From Pedobacter nanyangensis (GTDB lineage: Bacteria > Bacteroidota > Bacteroidia > Sphingobacteriales > Sphingobacteriaceae), in the NCBI RefSeq assembly GCF_003313505.1, contig NZ_QMHO01000002.1, positions 129,976 to 193,975 of the forward strand: DNA of 64,000 nucleotides, given 5' to 3'. Shown piece by piece: positions 1 through 64,000 of the stretch. How positions within the stretch are numbered: the stretch's first letter is position 1; each line of letters begins with the position of its first letter. Below the pieces are notes generated by a model, which was given only the letters and a program-made list of their open reading frames with translations, ran no database searches and had not been told where the DNA came from. A program made the position numbers and the translations under genes.

Positions 1-1024
1 TGAAAAAGGGAATTGATTGGGTTTAGTGCATTTCGTCATTGCGAGGTACGAAACAATCTTAAGCTGATTGTCGAGTGGGAATTTAAAGCAATTGCTTGGC
101 ACCTCGCAATGACGGCAACATTTATCTTTTGAAAAGGGAATTGATTGGGTTTAATCCATTTCGTCATTGCGAGGTACGAAGCAATCTTAAGCCAATTGTC
201 GAGTGGGAATTTAAAGCAATTGCTTCGTACCTCGCAATGACGGCAACATTTATCTTTTGAAAAAGGGAATTGACTGGGTTTAGTCCATTTCGTCATTGCG
301 AGGTACGAAGCAATCTTAAGCTGATTGTCGAGTGGGAATTTAAAGCGGTTGCTTCGCACCTCGCAATGAAGGCAACATTTATCTTTTGAAAAGGGAATTG
401 ATTGGGTTTAGTGCATTTCGTCATTGCGAGGTACGAAGCAATCTTAAGCTGATTGTCGAGTGGAAATTTAAAGCGGTTGCTTGGCACCTCGCAATGACGG
501 CAACATTTATATTCTGAAAAAGGGAATTGATTGGGTTTAGTGCATTTCGTCATTGCGAGGTACGAAACAATCTTAAGCTGATTGTCGAGTGGGAATTTAA
601 AGCAATTGCTTGGCACCTCGCAATGACGGCAACATTTATCTTTTGAAAAGGGAATTGATTGGGTTTAATCCATTTCGTCATTGCGAGGTACGAAGCAATC
701 TTAAGCCAATTGTCGAGTGGGAATTTAAAGCAATTGCTTCGTACCTCGCAATGACGGCAACATTTATCTTTTGAAAAAGGGAATTGACTGGGTTTAGTCC
801 ATTTCGTCATTGCGAGGTACGAAGCAATCTTAAGCTGATTGTCGAGTGGGAATTTAAAGCGGTTGCTTCGCACCTCGCAATGAAGGCAACATTTATCTTT
901 TGAAAAGGGAATTGATTGGGTTTAGTGCATTTCGTCATTGCGAGGTACGAAGCAGTCTTAAGCTGATTGTCGAGTGGAAATTTAAAGAGATTGCTTCGTA
1001 CCTCGCAATGACGGCAACATTTAT
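1..1024. repeat. Tandem array of eight ~128-bp palindromic units in a 514-bp higher-order repeat
   Basis: Units begin at 1, 130, 258, 387, 515, 644, 772 and 901, each opening with TGAAAA(A)GGGAATTGA. Each unit holds an inverted repeat: a left arm CGTCATTGCGAGGTACGAA followed by GCAATC, about 40 bases of spacer, and a right arm GATTGCTTCGTACCTCGCAA ending in TGACG, with small changes between units. Units 1-3 (1-386) appear identical to units 5-7 (515-900). Units 4 and 8 differ at several bases, so a four-unit block was duplicated recently. The array starts at the window edge and may continue outside. The 107-residue open frames crossing the units are by-products of the repeat and are not called as genes. 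The family resembles REP-like palindromes of Bacteroidota; mobilisation by a REP-associated transposase is inference. Confidence 0.95.
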
Positions 1025-1025
1025 A

Positions 1026-1068
1026 AAAACAAAGAAGCCCGAGAATTAATCTAGGGCTTCTTTGTTTT
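1026..1068 (-). terminator. Intrinsic terminator downstream of the S9 peptidase gene
   Basis: A perfect 15-bp stem (1026-1040 with 1054-1068) around a 13-base loop, with A/T-rich outer ends that give a T-tract on either strand. It lies 84 bases after the stop codon of the minus-strand peptidase gene and separates it from the repeat array. Confidence 0.8.
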
Positions 1069-1103
1069 GAACACTTAACGTGATCCGTTCCTTTTAAATA
1101 CTG

Positions 1104-1135
1104 GGTCGTCATGCTGAATTTATTTCAGCATCAGC
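1104..1135. repeat. Short dispersed-type inverted repeat (GTCATGCTGAA core)
   Basis: ATGCTGAA at 1111-1118 pairs with TTCAGCAT at 1124-1131 over a 5-base loop, preceded by GGTCGTC. It belongs to a different palindrome type from the array units. Only one copy was seen in this window. Confidence 0.5.
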
Positions 1136-1151
1136 TTAACACTCCACTATT

Positions 1152-3314
1152 TTATTTACCTCCCGGAGGGCAATTTTCTTTAAGGAATTTGGTAAAAGTT
1201 AGCGCCAAATGTTCGCTGGTGCCTTCGCCTTCGCTAATGCTGTGTGTACGATTAGGATAGCTCATCATTTGGAAGTTTTTACGGTATTTTACCAATTCAT
1301 TGATCAGCATTTCCGCATTCTGATAGTGTACATTGTCATCGCCGGTGCCATGTATCAACAGCAAATTGCCTTTCAAATTTTTGGCATGCGTAACCGGTGA
1401 GCCGGCCACATAGGCATCGGTAGTTGGAAAAGGAGTGCCCATGTATCGCTCCTGGTAAATGTTATCGTAAGTAAGCTGGTTGGCCACTGGAGCGATCGAA
1501 ATTCCCGTTTTATAAATCTCCGGATATTGGAACAACAAATTAAGGGTAGAAGACCCACCGCCGCTCCATCCCCAAACAGCTACCCTATCTTGATCCATAA
1601 ACGAATTGGTGGCTAATAACTTTTTAGCTGCCATGGCTTGGTCACGGATGTTGATTTGGCCAATGTTTTTGTAAATGGCTTTTCTCCAAGCCTTACCTTT
1701 AGGAACTGGCGCTCCTCGGTTGTCCATCGAAACATAGATATAGCCATCTTTGGCCATATCGCCTACATAAAGTCTGTTGCTTCCCGCACTGTAAACGTCT
1801 AGGGCTGTTGCCGAAGCAGGCTCTCCATATACATAAAACACTACCGGGTACTTTTTGGTTCTATCAAAGTTGTCAGGTTTCTTCATCCAACCATCAAGCT
1901 CCACGCCATCTTCGGTGGTAATTTTAAAAAACTCTACTTTGTTTTTAGCGGTTTGCTGGCTACCCACTTGGCTGGTGATGCTACCCTGCATCGTTAATGG
2001 ATTGTTGGTTTTAAAGTTCATCCACTCAGATACAGGGCGTACGGTAGAGCTTTGGTAGCTATGGAGCGCAAAAGCACCAGTAGGAGAAATGCTATAGTTA
2101 TGAGTTCCGGGTAAAACCGATGGCGTAACCATTTCTAATTTTCCCTTGCCATCAAGTTTGGTTTTGTAAAGATATTTTTGAGTGGCGTTGCTTGGCGAAG
2201 CGCTGAAATAAACTACACCGTTTGCTTCATCAATCAAATTCACCGCAATCACATCATAATTGCCATTGGTAATAAGTGTTGCTTTTTTATTCTCAATGTT
2301 GATTCGGTAAAGGTGTGCCCAGCCATCTTTCTCCGTTTTCAGCACAAATTCCTTGTTATTGTTGATCCAGTCAAAGTTGTCCACGGCATCTATCCAAGCC
2401 TTGTCAGATTCTTTGTAAATCTCGGTTAGCTTTTGCGTAGCTGCATTTGCCAGGAAAATGGTGCTCACATTTTGCTCACGGTTAAGTTGCTGCAAAATGA
2501 TATTGTTTGAGTTAGGTACCCAATCCATTCTAGGGATATAGTGCTGTATTTCGCTACCTGGAACAGGCAGCCACTTGGTTTGCGCCGTTGCAATGTCTAC
2601 TACGCCAACTTTGCAGGCCGAAGGGTCTTGTCCAACCTTTGGATATTCCACAGGTACATTGTAGGAGTAGATGGAATCAGTATTGTTGATCATCAGGAAA
2701 TTGCGGATTTTTCGGGCATCTATTTGCCAGTAGGCGATAGATTTTCCATCAGGGCTCCAACGGAAACCGTCTCTACAGTCAAATTCTTCTTCGTAGGCCC
2801 AATCAAAAGTGCCATTGATTAATCTGGTAGTTCCATCGGTGGTTAATGCCTTGTTGGTACCGGTAGCAAGGTCTTCTACATAAATATTATGCCCGCTTAC
2901 GTAAGCCACTTTACTGCCATCAGGCGAAAACTTGGCAAACATAAGTGACGAGGCAGGTTTGTCTTTCCCAATTTGCGTGAGCTTGTTGTTGGTCATATCT
3001 GCAACCCAATAATCGCCACGGGTATCATAGCGCCAAACCTTTTTACTATTGGTGTAAATTAAGGCTTTGGTGCCATCGTTACTCAGCTGAAAGCTTCTGA
3101 TTCTGATAGCCGGTTTACCATTGGTTTGGGAAAGTAAATCGCTGCTGATAACTACCTTGCGTTCGTTTTTAGGAAGGGTAATGCTTACAATTTCTCCGCT
3201 AACGTTTTGATAATAACTATTGCCATCCTTGGCCCAGTTTATGTTTTGGGCATTGGTATTGGCCGAAAAGCCAAGCACAATGGCTATCGCCCAAATTACT
3301 TTTTTGGTGTTCAT
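1152..3314 (-). CDS. Dipeptidyl-peptidase IV-like S9 family serine peptidase
   Basis: 720 residues, the usual length for bacterial DPP IV. Residues 1-23 form a signal peptide ending in NTNAQ, so the enzyme should be periplasmic. An eight-bladed-propeller type N-terminal region (DPPIV_N) is followed by an alpha/beta-hydrolase domain. The catalytic triad can be read: Ser584 in GWSGGG, Asp659 in GTGDDNVHY and His691 in NRTHS. The Glu pair that holds the substrate N-terminus in DPP IV is present at 175-177 (DWAYEEEF). The family removes X-Pro or X-Ala dipeptides from peptides. It is the last gene of a minus-strand run, only 6 bases after the LtaS-like gene, so the two are probably co-transcribed. 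Prolyl tripeptidyl peptidase is an alternative within the same family. Confidence 0.93.
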   Translation of the reverse strand: MNTKKVIWAIAIVLGFSANTNAQNINWAKDGNSYYQNVSGEIVSITLPKNERKVVISSDLLSQTNGKPAIRIRSFQLSNDGTKALIYTNSKKVWRYDTRGDYWVADMTNNKLTQIGKDKPASSLMFAKFSPDGSKVAYVSGHNIYVEDLATGTNKALTTDGTTRLINGTFDWAYEEEFDCRDGFRWSPDGKSIAYWQIDARKIRNFLMINNTDSIYSYNVPVEYPKVGQDPSACKVGVVDIATAQTKWLPVPGSEIQHYIPRMDWVPNSNNIILQQLNREQNVSTIFLANAATQKLTEIYKESDKAWIDAVDNFDWINNNKEFVLKTEKDGWAHLYRINIENKKATLITNGNYDVIAVNLIDEANGVVYFSASPSNATQKYLYKTKLDGKGKLEMVTPSVLPGTHNYSISPTGAFALHSYQSSTVRPVSEWMNFKTNNPLTMQGSITSQVGSQQTAKNKVEFFKITTEDGVELDGWMKKPDNFDRTKKYPVVFYVYGEPASATALDVYSAGSNRLYVGDMAKDGYIYVSMDNRGAPVPKGKAWRKAIYKNIGQINIRDQAMAAKKLLATNSFMDQDRVAVWGWSGGGSSTLNLLFQYPEIYKTGISIAPVANQLTYDNIYQERYMGTPFPTTDAYVAGSPVTHAKNLKGNLLLIHGTGDDNVHYQNAEMLINELVKYRKNFQMMSYPNRTHSISEGEGTSEHLALTFTKFLKENCPPGGK

Positions 3315-3320
3315 ATTTGT

Positions 3321-5186
3321 TTATAGGTTTATAAATTGTTGGTAAACAGTTTGAAGATAGGCCTTTCCATTCTGCAACAGTTTGTTGGTTTGTTGGGCAT
3401 CTTCTGGTTTGCTATTGTAAAGTACGCTTTTCCCTACGTTGTCAAAGGTTAAGGCATGGCCATTTTCAATAAAGCCGAAGCCGTTATCCCAACTGAAATA
3501 GGCAAAATTTCGGCGGTAAGGATTTAAAAGGTTTTTGCTCCATTTAAAATCTGCGGCGTTTATTTTAAGCTGCGCCAGTAAGGTTGCAGCAAGGTCCTGC
3601 TGGCTTCCCGTTTTATCAAAGTTTTTGCCCCTAAATTCATCCTTGATGACATCACCATAAAAAATAAGGGGAATATGGTAGCGTTGCGGTTCATAAACTT
3701 CATGGGTGGCCTTGGGAAGCGGATGACCATGATCGGCAATGAAAACAAACAGCGTGTTCTTATACCAAGCCTGCTTTTTGGCCTCGCTTAAATAACTGCC
3801 AATACACGAATCGGTGTAAAATGCAGTGCTTTTAAATTTCTGGATATTGTCTGTACTACCAAATTTGTACTTTACCGGCAGCTCAAAAGGCTCGTGGTTG
3901 GTTAAAGACAATAGGGTAGAAAAGAAGGGCTGTTTGGCAGTATTGGCATCCGTTAACTGTTTGTTGAAAACCAATCCGTCGTAAGCGCCCCATTTCGAAT
4001 TCATATCTTTTTTGTCGAAACTATTCTTATCAATTAACTTTTTATACTGGTGCCCCAGGATAAAGGCCTTGTAGTTGTCGAATTCAGACTCTCCACCGTA
4101 ATAAAACGAAGTTTGATATCCTTGTTGGTAGAGTTTTTGACTAATTGCGGGGATTTTCTGCATCTTTTCGGGCCATTTAACAATACTGCCCGTTCCCAAC
4201 GTTGGAAACCCCGTTAACGAACCAATAAGGCCTTTGTCGGTACGGTTGCCCGTTGCATATATTTGGCTAAAGAAAATGCCTTTTTTAGCTAATGAATCTA
4301 AGTTGGGGGTAATGCCGTCTTCATTTCCTAGTACCTTAGTGAGGTCAGCCGTAAAGCTTTCCAAGATAAAGATCACTACATTTGGCCTGGCTGTTTTTAG
4401 GACAGATAGGGTAGTGTCTTTAGCTACTTTGTACAGGTTCTCTACTTCAAGCTCGGCTTGTTTTTGATCTTCGTAGATATAAGGGTTTTTCTTTACCTTG
4501 CTATTTGCCAAAACACTCGACATTAAGTTCCACTCGGTATTTAACGAAGCATGGTTAAGTATCTGATGATTGGAGAAAAATGCCATGCTCTGCGAATTGG
4601 GAGCAGTGCCCGTACCTCCTCTAATCAAGAGGAAATTTACTCCCAGAGTTAAAATGGCAACAATTATCTTGGCCCAAATAGGTGCTTTGGCGAAAGCAAT
4701 TTCTCGTCTTACGAGCACAAAATTGAGATATAGTCCAATGCCTAGTAAAATGAGCAGTACCGATAAGGTCAAAAATATAGGTGAAGAGGCGCTCGAAGCC
4801 AATGATTCATTTGGCGTACGGATGGCAAATTCAATGGCCCTTGAGTTGACTTTGCTTCCCCATTCGCGGTAAATATTAAAATTGATGACAGATATGATAC
4901 TGAAAAGCACAACCAATACCATATTGTACTTTTTGATCCAGCCAACATTAACATTCTTTCTGTTGGAAAGAAACCAGAAAGTGTAAACCAATAAGGGAAT
5001 GATGGCAATATAGGCCACCATCGACAAGTCTAGCCTTAAGGCGTGGTAATAGGTAGCAAGCTTTTCTGAAAAAGGTATATTTCTTAATTTAACATGAAAG
5101 ATAAACATAAAAATAAACCTGTCTATTGCGAAATAGAGCAGCCAGAACAGAAAATATCTGGCAAAAAAAATCAGACTTTTAAACAT
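3321..5186 (-). CDS. LtaS/MdoB-like phosphoglycerol transferase (sulfatase superfamily)
   Basis: 621 residues. About five membrane segments in the first 190 residues (near 7-29, 50-72, 88-108, 135-159 and 170-190) are followed by an extracytoplasmic sulfatase/alkaline-phosphatase-fold domain. Key residues visible are the metal-binding Glu in IFILES, the likely catalytic Thr316 in GNRTDKG and the metal site ADHGHP. This is the layout of LtaS and of the phosphoglycerol transferases that decorate glycans, but the acceptor in a Gram-negative envelope is unknown. The start is kept at 5186 because the next Met would remove the first membrane helix. Odd point: the start codon lies inside a terminator-like hairpin (5163-5230). 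Confidence 0.85.
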   Translation of the reverse strand: MFKSLIFFARYFLFWLLYFAIDRFIFMFIFHVKLRNIPFSEKLATYYHALRLDLSMVAYIAIIPLLVYTFWFLSNRKNVNVGWIKKYNMVLVVLFSIISVINFNIYREWGSKVNSRAIEFAIRTPNESLASSASSPIFLTLSVLLILLGIGLYLNFVLVRREIAFAKAPIWAKIIVAILTLGVNFLLIRGGTGTAPNSQSMAFFSNHQILNHASLNTEWNLMSSVLANSKVKKNPYIYEDQKQAELEVENLYKVAKDTTLSVLKTARPNVVIFILESFTADLTKVLGNEDGITPNLDSLAKKGIFFSQIYATGNRTDKGLIGSLTGFPTLGTGSIVKWPEKMQKIPAISQKLYQQGYQTSFYYGGESEFDNYKAFILGHQYKKLIDKNSFDKKDMNSKWGAYDGLVFNKQLTDANTAKQPFFSTLLSLTNHEPFELPVKYKFGSTDNIQKFKSTAFYTDSCIGSYLSEAKKQAWYKNTLFVFIADHGHPLPKATHEVYEPQRYHIPLIFYGDVIKDEFRGKNFDKTGSQQDLAATLLAQLKINAADFKWSKNLLNPYRRNFAYFSWDNGFGFIENGHALTFDNVGKSVLYNSKPEDAQQTNKLLQNGKAYLQTVYQQFINL

Positions 5187-5230
5187 GGGCCGCTAAATTA
5201 CTAAAAAACCCATAATTAAAAGTCTGATTT
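5163..5230 (-). promoter_or_regulatory. Terminator-like hairpin overlapping the start of the LtaS-like gene
   Basis: Reading the minus strand, 5230-5216 pairs perfectly with 5182-5168 (15 bp). After a 2x2 mismatch, 5213-5209 pairs with 5189-5185 (5 bp) around a 19-base loop. Eight T residues (5170-5163) run from the end of the stem into the codons for Ile-Phe-Phe. The A and U of the start codon (5186, 5185) are in the stem. It could end transcripts of the upstream gene or act as an attenuator/translation switch. The structure is seen; the function is inference. Confidence 0.65.
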
Positions 5231-5252
5231 ATATCAAGGTGCAAAAACAGAA

Positions 5253-5933
5253 CTATTGTCCACCGCCTTGCATAGCCATAATTTCCTGCATGGTTTTAAG
5301 TTCGTAACCTTTAGGCACTTCTAAAGAAAAAGGGCCTACTTTATCTTCAAGGATATTTTTAATGGTTAAGGTTACTTTTAAGCCATTTTGAAAGGTAGTG
5401 TATTTTAACAGCGCACCTTTGATGCCTTTGAATTGATCACCGGAAAAACCTGCTGGAAGTTCTATATCATTGCTGGCCCATAACTCGTATGCACCACCTT
5501 TATCATCTTTGTAGGTGTATTTTTCGGCATTGTAGTTTCCTATTGTTTGTTTCTCGCCGGTAGCCTTAAAATCACTTAATTTAGGTGCTGCAGCTTCCGA
5601 TTTTTCGATGTCCTCTTTGCTCATTTTAACTGCATATTGCATTTGCGCCATTGGAACGTCAATCAGCATTAAGCCTTTCTTATCTACAAAATCTTGTAAA
5701 ATGCCTATAGTAGCTGGGCCTTGCTCCATATCTATGCGAAGCACATTGCCGTTAAATTTCACTTTTTGTTCCTTTGGCAATTGAGCAGCCATAGCTGCTT
5801 GCTCCGCTGGTAAAGAATACTCTACACCATAAATTACCGTACCTTGAGAAATTTTCTTTTGAGCGTTAGCAATGATTGCAGAGCCCACCAACAGCGCCGC
5901 TAAAAGGCCTGTTTTTACCGATTTGAACATCAT
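5253..5933 (-). CDS. Periplasmic DUF4412-like protein of unknown function
   Basis: 226 residues with a clear signal peptide (first ~24 residues, ending in IANAQ). The mature part reads as a beta-rich exported protein with the pattern seen in DUF4412 proteins of Bacteroidota: an early VIYGVEY strand, a middle segment on conversion of a bound state (GEKQTIGNYNAEKYTYK) and a late KVTLTIKNI strand. It ends in a Met/Gly/Gln-rich tail. No catalytic motif was recognised. It sits 19 bases after the enoyl-CoA hydratase gene and 66 bases before the LtaS-like gene, with the hairpin at 5163-5230 in that second gap. The family assignment is from pattern only. Confidence 0.7.
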   Translation of the reverse strand: MMFKSVKTGLLAALLVGSAIIANAQKKISQGTVIYGVEYSLPAEQAAMAAQLPKEQKVKFNGNVLRIDMEQGPATIGILQDFVDKKGLMLIDVPMAQMQYAVKMSKEDIEKSEAAAPKLSDFKATGEKQTIGNYNAEKYTYKDDKGGAYELWASNDIELPAGFSGDQFKGIKGALLKYTTFQNGLKVTLTIKNILEDKVGPFSLEVPKGYELKTMQEIMAMQGGGQ

Positions 5934-5952
5934 ATTATTTTTTTAAGTTTAG

Positions 5953-6732
5953 TTACCAGTTAATTTTTTCCTTTGCCAGAAAAGCCGAAATACCTTTTTT
6001 AAAGTCACCACTCTCCCTAGTTTTGGCATTTGTTTTTACCGCTTCGTTCAAGCAACTATCAAGCCAAGTATTGCTGGTATAATTAATAAGTTGCTTGGTA
6101 AGCATCAACGAATTCCCTGAAGCGTTATTGCACAAATTTAAGGTAAAATTATTTACCGTTAGAGCAATTTCTTCGGCTTTTGTTACATAGGTAATCAAAT
6201 TATAGTGGAGCGCTTCTTGTGCACCAAATAACTCGCCGCTGAGCAGCAATTTTTTAGCAATGGTTTCACCAACTTTTTGTACCAAATAACAGCTCACAAT
6301 AGCCGGTACAAAACCCAGCTTAACTTCTGTATAGCCAAATTTAGCTTCTGGCACTGCAAAAACAATGTCACAAATGGTTGCTAAGCCACAGCCGCCAGCA
6401 ATGGCATGGCCTTCCACTTGTGCAACAACTACTTTTGGAAGCGTTCTGATCATTTCGAAAAGCTCTTTGAGTGCTGTAGAATCCCGGATGTTTTCCTCAT
6501 ACGAAAAATGTTGCAGCTGTTGCATATAAGCCAGATCGGCGCCTGCACTAAAAACCTCTCCACGAGCTTTAAGTACAACAACTTTGGCATTTTCATCTTC
6601 TTGTGCCTTTTTAAAAGCGGTTTTTAGTGCTTCAACCAAATCAGGGTTTAGCGCATTTCTTTTTTCAGGCCTGTTGATGGTGATTTCAGCTACCCTGTTG
6701 TTAACTTGGTATAATACCAATGAATTTTCCAT
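5953..6732 (-). CDS. Enoyl-CoA hydratase/isomerase (crotonase) family protein
   Basis: 259 residues, normal for the crotonase fold. The CoA/oxyanion-hole segments are present: FSAGADLAYMQ near residue 61 and GHAIAGGCGLATICD near residue 108. The catalytic-Glu region reads FGYTEVKLGFVPA. The set resembles methylglutaconyl-CoA hydratase-type members (leucine catabolism), but beta-oxidation hydratase activity is equally possible. It starts 5 bases after the comEC stop codon, in the minus-strand run. No other acyl-CoA gene is next to it, so the pathway is not fixed by context. Confidence 0.85.
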   Translation of the reverse strand: MENSLVLYQVNNRVAEITINRPEKRNALNPDLVEALKTAFKKAQEDENAKVVVLKARGEVFSAGADLAYMQQLQHFSYEENIRDSTALKELFEMIRTLPKVVVAQVEGHAIAGGCGLATICDIVFAVPEAKFGYTEVKLGFVPAIVSCYLVQKVGETIAKKLLLSGELFGAQEALHYNLITYVTKAEEIALTVNNFTLNLCNNASGNSLMLTKQLINYTSNTWLDSCLNEAVKTNAKTRESGDFKKGISAFLAKEKINW

Positions 6733-6737
6733 AAGAT

Positions 6738-8825
6738 TTATTTTTGGTTCAGCACTATTGCTGTATGTTTTTTAAGGACATGGATGGGCAAATTTAATAG
6801 ATTAGCTTGATGCTCAAACGTCGAAATCACATAATCTTTGTTGCTGGCATCAACAATTAATGTCTTAAAGTTAATTTCCTTCTGTAAGGTTTCTATTTTT
6901 TGTTTGGTATTTTGATGAATCCAAATGAAATCAAAACGGGGTGTTTTCATTATTTTTCGATGGTTAAATGACTTGTCCAAAAGTAAAATACGTATCTGTT
7001 TGCTGATGATTTGATGATCTTGTTTGATGAAATTTGGTGCCGTAAAATCTTCATCCCATTTCACAAACTTAATGGCTTGGATATGTTTTTGGTCTAAGGC
7101 AGGTTTTACGAAAAACTCAAAATTTCTATCCGCTTTGGTCAAATCGGTAACCAATATGCAATGGTTGCTCGTGATAAAAGCTGCTGCGTAATTTTTCCTT
7201 AAACTGAAAAAAATGATTTCCGACTGTTTGGTTGCGTTTATTTTTTGAAAGCTTAACGAACTTTGCAGAACCAGCCAAATGGAAAATCCAAGAAATAAGT
7301 AGTTCTTTTTATAAGTAGAAAAACCCAAGCTCAAAAACGCAATTAACATAAATAGCAGGATGAGTTGCCATCGGTTGAGCCAAATTCCGGTAATTCCCGC
7401 AAAAGGTAGTTCCGAAATCCATTTTAGGCCACTATTGGTAAAGTTAATGAGCCATTCGAAAGCTGGAGCAATAAAGTAAATCCGTAACAGCAATAAGGCA
7501 ATGCCGCTATACATTAGCAAAGTGATGGGAACAAGGATGAAAAGGTTACTAATGATAAAATATATTGGAAACTGGTGGAAATAATAGATGCTTAAGGGGA
7601 GGGTAGCCAGCTGCGCTGCCAAACTCATAGCCGTGGCTGACCATAAGCTATCGGCCCATTTGGGCTTAAAGTAAAACCAGTTGTAAATTTTGGGCTGGAA
7701 ATAGATTAAACCAAATACCGCCAAAAATGATAATTGAAACCCAACGTCCCAAACCAAAAATGGATTGAATGCCAAAAGCGCAAACGCCGTAAAAGCCAAC
7801 ACATTGTAGCTGTTATTTCCTCTCTTTAGTTGTTTAGTAAGGATAAAAATGGTGATCATCATGGCCGAACGTAATATCGACGGAGAAAACCCTGTAAGTA
7901 GGGAGTAATACCAAATCAACCCGATGATAACCAGGTTTTTAAATATTTGACCCAGCTTTCTACTGTTTAAAAAAGATAGGCACCAGTTGAGCATCAGGTA
8001 AATGAGGCCAACGTGCATGCCTGAAACGGAAAGTGCATGTACGGTACCTGTTTTACTGTAGGCGGCCAAGGTTTCTTTGCTCAAATCAGCACGGTAGCCC
8101 AAAATTAAAGTTGCTGCCACAGCGAAAGCCTCATCATTGTGGATCAATTTTCGGTAAACATTTACCAGTTTTTTCCTGAGTGTTAGGGCATATTTATGAA
8201 TGCTATTCCCTTGGTCCTGATTAAGTTTTATAAGCTGCTCCTGATTAATAAAACTTTGATGGTAAATGTTTTTGGCTGCTAGCCATTGCCTAAAATCAAA
8301 CTCAGCAGGATTGTACGCCGGTTCAACGGGAAGTTGGTTGGCAGGCAACATCAACTCGTGGCCATAACCTAGCTGGATAGGATTTAAACTATCTAATTTG
8401 AGTGCAACAAGCAATTTTCCGGTACAATGTGAGGCTTTTTTGTTCAGGTACCCTTCAGTAACCGATAGCTCGAACCTTAAAATTTGATTGTTTTGCTGAG
8501 GCTCGTTGCTGATCCAGCCTTTTAAATGGGTATGTTGCTTATTGCCAAAATAACCTGGATCTAAAAAATCGGTGTGGGCTAACGTGAGGTAAAAACCTAG
8601 GCAAAAAAATAATAAATAATAAAGGCTGGCAATTGTTTTTTTAAATTGCCAGCCTTTAATTTTCTGATAATAAATGTTAGCGGATATCGAAAAGAAAATG
8701 AAAGCTATGAGCACGTAAAAGAGTACTCTAAATAAGAATGGATCTTGGAAGTGGTAGCCTAGTATCATTCCCAGGCTAAAAGGAAATAATAGTTTAACAA
8801 ATACTATTTCCGATTTAAATATCAA
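6738..8825 (-). CDS. comEC: ComEC/Rec2-family competence membrane protein
   Basis: 695 residues, polytopic. An N-terminal membrane/DUF4131-type region (1-210) precedes the Competence domain, with the diagnostic LSVSGMHVG motif near residues 264-272. ComEC forms the inner-membrane channel for single-stranded DNA during transformation. The C-terminal ~170 residues are soluble and lie where other ComEC proteins carry a metallo-beta-lactamase domain, but no HxHxDH motif is present. Short ComEC forms of this kind are common in Bacteroidota (general knowledge). It begins 6 bases after the stop of the HHH/barrel gene, so coupling of the two is likely. Confidence 0.9.
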   Translation of the reverse strand: MIFKSEIVFVKLLFPFSLGMILGYHFQDPFLFRVLFYVLIAFIFFSISANIYYQKIKGWQFKKTIASLYYLLFFCLGFYLTLAHTDFLDPGYFGNKQHTHLKGWISNEPQQNNQILRFELSVTEGYLNKKASHCTGKLLVALKLDSLNPIQLGYGHELMLPANQLPVEPAYNPAEFDFRQWLAAKNIYHQSFINQEQLIKLNQDQGNSIHKYALTLRKKLVNVYRKLIHNDEAFAVAATLILGYRADLSKETLAAYSKTGTVHALSVSGMHVGLIYLMLNWCLSFLNSRKLGQIFKNLVIIGLIWYYSLLTGFSPSILRSAMMITIFILTKQLKRGNNSYNVLAFTAFALLAFNPFLVWDVGFQLSFLAVFGLIYFQPKIYNWFYFKPKWADSLWSATAMSLAAQLATLPLSIYYFHQFPIYFIISNLFILVPITLLMYSGIALLLLRIYFIAPAFEWLINFTNSGLKWISELPFAGITGIWLNRWQLILLFMLIAFLSLGFSTYKKNYLFLGFSIWLVLQSSLSFQKINATKQSEIIFFSLRKNYAAAFITSNHCILVTDLTKADRNFEFFVKPALDQKHIQAIKFVKWDEDFTAPNFIKQDHQIISKQIRILLLDKSFNHRKIMKTPRFDFIWIHQNTKQKIETLQKEINFKTLIVDASNKDYVISTFEHQANLLNLPIHVLKKHTAIVLNQK

Positions 8826-8831
8826 CGCATC

Positions 8832-10871
8832 TTAAAATTGATAACGCAACTGTATTCTCATTTCCGATTTCATTTTGCCATTTATTTCGTCCAATCCAGA
8901 GCCAACGGTTTCTACATTGTCGTAGTTGTAAAGGGCGTATCTTCCCCATAGGTCAACACGTTTGGCTAGCCTGTATTTTAAGTTGGCGTAACCCCTTAAA
9001 CCTTTTCCGTTGTACAAGCCAAAAGTAAAGTTGTAAAGCACATCGTCCTCATAAGCATAAATTCTACTGTCGTAGGAGGCTGTGTTGAAATAAGCTACCC
9101 TAATGTTTCCAGATAGCCTGGATGAAAGCGGGGCGTAGCTCACATCCTGATAAGCCAAATAGCCAAATTCAGCTTTGGCGTCACCTTTTTTAAACTGTAC
9201 CACTTCTACACGGTTTTGAAAACCAAATGATTTGCCTGCGGCCCATTTTACTTCAGCACGGTAGTTTTCTCTTTTAACCTCGTCCAAATAGTTGAAAGGT
9301 ACGGTTAAGCTCGTATTTTGTTGTTTTACTTCGGTTTTGTACCGCAAAATAGCCCTAAATGTTTTGGTAGGCGAGTAGGTTACCTGACCTAAAAACTCGT
9401 AACCATCAGAAGGGGCATCAACCCTGAAACGCAGCCAGGGGAATTTAAAATAATCGCCATAAACCTGGATGCTCCAAATTTTGGATGGGTTGATGTTCAG
9501 GCCCGCATAAAAGCCCTTTTCATTGAAAGCTTCGCTGGCCTCGGCCGTAGCCTGATTGAAAAAGTTATGGTAGTTTTTTTGATAGTTTCTGTGCAAAACT
9601 ACTGCCGAAACCGTTGAGGACAAACTTACTAAAGCGCCATTTACGTAAGCCAATCCTGCATCTAGTGATTTGCCAAATTCACCAAAAAAATAAAAGTTCT
9701 TGTAAGTATAGCTATAGTGGGCTCCCAAATTGGTCAATTCTTTTCCAGTAAAATTATGGATGCGATAAAGGCCACTTCCGGGTATAAAAGCTCTGTTGAA
9801 AGATGTGTGATAGGCTACTGCTCCAACATTTAAGGCGCTGGTTCTATATTGCAGTACACCGCCATAAACGGTTTGCTCTAAATTGTTTTTGTTGTCGATT
9901 TCAGATTGCGTACGGTGTAAGCCTGTTTCATTGATGGTGGATACGACATTTTGGCCATTTACAACAGACATAGAAGCATCTAGTTTGCGGTGCGATACAA
10001 ACGGCGAAAAATCGATGTTCTTGGCAATATTTACCGTTATTGCGGCACCACGTAGAAAGGCAAACTCATTGGCCGAAGTATAAGGTCGTAAACCTACATC
10101 GCGTTTGGCCACCCCTGTGATATCTGGTGATTTGCCAAATGCAAAACCCGACCATAAGGTAAGCGCCTGGCCAAATTGCATGGTATAATCGCCCAATACA
10201 ATCTTTTTGAACCTGCCCGTGTTAAGGAAGGCAATATGTCCAGACAGAAAATCAAATGGTTTTTGCTTGGGTCCGTTAAAGAAATATTCTCCAGCATCCT
10301 TTTCAAATACCAACGAAGCCGAAACTCTGTTGGAATAGGTATAACGATATCTGAATAAATACCGATCTGGCGTGCCCAAATACCTGCTGCCGGGTAGGTC
10401 GGTATAACCTTTCGATTTTTCAATAACCCGGCCATACCTCAAAATCAGATCGTTGTTCCCGTACATGAGCAGGTTTTTGCCCGTAATTTTATCTGTCGTG
10501 GCCGACTGTTCTAAGGTTACAAAAGGCAACAAGCGCTGAATAGTTTGTATGTCAAACTCAGGGATGCTTTGCAGTTCGAGCAAATCAATAAGCTTTCCGT
10601 TTTTTCTGATGTGCTCAAATAAGTTGCTGATTTGTAGCGGAGACAGGAAAACCAGCGTTTTCAGTTCTTCAGCATTAGTGTTGTTAAGGTTTATAGGGTG
10701 CTTGCGGAAATAGGTAAGACGGTCCTGCAATTCCGAGAGGTCATAATCCTCTGGAAGGTTTTCGGCAATGCTTTCAATCAAATCCTTGATCAGTTGGTCT
10801 TCCTGGGTTTGTGCCTTTGCCGCAAAACCAATCAGTAAAAAGGTAAATAATACCAATAGTTTAAAACGCAT
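8832..10871 (-). CDS. Outer-membrane beta-barrel protein with ComEA-like helix-hairpin-helix region
   Basis: 679 residues from the ATG at 10871. The open frame extends to 10928, but only the internal start gives an immediate signal peptide (LLVLFTFLLIGFAAKAQ), and it leaves a short 11-base overlap with the upstream gene. Residues ~60-120 follow the ComEA pattern (INLN..., EEL..., RKNG..., ELQSIP..., LLPFV). The two hairpin loops lack the usual Gly-x-Gly and read LSPLQ and PEFDI. The remaining ~550 residues are alternating aromatic/polar strands typical of a large outer-membrane barrel, ending in MRIQLRYQF with a C-terminal Phe. Placed between a PorV/PorQ-like barrel and ComEC, it may take part in DNA passage; this is inference. 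Confidence 0.8.
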   Translation of the reverse strand: MRFKLLVLFTFLLIGFAAKAQTQEDQLIKDLIESIAENLPEDYDLSELQDRLTYFRKHPINLNNTNAEELKTLVFLSPLQISNLFEHIRKNGKLIDLLELQSIPEFDIQTIQRLLPFVTLEQSATTDKITGKNLLMYGNNDLILRYGRVIEKSKGYTDLPGSRYLGTPDRYLFRYRYTYSNRVSASLVFEKDAGEYFFNGPKQKPFDFLSGHIAFLNTGRFKKIVLGDYTMQFGQALTLWSGFAFGKSPDITGVAKRDVGLRPYTSANEFAFLRGAAITVNIAKNIDFSPFVSHRKLDASMSVVNGQNVVSTINETGLHRTQSEIDNKNNLEQTVYGGVLQYRTSALNVGAVAYHTSFNRAFIPGSGLYRIHNFTGKELTNLGAHYSYTYKNFYFFGEFGKSLDAGLAYVNGALVSLSSTVSAVVLHRNYQKNYHNFFNQATAEASEAFNEKGFYAGLNINPSKIWSIQVYGDYFKFPWLRFRVDAPSDGYEFLGQVTYSPTKTFRAILRYKTEVKQQNTSLTVPFNYLDEVKRENYRAEVKWAAGKSFGFQNRVEVVQFKKGDAKAEFGYLAYQDVSYAPLSSRLSGNIRVAYFNTASYDSRIYAYEDDVLYNFTFGLYNGKGLRGYANLKYRLAKRVDLWGRYALYNYDNVETVGSGLDEINGKMKSEMRIQLRYQF

Positions 10872-11664
10872 ACGACAAGCCAATTTGAGGGGTGTAACCA
10901 ATTTGAGGATGGCTTTGAACCGCCACATCCAATATTAATTTTTGGTAATTTAATCCAATGCCAACATATTGTTTAAACGGTTTGGCACTAATGCCACCAC
11001 GTAGGCTCAATATTTCATGAAATCGATAGTCTGCGCCCACACTAACATCAAATTTTTGGTCAAAATCCTTAGACACGGTTGTGGCCACAATTACTTTGTT
11101 AGAAGGCGTATAGGTAGCCCCAAAATGTAGCGCTGTAGGGATGTGGGCGGCAATATTGCTTGATTTGTAGGTTTGCGACGAGGGGTTGCTTGCATATAGC
11201 CCCAACCCAATTTGTTTGCTCAGTACGTAATTTACGCCGGCATCAACCGAGAAAGTAGTGGCATCGCCATAATTGGTAATTTTAAGTTGGTGCAGGTTAA
11301 CTTTAATCCCTATAGAAAGTTGTTCCCCAAATTTCTTGGCCAGGCCCAAGCCTGCTTTAATCTCATTATACTCGCTAATGCCGTATCGGTTAACGCTCAG
11401 TCCAGCAAAATTGCCGTTAAATGGCAGTACAAAAGCAAAATTTTGTTCGCTCAGTTCATCTCCAAATAAATAACGGGCATAATTTGCCGCTGCCGTAGGC
11501 GATTGTAGCCCGGTAATACCCGCCGGATTGGCGTTTAAGCTCCAGATATCATACAAGGCAGCACTGGCATTGCCCATGGCCGTTAAACGAGCGCCTTGGT
11601 TGTATTGCGACCAAGATTTATTAACGCTCAGAAAAATAATAATAAATAGTAAAAATTTGCGCAT
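10861..11664 (-). CDS. PorV/PorQ-like outer-membrane beta-barrel protein
   Basis: 267 residues with a signal peptide (first ~19 residues, ending in NKSWSQ). It opens with the ARLTAMGNASAALYD...NPAG pattern shared by PorV/PorQ/UPF0164-type barrels and continues as short amphipathic strands to a C-terminal Phe (IGLSYAF), a BAM-recognition-like end. It is shorter than PorV itself (about 390 residues), so a direct type IX secretion role is not shown. Its 3' end overlaps the start of the HHH/barrel gene by 11 bases, which suggests translational coupling. Confidence 0.75.
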   Translation of the reverse strand: MRKFLLFIIIFLSVNKSWSQYNQGARLTAMGNASAALYDIWSLNANPAGITGLQSPTAAANYARYLFGDELSEQNFAFVLPFNGNFAGLSVNRYGISEYNEIKAGLGLAKKFGEQLSIGIKVNLHQLKITNYGDATTFSVDAGVNYVLSKQIGLGLYASNPSSQTYKSSNIAAHIPTALHFGATYTPSNKVIVATTVSKDFDQKFDVSVGADYRFHEILSLRGGISAKPFKQYVGIGLNYQKLILDVAVQSHPQIGYTPQIGLSYAF

Positions 11665-11724
11665 AGGCTGTTTGGTGTAGCCAATTTATGGTAAAATATA
11701 ATATCTACAAAACAAATTGTAACG

Positions 11725-12438
11725 TTACTTCCTAATTTCTATGGGTGTATCCTGAAACACGAGGTTTCTAAAATTGGCCATGTCTTTATTAGAAAGTGCG
11801 ATACAGCCGTTTGTCCAGTCTTTTTTCCTTTTTAAGCCTTTAGATGTGCCATGCACCATAATGTTGCTGCCCACTTGCAAGCCTTTGGCTTTGGCCCTTG
11901 CCGAGTCAACTTTATTGGGATAAGAGATATGAAAAGAATGGAAAGTGGTACCGTTCCATCTCTGCCAATCAAGAGTGTAATTGCCCTCCGGAGTTTTGCC
12001 GTCACCTTCACGTTGTTTCTGCCCGATGGGATTTGGCCCCAACGCAATCGGATAGGTTTTAACAATATTGGAATCTTTAAGCAGGTACATTTTTCGCTCG
12101 CTTTTTATCACCAATACCTTGTTTACCATATTTCTTTGGATAAACCTGGCTTCGGCATCAGCAATGACGCTTTCGTAGGTGACAGGCTTTTTATTGAGTC
12201 CCCATTTACTGCGAAGCCTAAGCATGGCTGATTTTAAAATCCAAATATAGTCTTTGGTTTTGCCGGTGGTGTCAATAATGTTTCGATAAGTTAAATACTG
12301 ATCCAAGTCACTTTGCATGACCGAGTACTTTAACACGGTATCCCTAAAAAGCACTTTGTCGTTTTGTGCGTTTGATTGACAGGCGTTAAGAAAAAAGATA
12401 GATAGGATAACAAATGACCAAAAATTAGATTTCTTCAT
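11725..12438 (-). CDS. L,D-transpeptidase (YkuD family) lipoprotein
   Basis: 237 residues. The N-terminus is a lipoprotein signal with lipobox FLNAC followed by QSNAQ. The YkuD catalytic region is clear: His196 in MVHGTS and the nucleophile Cys212 in TNGCIAL. The upstream strand VLVIKSERKMYLLKDSNIVK is typical of the domain. The family makes 3-3 peptidoglycan cross-links or attaches proteins to the wall. The last codons of the MerR gene overlap its start by 14 bases, so the two form an operon. The region between the lipobox and the domain (25-110) is not recognised. Confidence 0.88.
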   Translation of the reverse strand: MKKSNFWSFVILSIFFLNACQSNAQNDKVLFRDTVLKYSVMQSDLDQYLTYRNIIDTTGKTKDYIWILKSAMLRLRSKWGLNKKPVTYESVIADAEARFIQRNMVNKVLVIKSERKMYLLKDSNIVKTYPIALGPNPIGQKQREGDGKTPEGNYTLDWQRWNGTTFHSFHISYPNKVDSARAKAKGLQVGSNIMVHGTSKGLKRKKDWTNGCIALSNKDMANFRNLVFQDTPIEIRK

Positions 12439-12760
12439 TAAGTTTAAGCAAGAAACTTTTCAAACGTTCCAGCGAATCTATAATCTTCTGGTTTTCTTTT
12501 ACTTCGCCACTGTTACTTTTCATGTGTTCTTTAGCACCTTTAAGCGTAAAGCCCTTATCGTCTACCAAATGGAAAATGACCTTTAGGTTATCGATATCTT
12601 CAGGTGTAAATAGCCGGTTTCCCTTTTTGTTTTTTTTAGGTTTAAGTACGTCAAACTCTTTTTCGTAAAACCTAATCTGCGAAGCATTTACGCCAAACAT
12701 TTCTGTTACTTCGCCCATTGTATAATACATTTTATTGATTTCTCTTTCCTTGTAAGGCAT
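12425..12760 (-). CDS. MerR-family transcriptional regulator
   Basis: 111 residues. The N-terminal winged-helix reads YYTMGEVTEMFGVNASQIRFYEKEF and then LKPKKNKKGNRLFTPED, the standard MerR DNA-binding unit. A short helical C-terminal part is probably a dimerisation coil. No metal-binding Cys cluster is seen, so it is not a classical metal sensor. It leads the operon with the L,D-transpeptidase and is divergent from alaS. A consensus promoter lies at 12807-12839. Confidence 0.88.
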   Translation of the reverse strand: MPYKEREINKMYYTMGEVTEMFGVNASQIRFYEKEFDVLKPKKNKKGNRLFTPEDIDNLKVIFHLVDDKGFTLKGAKEHMKSNSGEVKENQKIIDSLERLKSFLLKLNEEI

Positions 12761-12806
12761 ATTTGATGCTGATTATTAAATGATTGTAGCTTTTACTTAA
12801 AGTGTT

Positions 12807-12839
12807 CAAATGTAAACGGATTTTAGCAGAAAACCACAA
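12807..12839 (-). promoter_or_regulatory. Putative Bacteroidota-type promoter of the MerR gene
   Basis: On the minus strand TTG (12839-12837) is followed after 22 bases by TACATTTG (12814-12807), matching the -33/-7 pattern TTG...TAnnTTTG. The expected start is near 12800, about 40 bases before the MerR start codon. Confidence 0.5.
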
Positions 12840-12847
12840 TAAAATTA

Positions 12848-12855
12848 TAATTTTG
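12848..12855 (+). promoter_or_regulatory. Possible -7 box for alaS
   Basis: TAATTTTG matches TAnnTTTG, 97 bases before the alaS start codon. No TTG is found at the proper distance upstream. It sits next to the MerR promoter on the other strand. Confidence 0.3.
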
Positions 12856-12951
12856 TGCGCAAGTGGTTTGCGGGATAAGGGTTGAGGTTTAAGGTTGGAT
12901 ATCTTATGGCTCAAGCCTTATGCCTTGCGCCTTTTAAACCTATAAATAAAA

Positions 12952-15582
12952 ATGACAGCGAAAGAAATAAGACAGACTTTTTTAGAGTTTTTTAAAAGCA
13001 AAGGACATCATATCGTACCCTCGGCACCTATTGTGGTGAAAAACGATCCTACCTTGATGTTTACTAATGCCGGAATGAACCAATTTAAAGATTTGTTTTT
13101 GGGAGAAGCCGCGGTAAAATATCCCCGTGTGGTGGATACCCAACGCTGTTTACGGGTTTCGGGCAAGCATAACGACTTGGAAGAAGTGGGAATTGACACC
13201 TATCACCACACCATGTTTGAAATGTTGGGCAACTGGAGTTTTGGCGACTACTTTAAAAAGGAAGCCATTGAATGGAGCTGGGAGTTGCTGACCGAAGTTT
13301 ATAAAATCCCGAAAGACCAACTGTATGTTTCGGTGTTTGAAGGTGACGAAAAAGAAGGCTTGCCAAAAGATACCGAAGCTTACGAGATTTGGAAACAGTT
13401 TGTGCCCGAAGACCGAATTGTATTGGGCAATAAGAAAGATAATTTTTGGGAGATGGGAGATACCGGTCCCTGTGGCCCTTGCTCCGAAATCCATGTGGAT
13501 TGCCGCAGTGCCGAAGAACGTAAAGACGGTAAAGGCAAATCGTTGGTAAATGCAGATCATCCGCAGGTAATTGAGATTTGGAACAACGTATTTATGCAGT
13601 TCAACCGTTTGAAAGACGGCTCGTTAAAACCACTTCCAAACAAACACGTTGATACAGGAATGGGATTTGAGCGTTTGGTACGTGTATTACAGGGCAAAAG
13701 CTCCAACTATGATACCGATGTTTTCCAAACCCTGATCAAACATATCTCCGAAAAATCCGGATTTGAGTATGTAGCTGGTGCAGCGCCTGGGCAGCAGGGA
13801 TGGAACGAAGCAGTTGCCATGCGTGTAATGGCTGATCATATCCGTGCAATTTCTTTTGTGATTGCCGATGGACAGTTGCCTTCAAATAACAAGGCAGGCT
13901 ACGTCATCCGTCGTATTTTACGTAGGGCTGTTCGTTATGCCTATACTTTTTTAAACTTTAAGGAGCCTTTCCTAAATCAATTGGTGCCAATACTAGCGGA
14001 TCAGTTTAAAGGTGTTTTTGACGAGTTATACCAGCAAAAGGATTTTGTGCAAAAAGTTGTTTTAGAGGAGGAAGTTTCTTTCCTAAGAACTTTGGCTACA
14101 GGGATTCAACGCTTTGAGAAATATGAAGGAGGTAAAATAATCAATGGTGATTTCGCCTTTGAACTGTACGATACTTTTGGCTTTCCAATAGACTTGACCG
14201 ACTTGATGGCCAGGGAAAAGGGACTTTCTGTGGATATGCAGGGCTTTAACAAAGCCTTGGAGGCACAGAAAAACCGGTCTCGTGCAGCAACTGCCATTGA
14301 TACCGGTGACTGGATCATGGTTAATGAAGACCGGGAAACCGAATTTGTAGGTTACGATCTTACCGAGAAAGAAACCGAGATCATCAAATACCGTAAAGTA
14401 AAGGCTAAAGGCAAAGAACAATACCAGATTGTATTGGCACAAACACCTTTCTATGCCGAAAGTGGTGGTCAGGTAGGCGATACAGGAAGATTGGAAGACC
14501 ATAGCCGCCAATTTTGGGTGGAAATTACCGATACCAAAAAGGAAAATGGCGTGATTGTTCATTTTGCGGATACTTTACCCGCCGACCTAGAAGGTAAATT
14601 CTGGGCGGTAATTGATGAAGATAAACGCAAGGAAACCGAAAATAATCACTCGGCTACACACCTGTTGCATGCCGCATTGAAGCAGGTTTTAGGGCATCAT
14701 GTCAACCAAAAAGGTAGTTTGGTAAATTCGGATTACTTACGTTTCGACTTTTCTCATTTTGCAAAGGTAACCGATGAGGAATTGAATCAAATTGAAGATA
14801 TCGTTAATGCGAAGATTCGTGAGAACATTCCTTTGAAGGAGCAAAGAAACGTACCTTATCAAGAAGCCATTGACAGTGGGGTAACCGCTTTATTTGGGGA
14901 GAAATATGGCGATTTTGTTCGTGTAATTACCTTTGACGACCATTTCTCTAAAGAACTTTGTGGCGGTACCCACGTAAAAGCTACCGGGCAAATCGGTTTC
15001 TTTAAACTTACAGCCGAATCTGCTGTGGCAGCGGGCGTGCGTAGGATAGAAGCCATCACTGGACAACGTTCGGCTTCGGTTATCCGGGAACATTTCGAAT
15101 TGGTGAAACATTTAGGGGCATTATTGAACAATCCCAAAGACTTTGTTTCGGCTTTGAGTAAGGTGATTGAAGATAATGGAGCACTGAAAAAAGAAATTGA
15201 AAAAACTATTTCTGAACGTGCAGTAGCCTTAAGGACCGATTTAGAAAGTCAAATGCAAAATATTGATGGCGTGAATTTTATAGCTACCGTGGTAGATCTT
15301 CCAAATGCAGACGCTGTTAAAACTTTAGCCTATGCGGTAAAAGGTGCCGTGCAAAATTTATTCTTGGTGTTAGGGGTGGTAATCGATGGAAAGCCGCAAC
15401 TTACCGTAGCTATTGACGATGAACTGATCAAAGCAAAAGGTTACAATGCCGGACAAATTGTGAGAGAGCTGGCAAAAGAAATCCAAGGCGGTGGCGGTGG
15501 ACAGCCGTTTTATGCTACTGCGGGAGGTAAAGATGCTGCTGGAATGACCAGGGCAATTGAAAAAGCAAAATCCTTTTTATAA
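12952..15582 (+). CDS. alaS: Alanine--tRNA ligase
   Basis: 876 residues, full length for AlaRS. The class II catalytic core is at the N-terminus (TFLEFFKSKGHHIVPSAPIV, then FTNAGMNQFKDLFLG). The editing domain has the four zinc ligands HxxxH (His566, His570) and CGGTH (Cys670, His674). The C-Ala domain ends in GGGGGQPFYATAGG. It charges tRNA-Ala and clears mischarged Ser/Gly. It begins the plus-strand block after the divergent MerR gene. Confidence 0.98.
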   Translation: MTAKEIRQTFLEFFKSKGHHIVPSAPIVVKNDPTLMFTNAGMNQFKDLFLGEAAVKYPRVVDTQRCLRVSGKHNDLEEVGIDTYHHTMFEMLGNWSFGDYFKKEAIEWSWELLTEVYKIPKDQLYVSVFEGDEKEGLPKDTEAYEIWKQFVPEDRIVLGNKKDNFWEMGDTGPCGPCSEIHVDCRSAEERKDGKGKSLVNADHPQVIEIWNNVFMQFNRLKDGSLKPLPNKHVDTGMGFERLVRVLQGKSSNYDTDVFQTLIKHISEKSGFEYVAGAAPGQQGWNEAVAMRVMADHIRAISFVIADGQLPSNNKAGYVIRRILRRAVRYAYTFLNFKEPFLNQLVPILADQFKGVFDELYQQKDFVQKVVLEEEVSFLRTLATGIQRFEKYEGGKIINGDFAFELYDTFGFPIDLTDLMAREKGLSVDMQGFNKALEAQKNRSRAATAIDTGDWIMVNEDRETEFVGYDLTEKETEIIKYRKVKAKGKEQYQIVLAQTPFYAESGGQVGDTGRLEDHSRQFWVEITDTKKENGVIVHFADTLPADLEGKFWAVIDEDKRKETENNHSATHLLHAALKQVLGHHVNQKGSLVNSDYLRFDFSHFAKVTDEELNQIEDIVNAKIRENIPLKEQRNVPYQEAIDSGVTALFGEKYGDFVRVITFDDHFSKELCGGTHVKATGQIGFFKLTAESAVAAGVRRIEAITGQRSASVIREHFELVKHLGALLNNPKDFVSALSKVIEDNGALKKEIEKTISERAVALRTDLESQMQNIDGVNFIATVVDLPNADAVKTLAYAVKGAVQNLFLVLGVVIDGKPQLTVAIDDELIKAKGYNAGQIVRELAKEIQGGGGGQPFYATAGGKDAAGMTRAIEKAKSFL

Positions 15583-15600
15583 CTAATACACTATTTTTAA

Positions 15601-16152
15601 ATGAAGAAAACTTTGTTGACGCTTTGTTTGGCGGCCGTAACTGCTTTTTCCTTTGCTCAGGAAAACGCTAAAGAGTCAGAAGAAAAAGTAACTGGAAAAA
15701 ACGAAATCAGGTTTAATCTCCTAAACACCATTATCGGGATACCGGAAATTAGCTATGAACGTATGTTTAATGATAATACGGGAGCCGGTATATCCGTTTT
15801 GGCCCGCATTTATGATGATTTGGATTATAATTTTGGCGTAATTCCATATTACAGGATCTACTTTGGAAACGCCAAACGAGCTTCGGGATTTTTTATTGAG
15901 GCTAACGCCGCCTTTATGCAGCTTGATGACGATAAATATTATATCTGGACTGACGGCAAGGGTAATTGGAGTTCGGTTCCGAGCGATAAAACCGTAAGCA
16001 GTTTTGGTATAGGTGCAGCTGCTGGTGGTAAATTTTTAACCAAAAGCGGTTTTGTAGGCGAAGCGTACTTTGGCTTAGGAAGGTTGTTTAATAAAAATGC
16101 AGGTTCCGAAGCTTATCCCCGAATTGGAATTACCATAGGCAAAAGATTTTAA
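15601..16152 (+). CDS. Small exported beta-barrel protein (DUF3575-like)
   Basis: 183 residues with a signal peptide (ending FSFAQ after ~20 residues). The mature part begins with a charged stretch and then short strands: NEIRFNLLNTIIGIPEISYE, GVIPYYRIYFG, SGFFIEANAAFMQL, FGIGAAAGGKFL and a final IGITIGKRF with C-terminal Phe. This is the pattern of DUF3575-like small outer-membrane barrels. It starts 18 bases after alaS and may be read through from it. The function is unknown. Confidence 0.7.
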   Translation: MKKTLLTLCLAAVTAFSFAQENAKESEEKVTGKNEIRFNLLNTIIGIPEISYERMFNDNTGAGISVLARIYDDLDYNFGVIPYYRIYFGNAKRASGFFIEANAAFMQLDDDKYYIWTDGKGNWSSVPSDKTVSSFGIGAAAGGKFLTKSGFVGEAYFGLGRLFNKNAGSEAYPRIGITIGKRF

Positions 16153-16189
16153 AACCAAAAAGTCCCGCATCAGCGGGACTTTTTGGTTT
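16152..16189. terminator. Bidirectional intrinsic terminator
   Basis: A 17-bp perfect stem (16152-16168 with 16173-16189) and a 4-base loop ATCA lie between convergent genes. A/T runs at both stem ends suit termination from either side. Confidence 0.85.
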
Positions 16190-16208
16190 CCGTTATTTCT
16201 ACAATAGG

Positions 16209-16625
16209 TTAATGTCTTCCCTTTCCTCGTCCTTTATGATCTTTATCTTTATGCCATCCTTTATGTTTGCCATTATCATGTCTGTATCTCTCCACATAAT
16301 GGGTTTGGTAAACATGGTGCCTTAAATAAGGGCGAGGCTCGTTAATCACAATTTTTCTGCCCCTGTGCAAGTCGTAACCCCTGTAAGCTCTAGGTAACGA
16401 AGTTCTGTGCACCCATCTGCTACCTTCGTAATACACGTACCTTCTGCTGGGTACATGGTAATAGGTACGGATATCAGGCATGTAGTAATACTCCACGTAA
16501 TCATAGCCGCGAGGTCCCCAATTAGGCTGTAAGCCTATGTTGATATTTAAACTAACTTGAGCGTTGGCTGTTTGCAATGTTGTTGCTACTATAGCAACGG
16601 TTAACATCAGGATTAAACGTTTCAT
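16209..16625 (-). CDS. Small exported His/Tyr/Arg-rich protein of unknown function
   Basis: 138 residues. A signal peptide ends at TANAQ (~residue 23). The mature protein is very basic, rich in Tyr, His and Arg, and closes with a Lys/His/Asp/Gly tail (HDNGKHKGWHKDKDHKGRGK). The middle (YYHVPSRRYVYYEGSRWVHR) resembles small uncharacterised periplasmic proteins common in Sphingobacteriaceae. No enzyme motif was seen; the His-rich tail could bind metal or polyanions, which is a guess. It stands alone between alaS/barrel and gatB. Confidence 0.7.
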   Translation of the reverse strand: MKRLILMLTVAIVATTLQTANAQVSLNINIGLQPNWGPRGYDYVEYYYMPDIRTYYHVPSRRYVYYEGSRWVHRTSLPRAYRGYDLHRGRKIVINEPRPYLRHHVYQTHYVERYRHDNGKHKGWHKDKDHKGRGKGRH

Positions 16626-16821
16626 ATCATTTAGTTTTTGCGTGTTGCCAAAACCTATACGAATACCGTGCCACAGTAGGCCGGTATTTTTTTACGTTAC
16701 ATATTTGATACATTTCGATGTTTTTTTAACGCTGTTCACATTGCTATCTGAATTTTCATGATTTTTTAGCTTTAATATGCGTATATGTGGCTCAAAATGG
16801 TTATTCGTATATAATAATCCC

Positions 16822-16829
16822 TATATTTG
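16822..16829 (+). promoter_or_regulatory. Possible -7 box for gatB
   Basis: TATATTTG, an exact TAnnTTTG match, 40 bases before the gatB start codon. A good -33 TTG at the right distance is missing. Confidence 0.35.
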
Positions 16830-16869
16830 GCACAGCTAAAAAAGCTATATCTAGTAGTAAAACCTATTA

Positions 16870-18336
16870 ATGAGTACAACAACTATCGTAAAACAAGCAT
16901 CGGATTTTGAGCTGGTTTCGGGTTTAGAGATACATGTTCAGTTAAACACACAATCCAAAATATTTTGTGCTGATAGCGCTGCATTTGGCGCTGAAGCCAA
17001 TGAACATATTTCGGCAGTTTCGTTGGGATTACCAGGTGCCCTGCCTAAGCTCAATAAAGAAGTGGTCGAAAAAGCCATGCGTATTGGTTTGGCGTTGAAT
17101 TGCGAAATCAACCCGTATAATTTTTTCGATAGGAAAAATTATTTCTACGCTGATTTGCCCAAGGGATATCAGATTACGCAAGATAACAGCCCCATTTGCA
17201 AAAATGGCTATCTCAATGTACAGCTTGCAAACGGAACCGAGAAACGTATCGGAATCAATCGTATTCACCTAGAAGAGGACGCAGGCAAAAGCATGCACGA
17301 TCAGGACGAAAACTATTCGTTTGTGGATTTAAATCGCGCTGGTGTTCCCTTGATAGAAATTGTTACAGAACCCGATATCCGCAGTGCCGAAGAAGCATCG
17401 GCTTTGCTTACTGAAATTAGACAATTAGTGCGCTTCCTAAACGTAAGCGATGGCAATATGGAAGAAGGTTCCCTACGTTGCGACGCCAATATTTCTATAC
17501 GTGAAAGAGGCACTACTGCTTTTGGTACCCGTTGCGAAGTTAAAAACCTGAACTCTATCCGTAACGTGCGCAGAGCAATTGATTTTGAATTTGGAAGACA
17601 AGTGGAAGTGGTAAGTACGGGAGGGAAGATTATTCAAAGCACCTTGAATTTTGATGCCGATAAAGGGACTACATCGCCCATGCGCAGTAAAGAGGAAGCA
17701 AACGATTACCGTTATTTCCCAGATCCTGATTTGCCACCAGTAGTGATTTCGGACGAATGGCTGAACCGTATAAAAGAAGCTATGCCAACACTGCCCAAAG
17801 AACTTGCCAAGCAACTGGTTGCGGAGCTAGGGATTAATTTCTCTGAAGCAGCAGTATTGGCAGATGATCGGGAATTATACCAGTATTACAACGAAGCCAA
17901 AAAAGATATCAAGCAACCCAAAAGCTTGGTGAATTGGCTATTGGGAAGTATCAGGGCAATCCTTAATGAAAAGCAAATTGATATTGCCAACTATGCCGTA
18001 AAGCCTATACAGCTGGCTCAAACCATTAATTTGGTGGATGAAAAGAAAATCTCCCAGCAAAATGCCATCCAACAATTATTACCAGCTTTAGAAACCAAGG
18101 AGAGTGCTAGCGCAGAACAGCTGGCGCAACAACTTAACCTACTGATTGTGGAAGATACTGATGCCGTTTCAGCACTTGTTGACGAAGTATTGGCCCAATA
18201 CCAAGCACAGGTAGCGGCATACAAAAAAGGAAAGAAAGGCGTTTTAGGTTTGTTTGTGGGCGAAGTAATGAAACTGGCCAAAGGAAAAGCTGATGCCAAA
18301 AAAGTAAACGAGTTGATTTTGGAAAAATTGAAATAA
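16870..18336 (+). CDS. gatB: Asp-tRNA(Asn)/Glu-tRNA(Gln) amidotransferase subunit B
   Basis: 488 residues, full length. It carries the GatB signature region (SGLEIHVQLNTQSKIFC at residue ~17 and GSLRCDANISIR near residue 200), the cradle domain and the C-terminal YqeY-like tRNA-binding tail rich in Gln/Ala/Lys. It acts with GatA and GatC in transamidation of misacylated tRNA; neither partner is in this window. It is followed after 68 bases by the TlpA-like gene. Confidence 0.97.
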   Translation: MSTTTIVKQASDFELVSGLEIHVQLNTQSKIFCADSAAFGAEANEHISAVSLGLPGALPKLNKEVVEKAMRIGLALNCEINPYNFFDRKNYFYADLPKGYQITQDNSPICKNGYLNVQLANGTEKRIGINRIHLEEDAGKSMHDQDENYSFVDLNRAGVPLIEIVTEPDIRSAEEASALLTEIRQLVRFLNVSDGNMEEGSLRCDANISIRERGTTAFGTRCEVKNLNSIRNVRRAIDFEFGRQVEVVSTGGKIIQSTLNFDADKGTTSPMRSKEEANDYRYFPDPDLPPVVISDEWLNRIKEAMPTLPKELAKQLVAELGINFSEAAVLADDRELYQYYNEAKKDIKQPKSLVNWLLGSIRAILNEKQIDIANYAVKPIQLAQTINLVDEKKISQQNAIQQLLPALETKESASAEQLAQQLNLLIVEDTDAVSALVDEVLAQYQAQVAAYKKGKKGVLGLFVGEVMKLAKGKADAKKVNELILEKLK

Positions 18337-18404
18337 GTTTTAGAGAGTTTTGTTGATACAATACTCTCTAAATACTAATTACTAAAATCTCAATACTAGA
18401 TTAA

Positions 18405-19520
18405 ATGAAAAGAATAATATTAATTTTAGCGGTAGTAGCTACAACATTCACCGCTTGCAAAGATAAAACCAAATTTACCATTGGTGGAAAGCTAACCAAC
18501 GCAGATGTGAAAAACAAGGTTTATTTATATGGGATGGCTAGCAATAGCATGGTCTTATTGGATTCAACAAACCTTTCGCAAGATGGCGAGTTTAAGTTTA
18601 CCAACACTAAGCCAGAGGCTGATTTCTTTAGGGTGAACTACTTAACTAATGAATATATCGTAATCGCTAAAAACGGTGACGCAGTAAAAGTTTCTGCCGA
18701 TGTAAGCGACAAAAATCAACATTATACCATTGAAGGTGCTGAAGATGCCGCAAAATTGTCGGAATTTAATGATTTGAAAATCAAGTTCCAGCAAAAGATT
18801 TTCGAGGTAAGCAAACAATTTGAAGAAAAAGTAGCCGCCGCTCCGGGCAAAAGAGAAGAGCTTTTGCAACAACTATCGCCAGTGTACAACAACGCATTGA
18901 ACGAGCTTAACCAGGCCATCATTAAATTTGCCATGGACAACAACAAATCGCTAGTGAGCTTTTATGCCATTAGCTTGGTTAATCCGGTAGGGAACGAAAA
19001 GGCCATGGTTGATTATGCCGAAAAGGTAGACGCTAGTTTAAGAGGACATTCGGCCGTGAAAAACTTCATCGAAAAAGTCGCTAGGCTAAAAGCGGTACAA
19101 ATTGGTCAAACTGCTCCAGATTTTACGATCCAGAGCCTGGATGGTAAAACCGTAAAATTGGCTGATTATCGTGGCAAATATGTACTCTTAGACTTTTGGG
19201 CTTCGTGGTGTGGGCCATGCAGGGCCGAAAATCCTAACGTGGTAAAAGCTTATCAAACTTATAGAAACAGAAATTTTACCGTATTGGGCATCTCTTTGGA
19301 TAAAGATAAAAATGCTTGGGCACAGGCTGTTAAACAAGACAATTTAACCTGGGACCAGGTAGGGGAACTAATGGATTTTGAAGGCCCAACTGTTAGGCTT
19401 TATCAAGTTGAAGCTATCCCCAGCTCGTTTTTGCTCGACCCCCAAGGTAAAATCATTGCCCGCGACCTAAGAGGCGAAGAATTGGAAGTTTTTTTAAACA
19501 AAACCTTACCTAAACTCTAA
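18405..19520 (+). CDS. TlpA/ResA-like thioredoxin lipoprotein with DUF4369 N-terminus
   Basis: 371 residues. The N-terminus is a lipoprotein signal with Cys near residue 19 (TTFTACKDK). Residues ~25-120 match the DUF4369 beta domain common in Bacteroidota. A helical linker is followed by a thioredoxin fold of the AhpC/TSA-TlpA type from ~235, with the redox pair Cys269-Cys272 (FWASWCGPC) and a cis-Pro loop (EAIPSSF). It is a periplasmic, membrane-anchored thiol-disulfide oxidoreductase; the substrate (cytochrome c apoproteins, stress repair) is not shown by context. Confidence 0.92.
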   Translation: MKRIILILAVVATTFTACKDKTKFTIGGKLTNADVKNKVYLYGMASNSMVLLDSTNLSQDGEFKFTNTKPEADFFRVNYLTNEYIVIAKNGDAVKVSADVSDKNQHYTIEGAEDAAKLSEFNDLKIKFQQKIFEVSKQFEEKVAAAPGKREELLQQLSPVYNNALNELNQAIIKFAMDNNKSLVSFYAISLVNPVGNEKAMVDYAEKVDASLRGHSAVKNFIEKVARLKAVQIGQTAPDFTIQSLDGKTVKLADYRGKYVLLDFWASWCGPCRAENPNVVKAYQTYRNRNFTVLGISLDKDKNAWAQAVKQDNLTWDQVGELMDFEGPTVRLYQVEAIPSSFLLDPQGKIIARDLRGEELEVFLNKTLPKL

Positions 19521-19618
19521 TTCAATGTTAATATATGGAGTAGTCTTAACAATTTGTTAACTTCAACTTAACTAAATATTGCAATTGTCTACTTACTTTC
19601 GTAACAAATAAAACTGCA

Positions 19619-20308
19619 ATGAGTACAGCTAAACAGAAGATATTAATTGTTGACGATGAACCGGATATCTTGGAACTGATTGAGTATAATCTCAAAAAAG
19701 AAGGTTACCAAGTGTTTTTGGCCAGTAATGGACAAGACGGAATCAACGTTGCTAAGAAGGTTCAGCCAGACTTGATCATCTTGGATATTATGATGCCCAA
19801 AATGGACGGTATTGAAGCTTGTCGTTTAATGAGGGCTATTCCAGAGTTTAAAAATACCTTTATGGTGTTTTTAACGGCAAGAAGCGAGGAATATTCTGAG
19901 ATTGCGGGATTTAACGTAGGCGCTGATGATTACATTGCCAAACCTATTAAACCCAGAGCTTTGGTAAGCCGTATCAACGCTATCTTGCGTCGTAATGCAA
20001 GTAACGATGAGGTTTCTGACAACAAATTGGAAATAGGCGACTTGGTGATCGATCGCGAATCGTATTTGGTTTATCAAAATGGTGAAAAAGTGGTTTTAGC
20101 GAAGAAAGAATTTGAACTGCTGTATCTGCTGGCTTCAAAACCTGGAAAAGTTTATACCCGCGAAGCGATTTTAAAGAACATCTGGGAAGATTCAGTAGTG
20201 GTGACCAACAGAACCATTGATGTGCACATCAGGAAACTGAGAGAGAAACTAGGCGAAAACTATGTTTCTACTGTAAAAGGAGTAGGATACAAGTTTGAAT
20301 TGTCTTAA
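19619..20308 (+). CDS. OmpR/PhoB-family response regulator
   Basis: 229 residues. The receiver domain has the acidic pocket Asp12-Asp13, phospho-acceptor Asp56 (LIILDIMMPKMDG), Thr in FLTARS and Lys in YIAKPIKP. The C-terminal winged helix (~135-229) has the PhoB-type recognition segment (VVVTNRTIDVHIRKLREKLG). It resembles the PhoB/PhoP-like regulator of Bacteroidota. No histidine kinase gene is adjacent, so the partner must be elsewhere. A terminator follows directly. Confidence 0.93.
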   Translation: MSTAKQKILIVDDEPDILELIEYNLKKEGYQVFLASNGQDGINVAKKVQPDLIILDIMMPKMDGIEACRLMRAIPEFKNTFMVFLTARSEEYSEIAGFNVGADDYIAKPIKPRALVSRINAILRRNASNDEVSDNKLEIGDLVIDRESYLVYQNGEKVVLAKKEFELLYLLASKPGKVYTREAILKNIWEDSVVVTNRTIDVHIRKLREKLGENYVSTVKGVGYKFELS

Positions 20309-20313
20309 CAGAT

Positions 20314-20340
20314 AAAGTCCCGCAACTGCGGGACTTTTTT
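20314..20340 (+). terminator. Intrinsic terminator after the response regulator
   Basis: AAAGTCCCGC (20314-20323) pairs with GCGGGACTTT (20328-20337), with a 4-base loop and a run of T. It begins 6 bases after the stop codon. Confidence 0.88.
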
Positions 20341-20368
20341 ATTTTATACCTGATGCTCTATTGGGTCC

Positions 20369-20437
20369 CGTCAGTGCGAGTTTACGAAGCAATTTTAATA
20401 TGTCTTATATAGATTTTTCGTTGCTCCCTGAATGACA
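20369..20437. repeat. Degenerate copy of the GCGAGTTTACGAAGCAA palindrome
   Basis: The left arm (from 20369, GTCAGTGCGAGTTTACGAAG) is well preserved. The right arm (TTCGTTGCTCCCTGAATGAC) has many changes. It belongs to the TTTA subfamily, like the perfect copy at 23722-23810. The rest of the 20309-20639 gap shows only a terminator and the TetR operator. Confidence 0.7.
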
Positions 20438-20587
20438 GGCAAGCTGCACTTCAACCATACCATGAAACGTTCAAAGATTTTGTCGGATAGCGTCCTAGCA
20501 TAATGATCGATTTGCAAGGATATTAGTCGATAAGGATCGGGATTGTCCCAATAAAAGTAATCCCAATCTCATTTTATGAATATGTAT

Positions 20588-20607
20588 AATATACCAATTG
20601 GTATATT
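20588..20607. promoter_or_regulatory. TetR operator O1 (20-bp perfect palindrome)
   Basis: AATATACCAATTGGTATATT is a perfect 20-bp palindrome 32 bases before the TetR start codon. A TACGTTTG box (20611-20618, TAnnTTTG type) follows 3 bases later, so a bound repressor would cover the promoter. A one-base variant occurs at 21249-21268. Autorepression is inferred. Confidence 0.8.
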
Positions 20608-20639
20608 TTGTACGTTTGTTTTGTTAAATGATAAAAAAC

Positions 20640-21233
20640 ATGAGCAAAGCCGAGAAAACAAAGCAATTGATTATTGAAAAAACAGCCGATGTTTTCAATA
20701 GCAAGGGCTATGCGGCAACCTCTCTATCAGATATTACCAAAGTTACTGGGCTTACCAAAGGAAGTATCTACGGTAATTTTGATGACAAAGAAGAAGTGGT
20801 CATAGCAGCATTTAAATTCAATGCCAAACGCTTAAGAGATGAAATGGATCTGGCAATCGCTAAAGAAAAAACTGCCTACGAGCAATTGATGGCTATGCTC
20901 AATTTCTACAAAACTACCTGGAAAAAAGCGGCTTCACAAGGCGGTTGCCCGATGTTAAATGCGGCAACCGAAGCAGATGATCATTTGCTATTTTTGCGGG
21001 ATGCTGTTAAAGAAAATTTCATCGCTTGGCAAACGAAAGTATCAAGCATTATAGCGCAAGGCAAAGCAGAAGGTAGCTTTAAAGCCAGTTTGCATGCAGA
21101 AACATACGCCTACACCTTCATCATGCTCATAGAAGGTGGCATATTGCTATCTCGTACCCTTAATCAAATCACACATTTAAATACGGCACTAGATCGTATC
21201 CAATTGATCATAGACCAAGAGTTTATCCATTAA
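20640..21233 (+). CDS. TetR/AcrR-family transcriptional regulator
   Basis: 197 residues from the ATG at 20640; a possible ATG at 20628 adds four residues (MIKN) and cannot be excluded. The HTH is clear: IIEKTADVFNSKGYAATSLS, then TKVTGLTKGSIYGNFDDKEE. The C-terminal ligand domain has the GGCPMLNAATEADD segment seen in TetR proteins linked to lipid or xenobiotic genes. It is flanked by two copies of the same palindrome, one before itself and one before the SDR gene, so it most likely represses both units. The ligand is unknown; the targets suggest a fatty acid or acyl-CoA. Confidence 0.92.
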   Translation: MSKAEKTKQLIIEKTADVFNSKGYAATSLSDITKVTGLTKGSIYGNFDDKEEVVIAAFKFNAKRLRDEMDLAIAKEKTAYEQLMAMLNFYKTTWKKAASQGGCPMLNAATEADDHLLFLRDAVKENFIAWQTKVSSIIAQGKAEGSFKASLHAETYAYTFIMLIEGGILLSRTLNQITHLNTALDRIQLIIDQEFIH

Positions 21234-21248
21234 TTTTTTTTAACCAAA

Positions 21249-21268
21249 AATATACCGATTGGTATATT
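21249..21268. promoter_or_regulatory. TetR operator O2, upstream of the SDR-thioesterase-FabF genes
   Basis: AATATACCGATTGGTATATT matches O1 at 19 of 20 bases and lies 14 bases before the SDR start codon. Its position just before the first structural gene suggests direct repression of the operon. Confidence 0.8.
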
Positions 21269-21282
21269 TAATTTTAAATATC

Positions 21283-21981
21283 ATGAGAATAGAAAAAAAC
21301 AAAGTTTTTATTTCGGGAGCAACCTCAGGAATAGGATTAGCCATTGCCCGTAAACTGCACGCTTTAGGCAACCAGATTTTGGTGAACGGCAGGGACGCAA
21401 ACAAGCTGAATGAAACCATTAATGAACTGAAAGGCAGCATTGCCATACAAGCTGATTTAAGTTTGGAGGAAGAACGTTTAAGGGTCGCAAAACTTATCCA
21501 AAAGGAGCATCCGGATTTGAACTGGATCATCAACAATGCAGGTTTAGCCTATACGCATTCGTTACAAAGTGGCGGAAATGCTTTTGAATTGGCAAAAAAT
21601 GAAATCAACCTTAACTATCTAAGCATTATACACTTTACCGAGTTGTTGTTGCCTCAACTTTTAGCTAACCAAAATAGCGCTATCGTAAATGTAACCAGTA
21701 TTGCGGCGTTTAGGGGGCATGCTAGTATTCCAACCTATTCGGCCAGTAAAGCAGCTTTGCAGAATTATACCAGCGTGCTTCGCGATAGCTTGGCAGCACA
21801 GGAAAATGTTCGCGTTTTTGAGTTGATTCCACCTTTGGTGAATACCCCATTTTCTAAGGAGATAGGCGGCGAGCAGCATGGGATTTCTCCTGAGGAAGTG
21901 GCTGATGAACTTTTAAGCGCACTTAGCTTAAACCAGTATCAGGTGCCCGTGGGCTTAACTAAACAGTTTTTTCAATCGTAA
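21283..21981 (+). CDS. Short-chain dehydrogenase/reductase (DltE-like)
   Basis: 232 residues from the ATG at 21283; an earlier TTG at 21259 lies inside the operator and is unlikely. A Rossmann N-terminus with SGATSGIGLAIARKL, the NNAG motif (WIINNAGLAY), catalytic Ser in VNVTSIAAF and the YSASK Tyr/Lys pair are visible. It is similar to DltE-type SDRs. It is first of three co-directional genes (12-base gap to the thioesterase gene). The substrate is unknown; the partners suggest a 3-ketoacyl or hydroxyacyl intermediate. Confidence 0.9.
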   Translation: MRIEKNKVFISGATSGIGLAIARKLHALGNQILVNGRDANKLNETINELKGSIAIQADLSLEEERLRVAKLIQKEHPDLNWIINNAGLAYTHSLQSGGNAFELAKNEINLNYLSIIHFTELLLPQLLANQNSAIVNVTSIAAFRGHASIPTYSASKAALQNYTSVLRDSLAAQENVRVFELIPPLVNTPFSKEIGGEQHGISPEEVADELLSALSLNQYQVPVGLTKQFFQS

Positions 21982-21993
21982 TTCAAAGAAATA

Positions 21994-22425
21994 ATGGATG
22001 CATTAGCAACGATGGGGTCGTTTATTGGGAGAGAATTTGATCGTTCGCCCTCGCCATTTATGAGATGGCTGCGCCCTGTGGTGGTTTCGGTACAAAAGGG
22101 CAGCTTAGAGTTTAAGTATATCGTTAGGGCCGAGTGGTTAAATCCAATGGAAAGATTGCATGGCGGCATTACCGCTGCAATAATGGACGATGTGTTGGGC
22201 GCAACGATGTTCAGTTTAGACGAACCCTTTCATTATACCACCATTAATAACACCATCGATTACTTTTCTGTAGCCCAGGAAAACGATGAAATTACCGCAA
22301 AAACTAAAATAATTAAAAAAGGACGACAATTTATCCACGCCGAATGCGAAATTTGGGGACGGAATGGAGCACGGCTTATTGCTCGTGGGACATCTAATTT
22401 ATTTAAAACACAGATAAAAAAATGA
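21994..22425 (+). CDS. Hotdog-fold thioesterase (PaaI family)
   Basis: 143 residues, typical for PaaI/4HBT proteins. The motif MERLHGGITAAIMDDVLGA carries the conserved His-Gly-Gly and Asp of the active site. It would hydrolyse acyl-CoA or acyl-ACP. Its stop overlaps the FabF start by four bases (ATGA), a classical coupled arrangement, so the two proteins probably act together. Confidence 0.88.
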   Translation: MDALATMGSFIGREFDRSPSPFMRWLRPVVVSVQKGSLEFKYIVRAEWLNPMERLHGGITAAIMDDVLGATMFSLDEPFHYTTINNTIDYFSVAQENDEITAKTKIIKKGRQFIHAECEIWGRNGARLIARGTSNLFKTQIKK

Positions 22426-23663
22426 GACGAGTTGTAGTTACAGGGTTAGGGACCATTAATCCCCTAGGAGATAATGTTGCTGATTTTTGGAAGAATATCG
22501 TGGCAGGAAAAAGCGGCTGCGAACGTGTAACGCGTTTTGATGCCTCTCGTTTCCGCTCTCAAGTAGCTTGCGAAGTGAAAGGTTTTGATCCGGCGGCCCA
22601 CTTGGACAGAAACGAAATTAAACGTACTGACTTATTTACGCAGTATGCTTTATATGCCGCAGACCAGGCCATGAAAGATTGTGGCATTGATTTGAGCACG
22701 ATAGACCCTTTTGATTTTGGAGTGATTTGGGGAAGTGGACAGGGCGGAATGCAAACTTTTGAAACAGAAGTAGAGCATTATGTTACGGGAGATTACAACC
22801 CTCGTTTTAATCCATTCTTTATCCCTAAGCTTTTGGTCAATATGGCATCGGGCTTAATTTCGATGAAGTTTGGCTTGCAGGGAATTAACTATACCCCGGT
22901 TTCGGCGTGTGCTACGGGTAACAATGCCATTATGGATGCCTTTAACTATATCAGATTTGGAAAAGCCAAGATGTTTGTAACAGGTGGTTCGGAAGCAGGA
23001 ATTACGCCAGCTTCGTTTGGTGGTTTTGCCGCGCTAAAGGCAATGTCTACCAGAAATGATGATCCACAAACGGCAAGTAGACCGTTTGATAAGGATAGAG
23101 ATGGCTTTGTGATGGGTGAGGGTGCGGGAGCTTTGATTTTAGAAGAATATGAACATGCAAAAGCAAGAGGTGCGAAAATTTATGCAGAAGTGGTTGGTGC
23201 GGCAATGACCGCCGATGCTTATCATATCACGTCACCGCATCCAGAAGGTATTGGTGCGGCAAAAGCCATGGCCCTAGCGTTAGAGGAAGCAAACTTAAAA
23301 GCCGAGGAGCTTGACTATTTAAATTTACATGCTACCTCAACACCTGTTGGAGATTTGGCTGAACTGAACGCCGCAAAGCTGGTTTTCGGTTCATCTGATC
23401 AGCTTCATATCAGTTCTACAAAGTCTATGACAGGGCATTTACTGGGTGCAGCGGCGGCTATTGAGGCCATTATTGCGATTAAAAGTATTAACGATAAGGT
23501 AGTGCCACCAACCATTAACGTAACTGAGCCTGATCCAGAAATCCCGGCAGGCATGCAATTGGTGTTTAATAAAGCCCTATATAAAGAAGTGAAAACAGCC
23601 ATGAGTAATGCTTTTGGTTTTGGAGGCCACAATAGTACCGTTGTTTTTAAAGAATTGGTTTAA
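22422..23663 (+). CDS. Beta-ketoacyl-ACP synthase II (FabF-like)
   Basis: 413 residues. The condensing-enzyme triad is intact: Cys163 in VSACATGN, His303 in LHATSTPVGD and His339 in SMTGHLLGA. The glycine-rich C-terminal GFGGHNS is present. It catalyses decarboxylative elongation of acyl-ACP by malonyl-ACP. It is coupled to the thioesterase and SDR and not to acpP or rnc, so it may be a second, regulated KAS II and not the main fabF; I therefore give no symbol. A terminator follows at 23677. Confidence 0.92.
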   Translation: MRRVVVTGLGTINPLGDNVADFWKNIVAGKSGCERVTRFDASRFRSQVACEVKGFDPAAHLDRNEIKRTDLFTQYALYAADQAMKDCGIDLSTIDPFDFGVIWGSGQGGMQTFETEVEHYVTGDYNPRFNPFFIPKLLVNMASGLISMKFGLQGINYTPVSACATGNNAIMDAFNYIRFGKAKMFVTGGSEAGITPASFGGFAALKAMSTRNDDPQTASRPFDKDRDGFVMGEGAGALILEEYEHAKARGAKIYAEVVGAAMTADAYHITSPHPEGIGAAKAMALALEEANLKAEELDYLNLHATSTPVGDLAELNAAKLVFGSSDQLHISSTKSMTGHLLGAAAAIEAIIAIKSINDKVVPPTINVTEPDPEIPAGMQLVFNKALYKEVKTAMSNAFGFGGHNSTVVFKELV

Positions 23664-23676
23664 CACCTTAAGTGGG

Positions 23677-23717
23677 AAAAGGCCTGCGAGGTTTCAAAAC
23701 CTCGCAGGCCTTTTTTT
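23677..23717 (+). terminator. Intrinsic terminator after the FabF-like gene
   Basis: An 18-bp stem (23677-23694 with 23697-23714) has core GGCCTGCGAGGTTT and is followed by a T-run. It begins 13 bases after the stop codon. Confidence 0.88.
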
Positions 23718-23721
23718 GCGT

Positions 23722-23810
23722 CGTCATTGCGAGTTTACGAAGCAATCCTAAAGCGAAATAGTAATTGTTTTTAGCGTGTTGTAAGATTGCTTCGTAAACT
23801 CGCAATGACG
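23722..23810. repeat. REP-like palindrome, TTTA subfamily, perfect arms
   Basis: The 26-base left arm (23722-23747, CGTCATTGCGAGTTTACGAA then GCAATC) is the exact complement of 23785-23810, around a 37-base spacer. Between this and 24032 there are a G-rich stretch (23873-23890), a short hairpin at 23925-23950 and the terminator at 23966; no gene is seen. Confidence 0.9.
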
Positions 23811-23965
23811 TGAATGATTAATTTGTAGATTTCAAGGAACTGGTTTAACTACGAAACTAATATTCCCCTCTTGGAGGGGGGCGGGGGTAGGAAGCTTCTA
23901 TTATCTCCAGCCTGATACGAAAAAGACCTGTAAGGTTTCAAAAACCTTGCTGTCTCCTGTAAAAA

Positions 23966-24002
23966 AAAGACTTACGAAGTTTTTAAAACTTCGTAAGTCT
24001 TT
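23966..24002 (-). terminator. Intrinsic terminator of the OmpA-family gene
   Basis: A 17-bp stem (23966-23982 with 23986-24002) has core GACTTACGAAGTTT. On the minus strand it is followed by a T-run. It begins 30 bases after the stop codon at 24033. Confidence 0.85.
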
Positions 24003-24032
24003 ACTAATTAACCATTAATTCCTAGCCACTAA

Positions 24033-25787
24033 TTAATAATTCAATACCTTTATTTCGGTTCTTCTATTGGCTTGATGTTGTTCTTCTGAACAATTTACGC
24101 CGTTACCACAGCCATTTAGTAATTTGGTTTCGCCATAACCTTTAGCGGTTAACCTATCTCTGCTAATGCCATTGGCCACTAAGTAGTTTACTGCTGCTTC
24201 GGCACGTTGCTGCGATAATTTTCTATTGTAAGCATCATTACCGCGGCTATCGGTATGAGAAGATAGCTCAATTTTTAATGATGGGTTTTGTTTCATGATG
24301 GCTACCACATTATCTAAAATGATAGCGGCATCTGTACGGATATTGGATTTGTCGAAATCGTAAAGGATGTTTTTCAATACCCATTGGCTGCCAGTTGCAA
24401 GTTCACAAACCCCTAGTTTCAATGTCACATATAATGTTTTGCTCCTATCTAAACCTTTGGTGGTTACCAATTCGGTTTGCGAGTAACGTGCCTGATGGTT
24501 AGCTACTACCGTAAAATCTGATTGAGCATCTAACTGATAAATGAATTTGCCTTGTGCATCAGAAACTTGACTGATATTGCTTTTAGTGCCAGTATTGGTT
24601 AATACCGTGCTGATACCTGGCAAATTAATGCCTTTCACGCAATCAAAAGTTTCCCCAACCAAGGTAAATCTGGGATCGTCATGGTAAATTTCTTTAAATA
24701 TGGTAGCTGAACTGCCTTTAAAGTCATCCTCGGTTAAGGTTAACAATGGTGTTTGGATGCCGTTTTTCTCGCCGATAACTTGATAGTTTCCGGGCGATAC
24801 TTTGGTGATTTTTTGTGCTTGACCATTGGCATCGGTGATTGATTTTTCATTCACCTTGTTGCTGTTAACACTTACAGTAACTCCGCTTAAAGCTAATCCC
24901 GTTTGTTTATCTTTAACTACAATTTGTAAATCTTTGGTGGCGATTAATGGTTTTACCACGTCATCGTATTTGGTGATGGTTTCTTGTGGAAGAGCTGGTT
25001 TTTTGTTTTCGCCGAAGATGAATTTGATACCGGCACCAGCGTTAAGGCTTTTATGGAGCGTATTTTCCTGAACCCTTACTTCGTTATAGTGGTCTAAGAT
25101 ACCGCTTTTAATGCCAACCGCTGGATCAATAGGAGTGTGCTGTACGCTTTTCTCGATGGTAAATCTGCTGGGTTTGTTGCCAAAGGTGGTGCCGAAAGTT
25201 TGTACATAATCCACATGGGCAAAGACTGCTATTTTAGGTGCGATTTTGTAGTTTAAGCGTAGGCCACCAACGCTAGCCCAGCTGTTTGCTTTGTTGCTTG
25301 CATCGTTTACGGTGTATTGGGTGTTGTAGTTGGTAGTGCCTAATACATTGGTAAAAGTTAAAGTGGTGGTATATTCAGGAAAGTGCTGCATCATTACACC
25401 GCCGCGTAAATACAATTCGGCCTGGAAGTTGTTTTGGGTAAACTTATAACTGGGACCGAAAGTGAATAAGTAGTCCTGAAACCGGGGGCTGTTCTTGTAA
25501 TCGGTAACGATATAGCCATTGGCGAAAAGTACGCTATCAGCTACTTTAATTCCATTTCTGATAAAGCGGGCATCTATACCCAGCCCCAATTTATTTCCTT
25601 TGAAATATTTATCGACGAAAATGCCAGCGTGGTAACCTAGTTTGGTATCCGCAGTTTTTTTATAAGTACTTAATGGTTGGGTAATTCCGCCTTGTAAGCC
25701 TATTTGAAAATCTCCTCTCGGTTTCTGTTGAGCGGCTGCAAAAAATGTAAATCCTAGTAACATCAGTGCAAGTGAAAATTTCTTCAT
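24033..25787 (-). CDS. OmpA-family outer-membrane protein with carboxypeptidase-like regulatory domains
   Basis: 584 residues from the ATG at 25787, which places the signal peptide (FSLALMLLGFTFFAAAQ) at the N-terminus; an upstream ATG would add six residues. Order: an outer-membrane barrel-like region (~20-250), a beta-sandwich of the carboxypeptidase regulatory type (~285-355), a second related segment (~375-450), and a C-terminal OmpA peptidoglycan-binding domain (~475-584) with LYDFDKSNIR, SHTDSRGNDAYNRKLSQQRA and NRRTEIKVL. It probably tethers the outer membrane to peptidoglycan. It is monocistronic, with its own terminator. Confidence 0.9.
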   Translation of the reverse strand: MKKFSLALMLLGFTFFAAAQQKPRGDFQIGLQGGITQPLSTYKKTADTKLGYHAGIFVDKYFKGNKLGLGIDARFIRNGIKVADSVLFANGYIVTDYKNSPRFQDYLFTFGPSYKFTQNNFQAELYLRGGVMMQHFPEYTTTLTFTNVLGTTNYNTQYTVNDASNKANSWASVGGLRLNYKIAPKIAVFAHVDYVQTFGTTFGNKPSRFTIEKSVQHTPIDPAVGIKSGILDHYNEVRVQENTLHKSLNAGAGIKFIFGENKKPALPQETITKYDDVVKPLIATKDLQIVVKDKQTGLALSGVTVSVNSNKVNEKSITDANGQAQKITKVSPGNYQVIGEKNGIQTPLLTLTEDDFKGSSATIFKEIYHDDPRFTLVGETFDCVKGINLPGISTVLTNTGTKSNISQVSDAQGKFIYQLDAQSDFTVVANHQARYSQTELVTTKGLDRSKTLYVTLKLGVCELATGSQWVLKNILYDFDKSNIRTDAAIILDNVVAIMKQNPSLKIELSSHTDSRGNDAYNRKLSQQRAEAAVNYLVANGISRDRLTAKGYGETKLLNGCGNGVNCSEEQHQANRRTEIKVLNY

Positions 25788-25805
25788 GATCTTGATATTT
25801 AACAT

Positions 25806-26196
25806 TCAACATTCTGTTCTTTAAAATTTGGCCCTCGTAAGGACTCGTTATTGGTTAATCAACCGAAGAAGAAAAATGTTACCTCATGGAGCAATTGTTC
25901 TCATATTTTTGCCGTTCCTGTCATCATACCACATCTGAGATCCATTGCTTCGCTCTGAATGACAAAATGTTTACTTCGTAGCTGCCTGCCGGTGTTTGCT
26001 ATCGATTAAATTGGTATGGTTTAGGCTCTAAAGGACAGGTTTGTGAGGGGCAAGAGTGCCTTGGTTTGATGAACAGGCTTTTGTATTTTAAACCCGATTG
26101 GAACGGGCATTCCAGTGTCATCCTGAGCTTGTGGAAGGATGCTGGAATAAAGTGTAAAGCGGGACTGCCGAGAATAGTAATCCTGATTTGCTTTTC
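25806..26196. other. Intergenic stretch with palindrome remnants, no gene seen
   Basis: It contains a half-site resembling the right arm of the REP-like family (25944-25963, CATTGCTTCGCTCTGAATGA) and a separate palindrome at 26109-26148. Short open frames here overlap the palindrome and lack any domain pattern. Confidence 0.6.
26109..26148. repeat. Inverted repeat of the GTCATCCTGAGC type
   Basis: ATTCCAG (26109-26115) pairs with CTGGAAT (26142-26148), and inner CATCCT (26119-26124) with AGGATG (26136-26141). It is a third palindrome type in the window. Confidence 0.7.
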
Positions 26197-26229
26197 AAAA
26201 AAAACAGAGAAATCTTTTGAATTTCTCTG
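26197..26229 (-). terminator. Intrinsic terminator of the glycerol-phosphate gene set
   Basis: CAGAGAAAT (26205-26213) pairs with ATTTCTCTG (26221-26229). On the minus strand the stem is followed by eight T. It begins 21 bases after the HAD gene stop. Confidence 0.8.
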
Positions 26230-26249
26230 CAAATTGAAATGGTTTTAAA

Positions 26250-27086
26250 CTAATTTTTTGCTTGTTGGAGAAGTTCCTTTAGCTCGGCCAAATCTCTTGC
26301 TACAATATCAGGTTTTACTGTCGATTGCTGTACGTCTACGGTAGTTGCTTCTCCGGAAAGCACCAACACACCGAGTGCTCCAGCATTTTTTGCCATTTTT
26401 ACATCGGTGTAAATTCTATCGCCTACCATGGCAATTTCACTGGGTTTTAAACCGTATTGATGGAGAATGCCATCGAGCATTTGCGGATCGGGCTTGCCAA
26501 TTACTGTATCAGGTTTCCTGTTGGTAGCGCCTTCAATACAGGCACAAATGGAACCACAGTCGACCAAAATATTAGGCTGATCGGTAGGGCAAACCCAATC
26601 AGGATTGGTGGCAAAATAGGGAAGTTGTTGGCTTGCCCAGTAGGCGGCTCGGCATAATCTGGAATATACCAATGAGGTGTCGAAACCTACTACCAGCGCA
26701 TCTGGCTTATCTTCGGCACTATCTGCTGTAGAAATAAAGCCAGCCTCCTCGAATTCCTTAACCATACTTGGCGTACCTAAAATAAATAGCCGTTTGATGA
26801 TAGGGTGATGGTTTTTAATGTAGTTGATGGTTGCCACTGCAGAGGTGTACATTTCATCTGCGGTGGCCGGAATGCCCATTTTTTCTAGATGTTTAAGGTA
26901 GTCGGCAGTGCTTTTGGACGGGTTGTTGGTTAAAAAGGAGTAACCCATGCCATTTTGTTTTAAATAGCTTAAAAATTCGTTGGTAAAGGGAAATAAGGTG
27001 CTGCCATTGTAAATGGTGCCGTCCATATCCAAGGCAAAATGCTTAATATGTTTTAATCGTTGTGTAATATCTGAAGAAAGTTTCAT
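26250..27086 (-). CDS. HAD-IIA family sugar-phosphate phosphatase (NagD/AraL-like)
   Basis: 278 residues. HAD motif I is ALDMDGTIYNG (nucleophile Asp and acid Asp), motif II is SFLTNNPS, and motif IV is MVGDRIYTDVKMAKNAG. The central cap with DALVVGFD is typical of the IIA subclass (NagD, AraL, phosphoglycolate/glycerol-phosphate phosphatases). The family removes phosphate from small sugar or polyol phosphates. It begins 6 bases after the antiporter gene, third in the set with the glycerol-1-phosphate dehydrogenase. AraL and AraM also occur together in the Bacillus subtilis arabinose operon, which supports a functional link. Confidence 0.9.
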   Translation of the reverse strand: MKLSSDITQRLKHIKHFALDMDGTIYNGSTLFPFTNEFLSYLKQNGMGYSFLTNNPSKSTADYLKHLEKMGIPATADEMYTSAVATINYIKNHHPIIKRLFILGTPSMVKEFEEAGFISTADSAEDKPDALVVGFDTSLVYSRLCRAAYWASQQLPYFATNPDWVCPTDQPNILVDCGSICACIEGATNRKPDTVIGKPDPQMLDGILHQYGLKPSEIAMVGDRIYTDVKMAKNAGALGVLVLSGEATTVDVQQSTVKPDIVARDLAELKELLQQAKN

Positions 27087-27092
27087 CTGTAA

Positions 27093-28586
27093 TTAATCTG
27101 CTTTAGTTTCTAACTCGTCATATCCGTGTGCTTTGGCTTTCCACATTAGGGCAAAAATGAACACACAAAGTACCGCCATGCCTATCATCATCATAAATAC
27201 ATAGTCCCAAGCTTTTCCTGGGCTTACTTTGTTGATGGAATCTACCATAAATCCAACGCCAACACCCGATACCAAACCGCTGGCATAGCCAAATAAACCG
27301 GTAAGGCCATTGGCCGTAGCGGCAGCGCGGTTGGTTGCCTGGTTTGCCGCGGCAATACCAATGAGTGCCTGCGGGCCGTAAATGAAAAACCCGCACATAG
27401 CCAATACCAATATCATTACCCAAGAGGGGGTGCTATCTGGTAAGTAAAGGAAAATGGTCATAAATATGGCCACGCCAACCATACAATACAATGAGGTACG
27501 ATGGGCTTTTCCCGCCAAATATTTATCGGTAGCCCAACCCGCGACAAGCATGCCCAAAATACCAAAGATTTCGAAAACGGCAACCGTCCAGCCGGCATTG
27601 GTTAAGGTCATACCATGGGCTTCTTTGAGAAAGGTTGGGCCCCAGTCCAATACCGCAAAACGAACCACGTACACGAAGAAATTGGCTATTCCCAATATCC
27701 AGATCCATTTGTTGCGATAAACCGATTTGCGGATAAATGCTTTAAATTCGGTAGAGGAATCTTTTCCCTTTTTGTGTGTTTTATGAAGCTCGGGTAGTCC
27801 AACGGATGATGGGGTATCTCTTAAACCGATAAATAGCCCCAGCGAACCTACCATTGCAATGGCCGCAGGAACCCAAAAACACCACCTCCAAGCACCGTAA
27901 TGAGAAGCAGATTCGATAACGCTTTTCATCTTTTCGGCATCGGTTACATCTATTTTCAAATTGGCGGCAATGGAGGCAACTATCTCAGGATTATTGCTCA
28001 TATTAGTGCCCATTGAACCCATAATGTAGCCTGCTAAAATGGCTACTAAAGCTGCGCCAATAGAGTGTGAAGTGTTCCAGATAGACATTTTGGTGGCCAG
28101 CTCGTTTTGAGGAATCCAGTGGGTAAGTAGCCGGGCTACCGGTGGAAAGCCGCTTCCCTGGATGAGGTTGTTGACGATCAGGATAATTCCAAAAATGAGA
28201 ACCATGGTATTGGTGAACATTGGTCCGCCGGTTTGCCCTGTGAAAATGGTGCTAAGGTCTGCACCCCAACCAAAGGCGAAATTGGCAATAGCACATAGCA
28301 GCAAGCCAATGGACATGTGGTAGCGGGCATTCATCCTATCGGCTAGTACGCCATTTAGAAACCTTGATATCCCATAAACAATGGTTACCAAGGTCATGAT
28401 GATTCCGAAACTTGTTTTGGTAATTCCGTATTCGGCGGTTAGCCCGGGAATGGCAAAAGAAAAGTTTTTGCGTACAAAGTAAAATACGGCATAACCTATC
28501 ATGGTGACAATAATGGTACGGGTTTGCCAATATTTAAACAGTGTTTGTGTAGCTTCTTTGCTGTTTGTTTGCTCTTGGTTGATCAT
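27093..28586 (-). CDS. OPA-family organophosphate:phosphate antiporter (GlpT/UhpT-like MFS)
   Basis: 497 residues, 12 membrane segments by hydrophobic pattern. The N-terminal YAVFYFVRKNFSFAIPGL and the loop GISRFLNGVLADRMNAR match organophosphate:phosphate antiporters such as GlpT and UhpT. A longer insert (~200-235) lies between the early helices. It sits between an AraM-like dehydrogenase and an AraL-like phosphatase, so glycerol phosphate or a related polyol phosphate is the likely substrate. The start at 28586 follows the dehydrogenase stop by 34 bases. Confidence 0.88.
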   Translation of the reverse strand: MINQEQTNSKEATQTLFKYWQTRTIIVTMIGYAVFYFVRKNFSFAIPGLTAEYGITKTSFGIIMTLVTIVYGISRFLNGVLADRMNARYHMSIGLLLCAIANFAFGWGADLSTIFTGQTGGPMFTNTMVLIFGIILIVNNLIQGSGFPPVARLLTHWIPQNELATKMSIWNTSHSIGAALVAILAGYIMGSMGTNMSNNPEIVASIAANLKIDVTDAEKMKSVIESASHYGAWRWCFWVPAAIAMVGSLGLFIGLRDTPSSVGLPELHKTHKKGKDSSTEFKAFIRKSVYRNKWIWILGIANFFVYVVRFAVLDWGPTFLKEAHGMTLTNAGWTVAVFEIFGILGMLVAGWATDKYLAGKAHRTSLYCMVGVAIFMTIFLYLPDSTPSWVMILVLAMCGFFIYGPQALIGIAAANQATNRAAATANGLTGLFGYASGLVSGVGVGFMVDSINKVSPGKAWDYVFMMMIGMAVLCVFIFALMWKAKAHGYDELETKAD

Positions 28587-28620
28587 TTTGGTTAACTGTT
28601 AATTAATCAAATTCCTATTT

Positions 28621-29964
28621 TTAGTTCGTATTTATTTCCCAAATACCATTATTGCCAAAAAGCTGGTTAAGCCATTGGTTTAAATAACCTGTCCTTACGG
28701 CAAGGTCAAGAATGGTGAATCTTCTTCTGATGTATTGCGCTCTTACGAAGGTTTCTTTGAGTTTCGCTCTACTAATGCCGATATGTTCAGGCTCGGTAGG
28801 GGCGCCAACCGTAGCCAAGCGGGCCCTGGCTTCTTCAAAGGGCACAATTTGTTGCTTTAACCGAGTTTTAATGTCGCTCCAATTATCTTTCAGGGTTTGT
28901 AATTGTTTTTTTAATAATTGATGGTCGATATATTTGGCACTGGTTTCTTGCCAGCCAATTTCAGGGAAATCCGTGTTTTTGAAAATGTCTAGAGATTGTG
29001 TTTTTAATTGATCCAAAGTTGGCCATTGTTTCAAGGCTTTTGGGATGTCCAGATTTTCAAAGTCGGTTTTTAATACCAGGTCGTAAAGTGCGGTGATGGC
29101 CAAAGTGCCAATACTCACTTGGAAACCGTGCGAAACATGCTGCCCGTTGTTAAGGTGGTGTTCCATGTTCCAAAGATGGCTGAACTGATGTTCGGCACCG
29201 GAGGCTGGCCTGCTTGATTTGGCCCACTGCATGGCGAAACCTCCTAGCATTAATCCTTCGGTAAGTTGTGAAACCGCTTTGGTTTCTCCATTTTTGGTTC
29301 CCAATGGATTTGAAAGGGCTTCGTGAAGGCCGTCCTGTACCATTGACCACGCTTTTGGATCAATAGCCTCAACGCCAAGCGCATCGGCCAAAATCCAATC
29401 GGCACCTGCGGTAATTTTAGCGAATAAATCTGCATAGCCCGAGGCGGTCAGTTCAGTAGGTGCGGCACTTAAAAGATCAATGTCTGCCAGGCAAGCTTGC
29501 GGTGCGGGGCAATTGAAAGTTTGCTTGGCGCCGTTGACGGTAATAGAAGCACCAAAGGCGGTATAGCCATCCATGGAAGCTGCGGTAGCCACGCACAGGT
29601 AGGGTCTGTTGGTTAAATGTGCGGCCAGTTTGGTAAGGTCGTTAATGGTGCCTGAACCTACAGCCACAGGAATGGCCTGATGTTCTTTTAGCACATTCGT
29701 CAATTCTTCTACATAATGGTAAGCGGCATAAATCTCAGGATCGGTATATACATAGGCAGGTTCCTGGCCAATTCCATTGCTTTCAAATTGTTTCGATAAT
29801 TGTTTGCCAGCCACTTCAAAGGTAATGGTGTCGGCAACGATAATGGCCTTGGCCCCTGGAAATTGCGCTTTAAATAATTGAGAAGTTTGTTTTAGCTTGT
29901 CTTGGCCTATCACTAAGGCTTTGGTTTCGCTAGCAGATTTTAATGCTGTGGCTACTTTAGACAT
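28621..29964 (-). CDS. sn-Glycerol-1-phosphate dehydrogenase (AraM/EgsA-like)
   Basis: 447 residues, the usual AraM length including its C-terminal helical domain. NAD-binding VGSGTINDLTKLAA, substrate loop MDGYTAFGASI and the metal ligands Asp (SGYADLFAK) and two His (GAEHQFSHLW and QHVSHGFQV) can be read. The enzyme interconverts dihydroxyacetone phosphate and sn-glycerol 1-phosphate. It is first in a set with an OPA antiporter and an AraL-like phosphatase. Whether it serves ether-lipid type heptaprenylglyceryl phosphate synthesis or polyol-phosphate catabolism is open. A TATATTTG box on the minus strand (30057-30050) may be its -7 element. Confidence 0.9.
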   Translation of the reverse strand: MSKVATALKSASETKALVIGQDKLKQTSQLFKAQFPGAKAIIVADTITFEVAGKQLSKQFESNGIGQEPAYVYTDPEIYAAYHYVEELTNVLKEHQAIPVAVGSGTINDLTKLAAHLTNRPYLCVATAASMDGYTAFGASITVNGAKQTFNCPAPQACLADIDLLSAAPTELTASGYADLFAKITAGADWILADALGVEAIDPKAWSMVQDGLHEALSNPLGTKNGETKAVSQLTEGLMLGGFAMQWAKSSRPASGAEHQFSHLWNMEHHLNNGQHVSHGFQVSIGTLAITALYDLVLKTDFENLDIPKALKQWPTLDQLKTQSLDIFKNTDFPEIGWQETSAKYIDHQLLKKQLQTLKDNWSDIKTRLKQQIVPFEEARARLATVGAPTEPEHIGISRAKLKETFVRAQYIRRRFTILDLAVRTGYLNQWLNQLFGNNGIWEINTN

Positions 29965-30049
29965 TTAAGAAACTTAGTTTTTGGTTTTGGCTTGATTCGC
30001 TTATTTGGTTTTAGCTACTCTCAAATAAACGATTTTTAAAGAAATAAAA

Positions 30050-30057
30050 CAAATATA
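30050..30057 (-). promoter_or_regulatory. Possible -7 box of the glycerol-1-phosphate dehydrogenase gene
   Basis: TATATTTG on the minus strand, 85 bases before the start codon at 29964. No matching -33 TTG is seen at 17-23 bases. Confidence 0.3.
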
Positions 30058-30114
30058 AATTTTTAAATAACATTTTGAAAGTTTAATAAAAAACGAACAA
30101 AATGTTTAAGTGCA

Positions 30115-30141
30115 AAAAAAAGCCCCGGGTGTACGGGGCTT
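30115..30141 (-). terminator. Intrinsic terminator after the uridine kinase gene
   Basis: AAGCCCCG (30120-30127) pairs with CGGGGCTT (30134-30141). On the minus strand it is followed by a T-run. It begins 23 bases after the kinase stop codon. Confidence 0.85.
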
Positions 30142-30164
30142 CAATACTTGTTATAACTTTATGT

Positions 30165-30803
30165 TTATTTACAGTAATTAGCTTTAAATTCTTCCGACAT
30201 AATTTCGGTAATGCGGATAATTTCATCTGCTTCGTTTGAATTGTTATAGATTATTTGGTTACAGGTTTCCCTGTAAGGAAGCAGGTATTCTTTGTAGGCA
30301 GGCACAACGTGGTTATGCCACTTATATAAAACATCTTCTTCGGGATAGCCTCTTTCAATACCGTCTCGTTGTATCCTTCTTTCTAGGGCAATGTTTTCAT
30401 CGGCCTCAATAAAGATTCTATAATCTATCAACGAATTGATTTCTTTGAAATGTAAGATGAACAGTCCTTCGACAATGATAATTGGCGCAGGGTGTATTTC
30501 GAGGATTTTGGTTACGGCCAAGGGATTGTTAAAGTTATATTCCTTTTTGTATACCGTTTCACCATGGATTAGTTTTTTGATGTCCATCAGGAATTGCTGG
30601 TCATCAATAGTAGTAGGCAAATCAAAGTTATAGAGTTTGTTTTCCTCTTGGGTCATTTCGCCAGCGGGAATGTAGTAATCATCCTGTGATACGAGTGTAA
30701 CCTCGTCGTGCTTGAAATGGTGTAAAAAGCTGTGCAGGAAAAAAGTTTTACCAGAGCCGCTACCACCGGCAATCCCGATAATTACAGGCTTTTTAGTTTT
30801 CAT
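30165..30803 (-). CDS. udk: Uridine kinase
   Basis: 212 residues. The P-loop GIAGGSGSGKT has its Lys at position 19. The uridine-binding segment (VSQDDYYIP) and the Walker B-like strand (PIIIVEGLFIL) follow. It phosphorylates uridine and cytidine for pyrimidine salvage. Its first 11 bases overlap the end of the LysM gene, so the two are co-transcribed. The functional link between them is not obvious. Confidence 0.92.
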   Translation of the reverse strand: MKTKKPVIIGIAGGSGSGKTFFLHSFLHHFKHDEVTLVSQDDYYIPAGEMTQEENKLYNFDLPTTIDDQQFLMDIKKLIHGETVYKKEYNFNNPLAVTKILEIHPAPIIIVEGLFILHFKEINSLIDYRIFIEADENIALERRIQRDGIERGYPEEDVLYKWHNHVVPAYKEYLLPYRETCNQIIYNNSNEADEIIRITEIMSEEFKANYCK

Positions 30804-32127
30804 TCTCTTTAGGGCCGTAAGTTAAGGTACAGAAAAAACGTTTATCTAGTGCGCCAACTGCATCGGCAACTGCCTTGGTCATTACAATAATAACATCCTT
30901 GGTGGTCTCATTTTCAGTGAATTTGCCCACTACCTTCGCAAAGGTTGAACGGTTGGTCATTGGATTTGTAATTTGGATAATAGTGCCTATGGGGGCAGTT
31001 CTGTGCAAAATTAACATTTTATTTGGATCTAAATCCGTATCGGTAATCCAAACACCCGTGCCTTTTTCCTCAATCCTGTTTAAACCATAGGTTGCGGCAG
31101 GGCGTTTTAGGTTTGGATTTTTAAGTGTACTGGGGCTTTCTGAAGGCTCATCTTCTGTATGGTCATTGCTGGTTGTTGCGGTGGCTGGTTTTTCGCCCTT
31201 GATGATCAGTTTTTGCCCTACGGTTAAATCGTTTGAGGTGAGGTTATTGTATGTTTTTAACTGATAGGTAGTAAGTTGATATTTTTGGGCGATAGAATAT
31301 ATCGTTTCGTTTGCCGCTACAATGTGCTCAAAAGTAGGTTCTGTTTTGCTGGGCGCCGGATTGCTGGCAACCGATACAGGTTTGCTTTCGGTAGGTTTGT
31401 TTTCAACCGGTTTACTGGCTACTATTGGTGTTTCATTTTGTACCGCCGTACCCTTGGCAGGGATTTTTAACACTTGCCCAATTCGGAGATTATTAGAAGT
31501 TAAGCCGTTTAATTCCTTGATTTCTTCTACGGTAACCTCGTACTGTTTTGCAATAACGCCCAGATATTCCTTAGGTTTTACGGTATGTTCGGTAATTGTA
31601 GTGGTAGTGTTGCCTGCTGTTTTGATTTCCGTTGCGGGGGGTGTTAATTGTGTTGCCGGAGCATTGGTAGCAGTAGCATTGGTTTTCGTGAACGGAACCT
31701 TTAAAACTTGTCCAACTTGCAGGTTGTTGCCATTTAAATTGTTCAGTTTTTTAATATCGGCTACCGTGGTGGCAAATTTTTCGGCAATTAAATTCAAATT
31801 GTCCTTGGCAACAACGGTATAGTCAAAAAAACTATTTGCCGTTATGAGGGGGCTGTTTTTTGCGTTTTTTTCGTTGAAGGGAATTTCAGTAGGTACTTTT
31901 ATAATGGAGCCAATTTGTAGAGAAGCATTGTTGTTGTACGCTTGGATATCCTTTACATTGACGTTGTATCTTCTTGAAATAGAGTAGTAACTTTCTTTTG
32001 GATCTACCTTGTGGATGATCAGTTTTTTGCCGTTGTTGTTCTCTACGCCTATAGAATCTAGCGGTTTGCTGGCAAAAGCAGTGGCTGAACTCAGTAGTGC
32101 GCAGATTAAAATATATCTCTTAAACAT
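30793..32127 (-). CDS. Exported protein with four LysM domains and a C-terminal double-psi-barrel-like domain
   Basis: 444 residues. A signal peptide (ILICALLSSATAFAS) precedes four LysM units near residues 33-78, 107-148, 184-226 and 268-310, each with the pattern ...Y..I...Y.....I...N.L......G..L.IP. Pro/Thr-rich linkers separate them. The C-terminus (~340-440) with MLILHRTAPIGTIIQITNPM resembles the RlpA-like double-psi barrel. It should bind peptidoglycan in the periplasm. No lytic catalytic residue is confirmed. It overlaps the uridine kinase gene by 11 bases. Confidence 0.85.
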   Translation of the reverse strand: MFKRYILICALLSSATAFASKPLDSIGVENNNGKKLIIHKVDPKESYYSISRRYNVNVKDIQAYNNNASLQIGSIIKVPTEIPFNEKNAKNSPLITANSFFDYTVVAKDNLNLIAEKFATTVADIKKLNNLNGNNLQVGQVLKVPFTKTNATATNAPATQLTPPATEIKTAGNTTTTITEHTVKPKEYLGVIAKQYEVTVEEIKELNGLTSNNLRIGQVLKIPAKGTAVQNETPIVASKPVENKPTESKPVSVASNPAPSKTEPTFEHIVAANETIYSIAQKYQLTTYQLKTYNNLTSNDLTVGQKLIIKGEKPATATTSNDHTEDEPSESPSTLKNPNLKRPAATYGLNRIEEKGTGVWITDTDLDPNKMLILHRTAPIGTIIQITNPMTNRSTFAKVVGKFTENETTKDVIIVMTKAVADAVGALDKRFFCTLTYGPKENEN

Positions 32128-32293
32128 CTATATTTTTAATTTTTGGAGGTACAATTATACGAATAATATACAGTATCGCTAACAATGTAACTAAACGGTA
32201 ACATTTCATATTCTATTGTACAAAAATGTACGCTGGCTAAAACTTATTCCGTCAAGTTTTGTTAATTTGGTACTATCAAAAACAACAGATCTT

Positions 32294-32773
32294 ATGTCAG
32301 CAAAAGAAATAAATTTAACTGAAAAACAAGTTAAGCCGGTAGTTGATATGCTCAACGACTATTTAGCCAATTACCACATCCATTACCAAAAACTAAGAGG
32401 TTGCCATTGGAATATCAAGGGGCAAAACTTTTTTACGCTCCACCTTAAATTTGAAGAATTGTACACTAACGCTCAGCTTACCATAGATGAAATTGCTGAA
32501 CGTGTACTGACTTTAGGCAAAGCGCCACATAGCCGTTTTGCAGATTATATCAAGGAATCAGGTATCAAAGAAATTGACACTATTGGCTTGGCAGACACTG
32601 CTATGGTGGAGGCTATTTTAGACGATATGACCAAGCTTATTGAGCTAGAGCGTGAATTATTGGAAGCAACCGATAAGGCGGGCGATGACGGATCAAACGA
32701 CATGGTGAACCGTTTTATGCAGTTTAAAGAAAAAACCATTTGGATGTTACGTTCATTTTTAGGGAAGAAATAG
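32294..32773 (+). CDS. dps: Dps-family DNA-protection ferritin-like protein
   Basis: 159 residues from the ATG at 32294; the frame runs open to 32216 but that extension (MYKNVRWLKLIPSS...) is not Dps-like. The ferroxidase-site region CHWNIKGQNFFTLHLKFEEL and DEIAERVLTLG match Dps, as do the LERELLEATDKAGDD helix and length. It oxidises iron with peroxide and shields DNA in stress. It is divergent from the LysM gene and probably oxidative-stress regulated (family knowledge). Confidence 0.92.
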   Translation: MSAKEINLTEKQVKPVVDMLNDYLANYHIHYQKLRGCHWNIKGQNFFTLHLKFEELYTNAQLTIDEIAERVLTLGKAPHSRFADYIKESGIKEIDTIGLADTAMVEAILDDMTKLIELERELLEATDKAGDDGSNDMVNRFMQFKEKTIWMLRSFLGKK

Positions 32774-32821
32774 ATTTTAATTAGCCAATTGGTTAATGTG
32801 ATAATTAACTAATTGGTAATG

Positions 32822-32870
32822 AGCCACAGATGCACAGATAATTTTCTAAATCTGTGCATCTGTGGCTTTT
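32822..32870 (+). terminator. Hairpin after dps, probable terminator
   Basis: A perfect 18-bp stem (32822-32839 with 32850-32867) has core AGCCACAGATGCACAGAT and a short T-run. The core also occurs as a single arm near 63070 (GCCACAGATACACAGATTT), so it may be a dispersed palindrome used as a terminator. Confidence 0.65.
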
Positions 32871-32872
32871 TC

Positions 32873-32935
32873 ATTATCCCATCGTCATATTACCCATTAT
32901 CACATTATCATATTATCCCATTATCACATTATAAT
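32873..32935. repeat. Low-complexity ATTATC/ACATTATC repeat before ubiD
   Basis: Irregular tandem copies of CATTATC, CATATTA and CACATTAT fill the space between the dps terminator and the UbiD gene. No gene is seen here. Confidence 0.6.
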
Positions 32936-32969
32936 ATCCTCCCATAATCAAATTTTTTATCTTTGAGCC

Positions 32970-34796
32970 ATGGGATATAAAAGTTTGGCTGCATGTGTTG
33001 CCGATTTGGAAAAGCATGGCCATCTGATCAGAATTAAGGAAGAAGTAGATCCGTATTTAGAAATGGCTGATATACACCTTAGGGTGTATGAAAAGCAAGG
33101 TCCAGCCTTGTTATTCGAAAAAGTTAAAGGCAGCCCATTTAAGGCGGTTTCAAATCTTTTTGGCACCTTGGAACGCTCTAAATTTATGTTTAGAGATTCG
33201 CTCTCGAAAGTGCAGCAATTGGTTGAATTGCGTTCGGATCCCATGAAGGCCCTTAAAAATCCTCTTAAATATGCAGGGTCTGGCTTAACGGCTTTATCGG
33301 CTTTGCCCCTAAAACAATCCCTGTTTAAGCAAACTTTCCAAAAAACAAGCATTTCGGCCCTGCCGCAAATTGTAAACTGGCCAATGGACGGCGGGCCTTT
33401 TATTACCATGCCACAAGTGTTTACCGAAGATATTGATCAACCAGGGGTGATGAACGGCAACCTTGGCATGTATCGTATCCAATTGGCTGGTAATGATTAT
33501 ATCCAAGACAAAGAAATTGGCCTGCACTACCAAATCCACAGAGGGATTGGCGTGCACCAAACCAAGGCAAATGCAAAAGGACAACCGCTTAAGGTAAGTA
33601 TTTTTGTGGGCGGACCACCTTCGCATCCCTTAGCAGCTGTAATGCCATTGCCCGAAGGGCTTTCGGAGATGACCTTTGCGGGGGCGTTAGGCAACAGGCG
33701 GTTCAGGTATTTTAGAGATGAGGAGGGGTTTGTGATTTCTGCTGATGCTGATTTTGTGATCACAGGAACGGTTTACCCCCACGAAAACAAGCCGGAGGGG
33801 CCATTTGGGGATCATTTGGGCTATTACAGTTTGGTACATCCATTTCCTTTGATGAAAGTGCACAACGTGTATCACAAAAAAGATGCGCTGTGGTCGTTTA
33901 CCGTAGTGGGCAGGCCTCCGCAGGAAGACACCAGCTTTGGCGCATTGATCCATGAAATATCAGGGTCGGCTATTCCACAAGAAATACATGGTTTAAAAGA
34001 GGTAAACGCTGTAGATGCTGCAGGGGTGCATCCACTTTTATTTGCCATCGGAAGTGAGCGTTACACGCCCTATCTCACTGAAAGAAAGCCGCAGGAAATC
34101 TTGACCATCAGTAACCATATCCTGGGTAAAAACCAATTGAGTTTGGCTAAATACTTATTGATTGCGGCAAGAGAAGATAATGAAGCGCTAACCACGCATC
34201 ACATTGATGAGTTTTTACGGCATATGCTGGAAAGGGTTGACCTGACAAGAGATCTCCATTTCCATACCAATACCACCATTGATACCTTAGACTATTCGGG
34301 TGACGGACTTAACTCGGGCTCTAAAGTGGTTTTTGCGGCAGCAGGAGAAAAGAAACGTGAGCTTTTAAGTAGTTTGCCGGCTGACTTCAACTTGGCTGAA
34401 AATCACCGTTTGGCAATTCCGGGGGTATTGGCAGTTCAATTGCCAGCTTATGTAGACCAACAGCAAGCTAAAAAGGAGATTGCTTCGCTTAAAGAGAGAC
34501 TAAAAGCAAATGAGCTTTCGCAATTGCCATTGATCGTAGTATGTGATGATGCAAGCTTTACTGCCGAGAACATTAACAATTTAGTTTGGATAACTTTCAC
34601 CAGAAGTAATCCAACAGCAGATATAGATGGTGTGGATGATTTTACGGAGAATAAGCACTGGGGCTGCCGAGGGCCATTGATTATAGATGCCCGCAAAAAG
34701 CCTCATCATGCGCCAGAGCTGATTAAAGATAAGGCCGTGGCAGAAAGAGTGGATAGGATGGGGGAACGGGGTGGTTCTTTGCACGGTATCATATAA
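32970..34796 (+). CDS. UbiD-family prenyl-FMN-dependent decarboxylase
   Basis: 608 residues, normal for UbiD. It opens with MGYKSLAACVADLEKHGHLIRI, the usual start. The conserved catalytic stretch ENKPEGPFGDHLGYY (with the Glu acid) is present, as is GVHQTKAN upstream. The family uses prenylated FMN to decarboxylate aromatic or unsaturated acids; in Bacteroidota members are often tied to quinone synthesis, but the substrate is not shown here. No UbiX is in the window. The gene is monocistronic, ending at the terminator at 34802. Confidence 0.88.
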   Translation: MGYKSLAACVADLEKHGHLIRIKEEVDPYLEMADIHLRVYEKQGPALLFEKVKGSPFKAVSNLFGTLERSKFMFRDSLSKVQQLVELRSDPMKALKNPLKYAGSGLTALSALPLKQSLFKQTFQKTSISALPQIVNWPMDGGPFITMPQVFTEDIDQPGVMNGNLGMYRIQLAGNDYIQDKEIGLHYQIHRGIGVHQTKANAKGQPLKVSIFVGGPPSHPLAAVMPLPEGLSEMTFAGALGNRRFRYFRDEEGFVISADADFVITGTVYPHENKPEGPFGDHLGYYSLVHPFPLMKVHNVYHKKDALWSFTVVGRPPQEDTSFGALIHEISGSAIPQEIHGLKEVNAVDAAGVHPLLFAIGSERYTPYLTERKPQEILTISNHILGKNQLSLAKYLLIAAREDNEALTTHHIDEFLRHMLERVDLTRDLHFHTNTTIDTLDYSGDGLNSGSKVVFAAAGEKKRELLSSLPADFNLAENHRLAIPGVLAVQLPAYVDQQQAKKEIASLKERLKANELSQLPLIVVCDDASFTAENINNLVWITFTRSNPTADIDGVDDFTENKHWGCRGPLIIDARKKPHHAPELIKDKAVAERVDRMGERGGSLHGII

Positions 34797-34801
34797 AACA
34801 A

Positions 34802-34838
34802 AAAAAAACCGACGAGCAATTAATTCGTCGGTTTTTTT
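34802..34838. terminator. Bidirectional terminator between ubiD-like and FadL-like genes
   Basis: AAAAAAACCGACGA (34802-34815) pairs with TCGTCGGTTTTTTT (34825-34838), A-rich on one side and T-rich on the other, between convergent genes. Confidence 0.88.
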
Positions 34839-34857
34839 GCTTAAAGCCTTTTGAAGT

Positions 34858-36228
34858 TTAAAATCTTACCCCAAAAGTTAAGAACACGTTGTTTTTGTTA
34901 TTTTTTGCTTGTGCAACGGGTTCATTAAAATCTTGTAATAAATAAGGACTAAAAGTGGAGTTTGTTTCTACACGTTGGTAAGCAAGGTCGATAGAATAGT
35001 TTCTATTTCTATAACCAATACCGCCAGAGTAAAACTTGCTTTGGAATTGGTTTTTACTGTCGTCTTTATAAGCGGTTCCATTAACGCCATATCCACCTCT
35101 AAGGCTTACTAAGTCGGTTACTTTTACCTCTGCACCTACACGATAGTTCACTGCGCTTTTGTAATTCGCTTTGACATCGTTATTGGCATTATTGATTTCG
35201 CCAATACCTACACCATCTACGCTTGAAAAACGCATGCTCGAGTAATCGATAAAATCAACATCAGCAGAAATTAAAGCTCTATTGGCAATCACATAACTTG
35301 CACCGAGGGAGCCTTTAAATGGCGTACGTAAATCATAGCTAAAGTCGTAAATTTCTTCATCTAGAACTGCTTTGTCTGAACTACTTCCCGCACTACGGTC
35401 ATCGATATTGAACCAGGTTGGGGTTTGTAGGTTCATCCCGATTCTAAACTCGCTCACTGGTCTGAAAATAACCCCAATTCGACCATTAACCCCCGAGCCT
35501 TTAACTTCCTGGTTTTGGTAGTAATCAACCGCATAGTTCTCTACGTTTCCTTTTTCATAAATATGTGAATCATTATTCATGTTAACACTCACTAAGCCTA
35601 AATTAGCTCCAATGTAGATTTGGTTGGAGATATTAATCGCTCCAGCAATGCTAAATTCAGAAACCGAACCAGAACGTAATACATTTACTTGTTGCGTATT
35701 GCCTAAGGTGCCTGCATTTTCTTCGTAAAACATGTTATAAACAGAACTGGTATTGTTCGTTCCCGAAAAATTGGATTCTAATCCGTAATCGTTATTACGG
35801 TTGTAGCCTAAGCCAATGGAAGCGCTAATTACCCCAGTTTGGGTATCTTGTCCTTTTGCCCGATAAGTAGGCATGTGGAATATCACACCAATTTGGTTCA
35901 AATTAACCTGACTTTTATTGGTAGAAGTATTGTTGTTCAGGTAATCTGCTTTGATGGTGGTGCCGTTAAACTCAGGGGTGAGTACAAACTCAGACCGTGT
36001 AAATAAACCTAAACCTGCAGGGTTGCCTCCTAAAGAGCTGATGTCGCCACCTACGCCAATTTGCGCATTTCCCATGCCTTTAAAACGAGCTGAACTGCCA
36101 TAATTTGTTTGTGAAAATCTTAGTCCATCGCCCGCATAGGTAGGCCATATGATAGGTTGCGGTGTTTGCGCATACGCATAGCCAGTGGTAGCTGCCGCTA
36201 CCACTAACATTGATAATATCTTTTTCAT
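34858..36228 (-). CDS. FadL/OmpP1-like outer-membrane transport protein
   Basis: 456 residues. A signal peptide (MLVVAAATTGYAYAQ) is followed by the FadL-like start ARFKGMGNAQIGVGGDISSLGGNPAGLGLF, a long series of amphipathic strands and a C-terminal Phe (NVFLTFGVRF). The FadL family forms outer-membrane channels for hydrophobic compounds, but the substrate is unknown here. It lies 32 bases after the Gly/Tyr-rich lipoprotein gene and may be co-transcribed with it. Confidence 0.85.
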   Translation of the reverse strand: MKKILSMLVVAAATTGYAYAQTPQPIIWPTYAGDGLRFSQTNYGSSARFKGMGNAQIGVGGDISSLGGNPAGLGLFTRSEFVLTPEFNGTTIKADYLNNNTSTNKSQVNLNQIGVIFHMPTYRAKGQDTQTGVISASIGLGYNRNNDYGLESNFSGTNNTSSVYNMFYEENAGTLGNTQQVNVLRSGSVSEFSIAGAINISNQIYIGANLGLVSVNMNNDSHIYEKGNVENYAVDYYQNQEVKGSGVNGRIGVIFRPVSEFRIGMNLQTPTWFNIDDRSAGSSSDKAVLDEEIYDFSYDLRTPFKGSLGASYVIANRALISADVDFIDYSSMRFSSVDGVGIGEINNANNDVKANYKSAVNYRVGAEVKVTDLVSLRGGYGVNGTAYKDDSKNQFQSKFYSGGIGYRNRNYSIDLAYQRVETNSTFSPYLLQDFNEPVAQAKNNKNNVFLTFGVRF

Positions 36229-36260
36229 TTGAATTGCGATAAATAATCTAGAAAATAAAC

Positions 36261-37154
36261 CTAACCTCTACCTCCGCCACGTGTTGGGCGACTGCCACCA
36301 CCGCTGCTACCACTACCACTACTTGCAGGAGGAGGGGTTGGTCTTGAAGGCGGTGTATAGTTTTCTCTTTGAGGAGGAGAGGATGGTCTGCCACTTTCGC
36401 TGGTTCTAGATGGTCTTCCGTAGCTTCCACCCGAGTTAGAAGTTCTATCTGGTCTGGATACGGTTCCATTGTTAGCAGGGTTGTAGCTTTGCGGTCTAGG
36501 TCTTGATACACCATCGCCGATATTTCCTCTGTCAGCACCTGCGTATCTTCCTGAAGGTCTTGCGTTACTGCTACCCATTCTAGATGGTCTCGGCCTATAG
36601 TTTTCATTTCTCACGATAGTGGAGCCACCCCAGCCGCCGCCCCAGTAGCCACCGCCCCAATATCCGCCACCCCAGTAGCCTCCGCCCCAGCCACCAAACC
36701 AAGGGTTGTAGTAGGAGTAAGGGCCCCAGGTATTCCAATAATATGGGCTGCCGTAATATCCCCAGTAGGCGTAAGGATTATGCCAGCGGTTAAAACCCCA
36801 ACTATAATTAAATCCTAGTGACCAGTCGTAAGGATTATACCATGAGTTATAGCCATAAAAGTTATAGTAATCATCGAAATAAAACCTGTTAGGGCTGCCA
36901 TAGTAAAACCGATCAATCCTTGAGGCGTAGTCCATGTCGTAGCTGGGGTCACTTGCCCTATAATCAGGATCAATACGTGAAGTATCTATTTGAGCCGTTT
37001 GTACCGGAGGCGAGTACTTGTAAACCCGAGCCTGCGCAGTAGTATTGTACACATCATCGGCACTGTTGTTTTGTGCCATTTTTGGTGTAGCGCATGACGC
37101 AACCAACAAGGCAGTTGCGGCAAGTGTACTGGTGAAAAAATGATTGACTCTCAT
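36261..37154 (-). CDS. Low-complexity Tyr/Trp/Gly-rich lipoprotein
   Basis: 297 residues. The lipobox LLVASC gives a lipidated Cys at ~21. The middle (~85-175) is dense in Tyr, Trp, Asn and Pro (FYYGSPNRFYFDDYYNFYGY) and includes a run of GGGYWG repeats. The C-terminal third is Pro/Ser/Arg/Gly-rich and disordered. No enzyme domain is visible. It faces proS divergently; similar genes are sometimes annotated from that neighbour, but it has no tRNA-ligase features. A surface or matrix role is a guess. Confidence 0.8.
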   Translation of the reverse strand: MRVNHFFTSTLAATALLVASCATPKMAQNNSADDVYNTTAQARVYKYSPPVQTAQIDTSRIDPDYRASDPSYDMDYASRIDRFYYGSPNRFYFDDYYNFYGYNSWYNPYDWSLGFNYSWGFNRWHNPYAYWGYYGSPYYWNTWGPYSYYNPWFGGWGGGYWGGGYWGGGYWGGGWGGSTIVRNENYRPRPSRMGSSNARPSGRYAGADRGNIGDGVSRPRPQSYNPANNGTVSRPDRTSNSGGSYGRPSRTSESGRPSSPPQRENYTPPSRPTPPPASSGSGSSGGGSRPTRGGGRG

Positions 37155-37203
37155 TGTATTTAGTTTTATTTGTGTGCTAAATTAAATTGTGACTATAAAT
37201 TTA

Positions 37204-37211
37204 TAGCTTTG
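37204..37211 (+). promoter_or_regulatory. Possible -7 box for proS
   Basis: TAGCTTTG, an exact TAnnTTTG match, 49 bases before the proS start codon. A TTG lies 14 bases upstream (37187-37189), shorter than the usual spacing. Confidence 0.4.
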
Positions 37212-37259
37212 TAGCCATCAATACAAGATATTTAACACAAAAAACGTTCCAAATAAGTT

Positions 37260-38732
37260 ATGAGCAAAGGTATTACGAGTAAAAGTGAAGATTATTCCCA
37301 GTGGTATAACGAAATTGTTATAAAGGCTGATCTGGCAGAACATTCGTCAGTAAAAGGCTGTATGGTAATTAAGCCATACGGTTACTCTATCTGGGAGAAA
37401 ATGCAGGCAGTTTTAGACCACAAATTTAAAGAAACAGGTCACACCAATGCTTATTTTCCCTTGTTCATCCCCAAGTCTTATTTTTCTAAAGAAGCTGCCC
37501 ACGTAGATGGCTTTGCTACCGAATGTGCCGTTGTGACACATTACCGTTTAAAAAACGATGGTCAGGGTAACATCATTGTTGATGAAGAAGCGAAACTGGA
37601 AGAGGAACTGATTGTTCGCCCAACTTCGGAAACCATTATCTGGAATACCTATAAAGGCTGGATCCAATCGTACCGTGATTTGCCTTTGTTGATTAACCAA
37701 TGGGCCAATGTGGTGCGTTGGGAAATGAGAACCCGTTTGTTTTTGCGTACCACCGAGTTTTTGTGGCAAGAGGGACACACCGCACACGCTACTTCCGAAG
37801 AAGCGATTGAAGAAACGGAGAAAATGTTGGATGTATATGCCGATTTTGCTGAAAATTGGATGGCTGTGCCCGTAGTAAAAGGCAGGAAAACAGAAACAGA
37901 ACGCTTTGCCGGTGCTCTGGATACTTACTGTATCGAAGCTTTGATGCAGGACGGAAAGGCTTTACAAGCAGGAACTTCGCACTTTTTGGGCCAAAATTTT
38001 GCCAAGGCATTTGATGTGAAATTTACCAATAAAGAAGGTAAGCAAGATTACGTTTGGGCAAGTTCATGGGGCGTTTCAACCCGTTTAATGGGTGCCTTAA
38101 TCATGGCGCACAGTGATGACAGCGGTTTGGTACTTCCGCCAAAATTGGCACCAATTCAAGTGGTTATTGTACCAATCTATAAAGGCGATGAAGAACTTCA
38201 AAAAATATCCTCATTTGTAGATGAACTGCTTCCAAGGTTGAAAGGCTTCGGTATTTCGGTGAAATATGATGATAGAGATAGCCAACGACCTGGATTTAAG
38301 TTTGCTGAATACGAACTGAAAGGTGTGCCTATTCGTTTGGCAATTGGTGCTAGAGACATGGAAAATGGTACCGTTGAGCTTGCCCGCAGAGATACCAAAG
38401 AAAAATTCACAGTACCGCAAGAAGGCCTGGCCGAGTATGTTTTTCAAATGTTGGCGCAAATCCAACAAAATATCTTCGACAAAGCATTGAAATTTAGGGA
38501 CGAGCATATTACCGAAGCAAATTCATACGAAGAATTTAAAGCACTGTTAGAAACGAAAACAGGCTTTATCGCGGCCCATTGGGATGGTACCGCCGAAACC
38601 GAGAAACGCATTAAAGAGGAAACTAAAGCAACCATCAGATGTATTCCTTTAAACAATAAGTTGGAAGATGGCGTTTGTATCTTAACAGGAAAACCATCTA
38701 AACAACGCGTATTGTTTGCGAAGGCTTATTAG
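37260..38732 (+). CDS. proS: Proline--tRNA ligase
   Basis: 490 residues, the short eukaryote/archaeon-like form without the INS editing insert. Class II motifs can be followed: motif 1 near [18 protein letters not shown], motif 2 in [20 protein letters not shown], motif 3 near [19 protein letters not shown]. The anticodon-binding domain follows ([15 protein letters not shown]) and the C-terminal domain ends in KAY. It charges tRNA-Pro. Confidence 0.97.
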
Positions 38733-38740
38733 CACGCGAT

Positions 38741-38814
38741 TCGTCGTTGCGAGGTACGAAGCAATCTTAAAGCATTAGATTTGTTTTTCGAGATTTTTTC
38801 GTACCTCGATGACA
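38741..38814. repeat. REP-like palindrome, GTAC subfamily
   Basis: The left arm (TCGTCGTTGCGAGGTACGAA then GCAATCT) and an imperfect right arm (38791-38813, TTTTTTCGTACCTCGATGAC) enclose ~25 bases. It is the same subfamily as the 1-1024 array. It lies directly after proS and may serve as its transcript end. Confidence 0.85.
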
Positions 38815-38841
38815 GAAATACATCACAACCAAAAATCCACA

Positions 38842-39537
38842 ATGGAAACTAACAATTACCAGCTGATTCTTGAAAAGCTAGAGAACAAAGCGTCTTTAAA
38901 ACAGGCTATTTACAGAAATACGGTTGATGTTTTTGCCGTGGCTAAAAAGGCACTTTCTAAATTGGCCTCCAGACTACACCAGGATTATACCCTTAAAGAT
39001 CCTTCGGTAGAAGTAAACTATAAGGATGCCCATCAGTTTGAGGCAGAACTCAAGTTCTCTGGTGATATGCTGTTGTTATCCATGCATAGTAACGTTTTTA
39101 ATTTCGAAGAAGGGCACCGGATTTATTCTACCAGTTACGTCAAAGACAACCCAAGCTTAAGTTATTGTGGAGTTATCTACATCCATAACTTTTTGGCCGA
39201 TTCGATTAAATACAATCGATTGGCTGATGAAGGTACGCTGGTTGCTCGTATCCTGATCAATAAGGAAAAGCATTTTATTGTAGAAGGCGAAGGCCAGTTG
39301 GGATTTTTATACGAAGCTTTTAGCGAGTATGAGATTACCGAGGAGGTTTTAACGCACATTTTGGAGTTGGCAATACTGGATTGTATAGAAACTGATTTGC
39401 AGTTACCGCCTTATGCTACCGTTAAAGATATTACCCTGCACCAAAAGCAAACAACTTTAGCAGCAAGTGGTTATCCAACAGGAAAACGCTTGGGATATTT
39501 GTTTAAATCTGAAGTACAACAAAATAATAATTTATAA
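38842..39537 (+). CDS. Conserved hypothetical protein
   Basis: 231 residues from the ATG at 38842; an earlier ATG at 38809 lies inside the palindrome. It has no signal peptide or membrane segment and should be cytoplasmic. An amphipathic N-terminal region (LEKLENKASLKQAIYRNTVD) is followed by a mixed alpha/beta body with FSGDMLLLSMHSNVF, ILINKEKHFIVEGEGQLGFL and EEVLTHILELAI. No domain was recognised. It lies between proS and the trans-sulfuration gene, with its own start after the palindrome. Confidence 0.75.
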   Translation: METNNYQLILEKLENKASLKQAIYRNTVDVFAVAKKALSKLASRLHQDYTLKDPSVEVNYKDAHQFEAELKFSGDMLLLSMHSNVFNFEEGHRIYSTSYVKDNPSLSYCGVIYIHNFLADSIKYNRLADEGTLVARILINKEKHFIVEGEGQLGFLYEAFSEYEITEEVLTHILELAILDCIETDLQLPPYATVKDITLHQKQTTLAASGYPTGKRLGYLFKSEVQQNNNL

Positions 39538-39608
39538 TTAAACTGAACTACATAGAAACATAGGCTTTGTGACTAGCTATGTATCTGTGTGTTATAAAAA
39601 ATACCGAA

Positions 39609-40751
39609 ATGAAATTTGCAACCAAAGCTATACACGCTGGTCAGCATCCTGACCCAACTACTGGTGCGGTAATGACCCCCATTTATCAAACTTCAACTTA
39701 TTGGCAGGCATCACCGGGAGAGCACAAGGGATACGAGTACTCCAGGGGTACCAACCCAACCCGTAAGGCGCTTGAAGATTGTTTGGCAGCATTGGAAAAC
39801 TGTAAGTTTGGTTTAGCCTTTAGCAGCGGAATGGGCGCTACCGATACCTTGTTAAGATTATTGAAACCTGGCGACGAAGTGATTACCGGTAACGATTTGT
39901 ACGGTGGCTCTTATCGTATTTTTACCAAGGTTTATCAAAACTATGGCATTAAGTTCCATTTCTTGGATTTATCGAAACCAGAAAATATGACCCCATACAT
40001 TAATGATAAAACCAAATTGGTTTGGATAGAAACGCCCACCAACCCAACCATGCGTATCATTGATATTGAAGGGGTGGCTAAAATTACCAAAGCGCACAAC
40101 ATCCTTTTAACCGTTGACAATACTTTTGCTTCGCCTTATTTGCAAAACCCAATTGATTTGGGTGCCGATGTGGTCATGCATTCGGTAACCAAATACATTG
40201 GCGGCCACTCTGATGTGGTAATGGGTGCCTTGTTAACCAACAACGAGCAGCTCTACAAAGATTTGTTCTTCATTTACAATGCTTGTGGTGCTACGCCAGG
40301 ACCTCAGGATGCTTTCTTGGTATTAAGAGGGATTAAAACCTTGCACTTACGTATGAAAGCACATTGTGAAAACGGAGAGAAAGTAGCCCATTTCTTGAAA
40401 AACCATCCTAAAATTGATAAAATTTACTGGCCAGGTTTCGAAGAACATCCTAATCACGATATCGCCAAAAAACAAATGCGTGGTTTCGGTGGCATGGTTT
40501 CGGTAACCTTAAAAGATGCCGACTTGCAAGAAACTTTCCGCATTGCTTCACGTTTTAAAGTGTTTTCATTAGCGGAATCGTTAGGGGGCGTAGAAAGTTT
40601 GGTGAACCATCCAGTAAGTATGACCCACGGTTCAATTCCAAAAGAAGAACGTGAGAAAGTAGGAGTAACCGATAATTTATTACGTTTCAGCGTAGGTGTT
40701 GAAGATATTGATGATTTATTGGCTGATTTGGAACAAGCTTTATCAAATTAG
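39609..40751 (+). CDS. Trans-sulfuration PLP enzyme (cystathionine gamma-synthase/lyase)
   Basis: 380 residues from the ATG at 39609, which gives the standard MKFATKAIHAGQ start; a possible ATG at 39579 adds ten. Fold-type I PLP features are present: YEYSRGTNPTRKALE, FSSGMGA, DNTFASPYLQNPIDLGADVV and the PLP Lys in HSVTKYIGGHSD. The late SLGGVESLVNHPVSMTH is typical. Motif reading cannot separate gamma-synthase from gamma-lyase. Confidence 0.92.
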   Translation: MKFATKAIHAGQHPDPTTGAVMTPIYQTSTYWQASPGEHKGYEYSRGTNPTRKALEDCLAALENCKFGLAFSSGMGATDTLLRLLKPGDEVITGNDLYGGSYRIFTKVYQNYGIKFHFLDLSKPENMTPYINDKTKLVWIETPTNPTMRIIDIEGVAKITKAHNILLTVDNTFASPYLQNPIDLGADVVMHSVTKYIGGHSDVVMGALLTNNEQLYKDLFFIYNACGATPGPQDAFLVLRGIKTLHLRMKAHCENGEKVAHFLKNHPKIDKIYWPGFEEHPNHDIAKKQMRGFGGMVSVTLKDADLQETFRIASRFKVFSLAESLGGVESLVNHPVSMTHGSIPKEEREKVGVTDNLLRFSVGVEDIDDLLADLEQALSN

Positions 40752-40775
40752 CTTATTTGCTAATTAGCCAATTAG

Positions 40776-41639
40776 ATGATGGAATTTCACAATCTTAAAG
40801 ATTTTCTCGATGCTAAAGTAGCACAGTATAACCAACCAAATTTCATTGAGAACGATCCAATCAGTATTCCGCACCAATACACCTTAAAACAAGATATTGA
40901 AATTGCCGCTTTTTTTGCGGCAATTTTAGCTTGGGGGCAACGCAAAACCATCATCAACAAGTGTAATGAATTGTTGGCCCGAATGGATAATGCCCCTTAT
41001 CAATTCATGCTCCATCATTCTGATGAAGATTTGAAAAGTCTGCTTGGTTTTAAGCACCGTACCTTTAACGATACCGATTTACTTTATTTTGTGGCTTTCT
41101 TTCAGCAGCACTACCAGCAGTCTAACTCCTTGGAAACGGCTTTTATTCCCCAATCTTTAATTTATAGAACAGATTATTTGAGTGTTGAGGAAATTGCTTC
41201 GGGGTACGAATTGACTTCTTCTACCTGTTATACTTCCGATTTGGTCATCGCCGATTTTACCATAGAGAAAGCCTTAAATCATTTTCGCTCTTATTTCTTT
41301 AGCTTGCCAGATTTCCCTCGTAGAACGATTAAGCATGTGTCTTCACCAATGCAAAAATCAACCTGTAAGCGCTTGAATATGTTTTTGCGTTGGATGGTAA
41401 GGAAAGACAATTGTGGGGTTGATTTTGGCATTTGGAATACCTTGCGTTCCGCAGATTTGATATGCCCGTGTGATGTACATGTAGACCGAGTAGCAAGATA
41501 TTTTGGCTTAATTGAACGCAAGCAAACCGATTGGTTAACAGGGGTTGAACTGACTGGGCAACTAAAGAAATTTGATGCAAATGACCCTGTGAAATACGAT
41601 TTTGCGTTGTTTGGATTAGGAGTAGAGGGAGAGTTTTAA
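40776..41639 (+). CDS. TIGR02757-family protein
   Basis: 287 residues. The pattern (ILAWGQRKTIINKCNELL near residue 48, then LNMFLRWMVRKDNCGVDFGI and DVHVDRVARYFGLI) matches the TIGR02757 group, whose helical repeats resemble the helix-hairpin-helix DNA glycosylase fold. No glycosylase activity is proven. It starts 24 bases after the trans-sulfuration gene and lies 33 bases before the AraC gene. A second ATG three bases later (40779) is possible. Confidence 0.8.
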   Translation: MMEFHNLKDFLDAKVAQYNQPNFIENDPISIPHQYTLKQDIEIAAFFAAILAWGQRKTIINKCNELLARMDNAPYQFMLHHSDEDLKSLLGFKHRTFNDTDLLYFVAFFQQHYQQSNSLETAFIPQSLIYRTDYLSVEEIASGYELTSSTCYTSDLVIADFTIEKALNHFRSYFFSLPDFPRRTIKHVSSPMQKSTCKRLNMFLRWMVRKDNCGVDFGIWNTLRSADLICPCDVHVDRVARYFGLIERKQTDWLTGVELTGQLKKFDANDPVKYDFALFGLGVEGEF

Positions 41640-41672
41640 TAAATTTATACCACCGACAATTCAAATAAAAAT

Positions 41673-42695
41673 ATGGCTACTTCTCTTTCTTCGTGGCAAA
41701 TGACCTATCCCGAAAAATTCATTGCAGCAGCAAGTACTATCCCAACGGTTTTGCACGATGATAAAAGGCAAGTTTTAATAGCCGATAGCCCCCAATTGAA
41801 AACTACTTTCCAATATGAAAAGATAGAGGAAGGCTGTTATTTGTTTGTGGTGGATATGACCGCACAAGAGAATACAGAAATTGAACTGTTTGGGGATAGA
41901 AGCATTGAATATTATTGTTTATCCTATCAATTAATTAGAGGTGGGGTAAACAAAGTACCGGCAAAAGACAATGACCCTTTGCAAGCCAAAGCCATGTCGT
42001 TGCCACGTATCTGTAGCTTTTACAATAACGAATTTGATTATAAAACGCTTTTTGAGCAAGGTGCTGGTGTAAGGGCCTTTATTTTTTGCTTCACTAAAGA
42101 ATGGCTGGGCAAAGGCATTGATTTTTCAGGGGTGGATCCAGAGGCTGATTTCCTAAAAGTGATCGATAAAAAAATGGAAGGTTTAGCCTACTTCAGTGAT
42201 AGTTTCTATAAAGATACCTTCGATGAATTGGACAGTTTACTTACACAAGCTCAACGATCGCCAGTATATCCATTGGTTGTTCGCAAGCTTTCTCTTACGC
42301 TCATTGCCGATTTTTTTAGCATAGTAGCTGATCCAAATTCGGTACTGAATGCCCCACCAGTAAGCCAGGAGTTTGATGGGATTGAAAAAATAAAGGCCCA
42401 TCTCAATCAACATTTCAAAAATGGCTTCCCAGGACTTGCTGCGCTGGCCTATACGGGAAATATGAGTATTGCCTCTATGAGAAGGCATTTTGTAAGACAA
42501 ATGGGCCATTCAGCTTTTGAATATTTTAGAGAGATACAAATGCGTTACGCTTTTGAGCAATTACAAAACGGTGCGCAAGTGAAACATGTAGCCGCCGAAT
42601 TAAACTTTAAAAGTTCTGCAAATTTTGGTAGAGCATTTAAAAAAGCCTATAAAATACTACCTGCTGATGTAAAAACATTGAAAAAGCAATCCTGA
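41673..42695 (+). CDS. AraC-family transcriptional regulator
   Basis: 340 residues. The C-terminal ~100 residues hold the two AraC helix-turn-helix units: LAALAYTGNMSIASMRRHF and then GAQVKHVAAELNFKSSANFG. The N-terminal ~235 residues form a cupin-free, unrecognised sensing region. It lies 75 bases upstream of the large surface-protein gene in the same direction, so regulation of that gene is possible but not shown. Confidence 0.88.
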   Translation: MATSLSSWQMTYPEKFIAAASTIPTVLHDDKRQVLIADSPQLKTTFQYEKIEEGCYLFVVDMTAQENTEIELFGDRSIEYYCLSYQLIRGGVNKVPAKDNDPLQAKAMSLPRICSFYNNEFDYKTLFEQGAGVRAFIFCFTKEWLGKGIDFSGVDPEADFLKVIDKKMEGLAYFSDSFYKDTFDELDSLLTQAQRSPVYPLVVRKLSLTLIADFFSIVADPNSVLNAPPVSQEFDGIEKIKAHLNQHFKNGFPGLAALAYTGNMSIASMRRHFVRQMGHSAFEYFREIQMRYAFEQLQNGAQVKHVAAELNFKSSANFGRAFKKAYKILPADVKTLKKQS

Positions 42696-42747
42696 CCACT
42701 GCACATATATGAGTGTTTTTTGAGCATATCGACTATCCTTAACTAGG

Positions 42748-42755
42748 TAGTTTTG
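42748..42755 (+). promoter_or_regulatory. Possible -7 box for the large surface-protein gene
   Basis: TAGTTTTG (TAnnTTTG type) 16 bases before the ATG at 42771. A TTG lies 25 bases upstream (42720-42722), slightly beyond the usual spacing. The mRNA leader would be very short. Confidence 0.3.
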
Positions 42756-42770
42756 CTGAAAAACTGGTGT

Positions 42771-45700
42771 ATGAGGCATTTCTACAATTACTTTAAAATT
42801 CATTTTTTATTTTTAATCTGGCTAGCCAACATCGGTACCGCATTTGCGCAAGGTAGGCCAGCTATTTTATGGGAAAAAACTTATGGAGCCATAAATACCG
42901 AGCGTTTGTTTGATGCCATTCCAACTGCTGATGGCGGTTTTCTTTTAGTGGGCACTAGCAACAGCCCAATTCATATGGATAAAACGGCGCAGAGCAATGG
43001 CAAAGTTGATGCTTGGATTGTTAAACTTAACGCTTCGGGAGAGAAACTTTGGGACAAAAGTATTGGCGGCGCCGATGATGACTATATCGTAGACGTTAAG
43101 GCAACGCCCGATGGCGGTTTTGTATTTGCAGGCTGGAGTAGCTCACCCATTTCTGGTAATAAAAATTCCACTAAAATGGGATTGGAGGATGCCTGGGCTT
43201 TTAAATTGGACGCCAACGGTAATCTAATATGGGATAAAACTTTTAATGGTGGTGGCCCTGATATCTCACAAACTCAAACTAGATTTAATAGTGTAGCAAT
43301 CACAAATGATGGACAATTGATCTTTGCAGCAAGTTCTTCGGCAGGTATTGGCAATCAAAAAACGGAGCCATCCAGAGGTGCCGACGACATTTGGCTTGTC
43401 AGGACAGATGCCGATGGAAATGTCATTTGGGATAAAACCTTTGGTTCTACAAATGTAGAAGAAATGCCAGTAGTCATTAGCACAGCCGATGGCGGATTTT
43501 TAGTAGGCTGTACTAGCCAAGGAAATCTAGGTGGCGACAGAACAGAAGCTTCAAGAGGTGCCGCCGATTACTGGATGGTTAAAACCGATTCACAGGGAAA
43601 CAAACAGTGGGACAAGTGTTTCGGAGGTACGGGGTTTGATGCCTTTTCCGACTTATTGCAAGCACCAGATGGAGGCTATGTGCTAGCGGGTTACAGTTCA
43701 TCAGGCGTGAGTGGCGATAGGACCGCATTGAAAAAGAATAGTTTTGATTATTGGATCGTAAAGATTGCCGCCGATGGAAGCCAACAATGGGATAAGTCCT
43801 ATGGCCCTTTTACGAATACTTTAAGTCAATTGATGAAAATAAGTGCTGCCAATGGCGGTTTTTTACTGGCCGGCAATTTAAACAGCGTGGGCATCAGTGG
43901 TGATAAGAGTGAAAAAGGTTGGAGAGCCGATGATATATGGATTGTGAAGATAGATTTTAATGGGAACAAGATTTGGGATAAAACTTTGGGCTCTTATGGG
44001 ACTGATTATGCAAATGCCGTCGTTGAATTGGAAAATCAGGAAATATTGGTAGCGGGATATAGCGATTCGTCTGGAGGTGACAAAGCTGCTTATAAATCGG
44101 GGATTGATTATTGGGCGATTAAACTGATCGGAAACACTTTAGCTATCGACCAAAATTCGGTAGCAACAAATTACGAAAGAGGCAAGGCATATACCATTGC
44201 TTATCAATCCAATCAAATTTTCGACAGCAATAACGAAATCAAGGTTTACTTGTCAGATGCTGAGGGTAATTTTGCCAATGAACGTGAAATAGGCTGGATG
44301 TATACTACCCGTTCTTCAGGCGAAATTAACTTTCATTTGCCTTATCAATTGCCCGATGGTGTTCACTATAAATTGCGAGTTAAATCTTCCGCTCCGCAAG
44401 AGACAACGACCGAAATGGCCATACAAATTAGCGGAACCATAAACAACGTTACCCCAGCATCTTGTAATCCTACACTTACTGACCCTAATTTATCGCTAAA
44501 TAAGGGCATCGTGAGTGTGAAATTGAATACATTATCACATTACTCAGCAATTAATAACGCCACTTCTTCAAATGCTTACATCAACTATGCAAATGATTTA
44601 GGAACTTATCTTAACTACCAAAAGACCTATAATTTAGCGGTAGAAGCTTTTATGCTGGATAAAGTGACCGTTTTTATCGATGTAAATAACAATGGCATTT
44701 TTGATGCGAACGAACTGATTTATTCTTCTAGACGGGGATTTGGAACTGACGACATATCATTGCATTCCATTAATTTTTCAATCAACCAGTCGGGAGTGGC
44801 ATTTGATACACCCCTGAGGCTTCGTGTGATAGCCGACCAACCAAATGCCCCAGCCAATAGTTGCGTAATCAGAGGTGGGCAAATAAAAGACTATTATGTA
44901 GTCATCAAGCCACCATTTCATCCAAGCCCCCAAGGAATTTTGTTTGTAGATAAAAGCAAGATAGAAGCAGGCATGTCTGGCGATAACTGGGCAACGGCAA
45001 TAAATGACTTAAGCTTAGCAATTAATCATGCCCAAACTGATAACCAAGTGAAGCAAATTTGGGTAGCTAAGGGAACCTATGTACCATCATTATCTGGAAA
45101 TAGGACTTCCTTTTTTGCACTTCCTTCAGGGGTTAAATTGATTGGTGGATTTGCTGGTACTGAAAACGCTCCAACCGAAAGAAACTTAGCGGCCAATATA
45201 ACCAAGTTATCTGGCGACCTAAATCAAAATGATCAAGAAAATTACTTCAGATATGATGATAATAGTTACCATATCCTTCAGCTGAAAGACGTTGATGCCC
45301 AAACTTTGGTAGATGGTTTTACCTTTGTTTCCGGATGTTCAAACGGCACTGGCTTTAGTGGTTTGATTGATAACAAAAAAGGGCCTGCTATTTATAACTA
45401 CAACAGTTTGGCCGAGATACAGAACTGCATCTTTACCAATAATTATGCGGAGTATGATGGCGCAGGTGTTTTTAATACCGCTAACAGCCATGTAAAAATT
45501 ACCAATAGTTTATTTTATAAGAACTGGGCAAATTATGGTGGTGCTATTTTAAATACCGCAAATAGTTCTTCAGATATTCTTCATTGTACGTTTGCCAATA
45601 ACGTGGTGGCAGGTGTAGGTAATGGGGCAGCGATTTATAATCAAAACTCTCCTGCTGGATTTTTACGAAATAGTATTGTTTGGAACAATAGACCAAATGG

Positions 45701-47567
45701 ACAGATTATCAATGAGAACAGCGCAAATTTTGTAGTAAGAGATAATATCATTTCCGGCGGATATGGTAGCGAGGATGAAACCGATAAGATTTATAATTTA
45801 AATCCAACCTTCATTTCGGAAACTACCGGCGATTATCGCATTGCAAACGGTAGCCCCGCACAAGGCAAGGGGGAGTTGAGTATTGTTCCTGCTTCATTGA
45901 AAACAGATTTAATCGGTAATCAAAGGGTTTTGGGACCAAAGCCAGATTTAGGCGCATACGAGTTTGAGGGCGTAAAGCCAATTTACCAATCTTATCCATT
46001 AGTTCGTAAAACTTATGGAGACCAAGATTTCCAACTGGTGAATCCTGTTAGCTCCAGTTCAGGTTCCTTTACCTTTAAAATAATTAATGATCAGGAAGTG
46101 GTTGGCCTAAGCGGCAATACGGTAAGCATAAAAAAGCCCGGTTTTGCATTTGTGATGGCCGTGCAAGCCGCTACAGAGGCTTTTAAAGCCGATAGTTTGG
46201 TTTTTAGGGTGGATGTAGATAAGCGTACGCCCCAAATAACCGGTTATGCGCATCTTCAAAAAACGTATGGAGATCTTGATTTTCAAATTAATACACCAGT
46301 TTCAACCAGTAGCGGGACATTTACTTACAGCAGTAGCAATAACGATATTGCCTCTATTTCAGGTAATAATGTAACCATTCATGCGGCAGGAGCCATTACC
46401 ATCACGGCCACTCAGGCCGAAACAGACTACGATAAAGGAGCAAGTGTAAGTTTTACGTTAACCGTAGCCAAAGCGCAAGCAAATTTAGTGCTTAAAATAG
46501 ATGGAACCGCTTATACTGCAAGCGATGTGGTGAATGCAAAATATGGCGATACACGTCTCTTTACCTTAGAAACCAATTCGGATATCGACTTTCAAAATAT
46601 TCAATTTGATTTGTTAGACGACTATTTGGATCCTTACATTGATTTTTCGAACATCCCCTGGATCAAAGCTATTAAAGTGGGAAATACTGAACTGGAAGTG
46701 CGTATTCCAGAAACGGATAACTATTTGGCCGTATCACAGCGTCTTGCGCTTCAAATTTCAAAAGCTACCCCAACCATTAATTTTGCAACCATTCCAGCGT
46801 TAAAGGTAGGCGATGCCGATTACGCTTTGCAAGCCACTTCATCTGCAGGTTTGCCAGTTACATTCACCAGTAGCAATCCAAATATCGCCAGTGTTTATCA
46901 GGACTTAAACGGGCAATGGAAGTTGAAAGTTATGGCCATGGGATCAGTAACCATTACAGCTAATCAAAATGCGAATGTCAATTATGAGGCAGCAGTAAAT
47001 ACACAGCAAATTCAGATTACTGAAAATCCGCTACCCGTCAATTTGATCAGCTTTAATGCTAAGGCTACCGCTAATGGCGCTTTGTTGGAATGGAAAACTG
47101 CTACAGAACGCAACAATGCAGCTTATCATATTTATCGAGCTACCAATGGAGGTTCATTTATGAAAATTGGAGAGGTTAAAGGGAACGGGAACAGCAACAA
47201 GGTGAACGTTTATCAATATATCGACTATAAGCCAATGATTGGGGTAAACTACTATCAGCTTTATCAAATTGATGATCATGGGGATCAACACGATTTGGGC
47301 ATCAGAGATTTAAATTTTTCTGTAGATGGAGCCCAAGTCATTGCTTACCCAAATCCAACCTCTGATGTGTTGACAGTTACGCTTCCGCTCAATAGTTACC
47401 AACACCTTGAGGTGATAGACATGAATGGAAAAAGACTGCAAAAACTGCCAATTAAACCCAGTGAAACGTCAATTAAGCTTAATTTAAGCGACTATCCAAC
47501 GGGAATGTATTTTATCAGATTAATAGGTAATGCAATGGTAAACACCCATAAAATCATCAAAAAATAA
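42771..47567 (+). CDS. Large type IX-secreted surface protein (propeller, GEVED, beta-helix, Ig-like, T9SS CTD)
   Basis: 1598 residues from the ATG at 42771, giving a signal peptide (HFLFLIWLANIGTAFAQ); a TTG at 42753 adds six. Order: about seven ~62-residue repeats (~30-460), each with DGGFLLVG and a closing WDKxxG, likely a closed propeller; a GEVED-type domain (~565-720) with FIDVNNNGIFDANE; a right-handed beta-helix resembling Chlamydia-type polymorphic or choice-of-anchor proteins (~730-1070); two or more Ig/MBG-like repeats starting KTYGDxDFQ (~1080-1240); further Ig-like parts; and a C-terminal sorting domain starting VIAYPNPTSDVL and ending in a Lys-rich tail. It should be exported by T9SS. 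The ligand is unknown. Confidence 0.85.
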   Translation: MRHFYNYFKIHFLFLIWLANIGTAFAQGRPAILWEKTYGAINTERLFDAIPTADGGFLLVGTSNSPIHMDKTAQSNGKVDAWIVKLNASGEKLWDKSIGGADDDYIVDVKATPDGGFVFAGWSSSPISGNKNSTKMGLEDAWAFKLDANGNLIWDKTFNGGGPDISQTQTRFNSVAITNDGQLIFAASSSAGIGNQKTEPSRGADDIWLVRTDADGNVIWDKTFGSTNVEEMPVVISTADGGFLVGCTSQGNLGGDRTEASRGAADYWMVKTDSQGNKQWDKCFGGTGFDAFSDLLQAPDGGYVLAGYSSSGVSGDRTALKKNSFDYWIVKIAADGSQQWDKSYGPFTNTLSQLMKISAANGGFLLAGNLNSVGISGDKSEKGWRADDIWIVKIDFNGNKIWDKTLGSYGTDYANAVVELENQEILVAGYSDSSGGDKAAYKSGIDYWAIKLIGNTLAIDQNSVATNYERGKAYTIAYQSNQIFDSNNEIKVYLSDAEGNFANEREIGWMYTTRSSGEINFHLPYQLPDGVHYKLRVKSSAPQETTTEMAIQISGTINNVTPASCNPTLTDPNLSLNKGIVSVKLNTLSHYSAINNATSSNAYINYANDLGTYLNYQKTYNLAVEAFMLDKVTVFIDVNNNGIFDANELIYSSRRGFGTDDISLHSINFSINQSGVAFDTPLRLRVIADQPNAPANSCVIRGGQIKDYYVVIKPPFHPSPQGILFVDKSKIEAGMSGDNWATAINDLSLAINHAQTDNQVKQIWVAKGTYVPSLSGNRTSFFALPSGVKLIGGFAGTENAPTERNLAANITKLSGDLNQNDQENYFRYDDNSYHILQLKDVDAQTLVDGFTFVSGCSNGTGFSGLIDNKKGPAIYNYNSLAEIQNCIFTNNYAEYDGAGVFNTANSHVKITNSLFYKNWANYGGAILNTANSSSDILHCTFANNVVAGVGNGAAIYNQNSPAGFLRNSIVWNNRPNGQIINENSANFVVRDNIISGGYGSEDETDKIYNLNPTFISETTGDYRIANGSPAQGKGELSIVPASLKTDLIGNQRVLGPKPDLGAYEFEGVKPIYQSYPLVRKTYGDQDFQLVNPVSSSSGSFTFKIINDQEVVGLSGNTVSIKKPGFAFVMAVQAATEAFKADSLVFRVDVDKRTPQITGYAHLQKTYGDLDFQINTPVSTSSGTFTYSSSNNDIASISGNNVTIHAAGAITITATQAETDYDKGASVSFTLTVAKAQANLVLKIDGTAYTASDVVNAKYGDTRLFTLETNSDIDFQNIQFDLLDDYLDPYIDFSNIPWIKAIKVGNTELEVRIPETDNYLAVSQRLALQISKATPTINFATIPALKVGDADYALQATSSAGLPVTFTSSNPNIASVYQDLNGQWKLKVMAMGSVTITANQNANVNYEAAVNTQQIQITENPLPVNLISFNAKATANGALLEWKTATERNNAAYHIYRATNGGSFMKIGEVKGNGNSNKVNVYQYIDYKPMIGVNYYQLYQIDDHGDQHDLGIRDLNFSVDGAQVIAYPNPTSDVLTVTLPLNSYQHLEVIDMNGKRLQKLPIKPSETSIKLNLSDYPTGMYFIRLIGNAMVNTHKIIKK

Positions 47568-47597
47568 ATATTAATTTATCTGAAGTGCTCTTTAACT

Positions 47598-47628
47598 AAG
47601 CCTGCCATTTTTGGCAGGCTTTTTTTGT
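47598..47628 (+). terminator. Intrinsic terminator of the large surface-protein gene
   Basis: AAGCCTGCCA (47598-47607) pairs with TGGCAGGCTT (47612-47621), followed by a T-run. It begins 31 bases after the stop codon. Confidence 0.88.
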
Positions 47629-47674
47629 GAGGTTTAAGTTAAAAACTGCTAACCAAATGAAAATATTCAATAGC

Positions 47675-48064
47675 CTATATTTTACTCACTTCCAAAATCT
47701 GGAGCATTTCCGTTCCCTCAGGAAATTCCCATTGTACAATTGCACCTGTAGCGTAACCTAGCGTGGCTATGCCAATGGGCGAAAGAATAGATGTTGTAAA
47801 ATGCTTTTTACGGGCTTTCTGTGGCGATACAAATTTCTGTTCTACTTCCTCGCCAGTTCTCAAATTCTTTAGTTTTACCAAAGTATTAATGGCAACTACA
47901 TTTTCAGGAAGTTCTTTGCGAAGTACTTGTTTGGCATTTTTTAACTCCACAGCAAGCTTTTCAGCATTACTTTTATTAAAGGTGTGTTTTTTGATTTGCT
48001 CTTTGAGTAAGTCGTAAATGCCTGTGGTTAATATAATAGGAGTATTGGTGATTTCAATATTCAT
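47675..48064 (-). CDS. GreA/GreB C-terminal-domain protein (Rnk-like)
   Basis: 129 residues. The C-terminal part reads ILSPIGIATLGYATGAIVQWEFPEGTEMLQIL, the FKBP-like domain of GreA/GreB/Rnk. The N-terminal coiled coil of true GreA is short (~30-60, LLKEQIKKHTFNKSNAEKLA), so it is closer to Rnk, which binds RNA polymerase. It has the short membrane protein gene 11 bases upstream. Confidence 0.8.
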   Translation of the reverse strand: MNIEITNTPIILTTGIYDLLKEQIKKHTFNKSNAEKLAVELKNAKQVLRKELPENVVAINTLVKLKNLRTGEEVEQKFVSPQKARKKHFTTSILSPIGIATLGYATGAIVQWEFPEGTEMLQILEVSKI

Positions 48065-48075
48065 GATGAAAGAAA

Positions 48076-48282
48076 TTAATGATTAATAAAAAGTTGGTTT
48101 TTTCCCAACGGACGGGTTTTGTATAGCTTTCGCTTATTAAATTGATTATATAGGCCTTTTAACACAGCACTAACTGCAATAAAAATTAGAATCAGTAATG
48201 GGTGTAAAAAAATAAGTGCTAATAAAATGATCAAGGCATCAACCATAATAATAAGCATGAAAGCAGCTTTTAGTAAGCGCAT
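48076..48282 (-). CDS. Small membrane protein of unknown function
   Basis: 68 residues, mostly hydrophobic (~8-45, LIIMVDALIILLALIFLHPL and LILIFIAVSAVL), followed by a basic cytosolic tail (NKRKLYKTRP). It stands 11 bases before the Rnk-like gene on the same strand, which favours a real gene. No homology was recognised; short length keeps confidence moderate. Confidence 0.5.
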   Translation of the reverse strand: MRLLKAAFMLIIMVDALIILLALIFLHPLLILIFIAVSAVLKGLYNQFNKRKLYKTRPLGKNQLFINH

Positions 48283-48657
48283 AACATGTTTAAATTAAGT
48301 GTAAATGATTTCCTTTTTCCGGATTTGTCCCTGTTTCGCTGTGGAGCCAGGGATTAATGTATAAAGTCTTTGGAACTTTTTAACATGACATTTCCTAAGC
48401 GGTGAAAAATAGAAAGGAAAATATGATGCATGCGAAAACTGATGCCCAATTGTTGCTTTAGGCAATTTTCAAAATTGATATGATATAGATTGTTTTGCAT
48501 GTGTATTAAAAGTAGGCTTATTTATATCCAAAGGCGAATTTTAGTTGAATAATGACAGGATTATGCCAAATCAGCTAATTTTAAAAATAACTCAGATGGA
48601 TAAATCAAATTTTGGGCAACATCATTTTCAAATCTGTATTTTTAGTTTTTACTTTAG
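48283..48657. other. Intergenic region, no gene seen
   Basis: 375 bases between a leftward and a rightward gene, AT-rich. I see no long open frame, palindrome or tandem repeat. Promoters for both flanking units are expected here, but no full consensus was found. Confidence 0.5.
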
Positions 48658-49170
48658 ATGATGGTAAATTTCAAGGCAGAAATAGAAAAATTTGACACTA
48701 ATGGCGAAAAAACTGGCTGGAGCTATGTTTTTATTCCAGAGGAAATTGCACAACAGATTAAGCCCAATGACCGAAGGGCGATGCGGGTTCGTGGCCAGAT
48801 AGATCATCTGCAAATTAGTGGAAAAAGTATCATCCCAATGGGTGGCGGCGACTTTATTTTGCCTTTAGATGGAAAAATCCGAAGACAACTGCGAAAAGAA
48901 GCAGGGCACCCTGTGTCGCTTTCATTAGAGCACGATGTCGATTTTAAGATTGAAATGCCCGAAGATTTGGAAGTTTGTTTAGCTCAAGAAGATGGTTTAT
49001 TGGAAAATTTTCTTTCGTACACCAAAGCACATCAAAACTATTTTATCAATTGGTTAAATACCGCCAAAACAGAAGCAACCAGAACTAAACGCTTGGTGAT
49101 GATTGTGGATGCCATGGCCAAAAAGCAGGATTTTGGGTTGATGCTAAGGAGTAATAGGAGAGAGAAGTGA
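48658..49170 (+). CDS. DUF1905/YdeI-like protein
   Basis: 170 residues. The first ~95 residues follow the DUF1905 pattern: GWSYVFIPEEIAQQI, then RVRGQIDHLQISGKSIIPMG, FILPLDGKIRRQLRKEAG. The C-terminal half (LENFLSYTKAHQNYFINWLN) is the YdeI-like helical part. The function is unknown. A second ATG three bases downstream may be the true start. Confidence 0.82.
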   Translation: MMVNFKAEIEKFDTNGEKTGWSYVFIPEEIAQQIKPNDRRAMRVRGQIDHLQISGKSIIPMGGGDFILPLDGKIRRQLRKEAGHPVSLSLEHDVDFKIEMPEDLEVCLAQEDGLLENFLSYTKAHQNYFINWLNTAKTEATRTKRLVMIVDAMAKKQDFGLMLRSNRREK

Positions 49171-49272
49171 TTTGACGAGGTGATAATGAGATAATTGGAT
49201 AATTAGCAAATGTAACAATGCCTAAACAATCAAATATTGTAATGCCGAAAAGTAATAAGAGGGAGAAGTAAA

Positions 49273-49704
49273 ATGCATAAAACCAATAGCGCAATTCAAG
49301 GATTAAAAATTGGAGTGGTCTTACTTTTCCTGTCTATGTTAACGATAAGGATCTACGTTAATCTTTCTTTGGATAATCGTTTCCGGGAACATGAAATCCT
49401 ATGGCCTTTATCTTTCATTTTGGTAGCGATTTATCATTCAAAGGCTTCTTGGATGTATGGAATATGCCTTTTTCTTTATGGCTTACGTTATTATTTCTTC
49501 GAATTGCCAATTACATCTAATTTAAACGATTATGACTTTACGCAACCGCTAAGCGACCTTCTTTATCTTGATGAAAAAGGCTACCATACTGGATACACTT
49601 TTCAGCGTTATATCCCTGCTTTTCCGTTTCTATTTTATATCGCTGGATTAATTGCTTTTCTAACAAAGCCGATGAGAAGGAGATATTGGGTAAGGAATAT
49701 TTAG
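49273..49704 (+). CDS. Predicted four-segment membrane protein
   Basis: 143 residues with about four hydrophobic segments (IGVVLLFLSMLTIRIYVNLS, ILWPLSFILVAIYHS, MYGICLFLYGLRYYFF, FLFYIAGLIAFL). No family recognised. A basic end (KPMRRRYWVRNI) suggests the C-terminus is cytosolic. It follows the DUF1905 gene by ~100 bases. Confidence 0.6.
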   Translation: MHKTNSAIQGLKIGVVLLFLSMLTIRIYVNLSLDNRFREHEILWPLSFILVAIYHSKASWMYGICLFLYGLRYYFFELPITSNLNDYDFTQPLSDLLYLDEKGYHTGYTFQRYIPAFPFLFYIAGLIAFLTKPMRRRYWVRNI

Positions 49705-49780
49705 CTCACAAATGGAAAGCTAAAAAAGCTGTTGTTAATAATGCCCAACCAACCAAAAAACTAATTAACCAAAGAACCAG

Positions 49781-50506
49781 CTATCGATTATAATTTCTGA
49801 ACCAGCTATTTACCTTCATCTGGATCACCCCTAAAAAGGCTTCGCGGAAAATACGGGTACTCATTTTCGAAGTTCCTTCGGTTCTGTCGGTGAAAATAAT
49901 GGGCACTTCCACTACATTAAAGCCGTATTTAATGGCCGTAAATTTCATCTCAATTTGAAAAGCATAACCTACAAATTTAATTTTCTCCATCGGAATGGTT
50001 TCCAAAACCCTTCTTCGGTAGCATTTAAATCCTGCCGTTGCATCCTGTATCTTGATCCCGGTAATGATACGTACGTACATCGAAGCGAAGTATGACATCA
50101 ATACCCTGCCCATTGGCCAGTTCACCACATTTACGCCTTTCACATATCTGGAGCCAATGGCTAAATCGGCGCCGTTTACGCAAGCTTCACGTAACCTCAC
50201 CAAGTCATCAGGGTTGTGGGAGAAATCGGCGTCCATCTCGAAAATGTACTCGTAATTCCTTTCCAAAGCCCATTTAAAACCATGGATGTAGGCCGTGCCC
50301 AAGCCCAATTTTCCCTTGCGCTCTTCGATATGAAGCATTGGAAATTCTCCCTGCAAAGCCTTTACAATTTGTGCAGTGCCATCAGGAGAACCATCATCAA
50401 TAATGAGGATTTCAAATTGATAGGGCAAAGAGAAAACCTTGCGAATAATCTTTTCGATATTCTCTTTTTCGTTATAAGTGGGGATAATGACTAGGCTGTC
50501 GGACAC
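49781..50506 (-). CDS. Dolichol-phosphate-mannose-synthase-like glycosyltransferase (GT2)
   Basis: 242 residues from the GTG at 50506, giving MSDSLVIIPTYNEKENIE, the usual start of this family; a TTG at 50518 would add four. GT2 motifs: IIDDGSPDGT (metal-binding Asp) and FEMDADFSHNPDDL. IGSRYVKG and the C-terminal TDRTEGTSKMS agree with polyprenol monophosphomannose synthases. No C-terminal membrane anchor is present. It transfers a sugar to a polyprenyl phosphate at the inner membrane. A minus-strand TAATTTTG (50561-50554) may be its -7 box. Confidence 0.88.
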   Translation of the reverse strand: MSDSLVIIPTYNEKENIEKIIRKVFSLPYQFEILIIDDGSPDGTAQIVKALQGEFPMLHIEERKGKLGLGTAYIHGFKWALERNYEYIFEMDADFSHNPDDLVRLREACVNGADLAIGSRYVKGVNVVNWPMGRVLMSYFASMYVRIITGIKIQDATAGFKCYRRRVLETIPMEKIKFVGYAFQIEMKFTAIKYGFNVVEVPIIFTDRTEGTSKMSTRIFREAFLGVIQMKVNSWFRNYNR

Positions 50507-50603
50507 AGGTGGTTGCAATTTTAAATTTTACGAATTACGATTTGCGAAAATAACAAAATTAAGCTGATGTTTTTGCCAAGCTAATCCGTTAAATTGTGTT
50601 AAA

Positions 50604-52076
50604 CTACCTGATGTTGCCCATCCATTTTTTCAATACTGGAACCAACAAGAAAATAAACAAACCGATACCCGCAGAATAAATGGAAATTTGAAGCAGCACG
50701 TTAGCATAATAAGGCAATGACAGCACTGGATTATTTGCTTCAATTACGTTTTTAGGGATGGCCATTAAAGCGCCAATTTTACCCGCCAAAAATTCGCCAA
50801 TGGCTGTAAAAAAGAAGAAAATCCCCATCATTAAACCAACAATGTTTACCGGGGATAGCTTGGTGATCATAGATAAACCCACAGGAGAAATGCACATTTC
50901 ACCACAAATGATAAAGAAATATCCACCCGCAAAAGCAAGTAACGGAATTAACCCATTACCTAAACTAGCTTGGCAGGCTAAATAGAAGGTGAAAAAGCCC
51001 AATGCTACAAAAATGAAAGAAAGTGCAAATTTAGCCGGGGTAGAGGGTTCTAATCCTCGTTTGTTTAGCCAAGGCCATAAAGCAGCAAAAATCAAACTCA
51101 TGACAATTACCCATGCCGGTGGCAAAAAGTTGTTTACAGAAAGTGCGGGCAGTTCAACACCAAAAACATGCATGTCTACATTCCGCATGGCGAATAAGTT
51201 TAATGAACCTGCATTTTGCTCGTAAAAAGCCCAAAATAAAGTTGAAACCACTACTAAAGTTAAAGCAGACAACAACTTGAATTTTGCTTCTTTCTCTAAT
51301 TTCGACGATAAATATAGAATGTAAGCTACAGAAACTACTGCGAGTACCAGCATGATGCTGTCCAGCGCTTCGTAGTAGTTAAAAAGCGTAACAATTAAAG
51401 GTAAGGCAAGTAAAGTAAGTAGGTAAATAGTATGCTCCACTTTAATTACACCCGCTATTTTTTTGTTTAAATCGTTAGTGATGGGCAGACCTTTTTCTTT
51501 CAGAGAAGCTTTTCCTATGATGAAAATAACCAAACCCAATACCATGAAAATACCAGCCAAACCAAAACCAAAATGCCAGTTTATTTTTTGACCAACGTAG
51601 CCACAAAGTAAACCACCTAAAGCTGCGCCAATGTTGATACCCATGTAGAACAAAGAAAATGCACTGTCTTTCTTAGGGTCGTTATTGTCGTACAACGTTC
51701 CAACCAAGCTAGAAACGTTAGGTTTAAAGAAACCATTTCCGCAAATAATGAAAGCCATGCCGTAAAAGAAGCTCCAATCCTGCGGGATGGCCAGTACAAT
51801 GTGTCCAATGGCCATCATTACACCACCAAAAATTATCGCCCGCCGATAGCCCAAAAATTTGTCGGCAAGCATACCGCCAAACATAGGCATAGTATAAACC
51901 AAAGCTGAGTAGGCACCTAAAATGGCATAACCTTTTGGTTCATCAAACTTTAATTGCGTTACCATGTAGGCCAAAAGCAAAGCTTTCATGCCATAGAAAG
52001 AGAAACGCTCCCACATTTCGGTGAAAAATAGCAAATAGAGCTGTTTAGGATGTTTGGTACTTACAGTTGTACTCAT
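50604..52076 (-). CDS. POT-family proton-dependent peptide transporter
   Basis: 490 residues with ~13 membrane segments. The family signature is visible at the N-terminus (FFTEMWERFSFYGMKALLLA, with ExxER) and in the second (GAYSALVYTMPMFGGMLADK). The later FYEQNAG with its Glu is typical for PTR2/DtpT. It imports di- and tripeptides with protons. A minus-strand TAGGTTTG (52123-52116) lies ~40 bases upstream. Confidence 0.93.
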   Translation of the reverse strand: MSTTVSTKHPKQLYLLFFTEMWERFSFYGMKALLLAYMVTQLKFDEPKGYAILGAYSALVYTMPMFGGMLADKFLGYRRAIIFGGVMMAIGHIVLAIPQDWSFFYGMAFIICGNGFFKPNVSSLVGTLYDNNDPKKDSAFSLFYMGINIGAALGGLLCGYVGQKINWHFGFGLAGIFMVLGLVIFIIGKASLKEKGLPITNDLNKKIAGVIKVEHTIYLLTLLALPLIVTLFNYYEALDSIMLVLAVVSVAYILYLSSKLEKEAKFKLLSALTLVVVSTLFWAFYEQNAGSLNLFAMRNVDMHVFGVELPALSVNNFLPPAWVIVMSLIFAALWPWLNKRGLEPSTPAKFALSFIFVALGFFTFYLACQASLGNGLIPLLAFAGGYFFIICGEMCISPVGLSMITKLSPVNIVGLMMGIFFFFTAIGEFLAGKIGALMAIPKNVIEANNPVLSLPYYANVLLQISIYSAGIGLFIFLLVPVLKKWMGNIR

Positions 52077-52115
52077 GGTGGTTGGTTAGTTGTTTTGTTT
52101 TTAGTTGCTGATATG

Positions 52116-52123
52116 CAAACCTA
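52116..52123 (-). promoter_or_regulatory. Possible -7 box of the POT transporter gene
   Basis: TAGGTTTG on the minus strand, a TAnnTTTG match, 40 bases before the start codon. No -33 TTG lies at the usual distance. Confidence 0.35.
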
Positions 52124-52156
52124 TTACTTAATACTTAAAACTTATAACTTATAACA

Positions 52157-52807
52157 TCAAGGTGCTAAACGCTCAATTTTCCAGCTTCCGTTGCTAAAAG
52201 TGTACTTAATCCGATCATGTAAACGACTTGAGCGTCCTTGCCAAAATTCAATTGCGGTTGGTTTTACGAGGTAACCGCCCCAGTGTGCTGGTTTTGGAAT
52301 GGTTTTTCCTTCGTACTGTTGGGTCAATTCTTCAACCCTTTGTTCTAAAACATCTCTGTTAGGAATTACTTGGCTTTGAGGCGAGGCGATAGCCCCAATT
52401 TGACTTCCCTGTGGACGGGAATTGAAATATTGCTCGGAAGTTTCCTTGTCCAACTTTTTAATTCTGCCTTCAATTCTCACTTGACGTTCCAGTTCGGCCC
52501 AAAAAAATACTAAACAAGCATAGGGATTTTTCTTTATTTCTTTACCTTTTTGGCTAAGGTAGTTGGTGTAAAAGCTAAAGCCATTTTCGTCAAAGCCCTT
52601 TAACAATACAATTCTGGCATTCGGTCGTGCACTTTTATCTACGGTAGCCAGTGTCATCACGTTAGGTTCAAAAATTTCGGCGTTCACCGCATCTTCAAAC
52701 CATTTTTCAAACTGCGCTATCGGATTTTTAACCACATCTTTTTCACTTAACTCGGCAGCTTTATAGTCTTGCCTTAAGTTTTGTATCATTTCTTTACTGA
52801 CCTTCAT
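52157..52807 (-). CDS. pdxH: Pyridoxamine 5'-phosphate oxidase
   Basis: 216 residues from the ATG at 52807; the open frame extends to 52879 but MKVSKEMIQNLRQDY is the family start. FMN/PLP-binding segments: RIVLLKGFDENGFSFYTNY, SQKGKEI, ASPQSQVI and the C-terminal WQGRSSRLHDRI...WKIERLAP. It oxidises pyridoxine/pyridoxamine phosphate to PLP. Divergent from the YqgE gene. Confidence 0.96.
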   Translation of the reverse strand: MKVSKEMIQNLRQDYKAAELSEKDVVKNPIAQFEKWFEDAVNAEIFEPNVMTLATVDKSARPNARIVLLKGFDENGFSFYTNYLSQKGKEIKKNPYACLVFFWAELERQVRIEGRIKKLDKETSEQYFNSRPQGSQIGAIASPQSQVIPNRDVLEQRVEELTQQYEGKTIPKPAHWGGYLVKPTAIEFWQGRSSRLHDRIKYTFSNGSWKIERLAP

Positions 52808-52922
52808 GAAGCAAAAATAGCTTTTGTTAATGATAAAGTTTTTAATATTTAAGTAGAAATATGTGACCTGTGCGCACAATCATTTTTGCATACTTGCGAA
52901 TATTTTTTGTTATTTTACCAAT

Positions 52923-53486
52923 ATGTTAAGTTTGTTGGAACCATCGGTAGGAAAATTGTTGATTTCGGAACCTTTTTTGGCCGATCCCAACTTTAAGCGC
53001 TCGGTGGTTTTATTGACCGAACATAATGAAGAGGGCTCTGTAGGTTTTATTTTGAACCAACCTAGCAACCTAGTGGTAAAAGACTTAATTCCAGACTTAT
53101 GGATGGCCGATTTTCAGGTGTTTATTGGCGGGCCAGTGGAGGTAGATACCGTTCATTTCATCCATCGTTGTTTTGATAAAATGGATAGCGGCGAGGAAAT
53201 TATGCCAGGCTTGTACTGGGGCGGTGATTTTGAAACCCTAAAATTATTGGTGAACAATAATAGCGTACGGGAAGATGAAGTTAAGTTTTTTCTTGGCTAT
53301 TCAGGTTGGAGCAACCGCCAGTTAGAAGAGGAGATAGCTACTAATACTTGGATTGTTTCAGACCAATACCATCAGGACACCATTTTTTCCAATAATGAAG
53401 AAGAACTGTGGAAAGAGGTGATCATTAACTTAGGACCCAAATATGCTCATGTGAGCAATTTTCCAGTAGATCCTAATTTGAATTAG
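52923..53486 (+). CDS. YqgE/AlgH-family protein (UPF0301)
   Basis: 187 residues from the ATG at 52923; an upstream frame to 52863 is discarded because the family begins shortly before GKLLISEPFLADPNF. Typical segments are SVVLLTEHNEEGSVGFILN and VFIGGPVEVDTVHFIH. Cytosolic, of unknown function. Divergent from pdxH. Confidence 0.92.
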   Translation: MLSLLEPSVGKLLISEPFLADPNFKRSVVLLTEHNEEGSVGFILNQPSNLVVKDLIPDLWMADFQVFIGGPVEVDTVHFIHRCFDKMDSGEEIMPGLYWGGDFETLKLLVNNNSVREDEVKFFLGYSGWSNRQLEEEIATNTWIVSDQYHQDTIFSNNEEELWKEVIINLGPKYAHVSNFPVDPNLN

Positions 53487-53502
53487 AAAAGTCATTAGTT
53501 AT

Positions 53503-53612
53503 CAGTCCGAAAGTTAGAAAGTTAGAAAGTCAGAAAGTCAGAAAGATTATCTTTCCAACTTACGAACTATTAACTTTCCGACTTGCGGACTATTGACTTT
53601 CCGACTTGCGAA
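53503..53612. repeat. Short tandem and inverted repeats between YqgE and purE genes
   Basis: Four 8-mers GT(T/C)AGAAA in a row at 53513-53544 are followed by two 15-base copies of ACTTTCCGACTTGCG at 53573-53587 and 53596-53610 (period 23). The two halves are loosely complementary and could fold as a hairpin between convergent genes. Confidence 0.75.
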
Positions 53613-54095
53613 CTAACCTTCCATCTCAGCGGCAGTTTCCTCCACTTTTTGCCTCAAATCATCTTTATAGGCTTGCATTTTCTCCGCCAATGCTGGCTGT
53701 GCAGTGGACAAGATTTGTACGGCCAATAAACCAGCATTTTTTGCCGCATTTAAAGCCACGGTGGCTACAGGGATGCCATTTGGCATTTGCAGAATAGACA
53801 GAATGCTGTCCCAACCGTCGATAGAGTTGGACGATTTTACCGGAACCCCAATTACTGGAACGGTAGTAATAGAAGCCACCATGCCAGGCAAATGTGCCGC
53901 ACCGCCAGCACCCGCAATAATGACCTTAATGCCGCGGCTTGCCGCTTCTTTAGCATAATTGAACATTCTATCAGGCGTTCTGTGCGCAGAAACTACCGTA
54001 ATTTCAAAATCAACACCAAAGGCTTTGCAAATATCTGCTGCATCTTGCATAACTGGCAGGTCAGACTTGCTGCCCATGATAATACCAACTTTCAT
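53613..54095 (-). CDS. purE: 5-(Carboxyamino)imidazole ribonucleotide mutase
   Basis: 160 residues from the ATG at 54095 (MKVGIIMGSKSDLPVM); the frame runs upstream to 54143 through non-family sequence. SAHRTPDR, AGAGGAAHLPGMVA and GVPVKSS are diagnostic for class I PurE. It converts N5-CAIR to CAIR in purine synthesis. It follows purK by a 156-base gap mostly made of a heptanucleotide repeat. Confidence 0.96.
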   Translation of the reverse strand: MKVGIIMGSKSDLPVMQDAADICKAFGVDFEITVVSAHRTPDRMFNYAKEAASRGIKVIIAGAGGAAHLPGMVASITTVPVIGVPVKSSNSIDGWDSILSILQMPNGIPVATVALNAAKNAGLLAVQILSTAQPALAEKMQAYKDDLRQKVEETAAEMEG

Positions 54096-54151
54096 CTTTT
54101 TATATAGTTTTTTGCTTATTTGGCTGTTTGTGTTTAGCACCACTTGCCAAA

Positions 54152-54256
54152 TCCTTGTTCTTTGCTCCTTGTTCCTTATTCCTTATTCCTTATTCCTTGC
54201 TCTTTGCTCTTTGCTCTTTGCTCTTTGCTCCTTGTTCCTTATTCCTTGCTCCTAAG
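54152..54256. repeat. Heptanucleotide repeat in the purK-purE gap
   Basis: Fourteen consecutive 7-mers of the type TCCTTAT / TCCTTG(C/T) / TCTTTGC run in perfect register from 54152 to 54249, then one partial unit that enters the purK stop codon. In the transcribed sense the repeat is purine-rich (AGCAAGG/AGCAAAG) and includes AAGGAG-like steps. Confidence 0.92.
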
Positions 54257-55391
54257 AAATCACTTTCAACGTTTGCTGTACAAACCTTGCTTTTTCGATC
54301 GCTTTTTCGCGGTTTTGGTCAATAATAGTTAAGTGGCCCATTTTGCGGAAAGGCTTGGTGTATTTTTTGCCGTATAAATGCACGTACACACCTTCAATGG
54401 ATAAAATTTTCTCCAATCCATCATACTTGGCCACACCGTCATGACCTTTTTCGCCCAAAACGTTTACCATAATCGCATTCGAAATAGAGCGGGTATCGCC
54501 CAAGGGCAAATTGAAAATAGCCCTTAAATGTTGGCCAAATTGCGAAACGTAGTTGCCCTCAATGGTTTGGTGGCCACTGTTATGCGGACGAGGAGCCAAT
54601 TCATTGACTAAAATATCACCATGTTTGGTGATAAACATTTCTACCGCTAAAATACCCGTAATGTTTAGCGCTGCAGCGATATCTTTGGCAATTTTTTCGG
54701 CTCTTTCCTGTATACTTTCAGGATAGGTAGACGGCGAAATCAAGAACTCCACCAAATTAGCTTCGGGGTTAAACTCCATTTCTACCATTGGAAAGGTTTT
54801 TACATCTCCATTGGCATTTCGAGCTACAATAACAGCAATTTCCTTTTCAAAGTGTACCAGTTCTTCAATTAAAGTAGGAGCTTCAAAAGCATTCTGTACA
54901 TCGGCAGCACTATTTATTCTCATTACACCCTTGCCATCATAGCCATCTTTACGAAGCTTTAAGATGTAGGGGAACTGGAACTTGCCATTGGCCAAATCCT
55001 CCTTAGCGTTTACCAGCATAAAAGGAGCAGTAGGAATATCGTTTTCCTTAAAGAACTGCTTTTGGATACCTTTATCCTGAATCAACCGGATTACACGAGG
55101 CTGAGGAAAAACCTTTTTACCTTCTTTTTCCAATTGCTCCAAAGCCTCAACATTCACCTTTTCAATTTCAATGGTAATAATATCGGCCTTTCTGCCAAAA
55201 TTGTAAACCGTATCGTAGTCGGTAATGGAGCCGTTTTCGAAATAATTAGCGATGTGTTTACATGGCGCATCAGCATCAGGATCAAGCACCAAAGTGGTCA
55301 AATTGTAGTTAACTGCTTCCTGAATTAACATTCTACCTAATTGTCCGCCACCTAAAATACCCAGTTTTAACTCGCTAATCTGTTTTGCCAT
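54252..55391 (-). CDS. purK: 5-(Carboxyamino)imidazole ribonucleotide synthase
   Basis: 379 residues. ATP-grasp enzyme: LGILGGGQLGRMLIQEAVNY at the N-terminus, the ATP-binding YILKLRKDGYDGKGVM and the C-terminal ELAPRPHNSGHQTIEG are the family signatures. It makes N5-CAIR from AIR, bicarbonate and ATP, feeding PurE encoded next. Two TATTTTTG-like boxes lie upstream on the minus strand (55413-55429). Confidence 0.96.
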   Translation of the reverse strand: MAKQISELKLGILGGGQLGRMLIQEAVNYNLTTLVLDPDADAPCKHIANYFENGSITDYDTVYNFGRKADIITIEIEKVNVEALEQLEKEGKKVFPQPRVIRLIQDKGIQKQFFKENDIPTAPFMLVNAKEDLANGKFQFPYILKLRKDGYDGKGVMRINSAADVQNAFEAPTLIEELVHFEKEIAVIVARNANGDVKTFPMVEMEFNPEANLVEFLISPSTYPESIQERAEKIAKDIAAALNITGILAVEMFITKHGDILVNELAPRPHNSGHQTIEGNYVSQFGQHLRAIFNLPLGDTRSISNAIMVNVLGEKGHDGVAKYDGLEKILSIEGVYVHLYGKKYTKPFRKMGHLTIIDQNREKAIEKARFVQQTLKVIS

Positions 55392-55781
55392 TATTTATCA
55401 CTTGAATTTGCACAAAAATAGCAAAAATAAGTATACGCTTGGGGCAAATTGCATATTCAATCGGATTAGAAGCGCAACATTGGTGCTACTATTTCCCGAA
55501 AGTCCTGCTTTCCGTTTCAATCTTTTTGTGGCTATCCCAAAACCTCATAGGTTTACTAGCATGATGCAAATTAAACCTATGAGGTTTTCCCACAGGCAAA
55601 AAGTATTTCCACTTCAATCAGGGCTATTTTAAAATGGTGCACCATATAAAAGGATAACCCGCAAAGACAAAAATGGATCACTCTTTGCGTCCCTTTGCGA
55701 AAACTTATACAACCTTTGCGGTTAAAATCCAATAATCCCCTTTCATTTTTTACTTTTGCCTTTTAACTTGATACTTCATAA
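55392..55781. other. Intergenic region between purK and the flavoprotein gene
   Basis: It holds a perfect 16-bp inverted repeat (55539-55554 with 55573-55588, core AAAACCTCATAGGTTT) and a second loose palindrome near 55657-55722 built from CGCAAAG/CTTTGCG copies. No gene is seen. Confidence 0.6.
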
Positions 55782-56972
55782 ATGGCTTACGATGCAATAA
55801 TTATTGGTGCCGGTGCTTGTGGATTGATGTGTGCGGTGCAAGCGGGCTTTTTGGGAAAGAAAGTAATAGTGCTCGAAAAGAACGACAAGCCAGGGGCTAA
55901 AATTCTAATTTCAGGCGGTGGCCGCTGCAATTATACCAACATTGGCGCTACCCATGAGCAATTCATCTCTGCCAATGAACATTTCGTGAAATCGGCCTTT
56001 AAGCAATGGACTGTAGAAGATTCCATCAGTTTCTTTGAAACCTACGGGATTTACGGTGCCGAGAAAACTTTGGGACAGCTCTTTCCAGAAGGCAAAAACG
56101 CCAAAGATGTAGTGAATGTGTTTGCCTCGCTTTGCGAAGAAATGGAACAACAGATTTTATGCAATACAGCCGTGATTTCTATTGACAACAATGGGGGAGC
56201 ATACCAAGTTGCCTATCGTTCGAATAATAAAGAAAAAACCATAACAGCACCCAAATTAGTGATTGCTACGGGCGGTTTACCTATCCCGAAAATGGGCGCC
56301 ACAGATTTCGCTTTGAAATTTGCCAGAAAGCATGCTTTAAATATTGTAGAAACGGCCCCAGCTTTGGTGCCTTTAACCATTACGGGTAAAGATGAAGCTT
56401 GGTTTGCCCAACTATCAGGGAACTCGGTATTTTGTAGGGTAAGCAATGATGAAGCCAGTTTTGAGGAAAACATCTTGTTTACACATTGGGGCTTAAGTGG
56501 TCCAGCCATCTTGCAAATTTCAAGCTATTGGCGTAGGGGACAGGAAATAAATATTGACCTGCTACCGAACCAAAATATCTTAAACATTTTAAGTGCTGAA
56601 CGTCAACATCACGGACGTATCCAATTATCTACTTTGTTAAATAGGTTTTATACCAAGAAATTTACGGATGCGCTGGGCAAATTTATGCCCTTAAATAAAA
56701 CCATTGCCGATTTAAGCAAGGCAGAAATGGAAGATTTGGAGCAAACCATTCATTATTTTAAGGTAAAACCTGCTGGCGATAAAGGCTACGACAAAGCGGA
56801 AGTAATGCGTGGCGGCATTGATACCAACGAACTATCCTCAAAAACCTTAGAAAGCAAAAAACTTGCTGGCTGCTATTTTGGTGGCGAATGTGTAGACGTT
56901 ACGGGCTGGCTAGGTGGCTATAATTTTCAATGGGCTTGGGCTAGTGGTTATGTGATAGCGCAAAATATTTAA
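55782..56972 (+). CDS. HI0933-family NAD(P)/FAD-dependent flavoprotein
   Basis: 396 residues. FAD-binding IIIGAGACGLMCAVQAGFLGK, then ISGGGRCNYTN and ATGGLPIPKMGATDFALKFA match the BaiN/HI0933 group. The C-terminal GGVDTxE-like segment (GGIDTNELSSKTLESK) and YNFQWAWASGYV are typical. The family acts as FAD-dependent oxidoreductases of unclear substrate. Monocistronic, ending 20 bases before the REP element. Confidence 0.9.
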   Translation: MAYDAIIIGAGACGLMCAVQAGFLGKKVIVLEKNDKPGAKILISGGGRCNYTNIGATHEQFISANEHFVKSAFKQWTVEDSISFFETYGIYGAEKTLGQLFPEGKNAKDVVNVFASLCEEMEQQILCNTAVISIDNNGGAYQVAYRSNNKEKTITAPKLVIATGGLPIPKMGATDFALKFARKHALNIVETAPALVPLTITGKDEAWFAQLSGNSVFCRVSNDEASFEENILFTHWGLSGPAILQISSYWRRGQEINIDLLPNQNILNILSAERQHHGRIQLSTLLNRFYTKKFTDALGKFMPLNKTIADLSKAEMEDLEQTIHYFKVKPAGDKGYDKAEVMRGGIDTNELSSKTLESKKLAGCYFGGECVDVTGWLGGYNFQWAWASGYVIAQNI

Positions 56973-56988
56973 ACTAAAAAAAGATCCC

Positions 56989-57078
56989 CTTTCATCATTC
57001 GTCATTGCGAGGTGCGAAGCAATCTTAAGGCAATTTGAGAGATTGCTTCGTGCCTCGCAACGACGTTTTTAGTAGCTG
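56989..57078. repeat. REP-like palindrome, GTGC subfamily (left copy of a pair)
   Basis: Core 57000-57065: left arm CGTCATTGCGAGGTGCGAAG with CAATCT, right arm AGATTGCTTCGTGCCTCGCA ending ACGACG. Flanks TTTCATCATT (left) and TTTTTAGTAGCTG (right) are shared with the copy at 59658-59748. Confidence 0.88.
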
Positions 57079-57162
57079 TTTGCGCTAGGTTTTTATTTGA
57101 GCACCTTTATCAGAATTGGAAGTGTTTTTTAATAAGTAACCTCCTTCATTAAGCAGCTACAT

Positions 57163-59400
57163 TTAATCTTTAATAAAAGTTTTACTAGATATAGGTTTGT
57201 TATTCTTGTCGAAGGCGCGTACTACATAGCTTCCAGAAGTTAATTCTTTCAGGTCTAAGATTAAAGCTTCATTTTTTTGGAATTTTTTAGTTAATCGTTC
57301 TATGCCATTTATGGTATATACAAAAACACTAATGTCATCACTTGAGTACGTTTCAGGTAGCAGAATTTGAACCATGTTTTTAACAGGGTTAGGCGTAAGT
57401 ACCATTTCATTGGTTTGGATACCTGTGTTTATTTTTATAATACTGCTGTAGCCAATATCTCCATCGCTGTTTAATATCTTTAATCGATAGTACTTAATTT
57501 TATTACCTTGTAAATCGTTGTCATTAACACTGTAGCTACTCGGTGTAGAATTGCCAACGGTAGCCATTACTTTGTTAATCTCTTTAAAATTAATGCCATT
57601 TTCACTCTTTTCAACAATATAGTAATCGTTCTTTTTTTCATCAGCAGCGGTCCATGTGAGTTGAGCGTGGTTACCAGTTAGTTTTCCTTCAAAAGAAATC
57701 AAAGTGATAGGCAGCGTACATGTGGTAGTTACGTTGAAGGTAGCTGTCCTAGTAATGTTAGCGGCATCTTTTACGGTTAGTATGTGTGTTTGAGTGCCAG
57801 TGGTAGTTGGGGTAATTGTTTTGGTTGCACTGCTACCACCTGTGTTCCATGAATAGGTAAAAGGCGCCACGCCATATTTAATAAGTGGGTCCATGGTATA
57901 ATTACTGCCACAAGGTACCGTTACGTTTAAAGTGCCATTTCCTGTGGTAGTTTCATTTAAAGTTTCCAAATTTCTGCCTGTTAAGGTAACTGACCAGTTA
58001 TCTAATGTTTGACAATAGCTCCTGCTTACCGGGCTACAGCCATCGTAATTGCTGTAAGGGCTGCATGCTGTACGGCTGAAATTGATATTAAAAGAAATAG
58101 TTTGGTCAGTGGCCGAAGGCACAAAACATTGTATCAATGAAGACATTCCACTTGAATTACTCGGAATAGAGGCGTTCCAGTTCCCTGTTGAATTACAGCC
58201 ATTGCAATTCCAAAAGGTGGTGCCTGCTGGTGAACGACCACTTCCACAAGAACTGCTGAGCCATATTTGCGCTTCTGATTGCCAACAATCATCTCCTAGT
58301 GCCCCATGGCCTGTATAATATCCAAAGCACCAATTGCTATGAATAGACCAGTTGGCAGAAACATCAGTAGGGGTAGTTCCCGCTGGAACGGTTAAAGTGA
58401 TCGAATGGATGCATGATGAAGGTGCCAGGGCGCTTCCACTTAGATAAGTTGCTCCTGCTTTTATGGGCCCTACAGTTACTAGCGGGTCTACAATTACTGG
58501 GTAAACCGTGTTTTTATCATTAAGTATTGTAGAATCACAAATTATGGTTAGCTCGTTTTGGGATAAGCCATAAGGGTTTATCCATGATTGTTTGGAATTG
58601 GAACTGTCGTGGATCCTTGCGGGATTTATTTCTAATGCTGTTTCTTCTGTGCTTTTGTCGTAAACAATCAAGCGGCCTTTGTTTTTATCTTTCAAGATAC
58701 TTTCTTCCAGTTTTATGGCGTATGAGGGACTTACATTTAGCTCATCAATAAAATAAAGGTGTTTTACATTTAGGTTTTTCTTGATGATAAAATCAGATTT
58801 TACAGAAGCTTCCAAGTACTTCATTTCCATATCTATTCCAGGGAAAATATCTGTAATGTAGCATTTCCCGTCGGCAACGGATATCTTATCCCAATTGGCT
58901 TTAAGAACTTCAGTTTTGTTGTTGTTACTTACCACTTTTAGCTTAAAATGGTTGAATTTTAAAAATTTAGATCCTACGTAAATGACAGACCGTTTCTCTG
59001 CTAAATTCAGTTCTGTTGGAAATGGCTGGTTTTTGGCTTGATAAAGTTTTGGGTCTATTTGATTTAACTTAGCATTGATGGCCACCAAATTACCGTCTTT
59101 TAGGTAATTGATTGGCACTGCGGATTTCTGTAAATAAAAAATCTGTGGATTGTCAAGGTCGATGAATTGTCTTTGGTCAACTTTTCGTTGACTAAGGTCC
59201 TCTACTAAATTTTTGCCCTTTGGTGCGCTTTCTGGTAATGAACCAAAATCAGGGTGATTGTAAAAACGCGAATGGTTGTATTTGGCACCTATTTCTTTGG
59301 AATAAGATCTTTTTTGCGAGAGATTAAGTGGTTCGGGTGTTTTTTCTTGGGCTGATACTGAAAAATACAGGAAACTGGCGAGAACTAAAAGCTTTTTCAT
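57163..59400 (-). CDS. Type IX-secreted cargo protein with a Cys-rich central region
   Basis: 745 residues. A signal peptide (LLVLASFLYFSVSAQ) precedes a ~330-residue N-terminal region that resembles repeat-adhesin N-terminal parts (LNLAEKRSVIYVGSKFLKFN, GIDMEMKYLEASVKSDFIIK). Residues ~345-490 carry about a dozen Cys (e.g. GDDCWQSEAQIWLSSSCGSG, FWNCNGCNSTGNW), probably disulfide-linked. Then SprB-like and fibronectin-like parts follow and the C-terminal sorting domain begins LTPNPVKNMVQI. Function unknown. It is flanked on both sides by copies of one palindrome family. Confidence 0.8.
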   Translation of the reverse strand: MKKLLVLASFLYFSVSAQEKTPEPLNLSQKRSYSKEIGAKYNHSRFYNHPDFGSLPESAPKGKNLVEDLSQRKVDQRQFIDLDNPQIFYLQKSAVPINYLKDGNLVAINAKLNQIDPKLYQAKNQPFPTELNLAEKRSVIYVGSKFLKFNHFKLKVVSNNNKTEVLKANWDKISVADGKCYITDIFPGIDMEMKYLEASVKSDFIIKKNLNVKHLYFIDELNVSPSYAIKLEESILKDKNKGRLIVYDKSTEETALEINPARIHDSSNSKQSWINPYGLSQNELTIICDSTILNDKNTVYPVIVDPLVTVGPIKAGATYLSGSALAPSSCIHSITLTVPAGTTPTDVSANWSIHSNWCFGYYTGHGALGDDCWQSEAQIWLSSSCGSGRSPAGTTFWNCNGCNSTGNWNASIPSNSSGMSSLIQCFVPSATDQTISFNINFSRTACSPYSNYDGCSPVSRSYCQTLDNWSVTLTGRNLETLNETTTGNGTLNVTVPCGSNYTMDPLIKYGVAPFTYSWNTGGSSATKTITPTTTGTQTHILTVKDAANITRTATFNVTTTCTLPITLISFEGKLTGNHAQLTWTAADEKKNDYYIVEKSENGINFKEINKVMATVGNSTPSSYSVNDNDLQGNKIKYYRLKILNSDGDIGYSSIIKINTGIQTNEMVLTPNPVKNMVQILLPETYSSDDISVFVYTINGIERLTKKFQKNEALILDLKELTSGSYVVRAFDKNNKPISSKTFIKD

Positions 59401-59520
59401 TAAATGCGCTAAATTATAGAATGATTTTTGTGTAATTATATGAATAAAAATGTTTTATGTGAAATTTATACTCCTTAATTGTTTTAATTAAAAGATGGTT
59501 TGAAGAGAAGCAGGATTGAA

Positions 59521-59660
59521 TGTCCTTTCAAAAAGAATCCATCATTTCTACGGCACTCGGATCATTCGAAGAAGAATGGCAAGAACCGAAACTCTACGAA
59601 GTAGGTTGAAAATCAGTGAAGTAAAATCTGTATTAACTTCCGCTTGGTTCGCCAGCCTCT
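59521..59660 (-). pseudogene. Possible transposase C-terminal remnant
   Basis: On the minus strand a ~35-residue frame (EVNTDFTSLIFNLLRRVSVL in its middle) resembles the closing helix of IS1182/IS4-type transposases. It is cut on one side by the palindrome at 59658. The rest of the 59401-59764 gap is AT-rich with no gene. Similarity is by eye only. Confidence 0.2.
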
Positions 59661-59748
59661 TTCATCATTCGTCATTGCGAGGTGCGAAGCAATCTCACAA
59701 ATTGCCCTAAGATTGCTTCGAACCTCGCAACGACGTTTTTAGTAGCTG
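59658..59748. repeat. REP-like palindrome, GTGC subfamily (right copy of a pair)
   Basis: Core 59670-59735: left arm CGTCATTGCGAGGTGCGAAG with CAATCT, right arm GATTGCTTCGAACCTCGCAA ending CGACG. It shares outer flanks with the copy at 56989-57078; the spacers differ. Confidence 0.88.
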
Positions 59749-59764
59749 CTTGTGTTAGCTATTT

Positions 59765-62700
59765 CTAATCACAATTTGGAACCGTAAATGTCCACGTTTC
59801 AGCGGTTTTATAAGGTAAGGAAAAAGCTACCCCTTTATCCATTTCAAACCACAATTTTGGGCGCATTTTTTCTCGGCTAATGGTTTCGTTCATGGTCATG
59901 CTGTCATAAATACGGCCATTAATCATCACATATTTAATCTTTTCTGAATTTTTAATTTCATCCAAAGGATTATCTTCCATGATAATTAAATCAGCAAGTT
60001 TGCCAGGTTCCAGAGAACCTAATTCTTTGCCCATCCCTAAATATTCGGCGCCGTTAAGTGTAGCACATCTGATGGCTTTTAATGGATCCATTCCCCCTTG
60101 TACCAACATCCAAAGTTCCCAATGCGCACCTAATCCTTGGATTTGTCCGTGAGCACCTAAATTCACTTTGGTGCCGCCATCGGCAATTTGCCTGGTTGCA
60201 TTAGCCACTTCAATATGTCCATAATCTCCATATTCGGAAGTAGTTCTGCGTCGGGCACGAGAATCGATAATCGCTCTTGGTGTAAAATTCAACAAACGTT
60301 CATTTTCCCAAACATTGGTACGGTCATACCAATAGTTTTCGCCCCACTGGCCACCGTAGGCCACAATTAAAGTTGGCGTATAGGCCACATTGGTGTTGTT
60401 CCAAAAGCTCACTACATCCTTATAGGCAGGGGCTACTGGAATACTGTGTTCAATGCCCGTATGTCCGTCGGCCACCTGTGTCATGTTATGGAAAAAGGTT
60501 GAACCGCCTTCGGGCACCACTTCCATTTTTAACTGACGGGCCGCTTCTAAAATCTGCTGACGTTGGTCCCTGCGTGGTTGGTTGTACGATTTTACTGAAA
60601 ATGCACCTACGGCTTTCAATCTGCGTAAGTGCGATAAAGCATCGTCCAAGCTGTTGATGGTTACTTTAAAATCACCATCCGCACCGTAAAGGATAGAACC
60701 TGTGGAATACACCCTTGGCCCAACCATTCTCCCTGCTTTCAGCATCTCGCTTTGGCTAAACACCATTTCGGTATTGCTCGAAGGATCGTGGGAGGTGGTT
60801 ACTCCAAAACTCAAATTGGCTAAATAAGACCAGTCCTGTTGCGGACTAATGCCATCTGGGCTTGTTCTCAAGTGAGCGTGAACATCTACAATGCCAGGCA
60901 TAATGGTTTTACCCGTTACATCAAGCACTTTAATGTCTGCGGGAATAGGTACTTCTTCTACTTTACCAATGGCTTTAATTTTATTGTTTTCTACCAAAAT
61001 AGTGCCTTCCTCAATTACTTGGTCGCCTTTCATAGAGATGATCCTGGCGCCTTTTAAGGCCACTAATCCAGTTGGGGCGTCAGCTTTTAATTTCAAGCCA
61101 ATAGAAAGGCCAACGGTATCTGGTTCTGGTAGTACTTGTGGAGCACCTTCAATAAATGAAAAGGTGTTTTTAATTTCTCTGTTGTAGTATTTTTCACCCA
61201 AAGTCCAAAGTAGCTTTTTGCTATCGGCACTCCAATGCAAATAGGTTCCAGCATCTTTGGTTACCCTAGCCAAAGGAATGGATTTGTTGCCCGCAGAAAG
61301 GTCCAAAGCAGTTCCCGCAGTAACCATTGGCGTAATGTAGGCATTAAACAGCTCGGTAAAAGCCATCCATTTACCATCTGGGCTTGGGCAAAATTGCGTA
61401 GCGTATTGAGAGGTGTAATGGGTGCGTTCGTTACCGCCATTTAAATCCACACTTTTAAAAGCTTTCTTGCCAGCTTCGTAACCTTGATAAAAAATACGGC
61501 TATCATCGGCGTTAAATTGTGGTTTAATACCATTGTCCAGTACTAAAGTTTTGGCACCGCCGTTAGCAGGCATTACAAAAATACCGGTGTTTTTGCCATA
61601 GGTTAAACCCAAAACTTCATTGCCAACACCTTTTCTGAAAACAATTTTATCCCCCTTATTGGAATAGCTGGGAGAGTAGTAGTAGCCTTTCTCATCAGTT
61701 AAGCTAACGGTTTTTCCGGTTTTTAAATCGGTGCGTTTAACGGCTCCTTTAAACTCGTCGCTCCAAGTCGTATAAACTACAAATTTCCCATCAGGGCTAA
61801 ATTTAGGCTCAAACTCAAAGTCTAAGCCGTTGGTTAGTCTTTCTGGTGCTCCGTTGGGTAATTCCTTTTTATATAAGTAACCAGCGGCATTAAATACAAC
61901 CGTTTTGCCATCGGGCGAAGTGGCCAGTTGCCTAATCATTTTAGCGGTAAACTCATCAGTATACACTTTTTGGTCAAAATGTAAAGCCTCCTGCACCGTT
62001 TGGTTAGTGGTTACCTCAAACGGAATATCGCTTACGTACAAATTGCTAAGCTCCACTTGTCTTATTTTCCCTTTAGCATAGAAAATGATTTTCCTGGCAT
62101 CTGGAGTCCAGGCGAAATTTGGATACACGCCAAAAATGGCCCAGGTTTCCTGTTGGTCCTTCGTAAGGTCGTCGTAAATCGGATATTCTTCCCCTGTTTT
62201 CAGGTTTTGGATGTAAAGCACTGATTTTAACCTCACTCGTTTTACAAAGGCCATGAACTTGCCATCAGGTGATATTTGCGGGCGTACTGAACCACCCTGA
62301 TCGGCAATGAGATTGCTTAGTTTTCCAGTGGTTAAATCTAATTGACGGATGGCGTAAATCAAGCCATTTGGGTCTTTGCTGTATTGAAAAAATGGGCCTG
62401 GCGAAACATCCTCGCTAAAATACAGGTATTTACCATCTGGCGACACATTAGGTTCGCCCGCATCTTGTTGGTCGTTTTTGCGTTTGGTCAGCTGTACACC
62501 ATCGCCACCATAAATGCTGTACATCCACATTTCGCCCGCACCTAATGAACGCGAGCCAGTAAAATGCTTTCGAGCAATGATGTAATCGCTATTTGGCATC
62601 CAGGTGGCATTGTTCAACAACCTAAAAGATTCTTTGGTGATTTGTTTTTTATTGACTCCCTGTCTATCCATGATCCAAATGTTGTCGGCGCCGTTTCTAT

Positions 62701-63016
62701 CGCTCGTAAACGAAATATATTTGCCATTTGGACTAAAGCGGGGTTGCACTTCATAAGCAATGCCACCGCTTAAAAGTTTGGCGGTGCCACCGGTAATAGG
62801 CATTACATAAATATCACCCAATAGGTCGAAAACAATTTCCTTACCATCGGGGCTCACGTCAAGGTTCATCCAAGTACCTTCGTTAGTGGTAATGCTGAAA
62901 TTTTTGGTAGGGCCTTTATATTTTTCAACGTCCCATTTCGGTGTTTCTTTTTTCTCTTGGGCATGCGTTGAACCCAAGGCGCATAATAATGCAGCTGCTA
63001 ATAAATACTTCCTCAT
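59765..63016 (-). CDS. PD40-propeller / amidohydrolase fusion protein
   Basis: 1083 residues. A signal peptide (LLAAALLCALGSTHAQ) is followed by TolB/PD40-type repeats over ~30-620 (many copies of SPDGKxxxF such as VSPDGKEIVFDLLG and FSPNGKYISFTSD). The C-terminal ~400 residues are an amidohydrolase with the metal motif His713-Ala-His715 (VDVHAHL), later H (GIEHSIPV), and the end motif LGSLEPGKLADLIIMEDNPL. It should be periplasmic. Such fusions occur in Bacteroidota; the substrate (peptide or cyclic amide) is unknown. Confidence 0.88.
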   Translation of the reverse strand: MRKYLLAAALLCALGSTHAQEKKETPKWDVEKYKGPTKNFSITTNEGTWMNLDVSPDGKEIVFDLLGDIYVMPITGGTAKLLSGGIAYEVQPRFSPNGKYISFTSDRNGADNIWIMDRQGVNKKQITKESFRLLNNATWMPNSDYIIARKHFTGSRSLGAGEMWMYSIYGGDGVQLTKRKNDQQDAGEPNVSPDGKYLYFSEDVSPGPFFQYSKDPNGLIYAIRQLDLTTGKLSNLIADQGGSVRPQISPDGKFMAFVKRVRLKSVLYIQNLKTGEEYPIYDDLTKDQQETWAIFGVYPNFAWTPDARKIIFYAKGKIRQVELSNLYVSDIPFEVTTNQTVQEALHFDQKVYTDEFTAKMIRQLATSPDGKTVVFNAAGYLYKKELPNGAPERLTNGLDFEFEPKFSPDGKFVVYTTWSDEFKGAVKRTDLKTGKTVSLTDEKGYYYSPSYSNKGDKIVFRKGVGNEVLGLTYGKNTGIFVMPANGGAKTLVLDNGIKPQFNADDSRIFYQGYEAGKKAFKSVDLNGGNERTHYTSQYATQFCPSPDGKWMAFTELFNAYITPMVTAGTALDLSAGNKSIPLARVTKDAGTYLHWSADSKKLLWTLGEKYYNREIKNTFSFIEGAPQVLPEPDTVGLSIGLKLKADAPTGLVALKGARIISMKGDQVIEEGTILVENNKIKAIGKVEEVPIPADIKVLDVTGKTIMPGIVDVHAHLRTSPDGISPQQDWSYLANLSFGVTTSHDPSSNTEMVFSQSEMLKAGRMVGPRVYSTGSILYGADGDFKVTINSLDDALSHLRRLKAVGAFSVKSYNQPRRDQRQQILEAARQLKMEVVPEGGSTFFHNMTQVADGHTGIEHSIPVAPAYKDVVSFWNNTNVAYTPTLIVAYGGQWGENYWYDRTNVWENERLLNFTPRAIIDSRARRRTTSEYGDYGHIEVANATRQIADGGTKVNLGAHGQIQGLGAHWELWMLVQGGMDPLKAIRCATLNGAEYLGMGKELGSLEPGKLADLIIMEDNPLDEIKNSEKIKYVMINGRIYDSMTMNETISREKMRPKLWFEMDKGVAFSLPYKTAETWTFTVPNCD

Positions 63017-63308
63017 TCTTACTTAGTACTAACAAATATTTAACCCTCGCAATTTAGCTATTTCTTGCCACAGATACACAGATTTCATCGCTTTGATTTG
63101 TTGATGATGATTTTAAAGTATTGATAATGATTTGTTTAGATGAACTGTTGAAGCTTGGTGTGACGAGGTGTTGAAGCATATCTTTAAATGTTCCAAAATG
63201 TAGTATGAAATCTGTTAAGATAACTAGCGAATTGACATTTGTGCATCTACGGCCAAATCTCTTTTTTGAAAAGCGATGATGGTTTCATAGTTTTGAATTT
63301 GCCAATCT
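63017..63308. other. Intergenic region before recQ
   Basis: 292 bases between divergent genes. It has a single copy of the GCCACAGATACACAGATTT arm near 63069 and the recQ promoter; otherwise nothing is seen. Confidence 0.5.
63265..63295 (+). promoter_or_regulatory. Consensus-type promoter of recQ
   Basis: TTTG (63265-63268), 19 bases, then TAGTTTTG (63288-63295): an ideal TTTG-N19-TAnnTTTG match. The predicted start of transcription (~63302) is only a few bases before the ATG at 63309, so the transcript would be nearly leaderless. Confidence 0.6.
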
Positions 63309-64000
63309 ATGACTGCAACTGAAATTTTAAAGAAATATTGGGGCTTTGATGTTTTTCGTCCATTGCAGGAAGAAATTATCCAATCAGTCATTAAAAAGCA
63401 AGATACTTTAGCCCTACTACCCACAGGAGGAGGAAAGTCAATTTGTTTTCAGGTGCCCGCAATGATGATGGAGGGCATTTGCATTGTGGTATCGCCTTTG
63501 GTAGCTTTAATGAAAGACCAAGTAGAAAACTTGAAGGCCAAGGGAATTGAAGCTATTGCCATTTATGCCGGAATGGGCAAACGGGAAATCGATATTTTGC
63601 TGGATAACTGCATTTATGGGAACATCAAGTTTTTGTATCTCTCTCCAGAACGTTTGCTATCGGAACTGGTGCGTGTACGTATCTCCTACATGAATGTAAA
63701 CCTGATCGCCATTGACGAAGCACACTGTATTTCGCAATGGGGTTATGATTTTCGCCCGCCTTATTTGAAAGTTAAGGAACTGCGGGAAATATTACCTGAT
63801 ACCCCTGTTTTGGCACTTACAGCTACTGCTACGCCAGAAGTAAAGACAGATATCATTGAAAAATTGGAGATGAAGGATGCACAGGTTTTTGTGAAGAGCT
63901 TCTCTCGTAAAAACCTCAGTTACGTAGTATTTAATTTAGATGATAAGCATAAGAAGCTGATAGAGATTTGCAAAAATGTTAAAGGTTGTGGCTTAATCTA
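63309..64000 (+). CDS. recQ: RecQ-family ATP-dependent DNA helicase (partial, 3' end outside window)
   Basis: The first 230 residues are present; the frame stays open to the window end. Motif 0 (FRPLQEEII, Gln20), Walker A (LLPTGGGKS, Lys43), VVSPLVALMKDQV, SPERLL, Walker B/DEAH (IAIDEAHCISQWGYDFRP) and ALTATATPEV are all readable. It is a 3'-to-5' helicase in recombination and repair. The C-terminal RQC/HRDC part cannot be judged. Confidence 0.95.
   Translation, partial: MTATEILKKYWGFDVFRPLQEEIIQSVIKKQDTLALLPTGGGKSICFQVPAMMMEGICIVVSPLVALMKDQVENLKAKGIEAIAIYAGMGKREIDILLDNCIYGNIKFLYLSPERLLSELVRVRISYMNVNLIAIDEAHCISQWGYDFRPPYLKVKELREILPDTPVLALTATATPEVKTDIIEKLEMKDAQVFVKSFSRKNLSYVVFNLDDKHKKLIEICKNVKGCGLI

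Follow-up and report, generated by a model that had tools for sequence, protein, structure and literature searches.

A three-gene unit in the Pedobacter nanyangensis genome, contained in the 64,000-nucleotide stretch of contig NZ_QMHO01000002.1 analysed here (the window), may, as judged from its sequence, be a candidate outer-membrane DNA-uptake operon. It is read from the minus strand in the order PorV-like outer-membrane protein, HHH-arm barrel (HHHb) and ComEC. In the favoured reading, which is moderately supported and about as likely as not, HHHb together with its PorV-like partner would provide the outer-membrane step in ComEC-dependent DNA uptake in many Bacteroidota; this reading draws on the observed gene order, conservation, the predicted folds, a separate ComEA-like protein and co-loss. 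HHHb bears on the question of how DNA gets through the outer membrane in Bacteroidota; because this barrel is phylum-wide and has an operon and losses in common with ComEC, the question becomes directly testable through one gene. In P. gingivalis, ComEA and ComEC are described as essential, and its uptake machinery as still unknown in most of its components (PMC11532111). The ComEA-domain E-value reported in the same paper for PGN_0421 (6e-21) fits a separate ComEA-like protein better than HHHb. A literature search found no description of HHHb in titles and abstract openings, with subscription journals mostly outside its coverage; BT3167 is given as 'helix-hairpin-helix' in a bare table entry (PMC10434189).

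The PorV-like gene (10861..11664, minus strand; 267 aa) ends at 10861, within the HHHb gene (8832..10871, minus strand; 679 aa), whose likely ATG lies at 10871, an 11-base overlap. Between the end of HHHb at 8832 and a possible TTG start of ComEC at 8825 is a 6-base gap, so that the tight gene order described in the initial annotation was confirmed. ComEC (6738..8825, minus strand) has 695 aa when read from this TTG, although its start codon is uncertain, the earliest ATG in frame being codon 20. Promoter and terminator scans were near the level of shuffled sequence (20 vs 16.7 and 9 vs 6.8, respectively), and a single transcription unit is therefore proposed from gene spacing alone. ComEC matched Pfam PF03772 (Competence) over its cut-off (E 4.1e-59, 200.6 bits vs 23) and DUF4131 (E 3.9e-22). 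No metallo-beta-lactamase match was found in its C-terminal part (Pfam, E up to 10); the C-terminal metallo-beta-lactamase-like domain carried by many ComECs is a variable feature, and membership in ComEC is thus unaffected.

The first gene encodes a predicted FadL-fold protein. Its AlphaFold2 model (pLDDT 91.7) matched FadL as a FadL-type barrel (VIA Z 32.9, 247 aligned, 1.9 Å) and also chain F of the T9SS complex 8gl6 (Z 30.6, 255 aligned, 2.4 Å). By sequence the protein scored below the cut-off of the NCBIfam PorV/PorQ family NF033709 (54.6 bits vs 90, E 1.2e-14) and far under that of the T9SS PorV equivalog NF033710 (18.3 bits vs 250). For HHHb, the structure prediction proposed in the initial annotation returned a wide barrel of ~24-26 strands behind an HHH arm (pLDDT 85.1, pTM 0.82); the protein consists of a signal sequence, a helical HHH arm up to about residue 137 and a beta-barrel spanning residues ~138-679. 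The closest folds were the usher barrel (FimD/PapC; Z 13.7, 365 aligned, 5.3 Å against FimD) and MtrB (E 3.5e-12 against chain B of the Mtr complex). Ushers (24 strands) and MtrB (26 strands) are single-chain barrels, and their likeness to HHHb is one of size only, with 7-12 percent identity and a different cargo. The arrangement also resembles T9SS SprA-PorV, in that the gene for a very wide barrel neighbours that for a FadL-fold protein similar to the PorV chain, but HHHb has an HHH arm and 679 residues. A PDB sequence search with HHHb gave nothing over noise and no match to SprA. The HHHb barrel carries a positive net charge (median +3.2 per 100 residues, n = 51), compared with +2.0 for PorV-like proteins (n = 44), +1.3 for Riemerella-type barrels (n = 28) and -1.6 for other receptors (n = 5, a weak control).

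The arm keeps the HHH fold of ComEA. Residues 57-119 (10515..10703, minus strand) matched Pfam HHH_3 under the curated cut-off (E 1.2e-4), the model places helices between residues 46 and 117, and an HHH_3 match at E up to 0.01 was obtained for 43 of 51 HHHb family members. It differs from ComEA, in which Gly-x-Gly hairpins contact the DNA backbone, in being joined to a barrel, in being mostly acidic (negative net charge in 44 of the 51 relatives aligned) and in having no Gly-x-Gly in any of the 51, which extends to the whole family the caution that the initial annotation had attached to both hairpins. With the hairpin register set by eye, position 75 of hairpin 1 is F/L/M and position 77 is S/N/T/D/P in all 51 relatives, and in hairpin 2 a G occupies position 105 in 36 of the 51 and position 107 is D/N/S/T in all. 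Elsewhere the same genome encodes a distinct ComEA-like protein, with three HHH_3 matches, one hairpin reading KGIG, a net charge of +19 and an N-terminal membrane segment as judged by eye. Given this protein and the loss of the DNA-binding signature from the arm, the ComEA-like region does not make HHHb a ComEA, and the earlier reading of a fused ComEA-barrel uptake pore can be kept only in part: a barrel of the outer membrane linked to ComEC through operon structure and co-loss stands, but its fusion to a DNA-binding ComEA is not supported.

HHHb is present in 38 of 41 genomes, among them that of the window, and ComEC follows it directly in all 23 same-genus genomes having HHHb (window's own counted); such recurrence exceeds what chance would give. 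A gene-neighbour survey, named as a check in the initial annotation, found the three-gene order kept in relatives, where its loss would have counted against the proposal: among 80 named loci, all three genes were in order in 43, and ComEC lay at most 1.5 kb downstream of HHHb in 64. The PorV-like gene was absent from 18 of the 80, although there was room for one. Loci lacking an adjacent ComEC had HHHb either paired with the PorV-like gene or with no PorV-like gene nearby. The AlaS, MerR and sulfatase flanks are on opposite sides, inverted, in Daejeonella and at one MAG locus, with the core unchanged; these flanks were not found at Sphingobacterium loci, where the HHHb-ComEC core persists. The linkage was seen in one family only, f1, probably Sphingobacteriaceae by gene content and named loci. 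Outside it, HHHb was beside ComEC in 0 of 15 class-level genomes (on another contig in 14, 44 kb apart in 1), in 0 of 12 named loci with at least 9.9 kb downstream and in 0 of 19 wider loci of ~8 kb. Contrary to the earlier suggestion, the barrel is not lineage-specific: HHHb itself occurs phylum-wide, and the lineage-specific part is its linkage to ComEC.

HHHb shows co-loss with ComEC outside genus g28. In the family sample without genus g28 (195 genomes), HHHb was absent from 7 of 7 genomes without ComEC vs 2 of 188 with it, absence being defined as no match or E >1e-30 for HHHb and no match or E >1e-10 for dprA; the genomes are related, so Fisher values for these counts cannot be read as probabilities of independent events, and the two genes are neighbours in the family, so a single deletion could remove both. 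At phylum level, 7 of 8 ComEC-less genomes had no HHHb, all 7 of them from family f52. The dprA gene, which in the window's genome lies on a different contig from the HHHb unit, was also absent from 3 of the 7 family genomes lacking both genes (G066, G236 and G280) and kept in 4 (G045, G067, G069 and G191). Five genomes outside g28 were without dprA, of which 2 retained HHHb (G014 and G157, fragmented assemblies). Both ComEC and HHHb are absent from G002, where dprA is split with a stop, and all three genes have stops or frame breaks in G010. A broken-looking HHHb with a full ComEC match was seen in G212, G219 and G222 (3-4 HHHb matches of weaker E) and at Pedobacter fastidiosus locus L083. 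Despite the broken-looking gene, G212, G219, G222 and G010 were scored HHHb-positive. So were four genomes of g25, whose E was near 1e-35, on account of the operon seen in G070. G061 was scored HHHb-negative even though its ComEC contig is 3.1 kb and the gene may be unassembled. Stop codons within HHHb matches, or at their edge, were flagged in G213, G264 and G185, and stops within ComEC matches in G281 and G171; G002 and G020 are not in the family sample. The 56 sampled genomes of g28, probably Mucilaginibacter by gene content and named loci, were set aside from these counts. HHHb is absent from all 56, with ComEC kept in 55 and dprA in 55; in G229, ComEC is missing and dprA is reduced to a fragment.

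Elsewhere in the phylum, a different barrel is needed for transformation. In Riemerella, the RS04915 barrel, paired with the exported RS04920, is essential for the process, as are ComEC, DprA, ComF and a separate three-HHH protein, and the authors of that screen found their proposed barrel only in Flavobacteriaceae (PMC8459023). The likeness to the unit lies in an outer-membrane barrel with an exported partner in the same phylum. The Riemerella-type families examined here, which were located by way of DUF5689 and equated with RS04915/RS04920 by description only (PMC8459023), differ from HHHb in having barrels of ~870-980 aa and a DUF5689 partner; a carboxypeptidase-regulatory domain was found in the two f19 proteins scanned and not in that of G369. 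With presence set at E <1e-160, and with G496 (two pieces with stops) scored present, the Riemerella-type barrel was recognised in 41 of 82 HHHb-less vs 7 of 214 HHHb-bearing phylum genomes; 44 phylum genomes had no HHHb match, of which 24 were derived by subtraction. Within family f18 (11 genomes), 5 had HHHb alone, 5 the Riemerella-type barrel alone and 1 both. The two barrels are thus largely, not strictly, complementary across the phylum. Strict one-for-one replacement was ruled out by the 7 genomes with both and by 34 that have ComEC and neither, 14 of which gave HHHb matches (1e-11 to 1e-27) and so could carry a diverged HHHb. No Riemerella-type barrel was found in the three g28 genomes of the phylum sample.

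Several other functions could be considered for these genes. A general role for HHHb and the PorV-like protein in outer-membrane assembly or secretion, as a module comparable to SprA-PorV or the FadL-fold subunit of BAM that was placed before comEC in one family and functions separately, is rather unlikely. Such a module would suit the phylum-wide occurrence of HHHb without ComEC linkage outside the family, the FadL-fold partners present in big machines (T9SS and Bacteroidota BAM structures) and the retention of ComEC and dprA in HHHb-less g28. It is at odds with the loss of HHHb together with ComEC and partly with dprA, with the survival of the HHHb-ComEC core between differing flanks and with the partial complementarity to a barrel family on which transformation depends elsewhere. 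Export of a polymer or of folded subunits in the manner of ushers, with the comEC link reflecting co-regulation only, is very improbable; the closest folds are indeed an export usher and the Mtr complex barrel, but a barrel size in common shows no function, and the co-loss with ComEC would be left unexplained, although a recurrent export partner could be encoded around HHHb outside the family.

Uptake of DNA as a nutrient or phosphorus source, and not for transformation, is improbable, if less so than export. The same genes (ComEC, the ComEA-like protein and the barrel) would serve it, and the four genomes that kept dprA without ComEC and HHHb indicate that uptake is separable from recombination. 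Against it, dprA was absent or broken along with ComEC and HHHb in G066, G236, G280 and G002; G229, with no ComEC and a dprA fragment only, points the same way but belongs to a genus without HHHb (0 of 56).

For the uptake function proposed here, we infer a pore, contact with the partner, DNA as the cargo and a role for the arm. By analogy with the usher and MtrB, the HHHb barrel would be wide enough for double-stranded DNA once a plug or gate opens, and the FadL-fold protein, where present, would sit beside it as PorV does beside SprA. Since the arm keeps the HHH fold and not the DNA-binding signature, it would more likely dock onto a partner or gate the pore than grip DNA. In the periplasm, the basic, inner-membrane-anchored ComEA-like protein would take the DNA and pass it to ComEC, for use in natural transformation or as food. 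In competence systems with a type IV pilus, DNA crosses the outer membrane through the PilQ secretin; HHHb is proposed for the same step as a single-chain barrel, and no secretin domain match was found in it (Pfam, E up to 10). A more tentative extension is that Bacteroidota in general import DNA across the outer membrane through HHHb. This single-chain wide barrel, accompanied in many lineages by a FadL-fold partner, would do the job of PilQ without a type IV pilus and be replaced by the Riemerella-type pair in Flavobacteriaceae/Weeksellaceae-like families.

Two further sets of genes were considered. In f19 and f20, inferred on the same grounds as f1 to be Weeksellaceae and Flavobacteriaceae, respectively, the 10 scanned neighbours of ComEC were 2 POT-family transporters and known enzymes or proteases, and were rejected as Riemerella-type genes. 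The best match to the Riemerella-type barrel profile A4 in the window's genome had E 1.1e-26. Two DUF5689 matches there have as neighbours large and medium frames that resemble frames of G140 and G016 as relatives; the one set scanned was SusC/SusD-like and is not the Riemerella-type pair. Five bases past ComEC lies an enoyl-CoA hydratase-like gene (5953..6732, minus strand), named by eye from its sequence, which is probably outside the function of the unit. It stays adjacent to ComEC in many Pedobacter loci.

The three genes lie head to tail on the minus strand in the tight order given by the initial annotation: a PorV-like protein (11664-10861) comes first and overlaps by 11 bases with a 679-aa barrel protein bearing an HHH arm (HHHb; 10871-8832); ComEC (8825-6738) follows HHHb after a 6-base gap. 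ComEC was clear by Pfam, although its C-terminal part matched no metallo-beta-lactamase domain; residues 57-119 of HHHb matched HHH_3 weakly, and the PorV-like protein fell below the PorV/PorQ cut-off in the family model search. ComEC open frames are often longer, about 800 aa, in genomes outside the class. The genome carrying the window is 4.74 Mb, and the closest HHHb among named loci, from Pedobacter chitinilyticus, is 95 percent identical.

A survey of relatives upheld this order in the window's own family. ComEC followed HHHb in all 23 genomes of the same genus that contained HHHb, and the PorV-like gene was detected in 9 of these by single-sequence search, with 2 others cut by contig ends. 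Among 80 named loci, HHHb was followed by ComEC in 64, the PorV-like gene lay upstream in 58, and all three were found in 43; the PorV-like gene was absent despite room in 18 and 4 loci were cut, and 12 of the 16 loci without ComEC have at least 9.9 kb downstream. Linkage to ComEC was not found outside the family (probably Sphingobacteriaceae): in 15 of 15 genomes from other families of the class the PorV-like gene preceded HHHb (1.8 kb off in one), with ComEC on a different contig in 14 of them and 44 kb from HHHb in the other, and 19 loci of about 8 kb from the wider phylum contained the PorV-like gene in 9 and ComEC in none. Two Daejeonella loci and one MAG locus carry the flanking genes inverted and on the opposite side, and in Sphingobacterium loci these genes were not found; the core persisted in both cases.

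ComEA hairpins carry a Gly-x-Gly pattern, against which the register of the arm was set by eye in an alignment of 51 HHHb proteins. At this place the usual residues are F-L-S in hairpin 1 and G-F-D in hairpin 2 (the window's HHHb has E-F-D in the latter), and the last position of hairpin 2, where the pattern has its second glycine, is D, N, S or T in all 51, so that an early caution about hairpins lacking Gly-x-Gly holds throughout. E99 and Q101 of a Glu-Leu-Gln motif are invariant, and the net charge of region 57-119, which lies between -7 and +1, is below zero in 44 of the 51 proteins. A separate protein, encoded on another contig of the same genome, has three HHH_3 matches (62.6, 60.7, and 38.4 bits), an N-terminal membrane segment by eye, and a net charge of +19 over its 303-residue open frame. 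Because the arm lacks the ComEA signature and is mostly acidic, and a separate basic three-HHH protein is encoded, the proposal that HHHb combines ComEA and pore in one was dropped. Three HHH domains are also described for Riemerella RS02645, without which that bacterium is not transformed (PMC8459023).

HHHb was found at E <1e-30 in 214 of 296 phylum genomes. Of 8 genomes without ComEC, 7 also lacked HHHb, all from one family (f52); dprA, an unlinked transformation gene, looks full-length in 2 of these 7 (G489 and G543) and gave a weak match or none in the other 5. HHHb was missing from all 6 f19 and all 31 f20 genomes. In each of 10 loci read from these families, a barrel frame of 909-975 aa stood next to the gene of a DUF5689 protein. 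This pair fits the description, adjacency included, of Riemerella RS04915/RS04920, for which deletion data are published (PMC8459023, as far as available), and by domain content and adjacency, rather than by comparison with the Riemerella sequences, would belong to the same families. Relatives of this Riemerella-type barrel, counted at E <1e-160 with a profile of the f19/f20 barrel, occurred in 48 genomes (among them 6 of 6 in f19, 30 of 31 in f20, and 6 of 11 in f18), of which 41 lack HHHb; they thus also occur outside f19 and f20, whereas the available text of PMC8459023 reports RS04915 homologues in Flavobacteriaceae only. Five f18 genomes had one barrel only, five the other, and one both; the two occurred together in 6 of 8 genomes of f21, f23, and f26, and 34 genomes contained ComEC with neither. 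Two-sided Fisher tests gave 3e-20 at phylum level and 0.015 in f18, but both tables are inflated by kinship among genomes, and the complementarity is therefore taken as suggestive. In G325 (L184:1698-6818), the Riemerella-type barrel is followed not by the usual partner but by a PLD-like/DUF5689 protein that carries a type IX sorting tail, which hints that this family has been put to different use.

The AlphaFold2 model of HHHb, built from 51 sequences (pLDDT 85.1, pTM 0.82), predicts helices to residue 137 and then about 24-26 strands, counted by eye, up to the C-terminus. The top Foldseek match was 6r2q_B, chain B of the Mtr complex (E 3.5e-12), which we take to be MtrB, and the top VIA-align match was the usher pore FimD (Z 13.7, 365 aligned, 5.3 A). 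Because other ushers, receptors, and porins trail FimD by <2 Z units, the modelled fold indicates size class, not descent. The PorV-like model (pLDDT 91.7) has a FadL fold (Z 32.9) and also resembles the F chains, presumably PorV, of type IX secretion complexes (Z 29.9 and 30.6) and chains in BAM complexes from Bacteroidota (Z 26.1-27.6). In each of these a large machine is accompanied by a FadL-fold protein, and HHHb may be paired with its PorV-like neighbour in the same way. The net charge of the HHHb barrel is mildly positive, at +3.2 per 100 residues; the corresponding values are +2.0 for PorV-like proteins, +1.3 for Riemerella-type barrels (28 proteins), and -1.6 for other receptors (5 proteins). 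The charge of HHHb fits DNA uptake without proving it.

Within the family, 251 genomes were sampled (250 at 90 percent completeness or more and the window's own). In one genus, g28 (probably Mucilaginibacter), HHHb was absent from 56 of 56 genomes, with ComEC and dprA each kept in 55; the PorV-like gene was not seen in four g28 ComEC loci read (L142-L145). Of the other 195 genomes, 7 lacked ComEC, and HHHb was absent from the same 7, from G005, where the PorV-like gene and a 564-aa ComEC frame remain, and from G061, a fragmented assembly (one-sided Fisher 2e-11). As the genes are neighbours, joint deletion of ComEC and HHHb is easy. It is the dprA losses that speak for a shared pathway, but they are few: dprA was missing in G066, G236, and G280 and intact in G045, G067, G069, and G191, and it was missing yet HHHb present in G014 and G157, both fragmented assemblies (one-sided Fisher 7e-4). 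G010 has breaks in all three unit genes, and G002, from outside the sample, has neither HHHb nor ComEC and a dprA split with a stop. The reverse case, a broken-looking HHHb with a full ComEC match, was seen in G212, G219, G222, and L083.

An outer-membrane role of the HHHb unit in ComEC-dependent DNA uptake is given an even chance and is preferred because it accounts at once for the operon, the co-loss, the size of the barrel, and the complementarity. Broken-looking HHHb beside intact ComEC, and the presence of dprA in 55 of 56 g28 genomes, count against it; our assessment stayed the same, since g28 had been taken into account earlier. The main rival, that HHHb and the PorV-like protein form a general envelope module, is rather unlikely and retains its weight because g28 keeps ComEC and dprA without HHHb and because the HHHb-ComEC linkage is missing outside the family.

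Single loci of the family showed departures. In Pedobacter fastidiosus, the L083 named above, HHHb is split over two adjacent frames (L083:9998-12028), and ComEC of Pedobacter sp. Leaf216 occupies two frames (L088:12012-13498), possibly through decay or sequencing error. G005, from the same genus as the window, carries a second DprA-like gene (G005:C34:154339-154962) between the PorV-like gene and ComEC (L146:1714-6590).
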